From: Candidatus Zhuqueibacterota bacterium
Lineage (GTDB): Bacteria > Zhuqueibacterota > Zhuqueibacteria > Zhuqueibacterales > Geothermadaptataceae
Length of the DNA stretch: 41,264 nucleotides
NCBI GenBank assembly: GCA_015485525.1
Contig: WFTM01000484.1
Span: 1-41,264 of the forward strand
Direction: 5' to 3'
Shown: positions 1 through 41,264 of the stretch, one piece after another
Layout: each line of letters begins with the position of its first letter
How positions within the stretch are numbered: the stretch's first letter is position 1
Translations under genes and position numbers: made by a program
Notes under the pieces: generated by a model
Databases searched by the model: none
Seen by the model: only the letters and a program-made list of their open reading frames with translations
Told to the model about the DNA's origin: nothing

Positions 1-1165
<1,165 letters not shown>

Positions 1166-1352
1166 TCAATTTCCCCGCCGGCCCTTGTGCAGAATCCTGA
1201 TGGGTGAATAAAGTGGAACAGGCGCAGGTGTGGGGTTACCGGCTTCTGCAACCGGAGGGCCCTGTCTGGTTTTTGCGTTGAAATCAGGCTGATGAAATGC
1301 AACTGCTGTATTCCCCTGCTGTGCGCTGCTCCGGGCCTCAGTCCCCGGAAAG

Positions 1353-1382
1353 AAAAAAGCTCCAGTAAATCTCGCCTGGAGC
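1353..1382 (-). terminator. intrinsic terminator-like hairpin (GCTCCAG...CTGGAGC + TTTTTT)
   Basis: Minus strand reads GCTCCAGGCGAGATTTACTGGAGCTTTTTTC: 7-bp perfect stem followed by six T. Confidence 0.7.
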
Positions 1383-1410
1383 CCATCCTGAAGCCAAAAA
1401 TGAGCCGGCT

Positions 1411-1439
1411 AATATACGGATATTGCCCTCGTTTGTCAA
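1411..1439 (-). promoter_or_regulatory. sigma70-type promoter, TTGACA-N17-TATATT
   Basis: Minus strand TTGACAAACGAGGGCAATATCCGTATATTAG: perfect -35, near-consensus -10, 17-bp spacer. Directed toward proS. Confidence 0.7.
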
Positions 1440-2392
1440 GGCGATTCTCGACGGCAAAAACCGTTTCAGGCCCGGTAAATCGACGGCTGGAAGTGATGGC
1501 AGGGCCATGGTACCCCGGCTGGGACGGACGGTGCCCCCGCGCAGAGAATTCCCTTTACCCGAGTCTCTCAACTCCCTCACTCCGGCAGGCTGCAGGGGGT
1601 GTTGCCTGCAGCAGATGGTTACACGCTGCCCGGAAAGCCAGCAGTGTTCTCTCCGGTTGTTCACGCATTGCGGAACGAGGCACGTACAATTAAAAACAAC
1701 AGAATAAAAAAGCTTTTTTCTCTCCTTTGCAAAAAGACATCATTGTCGGTAATAGCTATGGCCGTCAGGTGAAATATCCATGACGGTTTGTATCGCAGGT
1801 GAACGGCATGTACAGTGCTGCCGTTCAGACAGGCCTGAAATACAGGCTATCCTGCTCTCCGGTACCGGGATGCTCCTGTATCGAACGTGGGTTGATATGT
1901 TATCGCGAAGTCACTACTGCTGATGGCTGCAGGATGCTGTGATCAGCGGCTCCTCGTGCCTCCCGGACGAAATAAGTCCGGACCCACCGGGATCCGAGTT
2001 TCCATAACCTGACAAACCCATCCTGGCTGTGCCACAGCGTATTGTGCTGTCCACACGAAAAAGTCGGGATGCCTGTACATCATTTTCGACGTGATGATTC
2101 TTAGCTTTCAGACAGGCGGTCGTTTCGCCCGGTAAGGGCAAAATGCCGCCATTCCGGTTCTGCACCACAGCGGGAAGTTTGCGACCAAAAAGTCCGGCCT
2201 GACGGTAGTTTATCATCATGTTGAGCGAAGACCTTCATTGAATAAAATTTTTCAGCTATCCTGATCATCCTCGACAAAGTGTCGCTGATCCTGTCGGGAT
2301 AGAGGGTGCTCTGGTGCAGGGGATGCAGATGGAGAATGCGTGCATCCACATCTGCACCAGCTGAAACATGTCAATTGACCCCTTGCGGAGGG

Positions 2393-3388
2393 ATGATGTT
2401 TCGATATCTGCTACTTTGTACATTGGTGTTACATGTCGCCTGTGGTGGCAAAGCAGACCGGTTTCAGTTCGATGAGCAGGCCGGTTCGCTTTCCGGCGGG
2501 CGTAAGGACTGCTGGCAGGACGGTAACAAACCGCGTCTTCTGGATGTGATGCAGAACGTGATGACCCGTAGCCTGGAGCCGGATCTGGTCAGGGATAATT
2601 TCATCCAGACATTCGGCTGCGCGTACGAAGAGGTGGAAGTTGAAGTCAATGCTGTGCAGGCCGTGCACCGGGCGATCTTGCAATCGCTGCGCAACCGGAA
2701 TGTCGAAGTACGCGATGATCTGCTGGCTCTGCTCTATTCAACACCACCCAGGCCGGATAATCTCGTGCGCGATTATGCCATCTATGTCAATCTTAAAGAC
2801 AGCAACGGCGACCTGAAAGTCGCCAGCTATGAGGTGAAAATTCTCGATCTCGAGCTGATCTCCACGGTTGAATCGCCCGTGGCGATCTGGACCCGTATTG
2901 CTACGAGATTCCGTCACCGGGAGGATCACTACCGCGCCCTGCCCTTGTCGATGGAAAAATCCGACTTTGTCAAGGTAATCGAAAAAGCGCAGAACGTTCT
3001 GCAGCTGGCAGAGCGTGGTCGCATGGATGATATCCTGCAGTTATTCGGTGACAGCGCGCAGGCGCAGCCAACTGATGGCAGGCTGCAGCTTTCCTCTCTG
3101 GCCTTCGCGGATCAGTTCCAGCTCATCGATGAGTACAATCCCTCGCGTCGCTATCCGGCTGTGTTCCTCGGCAAGGGCATTGCCCTGGGCATGACGCCGA
3201 AGAACGGCGCAGTGGTGTTTAAATTCGGCGAGGAGCGGTTGTATGGCCTGCGCATCGATATGCAGAACTTCAAGCGTGTGACCGACAAGTTCGTGGAATA
3301 TAATTATCAGGCTCCGGAAACGATCCTGCGCTGTCTTTTTCTCAAAGCCAGTGCGCGCAAACCGGCGAGTTTGCCCGGAAGTCGTTGA
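2393..3388 (+). CDS. secreted, possibly lipoprotein, of unknown function
   Basis: ATG after GCGGAGGG SD; N-terminus MMFRYLLLCTLVLHVACGGK (signal peptide, Cys at a possible lipidation site, non-canonical lipobox). No family recognised. Confidence 0.8.
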   Translation: MMFRYLLLCTLVLHVACGGKADRFQFDEQAGSLSGGRKDCWQDGNKPRLLDVMQNVMTRSLEPDLVRDNFIQTFGCAYEEVEVEVNAVQAVHRAILQSLRNRNVEVRDDLLALLYSTPPRPDNLVRDYAIYVNLKDSNGDLKVASYEVKILDLELISTVESPVAIWTRIATRFRHREDHYRALPLSMEKSDFVKVIEKAQNVLQLAERGRMDDILQLFGDSAQAQPTDGRLQLSSLAFADQFQLIDEYNPSRRYPAVFLGKGIALGMTPKNGAVVFKFGEERLYGLRIDMQNFKRVTDKFVEYNYQAPETILRCLFLKASARKPASLPGSR

Positions 3389-3427
3389 TCGACCGGCCGC
3401 AGCGCGGTCCATTGGTGAGGACGCTTC

Positions 3428-4405
3428 ATGGAAAAACAGGACAGACTGGGCATGAGCGCACAGCGGCAGCAGCTCGAAAAGCTGCTGCTGCACAAGGGGA
3501 TGGTTATTTCCCTGGTGCTGGTTTTATCAGCAATGATGGTCGCCCGCCATGTTCCGATTATGCAGAGGCTGGCGGGCACAGCCGGCAGTGATGTGCTGCA
3601 GGCACTCAATCTGGAAGTGGTTCTGCTCAAGAAACCACCACCCCCTCCACCACCGAAAACCATGCAGGTGGTGCCGCCGGTGACTGTTCAGAAAAATAAA
3701 GATACCCAGCCGAAAAAGGTCACCAAACCGGCGAAGCCGAAACGCAATCCTCGCCGCAGGTTTGATGACCATAAAGTCGATTTTTCCCTGTCTGCACGCA
3801 GCCAGGCCCTGCTGGCAGATGCCTCCGCCCTCGGCAGTATCGACGCGCCTGTGGGCAGAAGCTCGCGCCTTGATGCGTTTGACGTTGGCCCCAGTCTGAG
3901 TCTGGATGCCGGGGCGGTTGTGGCAGAAGGCGGTCCTGCCGGCATCTCACTGGAAGTGGACGCAGCAGCAGTGCGTACGGCATCGGCACCGGCCCTGGAA
4001 GAGCCGGCCCTGAAGCTCGCTGTGCCGGAAGAACCTGAGAAGAAAACGTTGCAAAAAGGGAAAAAGGATGTCTCCGCCGGTGTGATCGATGCCAACGTGT
4101 CCGTGGTTCTGGCCTCGACGGACATCAGCGCAGGTTCTGAAGAGTATCAGCTCTGGAACCGCATCAATGCTGAGTTCGACCGCTGGGATAAGGGACGCTA
4201 TGGCAGCTTCCCTGCTCAGTTACAGCGCCGTGGCCGCAGTATCGTAGCATATTTCGCCTATGCAGACGGCACCGGTCATCGCATCGTTTGGCGCAGAGGA
4301 AATACCAAAATTTATGTCCAGGGGGAGAGCAAGCGAGTCAGGCTGATGGAGTTGAAACAGGCGGTAAGCGCCATGATTCAGTTGAATATTAATAAAAGTG
4401 AGTAA
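3428..4405 (+). CDS. membrane-anchored proline-rich protein (TonB-like architecture), unknown function
   Basis: Single N-terminal TM (GMVISLVLVLSAMMVA), then KKPPPPPPPKTMQVVPPVTV and a Lys/Pro linker, then a C-terminal globular segment. Confidence 0.8.
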   Translation: MEKQDRLGMSAQRQQLEKLLLHKGMVISLVLVLSAMMVARHVPIMQRLAGTAGSDVLQALNLEVVLLKKPPPPPPPKTMQVVPPVTVQKNKDTQPKKVTKPAKPKRNPRRRFDDHKVDFSLSARSQALLADASALGSIDAPVGRSSRLDAFDVGPSLSLDAGAVVAEGGPAGISLEVDAAAVRTASAPALEEPALKLAVPEEPEKKTLQKGKKDVSAGVIDANVSVVLASTDISAGSEEYQLWNRINAEFDRWDKGRYGSFPAQLQRRGRSIVAYFAYADGTGHRIVWRRGNTKIYVQGESKRVRLMELKQAVSAMIQLNINKSE

Positions 4406-4412
4406 TTATCGC

Positions 4413-5867
4413 ATGCCAAGGAAGTGGATCATTACCGGGCTGGCGGGGATCGCGCTGTTCGCGGTTTCCGGCACCGGCCTGCGCGCCCAGAGTGTTGGAG
4501 AGCTGTTTTCGCAGGTGAAGACTGCTTATGAAAACCAGGATCACCAGCAGACGGTGGACCTGTGCACGCAGATCATTCGCCAGTGTGAACAGAGCTATGC
4601 CGAAGCCGAATGTCGCTATACCAACGTGATGAAAACCGTTTATCTGTACAAGGGATTGTCTGAGTTCAAGCTGTACGGTGAGAGCGAGGAGCTGGACTTG
4701 CTCACCGAAGCGATCAATTCGCTGCAGAAAAGCTATGAGCTGTATGGTGATCCGAACGTGGCTTTTAATTTTGGCTACATGCAGACGCTGCGCGCGATCA
4801 AGCTGCAGGAGGGCGCCTATCTGGACGGCCTTGTTGCCGCCTGGGATGGCATACTCGGCATGTATGCGGATAACGAATGGCAGCTTGACGATGAGTTGCG
4901 CAACAATCTGAAAATTTTCATCAAGCAGGCAGTAGAGCTGACCATAACGCCGGCGGACAGCGCCTACACGACCGGCCGCTTCACCAGCTTCATGGTCCGC
5001 CTCGCCTGCGATCTCGCTGAACAGAGCAGCCTGTCACCAGATGACAAGCTCTTTTTCGATGTGTACCGCAAACGCGCCACCGAAGATAATTTCAACTTGC
5101 GCGGCAACGAGTGGCGCGCGCGCGGTTTTGCCGCTGAGGAGCAGTTCATCGAACGGCCGGATGATTATACCTACCGCGAAACCCGCACCAACATCGAGCT
5201 GGCCCTGCGTTACGCCAAGAGCATAGAACGCCAGGTGGAGATGCTCAAGGAGCTGACCAAGGTTGCCCTGTTCATGGAAAAAAACGGCGACGACCGCCAG
5301 GCTGAAACAGAGCTGCTCTATGCCCGAGAAAAAGCAGCGCAGGCATACCGACTGCTGGTCGAACGCCGGCCGAATGTCACGATCAAGCTGGAAAACGAGA
5401 TCAAGAAGGTGTACGGCAACTCAATTTTCCGGCTGGTGGACTATTATTTCAGCCTGGCTGATTCCACAGACCGGCTGAATGCCTACTACAAGGCGCGCCG
5501 CGTCGGCGAGGAGCTGCTCATCCCGGATCGCAGCGGCGGCTGGAAGCAGAAATTCGTTTGGGAAGGCTATGAAGAGCTGTATCTGCGTCTGGCGGATGTC
5601 GGGTATGAAACCGGAGACGAGGAGTTTGCCGTCGATATGATCGACAAAGCCTGGAAAGCAGCCCTGAAGATGAACCGCGTGAGCCAGAGCCGGATTTGTT
5701 CCGGCATCGGCCAGGACAAAGCCGCGAATCTCATCGTTTTTGTCGATGTCTATCAGCAGATCGCCCGCCGGTTCGGGCTGCAGACCGTTCTGCACTGGCT
5801 GCGCCCGATCAGGAAGTGCCTCGTTGCCGAGTCCTCAGCCTCATCGTTTGATACAACCAGAAAATAG
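4413..5867 (+). CDS. secreted helical-repeat (TPR-like) protein of unknown function
   Basis: Signal peptide MPRKWIITGLAGIALFAVSGTGLRAQS; alpha-helical repeat-like composition. The ORF track uses an upstream GTG at 4398 that overlaps the previous stop. Confidence 0.8.
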   Translation: MPRKWIITGLAGIALFAVSGTGLRAQSVGELFSQVKTAYENQDHQQTVDLCTQIIRQCEQSYAEAECRYTNVMKTVYLYKGLSEFKLYGESEELDLLTEAINSLQKSYELYGDPNVAFNFGYMQTLRAIKLQEGAYLDGLVAAWDGILGMYADNEWQLDDELRNNLKIFIKQAVELTITPADSAYTTGRFTSFMVRLACDLAEQSSLSPDDKLFFDVYRKRATEDNFNLRGNEWRARGFAAEEQFIERPDDYTYRETRTNIELALRYAKSIERQVEMLKELTKVALFMEKNGDDRQAETELLYAREKAAQAYRLLVERRPNVTIKLENEIKKVYGNSIFRLVDYYFSLADSTDRLNAYYKARRVGEELLIPDRSGGWKQKFVWEGYEELYLRLADVGYETGDEEFAVDMIDKAWKAALKMNRVSQSRICSGIGQDKAANLIVFVDVYQQIARRFGLQTVLHWLRPIRKCLVAESSASSFDTTRK

Positions 5868-5872
5868 GTCCC

Positions 5873-6457
5873 ATGAACCGATCATATCATGATAAAAAAA
5901 GACCATCATACCGGGCAGCTGCTCAGAGCCTGCTGTTATTGCTGATGCTGTTCGGGGTTGCCGGGCGGGTGAGCGCACAGCGTATTGAGTCTGATCTGGA
6001 AAAGTTGATGGTCAAATACGAAATCAAAGTTCTCGACGTTTATCAGGAAATTCAGGCGCTGGAGGAAACTCCTCAGGCCAAAGTAGAGCGCGAGGCCTTT
6101 CACCGTGTGCTCTCCGGTTATACCGACAGAGTGCTGGAGATGTACAGCACTCTGGAGAGGATTAAGGAATTCACGCTGCAGAACTACCGCAACATCGTGG
6201 CGCGGTCGTTGATTTTTCGTGCCCTGGCCTATGTCGAGAGCGGGGCTAATCTCGAACAGGCCTGCAAGGATTACCGGCGCGCGCTCATTCTCTCACGGGA
6301 CAGCAAAATACCGGTCATCAACCAGACCCTGCCCTACGAAGTCTGGGCTGATGGCAAAGTTTATACCCGGCTGGCTGATCTGATCGACGACAAAGATGAG
6401 AACCTGGTGCTGCTGCGGTGCATGCGCTCTTCCGGGAAAACAAGACAGGTGCCATGA
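5873..6457 (+). CDS. secreted protein, paralogue of the N-terminal domain of the downstream gene
   Basis: Signal peptide followed by LMVKYEIKVLDVYQEIQ...IVARSLIFRALAYVES...ACKDYRRALILSRDSKIPVINQTLP...VYTRLADLIDDKDENL; ATGA overlap with the next gene. Confidence 0.8.
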   Translation: MNRSYHDKKRPSYRAAAQSLLLLLMLFGVAGRVSAQRIESDLEKLMVKYEIKVLDVYQEIQALEETPQAKVEREAFHRVLSGYTDRVLEMYSTLERIKEFTLQNYRNIVARSLIFRALAYVESGANLEQACKDYRRALILSRDSKIPVINQTLPYEVWADGKVYTRLADLIDDKDENLVLLRCMRSSGKTRQVP

Positions 6458-7692
6458 TGAGATTACGAATCTACCTTTTTCTGCTGACTTTGGTACCAGC
6501 CGCCTGTGTGATAGCGCAGGACGGCGATCAGGTTATCCTCAACGAAATGGATAGCTTCGAATACAATGTCACGAAGATATATCGTGAATATCAGTGGTTA
6601 TATTATGAAGAAAAACAGAGTGCTCATGAGCTGCTGGCGTTCGAGGATGTTCTCGGCGTGTACGTCAAACGCCTCAACGAGGCGTACGAAACGATGAGCC
6701 TGCTCGGCGGGGAGGGCATCGATCAGGCGCAGGATATCACGGCGCGGGCACTCATCCTGCGCGCTCTCACGTATCTGGAAAAGGCGCCTCTCGATGTCAC
6801 CTATTTCGAGCGCGCCTGCTATGATTATTATGACGCACTGCAGCTCTATGAGAACAGCGAGAATATTCCGGTGATTTTCAAGCCACTGCCCGAGCCTCTG
6901 CGTATCGGGATGAAAACCTACACCCGGCTGATCGACCTGCTCGACGAAAAAGGCGAAGACCTCTTTGCTTTCGGCCAGGTGCATCTTTCGCTGCGTAATT
7001 TCAAGGTCACGTCGAAACTCGATGTCGATGCCATCGAGCTGGTGCGGTATTCGAGCCAGGCAAAGGACACGACCTATTATACCTACAAACTGGCGCAGCA
7101 GAAACTGCGGGACGGCTTTCGCACAGCATTACAGACGAGCCGGCCGACGGATATCTATCTCGGCCTGCCTGCCGGAACGTATTTCATCCGCTCGCAAAAA
7201 GAGCAGCGTATGGATTATGTCAACCTGGCGACGATCTATGTCCGCCCGAATCAGTTCATCGCCTACGTGGTTGAGCCGATCGCCGACTGGCTGATTTTCT
7301 ATGAAACACCGGAAAATCTCGTCAAAGTCAACAGGGATGAAACGCAGGCCACGGCAGAGGCGGACAGTGCTGCGACGCCCAGGCCCCGGGCTGTATCCAC
7401 AGGCGGTATTCCGACAACGGAACACATCGCCGGGATTATCGAAGCAAAAATGCAGGCGATGTCTGTCGATGACCTCGATCTGCTTCCGATCAGCCGGACA
7501 CGGAAAGAGTTCGTTCAGGGCATGGCCAAAATCGTCGCCACGCGTATTCAGGGTGAATATCTCACCAGTTGGAATCGCTGGACGCTGGCATGGAATATTT
7601 CCAAGTCTGTGACAGAGTTTTTCGCCGCCAGGCGCGCTGTCAGCATGCCGACGATCATCCTGACCAGCGAAGTGCTCGATGAGCTGATGTGA
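6454..7692 (+). CDS. secreted protein of unknown function
   Basis: ATG at 6454 (MMRLRIYLFLLTLVPAACVIAQ signal peptide); N-terminal half similar to 5873..6457. Confidence 0.8.
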   Translation: MMRLRIYLFLLTLVPAACVIAQDGDQVILNEMDSFEYNVTKIYREYQWLYYEEKQSAHELLAFEDVLGVYVKRLNEAYETMSLLGGEGIDQAQDITARALILRALTYLEKAPLDVTYFERACYDYYDALQLYENSENIPVIFKPLPEPLRIGMKTYTRLIDLLDEKGEDLFAFGQVHLSLRNFKVTSKLDVDAIELVRYSSQAKDTTYYTYKLAQQKLRDGFRTALQTSRPTDIYLGLPAGTYFIRSQKEQRMDYVNLATIYVRPNQFIAYVVEPIADWLIFYETPENLVKVNRDETQATAEADSAATPRPRAVSTGGIPTTEHIAGIIEAKMQAMSVDDLDLLPISRTRKEFVQGMAKIVATRIQGEYLTSWNRWTLAWNISKSVTEFFAARRAVSMPTIILTSEVLDELM

Positions 7693-7829
7693 TGCTTTAT
7701 ACCATTCAGCGGCAGCACGAACCGGATTATCCATTTTACTCAGCACGGCCGTACCGTCATCCTGAATGGGTGTGCACGGGGGGATTTTGTGGATGGGGAA
7801 AGCAATCCGTTTTTACCACGGTATAAAAA

Positions 7830-7861
7830 CAGAAAAGGCTATCCGGAGATAGCCTTTTCTG
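7830..7861. terminator. bidirectional terminator between convergent genes
   Basis: Perfect inverted repeat CAGAAAAGGCTATC-CGGA-GATAGCCTTTTCTG with A-run/T-run flanks. Confidence 0.9.
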
Positions 7862-7915
7862 TTGAAACGGTTTGCAGTAGTCAATTGGAAAAAAGCAAAC
7901 CGGAACTTTTGTCGC

Positions 7916-8590
7916 TCAGAGTTGAACCCACATGGTGCGTTTGACCGGAATGCCGAAAACGGTATGGGCCTTGATGGTGCGCACCTTGCTGAATCCGGCC
8001 TGATTGATTTCCTTGTTGTCCCGCGTGTGCCCGGCCGCAGCACCGACGAAGACCCGGCCGAACCCTTTGCGCAAAAATCGCTTGGCTGTGGAAGCCAGCA
8101 GATAAGCGTAGAGACCATTATGGCTGAATTCCGGGAAGACGCGGTAGCCATAGAGATACACACTGCCGGCGGAAAGGCCAACGTAAGAGTGCGTTACTGG
8201 TGAATAGGTGTCTTTGAAAGCCGTGCGCACATACGCGGCCAGCCGGTTGCGTACGAACAACGCGGCGATACCCTCGCCGGGCGGCATTTCTACAGCATGG
8301 GCGATTTCTTCAGGTACGCGGCCGTAGCCGTCATAGAAACGGATCGAGACCGCAGGATGCGTGGGTATCTGGGGCAGCAAAGTCGAACCGTCGGTCTGGA
8401 AAAAGTAGGCTGTTTCCGAGCGGTAAACCATGGCGATGATTTTCGAGCCCAGCCAGCGCGCGGCTTGAAGCAGGCGAGTGCTCAGCGGGACAAAAGACTC
8501 CTGCTCCAGAAGCTCAGGCAGTCCATAGCGGCTGGTGCGGCGTAGATTGTTCCAGATATCCTCACGATGTATGACACGATAAGTATTCAT
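7916..8590 (-). CDS. GNAT-like acetyltransferase-type protein
   Basis: MNTYRVIHREDIWNNLRRTSRYGLPELL...VFPEFSHNGLYAYLLASTAKRFLRKGFGRVFVGAAAGHTRDNKEINQAGFSKV, resembling the GNAT acetyl-CoA-binding region. The ORF extends upstream to 8671, but the internal ATG is likely. Confidence 0.55.
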   Translation of the reverse strand: MNTYRVIHREDIWNNLRRTSRYGLPELLEQESFVPLSTRLLQAARWLGSKIIAMVYRSETAYFFQTDGSTLLPQIPTHPAVSIRFYDGYGRVPEEIAHAVEMPPGEGIAALFVRNRLAAYVRTAFKDTYSPVTHSYVGLSAGSVYLYGYRVFPEFSHNGLYAYLLASTAKRFLRKGFGRVFVGAAAGHTRDNKEINQAGFSKVRTIKAHTVFGIPVKRTMWVQL

Positions 8591-8942
8591 AGTATCCCTC
8601 GTACGGTTGTTTCGGGAGTTGAGTTGTGCATTGGAGAGATAGCCCTGTGGCCCTGAAGTATCAAGTTCCATGCCATGGCAGGATGTTACAGAAGCGTTGA
8701 AAAAAAGCGCTTTTCCCCGGGAAGAATGCTCGTTTGATGCCGGAGATCACCGTACTATCTGCTCGGATTTCAACCGCGTGGTGGAAAATTGTAACATGAA
8801 TTCGACACTATTTCGCTGGTAAAGACCGGAATTTTGATTTGCAAAACTCAGGTTGCCTGGTTACATTGCCTCGCTTCAAGGGGCAGACCCTCTTTCTTTT
8901 CGACAGGTGTCACAATTTTCGAACACAATTTCAGGACAGATC

Positions 8943-9848
8943 ATGAAAGTAGAAATCGTTGGCATACCCCTGGACCTCGGGGCCGGCCGTCGTGGTGTGG
9001 ATATGGGCCCAACAGCCCTGCGCATCGCCAGCATCAGGGAACGTTTACAAGCGATCGGCTGCGAGGTTGTCGATGCCGGGGATATCAGCGTCCATCTTCC
9101 GGAAGTCAGAGCCGTCGTCAATCCGAAGCTGAAATATCTGCCCGAAATTGCTGCGGCCACGCAGGCGCTCAGCGATGCTGTGCGCGCTATCGTCGGCCAG
9201 GGCAGTTTTCCCCTTGTACTGGGTGGTGATCATTCTATCGCCATCGGCACGGTGGCCGGGGTTTCTGCGGCCATGCGCGAGCAGAAACGGTCTCTGGGGA
9301 TGATCTGGATCGATGCCCATGGAGATATGAACACGGCTGAAACAACGCCTTCGGGAAATATCCACGGGATGCCATTTGCAGTCTGTCTCGGCAAAGGTGC
9401 TCCGGAGCTTACCGGGATCGGAGGCGATTTTCAGAAAATCCGGCCGGAAAATGCGGTTCTGATCGGGGCCAGGTCGCTGGATGAAAAGGAGCGCATGCTG
9501 ATCAGGGAGTCGGGTATTTCGGTGTACACCATGGAAGCGATAGACCGGCAGGGCATATCAAAAGTTATGGATGAGGCGCTGAACAGCACACTCAATAATG
9601 TCGATGCCATCCACGTCAGTCTGGATATGGATGCCCTCGATCCCCAGTTTGCCCAGGGAGTTGGCACACCGGTGCGCGGTGGCCTTACATATCGCGAAGC
9701 CCACGCGATTCTCGAGTTCATCGCCGCTTCCGGGAAGCTGTGTTCACTGGAAGTGGTCGAGGTGAATCCTGTTCTCGATGTCCGCAATGAGACGGCAGAA
9801 ATTGCAGTCGATCTCGTGCTCAGCGCTTTGGGCAAAAGAATACTCTGA
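8943..9848 (+). CDS. rocF: arginase
   Basis: MKVEIVGIPLDLGAGRRGVDMGPTALR; metal-ligand motifs GGDHSIAIGT, DAHGDMN, SLDMDALDP. Confidence 0.93.
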   Translation: MKVEIVGIPLDLGAGRRGVDMGPTALRIASIRERLQAIGCEVVDAGDISVHLPEVRAVVNPKLKYLPEIAAATQALSDAVRAIVGQGSFPLVLGGDHSIAIGTVAGVSAAMREQKRSLGMIWIDAHGDMNTAETTPSGNIHGMPFAVCLGKGAPELTGIGGDFQKIRPENAVLIGARSLDEKERMLIRESGISVYTMEAIDRQGISKVMDEALNSTLNNVDAIHVSLDMDALDPQFAQGVGTPVRGGLTYREAHAILEFIAASGKLCSLEVVEVNPVLDVRNETAEIAVDLVLSALGKRIL

Positions 9849-9947
9849 CAAGAGCTGCCCGCGGATATCAGGGCTGCCGCGAACAGGTTCTTATCTGGCA
9901 GGGCGATGCCTATGACTTTCACCGCCAAGCTTTGGGCTGAAGCCGGG

Positions 9948-10070
9948 TTTCACCACGAAGGCCACGAAGAGCTCGAAGGGTGTGGATCGATAGAAAAATC
10001 TGAACCAGCAGTTCCCAGCCTTTCTTTATGTTTTTCTTCGCGGCCATCGTACACTTCGTGGTTTACAAAA
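9948..10070. repeat. intergenic CACGAAG / CTTCGTGG inverted repeat region
   Basis: TTTCACCACGAAGGCCACGAAGAG ... TTCTTCGCGGCCATCGTACACTTCGTGGTTTA. Confidence 0.6.
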
Positions 10071-10249
10071 AAGCACAGATGATAGTGAATCTCAAAAGCC
10101 AGAACGTATCCACGGTTTCTGGTGTGAGGATGAAAAGCCCTCAGATTATCCCGTTCGTTGTTTTTGGGGCCTGATGGCTCAGATTAGGTACAATAACCTC
10201 GTCGCATAAAACTTTTCATAGACCCCGGCTATATGCACACAGCGCCACC

Positions 10250-12379
10250 ATGTGTAAAAATCGGGTAATGGCTAAAACAGGGATGCTGCACACCATGCTC
10301 AGGAAGAGTTTGCTCCTGCTTCTTTTGATCCATCCATCCATGCTGACGGCCCGTCAGGCCTCCGGCAGTCATCCGCCTTTTGAATATCTGATCACGGTAT
10401 TCAGTGATCGCGGCATGCACCTCATCCAGCCGGATTACGGCTACCTCACCCTTTCGCCTCCGGGAGCACATCTGCTGGCACAGATCGTAAAAACAGGTAC
10501 CGGCGAGCAGCCCCCCTGGCTGCTGACAGAAACCGACCTGCGTGAAAAACAGCGGGTTTTATTTTATCAGTTTGAAAAAAACAGCCACTCCGAGGGGCCG
10601 AAGCTGGCGTTCTGGTCACAGCCGTGGGATGCCAATTCCGATGGCGATGTGTATGACCCCGGCGACTGGCTTCCCGCGGCTGTCTGGCAACAACGGCATC
10701 TGCCGGAGACGGGCGGGTTGCAGTGGAATCCTGCAAACGTGCGTGCGGAAACCCTGCGTCCGGTTGTTGCAGCCTTCGATCATTCACCCGCAGGGGATCA
10801 GCTTGCCGGAGGACGGTTGCATTTTACCGGCCCGAATGGTGCTGCTTACGCACGTACCGACTCATCCGGGAAGATTACTGCGCATTTTGAGACCATGCGC
10901 AGTCTCTGGCTGGCCGCAGACCTGCCGGTCACGCCGTTTTATGATGGCAGTGCACCGCTGCTGCGCGGGCAGCAGGAGCAGAATATCCGGCCATTCCAGA
11001 AGGCGATCATCACGCTTGCGCGCTGGCTCGACAGCGACCGCGATGGCCTGGTGCAGAAACGGGAAATCCGTCCTGTCAGAGATGCACGCAGCAAAAAGCC
11101 GGTGCAGTTTTTTGGCACAGTCGCAGTTGATATCCCCGGATGTGTGCGCTGCCATGCTTCTGAGCAGGCGAATGGAGAGCAGTATGGTCTGTGGAAAGCC
11201 GAGTTTACGTTCTGGAGTAAGTCCATCCCCGGGACCTCGGCTTATATGGCTAACCAGCGCGCTGCTGCTGTTTCGATTCTGGAGATTCATGACAGAAAGC
11301 ATGGAACGGATTTTCTCGCCCGATACGACGCTGCCGACCGATCCGGGGTTCTGCACACGCGCCTGGGCCGCTCTTCAGTTCTGTGTGCCGATTGTCATGG
11401 CAAGACAGCAGAACCGGTTGCTGTTTCTCTGCATAAAAGCCACCTGGGAGCGCTGCCGCGCGGGGATGTGTTTGGCCGGCCTGTGGATTGCCAAAGTTGC
11501 CACGCAGGCCATAAGCAGTCCGGCAGCCTGCTCGAGTATGCCCTGGACCAGGCCGGGCTATTCCGTGGCGGTGATATCCGTGAATACCGCGGCGGGCGTT
11601 TTCTCGGCCGGGATGTCCATGCCAATCCTGCGGCGCAGCGGGTGCTGAAAACGCGCTCTCATCTCACAGCGGCGGGCGAATGGCTGAAAGCGAACGTCAT
11701 GCTGGATGGCCGGGGTCTGTATTGCAGCAACTGCCACAATATGGCATCACAGCTTCTGGCGGTGAGTGATTCCCTGGAAGATGTACTCGAACTTCGCGGC
11801 CGGACACTGCGCGACAGGCCATTGCCGGAGCTCCTGGCCGGGTTGCGAAAGGCAGGTGGAGCAGAGTTCGATTCCTGGCAGGCACAGCAGTTTTTCGACC
11901 CTCTTGTCAGCGATACCGCTGCTGTGGCGCTGCCCTGGCTGAACAAAACCGGGTTGCTGAAAAGCCTGCCGCGCTGTGCAGACTGTCACCAGCCGCCGTT
12001 TGTGGAAAGCCTGGCTGGTATTTATCCTGAAGGTGGGAAAAAGGGCATGCTGGAGCGTATGAGTTTCAGCGCCGGGCATGCAGGCCTGGCCTGCAGTAGT
12101 TGTCACCAGAGTGCGCACGGGCAATACCCGGTGGCTGCAAGTGGCGTGGATCCTGTGACCCTCGAACAGGCACGCTCACTCAATCCGGATGGCTCACCCG
12201 GGCCGGTAACCTGCGCCGCGTGCCACGTAGTGGATTCCGAAGGTGTCCCCCTGAGCCTGCCGCCCGCTGTTCTGGCCGCTTTCCCGGCGCAGAGCTATCC
12301 GACGCGTTATGAAAAAGCTGTGGCATGGGCGCATACCCGGCGCAGTGCAGAGGAAAAGGGGAAAGGATCGCCCAGATGA
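10250..12379 (+). CDS. secreted multiheme c-type cytochrome (7 CXXCH)
   Basis: Signal peptide (start 10250 or 10268); CVRCH, CADCH, CQSCH, CSNCH, CADCH, CSSCH, CAACH motifs. Confidence 0.9.
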   Translation: MCKNRVMAKTGMLHTMLRKSLLLLLLIHPSMLTARQASGSHPPFEYLITVFSDRGMHLIQPDYGYLTLSPPGAHLLAQIVKTGTGEQPPWLLTETDLREKQRVLFYQFEKNSHSEGPKLAFWSQPWDANSDGDVYDPGDWLPAAVWQQRHLPETGGLQWNPANVRAETLRPVVAAFDHSPAGDQLAGGRLHFTGPNGAAYARTDSSGKITAHFETMRSLWLAADLPVTPFYDGSAPLLRGQQEQNIRPFQKAIITLARWLDSDRDGLVQKREIRPVRDARSKKPVQFFGTVAVDIPGCVRCHASEQANGEQYGLWKAEFTFWSKSIPGTSAYMANQRAAAVSILEIHDRKHGTDFLARYDAADRSGVLHTRLGRSSVLCADCHGKTAEPVAVSLHKSHLGALPRGDVFGRPVDCQSCHAGHKQSGSLLEYALDQAGLFRGGDIREYRGGRFLGRDVHANPAAQRVLKTRSHLTAAGEWLKANVMLDGRGLYCSNCHNMASQLLAVSDSLEDVLELRGRTLRDRPLPELLAGLRKAGGAEFDSWQAQQFFDPLVSDTAAVALPWLNKTGLLKSLPRCADCHQPPFVESLAGIYPEGGKKGMLERMSFSAGHAGLACSSCHQSAHGQYPVAASGVDPVTLEQARSLNPDGSPGPVTCAACHVVDSEGVPLSLPPAVLAAFPAQSYPTRYEKAVAWAHTRRSAEEKGKGSPR

Positions 12380-12388
12380 GCAGGTCTC

Positions 12389-13429
12389 CTATTCGTTGTA
12401 AATTTTCACCACGATTTTGCCATCCTCGCCGACATAGCCGCGATACATCCCCTCGGTGTTGAACGGCATGGCGATATTTCCCCACTTGTCCACAGCGATG
12501 ACGCCGCCGCTTCCCCCGAACTCTTTCAATTTGTGCATGACGACATCATCGGCTGCCGCCTGCAGGGATTTGCCGGCATAGGCCATTTGCGCCGCGATGT
12601 CGTGCGCAACGACCGAGCGGATAAAATACTCTCCATGTCCGGTCGCAGAAACTGCGCAGGTGGCGTTGTCAGCGTATGTGCCCGCGCCGATGATCGGCGA
12701 GTCGCCGATGCGGCCGAATTTTTTATTGGTCATGCCACCCGTCGAGGTGCCTGCAGCGAGATTGCCCTGCTTGTCCAGCGCCGCAGCGCCCACAGTCCCG
12801 AATTTGAAATCATGAGGGATGAGTTCATCGTTGGGAATCCGAGCCTGGTTTTTCTCTTTTTCCAAAGCAGTCTGCAGTTGCTGCCAGCGCCGCTCAGTGT
12901 AAAAATAGTCCGGATCGACAAATTCGACGCCGTTGGCGCGGGCAAAGGCCTCGGCACCCTGGCCGGCCATCATGACATGCACGGATTTTTCCATCACCAG
13001 TCGGGCGAGGGAGATCGGGTTTTTGATATGCCGGACACCAGCCACAGCACCGGAATTTCGTGTAGCCCCGTCCATGATGGAAGCGTCGAGCTCATTGGTG
13101 CCGTCGTGCGTGAACACAGCACCTTTGCCGGCATTGAACAGCGGAGAGTCTTCCATGATGGTGATCGCGGCTGTGACGGCATCCAGGCTGCTGCCGCCTT
13201 TGGCAAGGATGTCGTAGCCGGCCTGCAGCGCTTCGGTGAGTTTCGCCCGGTAGGCCTGTTCCTGCTCGGCGCTCATATTTTTTTTCAGAATCGTGCCGGC
13301 CCCGCCGTGGATGACGAGAGCGAACTGTTGTTTCCTGGGCTCTCCAGACTGGCACGAAAGCAGCAGAACCAGCCCGCCAGCGAACAGCAGCCAGGACAAA
13401 GAGCGTAGAAAGAAATCGGTTGTCTGCAT
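12389..13429 (-). CDS. isoaspartyl peptidase / L-asparaginase (Ntn-hydrolase), lipoprotein
   Basis: LLLSCQSGE lipobox; LVIHGGAGTI; cleavage/nucleophile site FGTVGAAALDKQGNLAAGTSTGGMTNK. Confidence 0.93.
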   Translation of the reverse strand: MQTTDFFLRSLSWLLFAGGLVLLLSCQSGEPRKQQFALVIHGGAGTILKKNMSAEQEQAYRAKLTEALQAGYDILAKGGSSLDAVTAAITIMEDSPLFNAGKGAVFTHDGTNELDASIMDGATRNSGAVAGVRHIKNPISLARLVMEKSVHVMMAGQGAEAFARANGVEFVDPDYFYTERRWQQLQTALEKEKNQARIPNDELIPHDFKFGTVGAAALDKQGNLAAGTSTGGMTNKKFGRIGDSPIIGAGTYADNATCAVSATGHGEYFIRSVVAHDIAAQMAYAGKSLQAAADDVVMHKLKEFGGSGGVIAVDKWGNIAMPFNTEGMYRGYVGEDGKIVVKIYNE

Positions 13430-13476
13430 TGTGTGATCCTTTTTTTAACCTGAAAATTTACCTGCTATCTGGATAG

Positions 13477-13567
13477 CATCTCGTCACACCGCTCCAGCGG
13501 TGTGACACACCTTGCGACGCTCCCGCGTCGCTACCACCCAACCCGATCAACCGGCACGATCCTGTCA
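13477..13567. repeat. dispersed double-palindrome repeat, copy 1
   Basis: CATCTCGTCACACCGCTCCAGCGGTGTGAC...GCGACGCTCCCGCGTCGCTACCACCCAACCCGATCAACCG; near-identical to 15262..15350. Confidence 0.9.
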
Positions 13568-15181
13568 TGGTGTGCCAACGCCTGCGTACGCGATACCGGT
13601 CAGAGTGGCCATGTCGCGGTTGAAGGTCGTGATGTCGTCCGCATTGAACTGGTTGAGATGGTCGTGCCCGCATGCACGCGCCATCACCTGCATCAGCTCG
13701 ACGCTGGCGGTGAAGAAATTCTCCAGTCTGCGCGCAGAAAGTTCGATGTCCAGCCTGCGGCGCAGCTCTTTCTTTTGTGTCGCAATGCCCACAGGACAGT
13801 TATCAGTATGGCAGGCGCGCATGGCCTGACAGCCGATAGCCTGCATGGCTGAATTGGAAAGAGCGATGGCATTTGCACCGAGAGCGAGTGCTTTGATGAA
13901 ATCCGGCGCTGTGCGCAGGCCCCCGGTGATGATCAAAGTGATATCTTTTCTCCCTAATTTGTCGAGATGGCGCCGGGCCCGGGCAAGTGCCGGAATGGTG
14001 GGCACGGAAATATGGTCGCGGAAAAGAAGTGGTGCTGCGCCGGTGCCGCCGCCACGGCCGTCGAGAATGATGTAGTCAACACCGATACGGAGTGCCGCTT
14101 CGATGTCAGCCTCGATATGATTCGCCGAAAGCTTGAAGCCGACAGGGATGCCGCCGGTGCGTTCCCGGACTTTTTGTGCGAATTCCCGGAAATCATCTTC
14201 ACAGGTCATGTCCGGGAAGCGCGGTGGGGAGATAGCGGGCTCGCCTTCTGGTATGCCACGCACCGTGCTGATTTTGCCTTTGTTTTTATGCCCCGGCAGG
14301 TGTCCGCCTGTTCCGGTTTTGGCTCCCTGGCCACCCTTGAAATGGAATGCCTGAACCTTGTCCAGCAGCTCGAAGGTAAAACCGAATTTTGCTGAAGCCA
14401 GCTCATAAAAATAGCGGCTGTTCTCCTGCTGTTCCTCGGGCAACATTCCGCCCTCACCCGAGCAGATACCGGTGCCGGCCTTTTCCGCGCCGCGGGCCAG
14501 GGCAATCTTGGCTTCCTCGGAAAGAGCACCGAAACTCATATCCGAAACCAGCAGAGGAATGTTCAGGGTGAGTGGCTTTTCAGCATTCGGCCCGATCACA
14601 ACCTCCGTGCCGACGGCGACGTCTTCGAGATGGGGCAGGCGGGCGAGCTGCGCGGGAAGTATCTGGATATCGTCCCATCGGGGCAGCTGGTCATAGCTCA
14701 CGCCCATGGATGCAATTGGCCCGTGATGTCCGGTCTTGCGCAGACCATCGCGGGCGAGCTGCTGTATTTCCGCTGCTTTGGGCTCCTCGGGTGTCGGCTG
14801 GGTTGCCAGGTAAGGGCCCAGATAATCGTTGCGCGGAATCACTTCCGGGTGTTCCTGCTCCCAGTGCCGGATTTCGTGCTCATCGACCCAGACCTTTCCA
14901 TCTTCGACCAGGGCTGTGAATTTGTGCAAAACTTCGTGGTTGTCGTATTCACTGATGCCGGTGTCGTACCGATAGTCCCAGAAATGCACACCGCAGATCA
15001 GGTTGTCGCCTTCGACGTAGCCGTCGGCGAGCAGTGCGCCACGGTGCAGGCACCGGCCGTAGAGGACCGAAACTTCTTCTCCGTAACGAATGACGACCAG
15101 GTCGGTGTTGCTCACCAGTGCATGTGCCGGCTTGCGGTCCTGCAGGGCGTTCCAGTCAGCTATGGCGATTTTCTTTTTCAC
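13565..15181 (-). CDS. Rieske [2Fe-2S] domain fused to glutamate synthase FMN-binding domain
   Basis: N-terminal CLHRGALLADGYVEGDNLICGVHFWDY (CxH-N16-CxxH); then VSDMSFGALSEEAKIALARGAEKAGTGICSGEGGM, GGQGAKTGTGGHLPG, ILDGRGGGTGAAP, the GltB central/FMN domain. Confidence 0.9.
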   Translation of the reverse strand: MKKKIAIADWNALQDRKPAHALVSNTDLVVIRYGEEVSVLYGRCLHRGALLADGYVEGDNLICGVHFWDYRYDTGISEYDNHEVLHKFTALVEDGKVWVDEHEIRHWEQEHPEVIPRNDYLGPYLATQPTPEEPKAAEIQQLARDGLRKTGHHGPIASMGVSYDQLPRWDDIQILPAQLARLPHLEDVAVGTEVVIGPNAEKPLTLNIPLLVSDMSFGALSEEAKIALARGAEKAGTGICSGEGGMLPEEQQENSRYFYELASAKFGFTFELLDKVQAFHFKGGQGAKTGTGGHLPGHKNKGKISTVRGIPEGEPAISPPRFPDMTCEDDFREFAQKVRERTGGIPVGFKLSANHIEADIEAALRIGVDYIILDGRGGGTGAAPLLFRDHISVPTIPALARARRHLDKLGRKDITLIITGGLRTAPDFIKALALGANAIALSNSAMQAIGCQAMRACHTDNCPVGIATQKKELRRRLDIELSARRLENFFTASVELMQVMARACGHDHLNQFNADDITTFNRDMATLTGIAYAGVGTP

Positions 15182-15261
15182 AGTTCGGCCTCCTTGGTTG
15201 TCCCGCCTTATTCTATGAAATTTCCCTCAGCGCGCTGCCGCAAATAAATCTCATCCCATTT

Positions 15262-15350
15262 CATCTCGTCACACCGCTCCAGCGGTGTGACGTCCCCCGC
15301 GACGCTCCCGCGTCGCTGCCACCTAACCCGGTCAACCGATACTATCCTGA
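15262..15350. repeat. dispersed double-palindrome repeat, copy 2
   Basis: CATCTCGTCACACCGCTCCAGCGGTGTGAC GTCCCCC GCGACGCTCCCGCGTCGCTGCCACCTAACCCGGTCAACCG. Confidence 0.9.
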
Positions 15351-15374
15351 GTTAAGTGGAAAACCTGAGAACAG

Positions 15375-15428
15375 GCACGATAAATCGTGCGCTACGAACG
15401 TTTTCCTCTCGTCACACCGTTCCAGCGG
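15375..15428. repeat. GCACGATAAATCGTGC hairpin plus truncated copy of the double-palindrome repeat
   Basis: GCACGATAAATCGTGCGCTACGAACG followed by CTCGTCACACCGTTCCAGCGG. Confidence 0.7.
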
Positions 15429-15534
15429 AGAAATCGGACTGGTGGTTCTGGCGAAGGCTAAATTTTTGTGCCTGAAAATCGCCAGCTTTATCCGCTTTAC
15501 CCGGTAAGATGAGGGCTCCCGGTATCGTGCCGGG

Positions 15535-16479
15535 TTATCGCTGTGGTACCGGATCCCCGGCTATATGTGCGTCGAGTTTTGCGATAGCCCGTGTGATGAA
15601 ATGCACTGCATCGATGAAAAAAACGCGGTCGGTTTTGCTGAAATCATCACTCGGTTTGTGGTAATCTTCGTGATCTTCAACACCAAAATAGATGAAGGGA
15701 ATGCCATGCTGATGAAAGACGCCGTGGTCCGAGGCCAGGGTCCAGTCATGCTGGGCGCCATGTTCTGGCGTATCGTGGCCGAAAAGGAGGCGCAGGGAGT
15801 CCGGCCGTGCGACACTGGTCAGAAGCGGTTTCAGCCAGGGGTAGTGCGCCGTGCCAGCGGCGTACAGTTCCTTTTTGCTGCTGCGGCTGATCATATCCAG
15901 GTTGATGTTCAGCCGGATCTGCTCCAGCGGTACCGGGGGGTGCTTCAGCAGGGCGGTTGCTCCGAGCAGGCCTTTTTCCTCTGCATCCAGAGCGGCGAAA
16001 ATGAGGGTAGTGGCTGGTGCATGCCGGTGAAACCAGTGCGCCGCTGCCAGCAGTCCGGCAACACCGGAAGCGTTGTCGTCCGCGCCGTTGTAGATCTGTC
16101 CGTCACGTACGCCGACGTGATCATAGTGTGCTGTGATGACGATGGCGCGGTCAGGATATTTCGTGCCGCGAATCAGGCCGATGAGATTGGCACCGTGAAC
16201 GGTAGCCTCGTCTGTATCCACGGTAAATGCGTGGCGATAGCCGGAATCTACAGGGGCCAGTCCGGCAGCGCGGAATTCCTGTTCGATATATTCCATCGCC
16301 ATGCGGTTGCCCGGGGTGCCGGTTTCCCGTCCCTGCAGAGAGTCAGCAGCGAGGACGCGGATGTGTTCGAGGCTGGCGCGGGCAAAATCTTCGCTTTGCT
16401 GCTGAGACTGGGCGCAGGATACAGCGAGTGCGAGTTGAGAAATAAGCAGAAAAGCGCGGAGCAGGGCAGTAGTGGTCAT
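15535..16479 (-). CDS. M28 family zinc aminopeptidase, secreted
   Basis: Signal peptide; LAADSLQGRETGTPGN, ITAHYDHVGV, NGADDNASGVAGLL, ALDAEEKGLLGA, DYHKPSDDF. Confidence 0.92.
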   Translation of the reverse strand: MTTTALLRAFLLISQLALAVSCAQSQQQSEDFARASLEHIRVLAADSLQGRETGTPGNRMAMEYIEQEFRAAGLAPVDSGYRHAFTVDTDEATVHGANLIGLIRGTKYPDRAIVITAHYDHVGVRDGQIYNGADDNASGVAGLLAAAHWFHRHAPATTLIFAALDAEEKGLLGATALLKHPPVPLEQIRLNINLDMISRSSKKELYAAGTAHYPWLKPLLTSVARPDSLRLLFGHDTPEHGAQHDWTLASDHGVFHQHGIPFIYFGVEDHEDYHKPSDDFSKTDRVFFIDAVHFITRAIAKLDAHIAGDPVPQR

Positions 16480-17981
16480 TGTCTGTACAACTCCTCTCCG
16501 GCTTTTTCAAACGGGTCGCCGGCAGTCCAGAACAGTGTCCCGGGGATGGAAGCGATCAGGCGTGCGCTTTCGGCATAGGCACGGGCGTAACGCAGCAGAT
16601 AATCGAAGTCGAAGTCATCTGTCACTTCGTCCGAGGGTTTGTGATAGTATTTCATGATTTCCGCGTCAAAAGCTTTGATCCCGGGGCTGAACGTAACGGC
16701 CGGGATACCCATGCGGGCAAAGTTGACGTTGTCCGAACGGTTGAACAGGCTTTTGTCCGGAGTCGGATCGTCACCGACGGCAAGGCCGGCACTGCGGCAG
16801 CCGTTGATGATGGCGGAATCAGCAGTTGTTCTTCCCAGGCCGATGAGTGAAATTTCGCTGGTGTCAGTGTATCCTGCGCCGTCGTTGTTGAGGACATAGC
16901 GCAGATTGTGCAAGGCGACAGGTGGCTGCCCGACGAAGTAGCGGCTGCCGAGCAGGCCTTTTTCTTCTGCTGTAAAAGCGATGAAGAGAACCGGCCGCGG
17001 CGGCGGATCGGCTGCGAGGGCTTTTGCTGCCGCGAGCAGTGCGACGGTACCGATGCCATTATCACGTGCGCCGTTAAAAATGGTGTCTGCGCTCGCATCG
17101 CCGTGGCTGCTCTTGACGCCGACGTGGTCGTAATGGGCAGAGAGAACGATAAATTCATCTGCTCGCCGGGCATCGCTGCCGGGGAGGTAGCCGATGACGT
17201 TGTTCGAGCTGACAGCGCGCAGATTTTGCCCGCTGGTAGAGATGGCCATTTTCGCCTCATCGAGGCTTTCGAGTCGTTTTTTCAGTTTGCCTTCGCTGTT
17301 GTCGAGCAGCAGATGGATCATGTCGCTGGATTGCCCGCTGTCATCCTGCCGCAGGCGCAGCCGTTCGCCGGCCATCCAGCGATAGAGGTTTCGCCACGGG
17401 AAGCGGCCTTCGTAGAGTTCAACCAGTGCCGCGGCGCCGTGCGCGCGGGCGAAACTGCGCTTCATCCTGCCTGCCATCATACCGGAATAGGCGTTCTGTT
17501 TTGCCGGTGTGCCATAGGCCACCACGACGATTTTACCGCGGACATCGAGACCGGCATAGTCATCAATCCCGGCTGTGGTATCGACCCAGCCGTGCCCGGC
17601 GAAGACAAATTCAGACACGATCTCCCCGGCTGTTCCGTTGCGCAGGATGACCTCGCGTGAAAAGAGCAGCGTATCATCCGCCACGACGACCCTGCCCTCT
17701 TTGTCCGGCGTGACCCGTTCAAGGGGGACAGGCTGAAACCATGTATCCAGGCCGGGTGCTTTCTGCAGGCCGTAACGTTCGAAGTGGCGGGCGATGTAGG
17801 CAGCGGCTGAGTCGTTTCCGGCTGTTCCTGTGTCCCGGCCCATGAGTTCATCTGAAGCGAGATAGCGGAGATGGGCTTCGAGCTCGGAGGAGCTGAAAGG
17901 CACATCATCGCGCCCTGCAGCCAGCAGCAGTACAGCCAGCAGGAGTGCGATGAAAAATCTGATGCGATACGTGGTATTCAT
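16476..17981 (-). CDS. M28 family zinc aminopeptidase, secreted (paralogue)
   Basis: LASDELMGRDTGTAGN, LSAHYDHVGV, NGARDNGIGTVALL, AFTAEEKGLLGSR, YYHKPSDEV; 4-bp ATGA overlap with the downstream gene. Confidence 0.92.
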   Translation of the reverse strand: MNTTYRIRFFIALLLAVLLLAAGRDDVPFSSSELEAHLRYLASDELMGRDTGTAGNDSAAAYIARHFERYGLQKAPGLDTWFQPVPLERVTPDKEGRVVVADDTLLFSREVILRNGTAGEIVSEFVFAGHGWVDTTAGIDDYAGLDVRGKIVVVAYGTPAKQNAYSGMMAGRMKRSFARAHGAAALVELYEGRFPWRNLYRWMAGERLRLRQDDSGQSSDMIHLLLDNSEGKLKKRLESLDEAKMAISTSGQNLRAVSSNNVIGYLPGSDARRADEFIVLSAHYDHVGVKSSHGDASADTIFNGARDNGIGTVALLAAAKALAADPPPRPVLFIAFTAEEKGLLGSRYFVGQPPVALHNLRYVLNNDGAGYTDTSEISLIGLGRTTADSAIINGCRSAGLAVGDDPTPDKSLFNRSDNVNFARMGIPAVTFSPGIKAFDAEIMKYYHKPSDEVTDDFDFDYLLRYARAYAESARLIASIPGTLFWTAGDPFEKAGEELYRQ

Positions 17982-18230
17982 CGTGAACCTTTAGTGGGGA
18001 TTCATAAGTTTTGTGTGAATGGCGCGATGAGGCGTGTACCCGGGTGGCCATGCTGTTAGAAGATGAGCTTCATCACTCTTCCGCACATCGTGTGGGTCGA
18101 TTATCAGCACTGTAACCGCCCGGCTTCACACCACCGCAGCGGTAGTGAAAGACAGGATGATTCGTGAAAACAGCGGATTGCACCGTGCAGAAGGCGTTAT
18201 TCTCCTGCACGGTGGCACCAGATTTACTTT

Positions 18231-19688
18231 TTAAGCGTTTTTAGCAAGATATTCCTTGGTGATCCGGCCGACCTCCCGGGCCAGGAAGAGCAGGGCGATC
18301 AGGTTCGGGAAGGCCATCATGGCGTTGCCGATGTCGCCGATTTTTACCACCGTGCTGATCCCCTCTGCAGTGGGGAGAGAACCGAGAAACATCAGAGCGA
18401 TAAAGGTGATCCGGTATGCTGTTTTGATGCGCACGCCGGCAAGGTACTCAACGCATTTTTCGCCGTAGTAACACCAGCCCAGCAGCGTGGAAATTCCGAA
18501 CAGAAAGGAGCCAACCACGACGATGGCACTGCCGAATGGAATCACCGTGTTAAAAGCATACATGGTCATGTCGATGCTCTGCAGGGCCTGATCCTGCGGA
18601 AGATAGAGCGGGCCTTGCTGGTAGGCGCCGGTAACGGTAATGACGATCGCGGTCAGGGAGCACACAACGATGGTGTCGATAAACGTTCCCATCATGGCGA
18701 TCTGTCCCTGGGTCACAGGGTTTTTCGTTTTGGCAGCACCATGGGCGATCGGGGCGCTTCCGAGTCCGGATTCATTGCTGAGAATACCGCGGGCCACGCC
18801 AAAACGGATAGCCTGCTGGATGCCGATGCCCACAGCGCCACCCAGCACGGCCTGCGGCGCAAAAGCAGATTCGAAGATGAGCAGAATAGCGGCCGGCACA
18901 TCGGCGATGTGCCACAGGATGACGAAGATGGCAAAGGTGAAATAGAGGATGATCATGGTTGGTACCAGGCGTTCGGCCACCTGGGCGATGCGCTTGACGC
19001 CACCGATGATCACCATGCCGACCAGGATGGCAATGACTGCGCCGACAACACCCTGGGTCAGGCCGATATGCTCGGAGCCGATCAGGCTGGCGTTTTTCAA
19101 CTGGCTGGCGACAGAGACGGCCATGGAGTTGGTCTGGAACATGTTGCCGGTGCCGATGAGTGCGGCGATGGCGCCGGAGATAGCGAAAAAGATTCCGAGA
19201 AAACGCCCGAAAGAACCGCCGATGCCGTACTCGCAGTAGTACATCGGCCCGCCGGACATGCTGCCGTCTTCGGCGACGCGGCGGTATTTGACACCGAGAA
19301 CAGCCTCAGCGTATTTCGTCGCCATGCCGAAGATGGCTGTAATCCACATCCAGAAAGCAGCTCCCGGCCCGCCCAGAGCGATGGCGCTGGCTACGCCGGC
19401 GATATTGCCGTTGCCCACGGTGGCAGAGAGAGCGGTCATGAGCGCCTGGAAGGGCGTGATGTCTCCTTTTTCCTTGTTGTCATCATGTTTGAACGCTCCC
19501 TTGAAGACCAGGCTGAGGGCTTCTCTGAACCGGCGTATTTGAATAAAACCGGTGAAATAAGTCAGGGCGATTCCGGTTCCGAGCAAAATGATAACCATCA
19601 ACGGGGTGCCGCCTAAGGCTTGCGGGCCCCAGCCCCAGATATAGTCATCAGCGATGATCGGGATCCATTCTTTGAGTACTTCCCACAT
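18231..19688 (-). CDS. alanine/glycine:cation symporter (AGCS) family protein
   Basis: Polytopic; GNGNIAGVASAIALGGPGAAFWMW, SNESGLGSAPIAHGAAKTKNPVTQG. Start chosen at ATG 19688 after a GGAGGGAC SD; the ORF extends to 19811. Confidence 0.93.
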   Translation of the reverse strand: MWEVLKEWIPIIADDYIWGWGPQALGGTPLMVIILLGTGIALTYFTGFIQIRRFREALSLVFKGAFKHDDNKEKGDITPFQALMTALSATVGNGNIAGVASAIALGGPGAAFWMWITAIFGMATKYAEAVLGVKYRRVAEDGSMSGGPMYYCEYGIGGSFGRFLGIFFAISGAIAALIGTGNMFQTNSMAVSVASQLKNASLIGSEHIGLTQGVVGAVIAILVGMVIIGGVKRIAQVAERLVPTMIILYFTFAIFVILWHIADVPAAILLIFESAFAPQAVLGGAVGIGIQQAIRFGVARGILSNESGLGSAPIAHGAAKTKNPVTQGQIAMMGTFIDTIVVCSLTAIVITVTGAYQQGPLYLPQDQALQSIDMTMYAFNTVIPFGSAIVVVGSFLFGISTLLGWCYYGEKCVEYLAGVRIKTAYRITFIALMFLGSLPTAEGISTVVKIGDIGNAMMAFPNLIALLFLAREVGRITKEYLAKNA

Positions 19689-20019
19689 AAAAGTCCCTCC
19701 GTGTTCAGGCTGATCACCAGCCATGGCAGTGTGTGCGTAAGACCCGGGAGCGGGCCGGGCAGGTTCGGAATTCCGGCAAGTATAGAGAAATATGCCAGCT
19801 TTGTCAAGCAACTTCCACCGAGAACAGCGGTGGTACAGTCTATGACGCCGGCTGGCTGTGAATGTTGAAAAGCTTCGCGGTCACGCTTCGTTTTTCATTG
19901 CTAAATCACGGTGGAATGGCTATATTGAAAGTTCTTTTGCAGCAGTATGCTGTCCGGTCGTTTTGGCCGTTAAATCGCGAATCATCTCAGCACGGCACGA
20001 ATAAATTCGAACGAAGCTT

Positions 20020-21816
<1,797 letters not shown>

Positions 21817-21825
21817 CGATCGGAT

Positions 21826-22578
21826 ATGGCACAATCCGGACAGGAGAAGGAAGAAAAAACAGGAGGTCTGCAGTGGAGAGAACACCTCATCGTCATCCTC
21901 CTGGCAGTGCTCACCGCGATGATCCTGCGTACCTTCATCATCCAGGCATACCGCATCCCGACGGGTTCCATGAAAGACACGCTGCTCACGGGTGATTTTT
22001 TGCTGGTGAATAAATTTATCTACGGAGCCCGGACGCCTGATCACATTCCGTTTACGAACATCCCTGTACCGTGGCTGCGTCTGCCGGCGGTGCATGCTCC
22101 CCGCAATGGAGAGATCGTCGTGTTTAAATATCCGCCGGCACCGGAGCTGCACTATATCAAGCGCTGTATAGCCCGCGGCGGCCAGACGGTGGAAATCCGC
22201 GATGGCATCGTGCTCATCGATGGCGAGCCCGAGGGCGAACGGCAGTTGTTGCGCAAAAAATACGATCCGGTGGAAAATGCTCTCTTTGCCTATTATCTGA
22301 TTTTAAAAAAAGATGGCAGCTCGTACGTCGTTCGCTATAATACAGCTCTCGATTCCACCCGGATGGATTATGGCCCGGTTCGCGTGCCGTTCGGTAGCTA
22401 TTTTATGCTCGGAGATAATCGCGATAACAGCCTCGACAGCCGCAACTGGGGCTTTGTTCCCGATGAAAATATTACCGGGAAGGCTGTGCTGGTTTATTGG
22501 TCGTGGGACCCGCGGGTTTCCTGGGTCGATTTACCCGACAAAGTGCGCTGGCGCCGGATAGGGAGGCTGCTGCATTAA
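21826..22578 (+). CDS. lepB: signal peptidase I
   Basis: IPTGSMKDTLLTGDFLLVNKFIYGAR (Ser), YIKRCIARGGQ (Lys), MLGDNRDNSLDSRNWGFVP. Confidence 0.95.
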   Translation: MAQSGQEKEEKTGGLQWREHLIVILLAVLTAMILRTFIIQAYRIPTGSMKDTLLTGDFLLVNKFIYGARTPDHIPFTNIPVPWLRLPAVHAPRNGEIVVFKYPPAPELHYIKRCIARGGQTVEIRDGIVLIDGEPEGERQLLRKKYDPVENALFAYYLILKKDGSSYVVRYNTALDSTRMDYGPVRVPFGSYFMLGDNRDNSLDSRNWGFVPDENITGKAVLVYWSWDPRVSWVDLPDKVRWRRIGRLLH

Positions 22579-22672
22579 CCGACGCGGAACCCGATCGCAA
22601 TCGATACGTTCAAGTCACCTCATGGGGCACCGGGCTGTCGCGTGAAAAAAATATCGAAATCTGGAGTCTGAC

Positions 22673-23650
22673 ATGTCTGCTAAAAAAAATCAGGATAAGA
22701 AAACCGAAACCCGCGATGATGCCAAACACCGCCGTAAGGGGCCGGTACGCGAGTTTATCGAATCGATTCTGGTCGCTCTCATCGCGGTGATGATTCTGCG
22801 CTCAACCGTGGTGCAGGCCTATCACGTCCCCACGGGGTCGATGAAGAATACCGTGCTGGTGGGAGATTTTTTGCTGGTCAATAAGTTTATCTACGGTGCG
22901 CGCACACCAGACGCCATCCCTTTCACCAGCATTACCCTGCCGCACCTGCGTTTCCCGGCGTTTAAAGACCCGGAAAATGGTGAGATCGTCGTGTTCAAAT
23001 TTCCACCAGACCCGAAAACCGACTATGTAAAACGCTGCATCGGGACACCGGGGCAGACTGTGGAAGTGCGTTTTGGCGATGTGTATGTCGATGACAAGCC
23101 GGAAGGCAAGGCGGAAAAAATCGACAGCATGTATGATCCGGAAGACGGGCATTATACCGAACTTTACCGCATCACGCGAGACGACGGCATGCAGTACACC
23201 ATTCGCCGGTTTGCTGACAAGGACAAGGCTCTGGAGAACTACCCCAAAATTTACCTGCCGCGCAAAGGCGACAAAGTCTTTCTTACCGTTGACCGCCACG
23301 TACCCTACCGCCGCGAAGGTGATGATATCTACATCAGCGTACATCGCAAGTTCCCCTATGAGCGCGCCATTTCCCGCTACGAAGGCCATGATCTGAAAGT
23401 CAACGGCGAGACGATCCGGATCGATGGGCGTGAGACGCAGAGCTACACCTTTGAGTCGGACTATTATTTCATGATGGGAGATAACCGCGACAACAGCCTG
23501 GACAGCCGGCACTGGGGCTTTGTGCCCCGCGCAAATATCGTCGGCGAGGCTCTGGTGATCTATTGGTCATGGAATAAATACCGCTACGAACCCCTGTACA
23601 GAATCTATAACCGTGTGCGTTGGGAGCGTCTGGGTACGCTGCTGAACTGA
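22673..23650 (+). CDS. lepB: signal peptidase I (second, longer paralogue)
   Basis: VPTGSMKNTVLVGDFLLVNKFIYGAR, YVKRCIGTPGQ, MMGDNRDNSLDSRHWGFVP, with a larger insertion before box E. Confidence 0.95.
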   Translation: MSAKKNQDKKTETRDDAKHRRKGPVREFIESILVALIAVMILRSTVVQAYHVPTGSMKNTVLVGDFLLVNKFIYGARTPDAIPFTSITLPHLRFPAFKDPENGEIVVFKFPPDPKTDYVKRCIGTPGQTVEVRFGDVYVDDKPEGKAEKIDSMYDPEDGHYTELYRITRDDGMQYTIRRFADKDKALENYPKIYLPRKGDKVFLTVDRHVPYRREGDDIYISVHRKFPYERAISRYEGHDLKVNGETIRIDGRETQSYTFESDYYFMMGDNRDNSLDSRHWGFVPRANIVGEALVIYWSWNKYRYEPLYRIYNRVRWERLGTLLN

Positions 23651-23720
23651 ACATCCCATGTTTTCCCTGGGTGGGCGGTCAACTCATCGAAGTGGAGCTG
23701 ACCCAGAGGTCGATATCGGG

Positions 23721-23845
23721 CATACCGGCCAAAGGGAAGCGCTATGCCGGAATGCCCCCGGAATGATTGCTCTCTATTATTAGTATGCAGCCTGACTGGT
23801 TGAAAAAGTGCAGTCTTGCTGAGTGAAGTGGATAGCCAGAGAGAG
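23721..23845. repeat. dispersed repeat family 2, copy A
   Basis: CCGGCCAAAGGGAAGCGCTATGCCGGAAT...GCAGCCTGACTGGTTGAAAAAGTGCAGTCTTGCTGAGTGAAGTGGATAGCC; compare 32001..32102 and 26536..26716. Confidence 0.7.
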
Positions 23846-23948
23846 TTTGGGCTATCTGCTTTTTTATTATAGAGCAGCAGAAAGAGACTTCTTCGAAGGT
23901 AAACCAGAAAATCCAGTAGTTTGAATAATTTAAGGAGCAAGGGAAGTT

Positions 23949-24746
23949 ATGAAAAAACAAAAAATCACGTTGCTTTCCGTTGTCGTGTTCATTGTGTTCA
24001 TGTCCTGCAGCAAGGGGAAGGACGACCATGCTGCTGTCAAGGGAAAAGGGGATGACTGCAGTGATGTGCATTGGTCACATCATCCGGGTGAAGATGGGCC
24101 GGAGAACTGGGCCAGTTTATGTTCCGGTTTCTCTGACTGTGGTGGCACGGCGCAGTCTCCGATAGATATCAAAGTCGCTGAGGTGAAAGCAGATCAACAG
24201 CTCGCGGCGCCGGAGTTCAGTTATGGCAGTTCACAGGTGGCCATAGTCAATAACGGACATACCGTACAGTTCAATGTTTCAGGAGACCACAGCGTGGTTC
24301 TGGATGGTAAAACTTACCGGTTGCTGCAATTCCATTACCATGCTGCCAGTGAGCACACAATCGATGGCAAGCAATACCCCCTGGAAGTTCATTTCGTGCA
24401 TAAACACTCGGATGATGATTTTGCCGTACTGGGTGTCTTTTTCGAAGAAGGGGATGAATACCCTCTCTTCACGAACTATCTGGACTCATTTCCAAAGTCT
24501 GAAGGAGAGCATAAATCCAGCGACTTGATCGAGCTGGCAGACTTGTTCCCTGCAAACAAAAGTTATTACAATTACAAAGGTTCTTTGACGACCCCGCCCT
24601 GTTCTGAAGTCGTGAATTGGTATGTGCTGCATACACCAGTGACTGCATCTGCTCAACAGCTCAAACGTTTCGCTGAAATACTGGACAATAATTTCCGCCC
24701 CGTTTTACCGCTGAATGGCCGGACGGTGCGTTCGTTCACAGAATAA
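23949..24746 (+). CDS. alpha-type carbonic anhydrase, lipoprotein
   Basis: FMSCSKGK lipobox; GTAQSPIDI, LLQFHYHAASEHTIDGKQYPLEVHFVHKH (Zn ligands), YKGSLTTPPCSEVVNWYV. Confidence 0.95.
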   Translation: MKKQKITLLSVVVFIVFMSCSKGKDDHAAVKGKGDDCSDVHWSHHPGEDGPENWASLCSGFSDCGGTAQSPIDIKVAEVKADQQLAAPEFSYGSSQVAIVNNGHTVQFNVSGDHSVVLDGKTYRLLQFHYHAASEHTIDGKQYPLEVHFVHKHSDDDFAVLGVFFEEGDEYPLFTNYLDSFPKSEGEHKSSDLIELADLFPANKSYYNYKGSLTTPPCSEVVNWYVLHTPVTASAQQLKRFAEILDNNFRPVLPLNGRTVRSFTE

Positions 24747-24805
24747 TTTGGCTTGAGGTTGAGGCGATGCATTCCAGGGTGATGCCGTGAATCGATGTTC
24801 GGGGA

Positions 24806-26086
24806 TTGCCCGGGATGCACCGCCTCCCTCGTTATGGAGTTGTTGTGATTAGTGGTGATAAACAACTGGGGGCAACACACCGGGACGACCTGCCTGCAGT
24901 TTCCGCTGTTTCTGATGGGACAGCGGCGTTATACATCCATATCCCTTTCTGCGAAAAGCGCTGCAGTTACTGCGATTTTTACACCGTCGCGGACCGGCAT
25001 GAGGCTATCCCGGCTTATGTTGCCAGCCTGGTACGCGAGATGGAACTCTATGCCGGACAGCCATTCTGGCGGCAGCAGCAGTTCAGCACGCTTTTTTTCG
25101 GCGGCGGCACGCCCTCTCTGCTGACCCCGGACCAGTTGCATACTCTTATCGAGTCCGCGCGTGAAAATTTTACGTTCTGCGACCAGGCGGAAATCAGCAT
25201 GGAAGCCAATCCCGGCACCACGAGCGCGCAGCATCTCGTTGATTTTGCCCAGGCTGGCATCAATCGCCTCAGCCTGGGCGTGCAGTCTTTTGATGCAGAA
25301 GAGCTGAAAAAACTCGACCGCATTCACACGGTGCAGGATGTGTACCGTACGGTTGAGCAGGCGAGACGAGCGGGGATCGGCAATCTTTCCGTGGATTTGA
25401 TGTTTGCACTGCCCGGCCAGCGGCCTTCTGTGTGGCGGCGTAATCTCGAGCAGGCGGTGGCGCTCGAAACCGAGCATATCTCAGCCTATAACCTGACCGT
25501 CGAGCCGGGGACGCCGTTGTTTTTTCAGATACAAAAAGGACAGACGCGGCCGCTGAGCGAGTGGAAAGAGCGCACCATGTTCAATTTTACCATCGATTAT
25601 CTCGCTGAACAGGGTTACGCGCAGTACGAAATATCCAACTACGCCCGGCCCGGGTTTCACAGCCGGCACAATATGAAATACTGGGATGGCAGTGCCTACC
25701 TTGGCCTGGGCGCTTCGGCGCACTCGTTTGATGGCCAAAGGCGGTGGCGCAACGTCGAAAACTATGTGCACTACATTCGCGATCTCGAACAGGGCCAGCT
25801 CGCCCGTACCGGCGAGGAAGAGGTCGATATGGCAAAGCGCAAGCTCGAGATGATTTTTCTCTCACTGCGCGTTCGAACCGGCCTGTCTCTCGCCCGCTGG
25901 ACAGAGCTTTTCGGCACAGAATTCAGACAGGAGTATCGGGATATTCTGCGCCTGCTCATGGACGGGCCGAAGCCGCTCCTGTGCGAGCAGGACGGCTGCA
26001 TCCGCCTGACACGCGAAGGCCTGTTCATCTGCGATTCCGTCTGCGAGCAGTTTGTCGCAGATCAGTCTATTTCAGCTTCTGCATGA
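24806..26086 (+). CDS. hemW: HemW-like radical SAM protein (coproporphyrinogen III oxidase family)
   Basis: YIHIPFCEKRCSYCDFYTV (CxxxCxxC), FFGGGTPSLL, NRLSLGVQSF, YEISNYARPG. The true start is probably downstream of 24806. Confidence 0.9.
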   Translation: MPGMHRLPRYGVVVISGDKQLGATHRDDLPAVSAVSDGTAALYIHIPFCEKRCSYCDFYTVADRHEAIPAYVASLVREMELYAGQPFWRQQQFSTLFFGGGTPSLLTPDQLHTLIESARENFTFCDQAEISMEANPGTTSAQHLVDFAQAGINRLSLGVQSFDAEELKKLDRIHTVQDVYRTVEQARRAGIGNLSVDLMFALPGQRPSVWRRNLEQAVALETEHISAYNLTVEPGTPLFFQIQKGQTRPLSEWKERTMFNFTIDYLAEQGYAQYEISNYARPGFHSRHNMKYWDGSAYLGLGASAHSFDGQRRWRNVENYVHYIRDLEQGQLARTGEEEVDMAKRKLEMIFLSLRVRTGLSLARWTELFGTEFRQEYRDILRLLMDGPKPLLCEQDGCIRLTREGLFICDSVCEQFVADQSISASA

Positions 26087-26453
26087 GCTCGATCTGCATG
26101 CCGTCAGGCGCCTCGATAAAAGCGACTTTCAGCTCCGGCGTCGCCATGATGCCCTCGCGCAGAAAATTGGCCCCGCGTGATTTGAACCACGCAACAGCAG
26201 CGTCATGGTCATCCACCCAGTAGGCGAGGTGATAGGCCCCCAGGCGGGTTGCTGCTGACTCCACGGTGCCGGGATGATCAGGCTCTGCCTGGAAAAAGAC
26301 CAGATTTTTGCCCCCCATTTGCAGGCGTACAGCCTTCCTGCCCGCAAGCTCTGCCTCCCCCAAAAACTCCGCCCCCATGACCTCACGGTAAAATGCCACG
26401 GTTTTTTCCATATCTGCGCAACGAAAATGGACATGATCGAATTCGATATGCAT
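26067..26453 (-). CDS. VOC/glyoxalase superfamily protein
   Basis: MHIEFDHVHFRCADMEKTVAFYREVMGAEF...YHLAYWVDDHDAAVAWFKSRG...FIEAPDGMQIELMQ. Confidence 0.88.
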   Translation of the reverse strand: MHIEFDHVHFRCADMEKTVAFYREVMGAEFLGEAELAGRKAVRLQMGGKNLVFFQAEPDHPGTVESAATRLGAYHLAYWVDDHDAAVAWFKSRGANFLREGIMATPELKVAFIEAPDGMQIELMQKLK

Positions 26454-26480
26454 GGTTTCCCTTCGGATAGTGAGTGGTGG

Positions 26481-26515
26481 ATCCGGGTATCCATTTAACT
26501 CAGCATACCGGGTAC
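26481..26515. repeat. dispersed repeat family 2, inverted partial copy
   Basis: ATCCATTTAACTCAGCATACCGG; reverse complement matches CCGTGCTGAGTTGAATGGATAACC at ~26692..26715. Confidence 0.6.
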
Positions 26516-26535
26516 AGCTCAGATACCGGCATGTG

Positions 26536-26716
26536 TCATTCCGGCCAGGCGAAGCGTAGTGCCGGAATCTCATCTTTTCTGGCCCGTGCCTGAGTCAGGG
26601 AGATTCCGGTCTTCCCCTGCGGGGAAACCGGAATGACGGTTCTGGGGCAGGCACGTGCTGTTGTCACGCAGTCTTGTTTAAAAAAATGCAACCGTGCTGA
26701 GTTGAATGGATAACCA
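26536..26716. repeat. dispersed repeat family 2, copy C
   Basis: TCATTCCGGCCAGGCGAAGCGTAGTGCCGGAAT...GCAACCGTGCTGAGTTGAATGGATAACC. Confidence 0.7.
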
Positions 26717-26977
26717 GTAGTGGTGGATGATATATTTTTTCTGATATCAGAGCGCATGCGATTTCATTCAGCCGGCTTTCCGTTTCTTGCTTTGCCCGAC
26801 CTCTTCACAAACGAACGCCCTGTGTTTCCTGCATGAAAAGTTACCAATACGAAAACCACACGCTCAAGTCAACAGCTTTTTGCTTGACTTGCCGTGCTGC
26901 CGGGTGTATTTTGCTCAATTTGATTTTCTTCTCACCTGTGTGAAGCGCGGGTGCAGGTCTTATTTTTTACCGGAGTG

Positions 26978-28696
26978 ATGATAATGAAAAATAGAGTTCG
27001 ATTTTTGTTGACGGTTTTGTGTGCCCTCCAGCTCGTGGTTCCTTCGCTGCAGGCTACCGGCGGTCGTATTCCGGCCTATGCCCGTAACGGCATGGTGGTT
27101 TCCGCTTCAGAGATTGCATCTGAGACCGGGCGGGATATCTTGCAGCGCGGCGGTAATGCCGTGGACGCGGCTGTGGCGACGGCTTTTGCGCTGGCAGTGA
27201 CCTGGCCTTCTGCCGGTAATCTCGGCGGTGGTGGTTTTCTCGTCTATCACGGCGCCGACGGCCGGGTGACCGCTTTTGATTTTCGCGAAAAAGCGCCGCT
27301 GGCTGCCACGCGCACCATGTATCTCGATGAAAACGGCCGGATTCGCAACAACAGCAATCATGATGGCCTGCTCGCTGTTGGCGTGCCCGGGACAGTGGCG
27401 GGTCTTTTTGCCGCCCATAAAAAACTGGGCAGTCTGCCCTGGGCAGAGCTGGTCGCTCCGGCAGAAAAACTGGCGCGCAAGGGCATACCCATGTCCTGGG
27501 CGGTGTACCAGCACACCAAAAGCGAATGGATGAAAGCGTATTTTGAAAAATATCCCTCGACCGCGAAGGTGTTTCTGAAAAAAGACGGTTCGGCGTATGA
27601 GCCGGGAGAGTTGTGGCGCCAGCCGGATCTGGCCGAAACTCTGGCGCGCATCCGCAAGCACGGCCGCGATGGTTTTTACAAAGGGAAGACAGCGCATCTG
27701 CTGGCAAAGTTCATGCGTGAAAACGGCGGCATCATCACAGAGAAGGATCTTGCAGAATATGAAGCGGTCGAGCGTAAGCCGGTGCACGGAACCTATCGCG
27801 GTTATGATATCTACGCCATGTGCCCGCCCAGCTCCGGCGGTGTGGCGCTGATCGAAATGCTGAATATCCTCGAAGGGTACAATCTCACCGCGATCGGCCA
27901 CAACAGCGCGCTGTATCTGCATCTGCTCACCGAGGCGATGCGCCGCGCTTTTGCAGACCGGGCACAATTTCTCGGCGATCCGGATTTTAATCCCGATATG
28001 CCCGTGGAAAAACTTCTCTCAAAAGAACATGCCGAAAAGCTGCGCAGCAGTATCGATCTTTTCCGTGCCTCGCCGAGCGATTCCGCACGCTTCAACCAGC
28101 GCTACGAAAGCACGGAGACAACACACTTCTCCGTGGTTGATAAACAGGGCAACGCCGTTTCCATGACCTATACTCTGGAGCAGAGCTACGGGACGAAAAT
28201 CGTCGCTGAGGGACTGGGCTTTTTACTCAACAATGAAATGGGGGATTTCAATGCCATCCCCGGACTGACCAACAGCCGCGGCCGCATCGGTACGGAGCCG
28301 AACACCATCGCGCCGGGCAAGCGCATGCTGTCCAGCATGACCCCCACGATCGTCGCCCGTGATGGCAAGCCCGTGCTGGCCATCGGCTCGCCCGGCGGCC
28401 GGACGATCATCAACACCGTGCTGCAGGTCATCCTCAATGTCATCGATCATGGGATGAATGTTGCGCAGGCGATCGAGGCCGGGCGTATACATCATCAGTG
28501 GTTACCGGATATCACCTCCTTCGAAAGATGGGCTATTTCACCGGACACCCAAAAATTGTATGAAAATATGGGCCACCGGGTGCGTTTTCGCTCCATCCAG
28601 GGGCGCGCCATGGGGATTTTCATCGATCATGAGTCTGGAATCATCAGCGGCGCTGCTGATTCCCGCAGCCCGGATGGTGGTGCAGCCGGATATTGA
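26978..28696 (+). CDS. ggt: gamma-glutamyltransferase (gamma-glutamyltranspeptidase)
   Basis: Signal peptide; ASETGRDILQRGGNAVDAAVATAFAL, catalytic ETTHFSVVDKQGNAVSMTYTLEQSYG, SSMTPTIV, GSPGGRTIINTVLQ. Confidence 0.95.
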   Translation: MIMKNRVRFLLTVLCALQLVVPSLQATGGRIPAYARNGMVVSASEIASETGRDILQRGGNAVDAAVATAFALAVTWPSAGNLGGGGFLVYHGADGRVTAFDFREKAPLAATRTMYLDENGRIRNNSNHDGLLAVGVPGTVAGLFAAHKKLGSLPWAELVAPAEKLARKGIPMSWAVYQHTKSEWMKAYFEKYPSTAKVFLKKDGSAYEPGELWRQPDLAETLARIRKHGRDGFYKGKTAHLLAKFMRENGGIITEKDLAEYEAVERKPVHGTYRGYDIYAMCPPSSGGVALIEMLNILEGYNLTAIGHNSALYLHLLTEAMRRAFADRAQFLGDPDFNPDMPVEKLLSKEHAEKLRSSIDLFRASPSDSARFNQRYESTETTHFSVVDKQGNAVSMTYTLEQSYGTKIVAEGLGFLLNNEMGDFNAIPGLTNSRGRIGTEPNTIAPGKRMLSSMTPTIVARDGKPVLAIGSPGGRTIINTVLQVILNVIDHGMNVAQAIEAGRIHHQWLPDITSFERWAISPDTQKLYENMGHRVRFRSIQGRAMGIFIDHESGIISGAADSRSPDGGAAGY

Positions 28697-28709
28697 TTTG
28701 GAGGCTGAA

Positions 28710-29234
28710 ATGATGGAAAAGCAAATCGGCAACAGCAGAATCGTCCTTGTGCAGGGCGATATCACGGCACAAGATACCGATGCGATCGTTAATGCTGCGA
28801 ACAGCCGTTTGATTCTCGGCGGGGGTGTCGCCGGTGCCATCAGGAGCAAGGGCGGGCCGGACATTCAGAAGGCCTGCGATGCGATTGGCGGAACACCGGT
28901 GGGCACGGCTGTGATCACAACGGCCGGGCGGCTGCCCGCGCGCTATGTCATCCATGCTGTCGGCCCGAGAATGGGTGAGGGTGATGAAGATGCCAAACTG
29001 GCTTCTGCAACCCGTTCTGCTTTGCAGGTTGCTGAGAAAAACGGACTGAAGTCGGTGACATTTCCGGCCATCAGCACCGGAATTTTTGGTTTCCCCCTCG
29101 ATCGCTGTGCGGATATCATGCTGGCAACCACCAGGAACTGGCTGGCGGGCACGACCTCGATCGAGGAGGTGCGTTTCTGCTTATGGGAACAGGAAGCCTA
29201 CGACCTTTTTGCCCGCACACTGGAAAAACTCTGA
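28710..29234 (+). CDS. macro (ADP-ribose-binding) domain protein
   Basis: IVLVQGDITAQDTDAIVNAANSRLILGGGVAGAIRSKGG...VIHAVGP...FPAISTGIFGFPLDRCADIM. Confidence 0.93.
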   Translation: MMEKQIGNSRIVLVQGDITAQDTDAIVNAANSRLILGGGVAGAIRSKGGPDIQKACDAIGGTPVGTAVITTAGRLPARYVIHAVGPRMGEGDEDAKLASATRSALQVAEKNGLKSVTFPAISTGIFGFPLDRCADIMLATTRNWLAGTTSIEEVRFCLWEQEAYDLFARTLEKL

Positions 29235-29249
29235 CTTCGAAACCGGGAA

Positions 29250-29477
29250 ATGGAGGAGCATCACATGGAGCTCGAGCTGTTTGTCAAATTCGTCTTTTTT
29301 CTGATTTTCATCTATTCCGTCACCAACGGCGTCACCATCCTGCGCGATGGACAGGTTGGAGACCCCCGCGATCCTGCGAAAATCATCATCGGCAAGCCTG
29401 CGAAAATCATCGCTGTGATCCTGCTGCTGGTCGGTGTGCTGGCTGTCACGCTGATGCTGGTCGATCTGCCGCTGTGA
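29250..29477 (+). CDS. small two-TM membrane protein, unknown
   Basis: GGAG SD region; hydrophobic LFVKFVFFLIFIYSVTNGVTI and IIAVILLLVGVLAVTLMLV. Confidence 0.65.
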   Translation: MEEHHMELELFVKFVFFLIFIYSVTNGVTILRDGQVGDPRDPAKIIIGKPAKIIAVILLLVGVLAVTLMLVDLPL

Positions 29478-29632
29478 TTCGTCCTTGCTGTCACGCTGCG
29501 GGTGGCGCGCAGATGCTAAAAATCCGGGCTCGTGCTTTGGTGATGTTTTATTTGTTTACTATTCAGAAATTATACTCTTTATCTGGCAGTTCACAATCCC
29601 ATCTTTTTCTTTCGAACAGGAGGAGGAGCACA

Positions 29633-30103
29633 ATGTCAGATAAAAACGGACTCGGAACGGTGATGAAAAACTTTCTCATCATTGCTGCAGCGGTCATCGT
29701 CATCCGCCTGGTTCTGGAATTCATCGGAGCACCGGGCTGGCTTAACACTGTCTTCGGTGTAGCCTGGCTCTATTTCATCGTCCCGGTGTTTTTTGCCCGT
29801 GAAATCGTCACCAGCGGTGATGCAACCCCGATGAAAACCCTGGCGGTTTCACTGTTTTTCTACGCACTCTACACCCGGCTGATGGTTGCCGTGACATATA
29901 TGATGGCCTATGCCTTTAGCTGGCAGACCCCGCGTTTTTTGCTTGAAAACGGCGGTAATGTTGGCGAGGGTGTGACACCGCTGGACGGCTATCTCATCAT
30001 TCCGGCACGCAATATCCTGGTCTGGGTTGTCGCGGCGGTTCTGATCGGCATGTTGATCGGCTGGGTGACAACGTTGATCACGGGTAAAAAACAAACAGCG
30101 TAA
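29633..30103 (+). CDS. polytopic membrane protein, unknown
   Basis: AGGAGGAG SD before ATG 29633; MSDKNGLGTVMKNFLIIAAAVIVIRLVLEF..., several TM segments. Confidence 0.8.
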   Translation: MSDKNGLGTVMKNFLIIAAAVIVIRLVLEFIGAPGWLNTVFGVAWLYFIVPVFFAREIVTSGDATPMKTLAVSLFFYALYTRLMVAVTYMMAYAFSWQTPRFLLENGGNVGEGVTPLDGYLIIPARNILVWVVAAVLIGMLIGWVTTLITGKKQTA

Positions 30104-30195
30104 ACCAGCCTGTTCACCTCATACAAGGAGAGCCATTCCGTGCAACTCCGGTTGAGATGAACTTCCCAGGTCTTTGTGAGAGAATATCGGTTGAA

Positions 30196-30230
30196 ACAAA
30201 AAAAGGCGGCCCGCAGGCTGCCTTTTTTGT
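30196..30230. terminator. bidirectional terminator between convergent genes
   Basis: ACAAAAAAAGGCGGCCCGCAGGCTGCCTTTTTTGT: stem AGGCGGCC/GGCTGCCT with A/T tracts. Confidence 0.85.
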
Positions 30231-30253
30231 TTGGGAAAACGTTTTATTCACGA

Positions 30254-31498
30254 TCATCCATCGTAACGTCCGAGGATGATCGAACTGTTGTGCCCGCCGA
30301 AGCCAAAGGAATTGGACATGGCGTATTCGACCGGGTATTCGGTCGATTCGTTGGGAACGCAATCGACATCGCATTCCGGGTCCTGGTTTTCGACATTGAT
30401 GGTCGGGTGTACCGTGCCGGTTCGCAATGTCTGGATCGTTGCGACCATTTCCAGCCCTCCGGAGGCTCCGAGGGCGTGGCCGAGCATCGATTTGGTCGAG
30501 CTGATTTTGATGTTCTTCGTGTGGCTGTTGAACAGTTTGTTGACTGCCTTGGCTTCAGCCACATCGCCGAGCGGGGTGCTGGTGGCGTGGGCATTGATAT
30601 AGTGAATGGCTTCCTTGTGCAGTCCTGCATCTTCGAGGGCATTTTTCATCGCCAGCACGATGCCGAGGCTGTCTGCCCGCGATTGTGTCATGTGATGGGC
30701 ATCGCTGCTCATACCACCGCCCAAGTAGCGGGCCAGAATTTTTGCCCCCCGGGCTTTGGCATGTTCTTCTTCTTCGAGAATGAAGACACCCGCTCCCTCA
30801 CCCATGACGAAACCATCTCTGTCTTTATCAAATGGACGGGAGGCTTTTTCTGGTTCATCGTTCCGGGTTGAGAGCGCGCGCAGGGCCTGGAACGCAGCCA
30901 GGCCGATCGCCTCGATCGTCGCTTCGCTGCCGCCGGCAAGCATGACATCTGCCTTGCCGATCCGGATAGTGTCAGCAGCAGAGATGATGGCGTGGTTGGC
31001 AGTTGTACAGGCCGCGGAAATAGAATAATTTGCCCCCATCCAGCCGATGCGACGGGCAACCTCTGCCGACGCCATGTTGGTGATGATCAGAGGAATGAAA
31101 AACGGCGACAGGCGTTTGGGCCCTTTTTCATAAAATTTGATCACGTTGTCGTAGAGAACTTCCCAGCCGCCCAGGCCGCTGCCGATGATGACACCACAGC
31201 GTTCCTTGTTCAGACCATTGTTCTCCACCCCGGCTGCTTCCATTGCTCTGGCCACGGCAGCAACTGCGAACTGGATGAAGCGGCTGGCGTGTTTGAGCTG
31301 TTTGGGCTCAAAGTAGGGAGATGGATCAAAATCAGAGACCGCGGCACCAAACCGTGTGTTGAATTTTGTGGTGTCGAAGCGGGTGATGGTCTTGACACCG
31401 GATGTGCCAGAAACGAGATTTTGCCAGTAGGAGTCGATATCGTGCCCGAGCGCGGAAACGATGCCCATGCCTGTGATAACTACATTCCTTTTGCCCAT
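30254..31498 (-). CDS. fabF: beta-ketoacyl-ACP synthase II
   Basis: MGKRNVVITGMGIVSALGHDIDSYW; active site SISAACTTANHAI, NAHATSTPLGD, SSTKSMLGHALGASGGLE, NSFGFGGHNSSIIL. Confidence 0.96.
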   Translation of the reverse strand: MGKRNVVITGMGIVSALGHDIDSYWQNLVSGTSGVKTITRFDTTKFNTRFGAAVSDFDPSPYFEPKQLKHASRFIQFAVAAVARAMEAAGVENNGLNKERCGVIIGSGLGGWEVLYDNVIKFYEKGPKRLSPFFIPLIITNMASAEVARRIGWMGANYSISAACTTANHAIISAADTIRIGKADVMLAGGSEATIEAIGLAAFQALRALSTRNDEPEKASRPFDKDRDGFVMGEGAGVFILEEEEHAKARGAKILARYLGGGMSSDAHHMTQSRADSLGIVLAMKNALEDAGLHKEAIHYINAHATSTPLGDVAEAKAVNKLFNSHTKNIKISSTKSMLGHALGASGGLEMVATIQTLRTGTVHPTINVENQDPECDVDCVPNESTEYPVEYAMSNSFGFGGHNSSIILGRYDG

Positions 31499-31925
31499 TT
31501 TCATCCCTTGTCTTGTTGTAGAGCCTGCGGTGAGTCGGATGCTGCCCGCACGAATTCCCCGTCAGAGATTGCCCGCCCGGAATATCTGTGTTCCAAGATA
31601 CATCGGCCGTTTCAGCTAAAGTGAGAGGTCGGGCATGTGGTTAAGAAAAACCCCAAAATCCGAAAATATATTACGTAAACCAGCCATTGCCAGATGACTG
31701 TCAGGATGCATAAATCCGGAGAAAAGTTAACGCATCCCCCGAATCGTGACGTAAAAAACGCAGATTTCTGATCACGACGCTCTTATAATGCATACTCATT
31801 TACATACAGCCACCGGTAAATGCGGAGACAGCGTCAGACATTATGCGGGAGCAAGATGTGCCGGGGCGGCAGCGGCTCACGCCAGAAGGGCATTTTTCAG
31901 CCGCTACGCCACCCTATCCTAAAAC

Positions 31926-31960
31926 AAGGGCCTCTGCCCGGTGAAATCAGACAGAGGCCG
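31926..31960 (-). terminator. hairpin downstream of the putative selenoprotein gene
   Basis: Minus strand GGCCTCTGTCTGATTTCACCGGGCAGAGGCCCTTGTTTTAG: 8-bp stem, weak T-tract. Confidence 0.45.
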
Positions 31961-32000
31961 CAAAGGGTTGATAGACATGCAGTCTGAAAATTATCGATAT

Positions 32001-32102
32001 CCGTTATCCCGGGCAAAGCGAAGCGCTGTGCCGGAATTTTTTCGGGATGACTGCTCTCAGTTTTTGCTGCTCAGGCAGACTGGTGAAAAAGTGCAGCCGC
32101 GG
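32001..32102. repeat. dispersed repeat family 2, copy B
   Basis: CCCGGGCAAAGCGAAGCGCTGTGCCGGAATTTTTTCGGGATGACTGCTCTC...GGCAGACTGGTGAAAAAGTGCAG. Confidence 0.7.
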
Positions 32103-32106
32103 ATTG

Positions 32107-33096
32107 TTACGGCACCTGCTGCCGCTTTGGTGCCGACCGTTTCGGCCGCGCATAGCGTGCCCTGGCTGCTTCTTCAAAACGTTTGAGAATATGTGCTACC
32201 TCGTCACTCGATTTGCGCACGCTGGTATCGAGTACGATAACCGATGCTTTGGCCTCAACACGATCGGCTTTTTTCTCCAGAGTGACAAAAGCCATTTCCC
32301 GACCACGGTCGCCCGGGCCGACCATGAGCATGCCACTGGCTGCATCGGTCTCGGTACGCATGGGCCTGCCCTCGCCACTGGAAAGAAAGAACAGGTCGAA
32401 ATCCTTGTACTGCTTTGCCAGTTTACGGGCTTCGGCACGCGGGCCGTGGAAAATCAGAATGCGGAAATCAACCTTTTCGTTATTAAATGCTGCGAGCGCT
32501 TTGTCGATTGTTTCCGCCACCGGCCCAATCCGGTAGTTGCGGAAGTAACCGTTATAGCGTTTGGAAATGGCCGACACCACGCCGATTTTAGCGCCGGCAC
32601 GTTTGATGACCTGAAACGGGCTCGTGATCGGTGCGCCGTCTTTGGTGGAGGCATTGCCGGTGAGGTAAACCGCCTTTTTCGGGCGCGGGCTTTTGAGCCA
32701 CTGAAAGGATGTGTCCGCAAGATCGCGCTTGCCGATCGCGATGAGATCGTATCCCAGTTCTTCCAGGGCTTCCCAGAGCATGGGTGTAAGCCAACCACGC
32801 CGCTTGCTGATAGACTCGCCCACATCACCGCCATCGACGAGCAGCAGGTCCGGGTAGAGTTTTTTCAGACTGTCGATTACTGTATATCGCCTGGCCAGAC
32901 CGCCACGCCTGCTGCCGCTTCAGCCACAGGGCAGGAAATAGCCGTGCGATGAGCTGCTGTACATGATGTGCAGCCGGACATCCTTGCCCTGTTTTGCCTG
33001 TCCCTGCATACCCGCCGCTGGGAGCAGAAAAATCAGCGCAAGAAATACAGTCGCATACATGCGTTTCTTCATCTTCATCACTTTGTTTCCGTTCAT
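32107..33096 (-). CDS. secreted UshA/metallophosphatase-like protein with predicted selenocysteine at in-frame UGA (32922..32920)
   Basis: Continuous minus-strand frame from ATG 33096 (GGAG SD upstream): MNGNKVMKMKKRMYATVFLALIFLLPAAGMQGQAKQGKDVRLHIMYSSSSHGYFLPCG[UGA]SGSRRGGLARRYTVIDSLKKLYPDLLLVDGGDVGESISKRRG... to 32107. The ORF track shows only the part after the UGA, from GTG 32823. No other stop interrupts the frame. Confidence 0.8.
32889..32908 (-). promoter_or_regulatory. bacterial SECIS-like stem-loop immediately downstream of in-frame UGA
   Basis: RNA: UGA AGCGGCAGCAGGCGUGGC GGUCUG GCCAGGCGA; stem GC(G)UGGC/GCCA(G)GC with one G-G mismatch, loop GGUCUG beginning 18 nt after UGA. Confidence 0.75.
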
Positions 33097-33244
33097 CAGT
33101 AACTCCGTTTTTTACTGGTCCTGCGATAGCTCTCCGGAAAGCCAGCTTACCATTTTCTTCTTCCTGATTCCTGAAGTTGCCTCCCGGTTGATTACAATAC
33201 GCGCAGAATCCTGTTTTTGCTGCTGCTCGTTTTTTTCGCAAAAT

Positions 33245-33745
33245 TCAGGAGTGTTCAGGCTGCTTCGGTTTGCGAAAGCAAGCTACGAGCCAGATTGTCA
33301 ACGCGCTGATCGCCAGAATATATCCCGTGAGTAAGGCAAAGAACAAGGGCGGCAAAGTGTCTTTACCCTGCAGTATGCTCCGTGCTTGCAGCCAGAAAAT
33401 CGCAATAAATAAAAAGTTGGTCAGGCTTCCCATGGCAGCGAACATGTTTGCCAGCCTGGCACGCGACGCCGCCTCACGTTTTCCTGTAAACCAGTACTCC
33501 TTGTTCGGCACGTTGATCAGAGCGAGGGACCCCTTTTCAGCGAGATAGACTATTGCATAAAAAAGACCGGTGATGAGAACGAACAAGCCGGTGTTCAGCC
33601 ACATCATGGTATCTTTGCTTGCCCAGCGATCAGCTGCTCCTGAGAAGCCATAATGTATCGGTACGGTTTCGGGCAGCTGAGGGAGATAGTAAGCCCCTTG
33701 CATGATACCCCAGGATGCGGTCAACAGGAGAATGATCTTATGCAT
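33245..33745 (-). CDS. DUF1648-type membrane protein
   Basis: LPQLPETVPIHYGFSGAADRWASKDTMMWLNTGLFVLITGLF (DUF1648-like N-terminus) with further TM segments. Confidence 0.8.
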   Translation of the reverse strand: MHKIILLLTASWGIMQGAYYLPQLPETVPIHYGFSGAADRWASKDTMMWLNTGLFVLITGLFYAIVYLAEKGSLALINVPNKEYWFTGKREAASRARLANMFAAMGSLTNFLFIAIFWLQARSILQGKDTLPPLFFALLTGYILAISALTIWLVACFRKPKQPEHS

Positions 33746-34343
33746 GGCACCCTCCTTGAGCTAAAGGTGAACTTTGGCCATGATGGCAAATTTACGACCA
33801 TTCTGGCAGGATGTGTGAAAATTGAATATACAGGAAAATGGAGAAAAAAAGCATAATTTTTTCCTGTTGGTGGATAATTTTATGCAGTCATCGCATGCGA
33901 TCTGGTTTGCATGTGAACACAGAAATCACCGCCGCATCCGGGATGGCAGGCTGTCATTGAGATAATAAAAGGCCAGTGCTCATACGGCCGGAGCGTTGAG
34001 CGCGATTCCGGCAGGTGTTGGATTGAAAGCGTTCAATATCCACTGCTGCCGCGTATCGGTACCACAGATACGCGGGTTCCATGCCGGGATCGATTTACCC
34101 TCCGGTGGTGAAGAAAAATATAAGGCTCTTTCTTAAACCACGTGGGTTGATTTTCAGAATGGGCAAGCGGGGGAGCGCCCGGGATGTACCGCGACTTTCA
34201 TGTTGCGCAGTACGATACTTTTCGCTCTTCAGTATGGTTGGGTAGGAATGGCTGGATCGCGACATAAATGTCGTGGTACGAGTCGTGCTCTCATGCACAC
34301 CAAACCCAGCCCCCCAACCGCGCTCTTTTCTGCAGGGGGCCGG

Positions 34344-35252
34344 TTAGTGCTCCCCGCCGGCATAGCGTTTTTCACCGGCTGTCACACGGAAGGGCAGCTT
34401 GTTCTGGTCAGGAGGTAACGGGCAGGTTGCAAAAACCGTGAAGGCACAGGGTGGGTTGTACGCTTTGTTGAAATCGATGACCACGGTGCCGCTGCTGTCC
34501 GGCCAGGGGAATTCGATGAAGCGGCCACCGCCGTAAGTTTCTTTGCCGTTGGTTTTATCAGCGAAGATGACGAACAGTTCCTCGTCCTCCGGCTCGGAGG
34601 TCGGTTCCAACCGATATTCTTTCCCCTGCCACTCAAAAACCACCACACCGGGACAGTTCTGCTCTATCGTGGTTCCGAGAATCGTCGGTACCGTGATTTT
34701 TTTCGGAGGATCATACGGTTCGAAACGCGCTGTGATGCGCCACAGAGTATCGATGGGGAAGGTTTCGATGCCGGCAAAGTTGGTCAGTGCTTCATTGCTG
34801 AAATCGCGCAGGCGCACAGCAAACTTGTCACCGCGTTTGATGATGAACCAGGCCAGTGAGCCATAGGTCAGTACAGTTGGATTGCCCATGAGATCGTAAC
34901 GCAGCAGCATAGTGTGCACCGGTTTGTCATTGTGCAACACAGTCACACCATCGGCGATCACAACGCTGACTCCCGAATCACTGAGGGTGAATGTGCCCGT
35001 GAACTCCGGCGCTTTGCCTTCCGGGAAGACAATGGCATTATCTTTTCCGCTCCCGAAACTGTTTTCACCGGGTTCGAGCCAGAATAAACCGGCAAGATTG
35101 AGCCAGCCCTTCTCGCTCAGTTGGTAGGCTTCCCTTTGCTGCTGCCATTTCTGAATCGAGGCGATATACTCGGGTTCGCCGCGGTCTGCGTTGCTGCATG
35201 CAACCAGTGTGAGCAGGCAGAACAGAACCGCGCAGTGGACTTGTGTACGCAT
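34344..35252 (-). CDS. DUF1684-family lipoprotein
   Basis: LLTLVACSNAD lipobox; KGWLNLAGLFWLEPGENSFGSGKDN, GGGRFIEFPWPDSSGTVVIDFNKAYNPPCAF. Confidence 0.88.
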   Translation of the reverse strand: MRTQVHCAVLFCLLTLVACSNADRGEPEYIASIQKWQQQREAYQLSEKGWLNLAGLFWLEPGENSFGSGKDNAIVFPEGKAPEFTGTFTLSDSGVSVVIADGVTVLHNDKPVHTMLLRYDLMGNPTVLTYGSLAWFIIKRGDKFAVRLRDFSNEALTNFAGIETFPIDTLWRITARFEPYDPPKKITVPTILGTTIEQNCPGVVVFEWQGKEYRLEPTSEPEDEELFVIFADKTNGKETYGGGRFIEFPWPDSSGTVVIDFNKAYNPPCAFTVFATCPLPPDQNKLPFRVTAGEKRYAGGEH

Positions 35253-35497
35253 GGTAAATTATCCCTCCGGTGTGTTGCGTTGTGAAAACGCTGTCGTGCT
35301 GCGAGCAGGGGACTGGTATGATTTGCACTCACCACTTTCCGTACCTGCCCGACGGAATTACGAAAGAAAGTGGGGCCGGAAAAGCTGGCCTGATAGCGGG
35401 ATTATTTTTGTGAATTTAACAGGAGGAGTCAAGGGAAAACAGCTCAACGCGGGTTATCGGGACGTGTTTTCAGAACGCGCGAGTGCACGGGTTCAGG

Positions 35498-36262
35498 CTA
35501 AAACGGCAACACCAGCATAGCCATCAGGGTGATTTTGAAGCCATCGATGTTGCTGCGCAACCCGGCATACGGTATGCCGGCTGCATAGCTGATATAGTCC
35601 GCGGGGAAGATGCTGAATTCGCCCAGTCGGGCATTTTTGGCCTGGTCAAGTAAAAACGAGTCGCTGCCACCAGTATATACCGGCAGCGTCAATCGCAGGA
35701 TGAACAGCAACGGTTCGCGGATATACCCCGCGCTGAAGCCGACATCATAGGCGATGGCCGGCGTGCTCTTGTATGTTCCGGAGAGAGTTTTTTCCAGCTT
35801 GCCCGGAGTCCCGCCGCTGTAGCTACTCTCCATGGTGATACTTCGTCTGAGGGAGAGGACGAACAGTGCGTTGATAAAGTGATTCCCCATACCAAGGCCG
35901 TACTCACCTTCAAGTGTGATGCGGTTGAACGTCAGCAGCAGATTGCGCCTGTCGCCGTTGTTGAAATCAGCCCAGTCCTGGCTTTGCCAGCCCTGCGAGG
36001 CGATGGTAAGAGCCATGCTGTGCTCCGCGACGGTGCGCAGACCGACTTCCCAGCGCAGGCCGGCAGGGCCGTCAAAACCGCGGAATGTCTGGTACAGGTC
36101 TGCAGCATTGACCTGCCCGTAGCTCTCGCGAAAACGGTTCAGCTCCTGATTGTCGAGCATGAGCAACCCGAGCCCGCTGCCGACAGTAACGTATCGCTGG
36201 GCGCTGGCTGTCGGTGTCAGGGAAAATAGAAGCACCAGCGTAGCGAGTAAAAAAATCATCAC
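35498..36262 (-). CDS. secreted / probable outer-membrane beta-barrel-like protein, unknown
   Basis: Signal peptide MMIFLLATLVLLFSLTPTASAQR; alternating beta-strand-like segments ending in Phe (MLVLPF). Confidence 0.6.
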   Translation of the reverse strand: MMIFLLATLVLLFSLTPTASAQRYVTVGSGLGLLMLDNQELNRFRESYGQVNAADLYQTFRGFDGPAGLRWEVGLRTVAEHSMALTIASQGWQSQDWADFNNGDRRNLLLTFNRITLEGEYGLGMGNHFINALFVLSLRRSITMESSYSGGTPGKLEKTLSGTYKSTPAIAYDVGFSAGYIREPLLFILRLTLPVYTGGSDSFLLDQAKNARLGEFSIFPADYISYAAGIPYAGLRSNIDGFKITLMAMLVLPF

Positions 36263-36299
36263 TCCTCCCTTTCAGAGCACGAGTGGTGTCAAAAATTTT

Positions 36300-36350
36300 A
36301 TCTCGTCACACCGCTCCTGCGGTGTGACGTCGCTCCTGCGGTGTGACGTA
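36300..36350. repeat. dispersed palindrome repeat, copy 4 (tandemly duplicated half)
   Basis: TCTCGTCACACCGCTCCTGCGGTGTGACGTCGCTCCTGCGGTGTGACG. Confidence 0.8.
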
Positions 36351-36499
36351 CCTGTTGCCGCCCCGGTGGCGGTGCACAAGCGAAACGAGATGCCTCATCT
36401 CCAGACCATCGGCCCTAAGCGCTTCCCCTGCTTCGCTATGCCGGGCTGACAGATGTCGATGCCCTTCCAGCCCGAACCGGCATTCGTGAACACGTGCGG

Positions 36500-37870
36500 C
36501 TACGTGCTGCTCACCTCATCCTGCACAATGGGGGTGCTTTTTTCGATGAAATGAAATCCGGCCTTTTCCAGTTCGCGCAGGATCGGCCGGTAGATAGCGG
36601 CATGAGTCGGAATATGGCACCCCAGAAGCGGCAGCTCGTCTGTGAGCAGCAACTTGACCGCAAGGGCTGCCGGCAGACCGACACTTTTGGCCATGGCAGT
36701 AAAACCGTTTTTTTCGCCGGTATAGAGCAGCGTGGAGACGGTCTTTTCCAGTTCATCGTTTCTATCAGGATACCGGACGATGATTTCGTGAACGATGACG
36801 ACCATGTCCTGCATGTCTTTGCCGAGGGGCAGCTTGCGCTGCAAGAGGGAGATCATGGCTTCAGCAGATGTTTCCCCTCTGACTCCGCAGGGCTGTTCAT
36901 CAAAAAGCCCCAGCCAGGACAGATTTTCCATGATTTTACCGGTCTGGCTGATGTTGAGATAGTTGGCCACGCGCGATTCCAGAGTTGCTCCTGAAACATG
37001 CCGCGGGATGAACATCTCGGTAATTTCCCGAAAACTGCGTTGCGGCAGGTTGGGAATGCGCAGGGTTTCATTTGGCAGCCCAAGACGGACGATCTGTAGC
37101 CAGGTTTCGCTCCAGCCGGGGTAGCGCAGCGTGCCGCGCACCATGGTTGACACTTCATCGAGCCCGAAGGTTTTCATGTACGATAGCGAGTCACGGTTAG
37201 GGTAGGCTTCCATCCGTCCCAGGCCCTCGACGTACACCGGCCAGGAGTGCTGAAAAACGCGATGCCATGGCAGAATTTTGATCTTGCCGTCGATGAGATA
37301 TTGTGCACCGTGTTCGCCGGCCATGACCACGTTGCGCGGGTTCCAGGTGATGACATATTTCAACGGATTCTGGTCAGATTCCGGCGCAGGTATGCCGCTG
37401 CCATAGGAAATAAAACTGGTGATCACGCCATTCTGCCCGCGGATTTTATCGATGAGAGACATGCTGGACATGTGATCGATTCCCGGATCGAGCCCGATCT
37501 CGTTCAGAATGAGAATCCCTTTGCGTTGCGCGTCCGGACATAAATCGCGAATGGTCTGATCGCGGTAGGAAACAGATACCATGTGTGTGCTGTGGTTCAG
37601 GCAGTCCCATGCGATCAGGTGTTGAAATTTTGGCGCCATCATGTTGACGACGATATCTGCCTTGGCGATCTGCGTACGGCGCATGTCACTATCCGTGATA
37701 TCCAGTTGGATACCCAGGCCGCGGTCGTGTCCCTGAACGTGACGGGACGCAGCCTTGATATCACGATCGGCGACCGTGATAAACCAGTCGTTTGCCCTGG
37801 CCTGGCCGAGCAGCCAGTGGATTAAGTACGGTGCGCTTTGTCCCGCACCTAAAACGAGAATGTGTTTCAT
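36500..37870 (-). CDS. saccharopine dehydrogenase-like NAD(P)-binding protein
   Basis: MKHILVLGAGQSAPYLIHWLL (Rossmann), DIVVNMMAPKFQHLIAWDCLNHSTHMVSVSY, NEIGLDPGIDHMSSM, typical of saccharopine dehydrogenase/reductase. Confidence 0.85.
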   Translation of the reverse strand: MKHILVLGAGQSAPYLIHWLLGQARANDWFITVADRDIKAASRHVQGHDRGLGIQLDITDSDMRRTQIAKADIVVNMMAPKFQHLIAWDCLNHSTHMVSVSYRDQTIRDLCPDAQRKGILILNEIGLDPGIDHMSSMSLIDKIRGQNGVITSFISYGSGIPAPESDQNPLKYVITWNPRNVVMAGEHGAQYLIDGKIKILPWHRVFQHSWPVYVEGLGRMEAYPNRDSLSYMKTFGLDEVSTMVRGTLRYPGWSETWLQIVRLGLPNETLRIPNLPQRSFREITEMFIPRHVSGATLESRVANYLNISQTGKIMENLSWLGLFDEQPCGVRGETSAEAMISLLQRKLPLGKDMQDMVVIVHEIIVRYPDRNDELEKTVSTLLYTGEKNGFTAMAKSVGLPAALAVKLLLTDELPLLGCHIPTHAAIYRPILRELEKAGFHFIEKSTPIVQDEVSST

Positions 37871-38030
37871 CGGTTTTCCCTCAAATAGAGAGTCAGCGTG
37901 GATGTCGGAAAGTCACTGAATATATGCGCTAAATTCCTGAGGAAATCAAGCGGGAAATGTTTTTCTGCCTGCCGGGAAGGAATTCGCTGCAACGGCCTGA
38001 AGCCCATGGATGAGTGGTGCGCGTGAGGAT

Positions 38031-38062
38031 AAAAAAGGCCGGTGCTGTCCCAGCCACCGGCC
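38031..38062 (-). terminator. intrinsic terminator
   Basis: Minus strand GGCCGGTGGCTGGGACAGCACCGGCCTTTTTT: 8-bp GC stem then T6, just after the stop at 38084. Confidence 0.92.
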
Positions 38063-38083
38063 CGAGGGAGGAGGTAGGAAAAA

Positions 38084-40696
38084 TTATCGCAAAACAGTCA
38101 TCTTACCGGTCGCGGAGTACAGGATGCGATCCCGGGAGCGGACGAGGAAACGCACGATATAGGTGCCGCTGGCCAGGTCTGCAGCATCCCAGGTGATGCG
38201 GTGTCTGCCTGCGGACATGGACTGATCGAGCAGCGTGGCGACCAGACGGCCTTCGATGCTGTAGATCGCCAACTGCACGTGGGCTGAGGTCTTCAGGTCA
38301 AACGGAATGGTTGTCTGCGGATTGAACGGATTCGGATAACTGGCGCGCAGCGAAAACGCATCCGGGATCAGGCCATCCGCCGCATCGACGCCTGTCGTCC
38401 CGGTGATGGTGAAGGAGACCTCTGTACTGGCTGAGGCACCGGCACTATCCACAACCACGAAGGTGATGCTCTCGGTACCGGTCCATGCGGTGTCCGCAGG
38501 AGTCACGCTGGCGACCAGGCCGGTGATCGAAACCAGCAGATTGCTGTTGCCACGAGCGCGCAGGCTGAGGGCACTGAGCGGATCATCGATATCTGAGACG
38601 TACTGGGCGAAGTCGATATCTTCAAAACGACCACCGTGGTCAATCTGCTGATCCGGGACTTCGCTGAGCTGCGGCGGGTCGTTGACAGGCAGAACACTGA
38701 AACGGGTGACCGTGGTATCTGCGTTGCCGAGAGGGTCGCTGGCTACGAAGGAGATGTTTTCAGCACCTGCCCATTCTGAGTCCGGCACAGCTACCGTGGC
38801 CACGGCGTTTTCGATCGTAACTTTGAGTTCCCGGTTGCCGAAAAAACGCCATGCAAGCTGAGTTTTATCGTGGTCCGGATCGGTGACGAAATCGTTCAGG
38901 GTGATGGGAGTGAAGATACCGCCTTCCTGAATTTCCTGCCCCGGGATAGCGCTGATGACCGGCGCGCCACCGGATACTGTGACCGTCGTTTTGGCCTCGC
39001 TTTGTCCGCCATCATCATCGCTGGCACGCACACGCACGGTTTTGACGCCGGCCTGAGCAAAAGTAGTGTTTACACTCATGCCGGTGGTTTCAAAAGTACC
39101 GTCATTATCGAGATCCCAGCTCACCGTAATGCTGTCCTGTCCCGGGTCTGTGACCTGTGCCGTGAACGTTATGTTAGAGTCCAGAGCGACACTGGCCGGA
39201 GCCTGAATGGTCACGGTTGGAGCGACGTTGTTGATGGTCACACTCACTTCTGTCGTGTCACGCAACCCACCGGCATCGACGACTTCGAGCAGGACGGTGC
39301 CGGAAAAATCGTCGGCATAGGTGTGCATAATCGTGGCGTTTGCGGTGGAGGTGTCGAAGGTGCCGTCGCCCTCCCAGTCCCAGTTGTACTCAGCGAGAGG
39401 CTGGCCGTCACTGCTGGACGAAGCGCTTGCGTCGAATTTCAGGGCCTGGCCTTCATTGCCTGTGTACGGGCCGCCTGCTACAGCAGTGGGCGGCACCCCG
39501 GCGATAAATTTGCGCATGTACACTTTCCCGAAGGACGGATAGACCGCGAAAAAAGTATTTTTCCACGCCCGTACCACATGTTTCTCCCGGCCGTCGGCTC
39601 CTCCGGATTTGCTCGCCAGCTCAGTGTAATCTGACCAGGTTTTGCCGCTGTCGGTTGAGTACCGTGCCCGTAAGGCATCTTCATCTGCAACATTGTAGAG
39701 CAGCATCACGGTCTGGCCGTCATCCGTTGCCGCAACCGAGCCTTTGCCGAGGCTGTGCGCCCATTCGCCGATTTCACCTCGCACGCTGACGGCACGATCG
39801 AGCACCTTGCGCCCATCCTCAAAGCGTGCATAACGAACCGAGTGCGCCATATCAATATTGTTGGCATCGAGAGACTTGTCGAATTTGGTGCCATAGGAAA
39901 AATGGACGTTACCGGATGGATCAGCGTAAATATCGGCATTACCGGTACGGTCTGTGGCGTCGTTGTCGCGGATGTCGCCGACTTTTTCCAGGGTTTCGCC
40001 GCCATCGAAGGAACGGTGATAGGTCACCGGCCCGCCTGCACTGCCCTGGTAGCTGCGATCCGGGGAGCTGAGTACGATATTGATGCTGTCGTCCTTACCC
40101 AGAGAAACTTCCAGATGATCATCAGCGCGATAGCGGTGCAGGTTTTCGATGGTGCGATCGATTTTGTCATTTGCGATGCGGAAATAGATTGCCCGGCCGA
40201 AAATGTCATCGTTGCCGTCGGAGTAGCCGACGATGACATGGGCTTTACCCGCACCGTCCACCTCAAGTCTGACTTTGTAAGCACGATAACGGTTGTCGAT
40301 CAGTTTGACCGGAGAAGTCCAGCCACCTCCGGGTTTGCGGCGAATATAGTAAACATCAAAATACCAGCTGCCGTTGCCGCGCTCGACGCGGTAACAGACA
40401 TGTGGTTCCCCGGTCACCGGGTCATAGGCTATCGCTGCCCCGAACTGATAGCGCCCGCTGCGGTCCAACGCTGCCGCGGGGATTGATTCCTGTAACAGAA
40501 TTTCTCCCTGCGGTGACATTTTCGTGTAGTACACGCCATAATGATGGTTGATGATGTACAGATTTCCGGTTTCCGGATCGATGTCCAGATCCGGCGTGTT
40601 GCCCTCGCGGACAGTGATGGCACTACTCCATTCCTGGGCTGAGAGTGCGGTTCCGAGAAGAGATGCGAGCAGGAGAATGAGCAGTTTTGCTTTCAT
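38084..40696 (-). CDS. large secreted protein with PKD/Ig-like domains and C-terminal sorting-type domain
   Basis: Signal peptide; PKD-like GGPYTGNEGQALKFDASASSSSDGQPLAEYNWDWEGDGTFDT and VTDPGQDSITVSWDLDNDGTFETTG; C-terminus SYPNPFNPQTTIPFDLKTSAHVQLAIYSIEGRLVATLLDQSMSAGRHRITWDAADLASGTYIVRF. Confidence 0.88.
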   Translation of the reverse strand: MKAKLLILLLASLLGTALSAQEWSSAITVREGNTPDLDIDPETGNLYIINHHYGVYYTKMSPQGEILLQESIPAAALDRSGRYQFGAAIAYDPVTGEPHVCYRVERGNGSWYFDVYYIRRKPGGGWTSPVKLIDNRYRAYKVRLEVDGAGKAHVIVGYSDGNDDIFGRAIYFRIANDKIDRTIENLHRYRADDHLEVSLGKDDSINIVLSSPDRSYQGSAGGPVTYHRSFDGGETLEKVGDIRDNDATDRTGNADIYADPSGNVHFSYGTKFDKSLDANNIDMAHSVRYARFEDGRKVLDRAVSVRGEIGEWAHSLGKGSVAATDDGQTVMLLYNVADEDALRARYSTDSGKTWSDYTELASKSGGADGREKHVVRAWKNTFFAVYPSFGKVYMRKFIAGVPPTAVAGGPYTGNEGQALKFDASASSSSDGQPLAEYNWDWEGDGTFDTSTANATIMHTYADDFSGTVLLEVVDAGGLRDTTEVSVTINNVAPTVTIQAPASVALDSNITFTAQVTDPGQDSITVSWDLDNDGTFETTGMSVNTTFAQAGVKTVRVRASDDDGGQSEAKTTVTVSGGAPVISAIPGQEIQEGGIFTPITLNDFVTDPDHDKTQLAWRFFGNRELKVTIENAVATVAVPDSEWAGAENISFVASDPLGNADTTVTRFSVLPVNDPPQLSEVPDQQIDHGGRFEDIDFAQYVSDIDDPLSALSLRARGNSNLLVSITGLVASVTPADTAWTGTESITFVVVDSAGASASTEVSFTITGTTGVDAADGLIPDAFSLRASYPNPFNPQTTIPFDLKTSAHVQLAIYSIEGRLVATLLDQSMSAGRHRITWDAADLASGTYIVRFLVRSRDRILYSATGKMTVLR

Positions 40697-41042
40697 CGAA
40701 GGTCCTTTTGCGTATTCCTGGGGAGCAGAGTGTTGATACGAGTTGCCCCGCTGCGACGTGGTTTTCTATTAATACGCCATGGCTGGTTTGTCTGCGGAGG
40801 GAAAGAGGAGAATTTGACAGGAGGCACTGTTCGGATATGTTATGGATGACGCATAGCTGGCCACTTTGCTGTTCCGGGCTGAAACAGATAAAAAGCATGG
40901 CTTAAAAAGAATTGAAAAAAAATACAGAATCGGCATTTTTTCCTTTTAAACGAGCTCGAAAAAAATTATAATGCCTGATATAATATTCATTTGTAGTGTC
41001 AAGTTATTTCCAAACGGGTGCTTTACACAAGGAGGTAGGAAA

Positions 41043-41264
41043 ATGAAATCCACAAAAATGCACCAGGGGAGGTTCGCTGTTTTGTTGATGGCTTTGCTGT
41101 TGCTTCTCAGTGGCAGCATGCTGGCGCAGAGCATGACGACGATCAGCGGCGTTGTCAAAGACTTAGAGACGGGTGACCCCCTGCCCGGTGCCAACGTCCA
41201 GGTCGTGGGCAAGTATATCGGTGTTGCTGCCCAGGATGATGGTGGGTTCTTGTTGAACACAAAA
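41043..41264 (+). CDS. start of TonB-dependent-receptor-like protein with carboxypeptidase-regulatory-like domain (partial)
   Basis: GGAGG SD; signal peptide; SMTTISGVVKDLETGDPLPGANVQVVGKYIGVAAQDDGGFLLNT. Runs off the right edge. Confidence 0.75.
   Translation, partial: MKSTKMHQGRFAVLLMALLLLLSGSMLAQSMTTISGVVKDLETGDPLPGANVQVVGKYIGVAAQDDGGFLLNTK

Follow-up and report, generated by a model that had tools for sequence, protein, structure and literature searches.

A divergent, haem-less UshA-like protein that almost certainly carries selenocysteine in a Cys-Gly-Sec motif

The window analysed here, i.e., the whole stretch of 41,264 nucleotides of contig WFTM01000484.1 from a Candidatus Zhuqueibacterota bacterium, carries a gene for an UshA-like protein (32107..33096, minus strand) composed of 329 codons and a TAA, the frame of which (33096..32107) has a single interruption, the TGA at 32922..32920, which forms codon 59 in the context GYFLPCG-U-SGSRRGGLARRYTVIDSLKKLYPDLLLVDGGD. 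The initial annotation had described such a frame together with a ribosome-binding site, a start codon and a signal peptide upstream of the UGA, and each of these elements was recovered. Reading the sequence, a Shine-Dalgarno-like CGGAG (33103..33107, minus strand) lies 6 nt 5' of the ATG at 33096, and is also present upstream of the ATG of locus L024, and the N-terminus (approximately residues 1-35; 32992..33096, minus strand) is signal-peptide-like, with Lys/Arg followed by a hydrophobic stretch, a low pLDDT and weak conservation. The P-C-G-Sec motif (Pro56, Cys57, Gly58 and the putative Sec59) occupies 32920..32931 (minus strand), and a terminator-like hairpin of 12 pairs is found downstream of the gene (31929..31959, minus strand), in a region where the count of such sites is approximately that expected from shuffled sequence.

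An orthologue with 97% identity, in which the UGA is retained, is found in genome G001 (DRLW01000704.1), and the nearest named record to the gene is HyVt-473, a Bacteroidetes MAG. A 301-codon open frame that runs antisense to the gene (32047-32952, plus strand) is probably an effect of codon bias. Elsewhere, the window encodes a 709-residue multihaem c-type cytochrome (10250-12379, plus strand) with at least seven CxxCH and matches to Cytochrome_C7 and MtrC-like models, and a protein in which an N-terminal Rieske domain is joined to a glutamate-synthase-like FMN domain (13565-15181, minus strand).

The homologue search covered 147 genomes, i.e., that of the window, those of its relatives and a sampling from outside the phylum, and it returned homologues in 80 of them, the majority with exactly one internal TGA. 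In the 70 aligned homologues, the column following PCG holds UGA in 56 and Cys in 14, with no other residue, which places the UGA on the second conserved Cys, as had been proposed, and both Cys57 and Cys/Sec59 are invariant across these 70 sequences of the family. Within the window's order, all 12 full-length copies, one per genome, have the UGA. The dN/dS ratios of five genome pairs lie between 0.00 and 0.34 before the UGA and between 0.07 and 0.14 after it, a pattern indicating that purifying selection acts on both flanks, and no disruptions of the gene, which would have been a sign of a pseudogene, were seen in the close relatives. An apparent internal TAA at locus L043 was rejected, as it falls outside the trimmed gene.

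The window's genome, a 493-contig assembly that is 96% complete, also encodes the full set of genes for which the initial annotation had proposed a search, i.e., SelA (568 bits), SelB (336 bits), a tRNA-Sec that scores above the Rfam cut-off and is located close to selB on the same contig, and SelD, which has its own in-frame TGA at the CG-U site. This SelD (locus L022, G000:C336) is a selenoprotein in its own right, and a hairpin with a GGUC loop follows its UGA at approximately 17-20 nt.

Given the Cys/UGA column, the Sec machinery, the undisrupted relatives and the low dN/dS ratios, the in-frame stop (32920..32922, minus strand) is almost certainly a selenocysteine codon, as had originally been argued. 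Standard gene calling halts at the UGA and restarts at the GTG at 32823, as might be expected if the UGA were a nonsense mutation in a decaying pseudogene or the end of a truncated leader peptide, but an identical UGA is kept in the 56 homologues, which are spread over many families, and the selection on both flanks and the lack of further disruption in the close relatives also run against this reading. The presence of a UGA within an open frame would likewise be compatible with a code in which the lineage decodes UGA as another residue, such as Trp or Gly, but all the homologues that lack the UGA carry Cys at this column, UGA is the terminal stop of many genes of the family, including L028 and L030 of the window's own family, and the complete Sec machinery is encoded. 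Conservation and the Cys column rule out both explanations, the probability of either one being negligible. Routine annotation truncates the gene at the UGA, and its reading as selenocysteine corrects the gene model.

Immediately past the UGA, a hairpin with the stem GC.UGGC/GCCA.GC (32889..32908, minus strand) presents GGUCUG (32901..32896) in its apical loop, which starts exactly 18 nt past the UGA. The similarity to the SECIS of E. coli fdhF, which had been noted initially, holds for the spacing and the loop, given that the GGTCTG of fdhF, measured on NC_000913.3, lies at the identical 18-nt distance, although the stem sequence is unlike that of the window and the protein is a different one. 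The 12 codons past the UGA (32884..32919, minus strand) present strong synonymous-site conservation between the genera of the order, in which same-residue pairs have identical codons in 84% of cases, versus 45% over the remainder of the gene and 61% in the best 12-codon stretch elsewhere in the gene. In these codon comparisons, the conservation of synonymous sites is confined to the hairpin region.

The limits established for the bSECIS are a loop of 3-9 nt with a G within its first two positions, an upper stem of at least 4 bp, a distance of 16-37 nt from the UGA, and an MFE of -7.5 or lower (PMC13188914), and the hairpin of the window falls within all of them, with its 6-nt loop GGUCUG, 4-bp upper stem, 18-nt distance and -13.8 kcal/mol. 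On the other hand, the hairpin folded alone is no stabler than shuffled sequence (z = -0.63), 44 of the 200 shuffled versions having done as well, and its stability was dropped as stand-alone evidence because of this, so that the folding check proposed for the region upheld the predicted loop and not an unusual stability. No covariation of the hairpin pairs was found within the window's order, where it is uninformative because the hairpin hardly varies. When three distant members that share the +18 register are included, two of the pairs differ at both of their positions and still pair, a weak signal in that the covariation measure is higher for one slid control. The Rfam search at the locus returned only chance matches.

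In contrast with the +18 register of the window, the other families of the class have a different hairpin, with the loop at +28. Among 46 Sec sequences, the pair at the third position of this hairpin is T-A in 31 cases and C-G in 12, and two of the 45 sequences that could be tabulated are off-diagonal (Fisher p = 6e-9, on counts not corrected for kinship). This pattern is absent from the 14 Cys sequences. This shift of the SECIS register provides a natural example of hairpin evolution under amino-acid constraint.

The structure of the protein, as predicted by AlphaFold on the alignment (pLDDT 90), has CD73 and UshA as its best PDB matches, with a TM of approximately 0.7, which supports the UshA/5'-nucleotidase metallophosphatase fold that had been suggested, and the Pfam scan of the window protein found nothing above the cut-off. 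What is shared with E. coli UshA and human CD73 is the fold of the N-terminal metallophosphatase domain, whereas the window protein has no C-terminal substrate-binding domain and bears an extra Cys-Gly-Sec. The selenoprotein identity, the incorporation of selenocysteine by the hairpin of the window and the UshA-like fold, taken jointly, are highly probable.

The dimetal ligand set of the UshA/5'-nucleotidases, i.e., D-x-H, GD, GNHE and GHxH, is incomplete in the window protein. Aligned to UshA, ligands D41, N116 and H117 are replaced by S49, K123 and R124, and GHxH by SGEG, and in the family as a whole the column of N116 is most commonly Glu, with the GNHE motif being mostly GE[RK][DE]. The equivalents of UshA H43, D84 and one further His are retained, and given that the phosphatase-site residues His51, Asp91 and His217 persist, the protein may still bind some metal. 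The initial annotation had envisaged a redox or metal/Se active centre, and of these two options the former is the one favoured, given that the replacement of several metal ligands of the phosphatase site renders a metal/Se centre unlikely. These replacements also make a Cys-Sec redox function likelier than phosphatase activity.

In a sister family within the window's order, the gene is extended by a C-terminal domain, which contains four CxxCH and matches cytochrome c554, and this tetrahaem fusion is also found in many distant relatives, whereas the window's family is devoid of it. A phylogeny built on the UshA domain recovers the order as a single supported clade, one half of which has the short form and the other the tetrahaem form, and there are at least nine changes of architecture across the whole tree. 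Within the flanks read, there is no multihaem protein or cytochrome gene beside the short-form genes, nor is there any conserved neighbour gene or shared operon around them that would point to a substrate. A stand-alone tetrahaem-type protein that matches the same part of the model is nevertheless encoded elsewhere in the window's genome and in five relatives with the short form; in the window's genome, this c554-like candidate partner (L010, G000:C183, 1426-2181, minus strand) matches the C-terminal part of NF041198 and adjoins a multihaem cytochrome gene. In one genus of the family (L105 and L106), the gene is preceded by a putative membrane-protein gene, with a thioredoxin-like gene one further upstream in L105.

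The gene, the Sec machinery, the conserved UGA and the hairpin are direct observations, from which a mechanism may be proposed. SelB bound to the hairpin would deliver Sec-tRNA-Sec, and the ribosome would then make the 329-residue protein, which is probably exported. The mature protein would consist of a single domain of the metallophosphatase fold, with a degenerate dimetal site and the invariant Cys-Gly-Sec after the first strand, in which Cys57 and Sec59 would most likely be the reactive pair of a periplasmic thiol/selenol redox protein, rather than of a phosphatase. Considering that this domain is fused to the tetrahaem module both in the sister family and in numerous distant relatives, an exchange of electrons between the Cys-Sec pair and c-type haem is probable, and the short form, given its lack of this module, would depend on another protein as its partner, for which the stand-alone tetrahaem protein is a possible candidate. 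This last step is a conjecture, because no cytochrome gene is found beside the short forms, and it is put forward only tentatively.

A redox function of the window protein is moderately probable, based on the replaced ligands, the invariant Cys57 and Cys/Sec59, and the tetrahaem fusions of the relatives. The selenoprotein might instead still be a metallo-esterase or a SoxB-like sulfur hydrolase, with the Sec binding a substrate or metal, as the UshA/CD73 fold, the retained His51, Asp91 and His217, and the scores of the SoxB model in some relatives (44 bits in L029 and 108 bits in L037, far under the cut-off of 550) would allow, but this is rather improbable in the light of the three substituted ligands, the loss of GHxH and the prevalence of Glu in the N116 column. 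If the Cys-Sec redox function is correct, the comparison of the haem-fused and haem-less sisters would offer a handle on the uncharacterised UshA-like selenoproteins, pointing to c-type-haem-linked redox work and not to the removal of phosphate.

It is possible, although doubtful, that the window's clade represents a separate subfamily of Cys-Sec redox enzymes that has largely lost the metal site and shed the fused tetrahaem, passing electrons to a stand-alone tetrahaem cytochrome, with a SECIS register that differs from that of the related families. In this case, a recoding hairpin can be rebuilt inside the conserved coding stretch of GGLARR.

UshA-like CxU selenoproteins (COG0737) were listed in 2008 by Zhang and Gladyshev in their analysis of the Global Ocean Sampling data (PMC2398784), and UshA-like selenoproteins are also included in later reviews, where the motif of NF049981 is given as CxxU (PMC13188914). 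The novelty implied by the description of the candidate as unannotated does not stand, given that the family has been known since 2008 and has NCBIfam models, the cut-offs of which this member does not reach; a literature search for selenoproteins of the Calditrichaeota found none. The window's genome also encodes a 280-aa Cys paralogue (L012, G000:C101, 1330-2169, minus strand; DCGC-GEDPAGGLGRR), which belongs to a separate Cys clade.

The window protein shares with NF041198 (UshA_like_PCGU) and the UshA-like CxU proteins a signal peptide followed by an UshA-like domain, the PCG-U/C motif after the first strand and then GGLARR, as well as a bacterial SECIS and the existence of Cys homologues. 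It differs in its degenerate phosphatase site, in its score of 97.7 bits, which is below the cut-off of 275, and in having no CxxCH, the C-terminal c554-like tetrahaem region (approximately positions 399-519 of the 519-position model) being absent. In the class of the window's genome, this cut-off is exceeded in 5 of 63 genomes, i.e., the selenoprotein is retained in an entire class of uncultured bacteria, mostly under the score used for naming. With NF049981 (UshA_like_Sel_2), the protein has in common a single UshA-like domain and its identity as a selenoprotein, and it differs in scoring 58.6 bits, below the cut-off of 140, and in having CxU rather than CxxU. Among the known UshA-like CxU selenoproteins, the window protein represents a divergent, short and haem-less member, and not a new kind.
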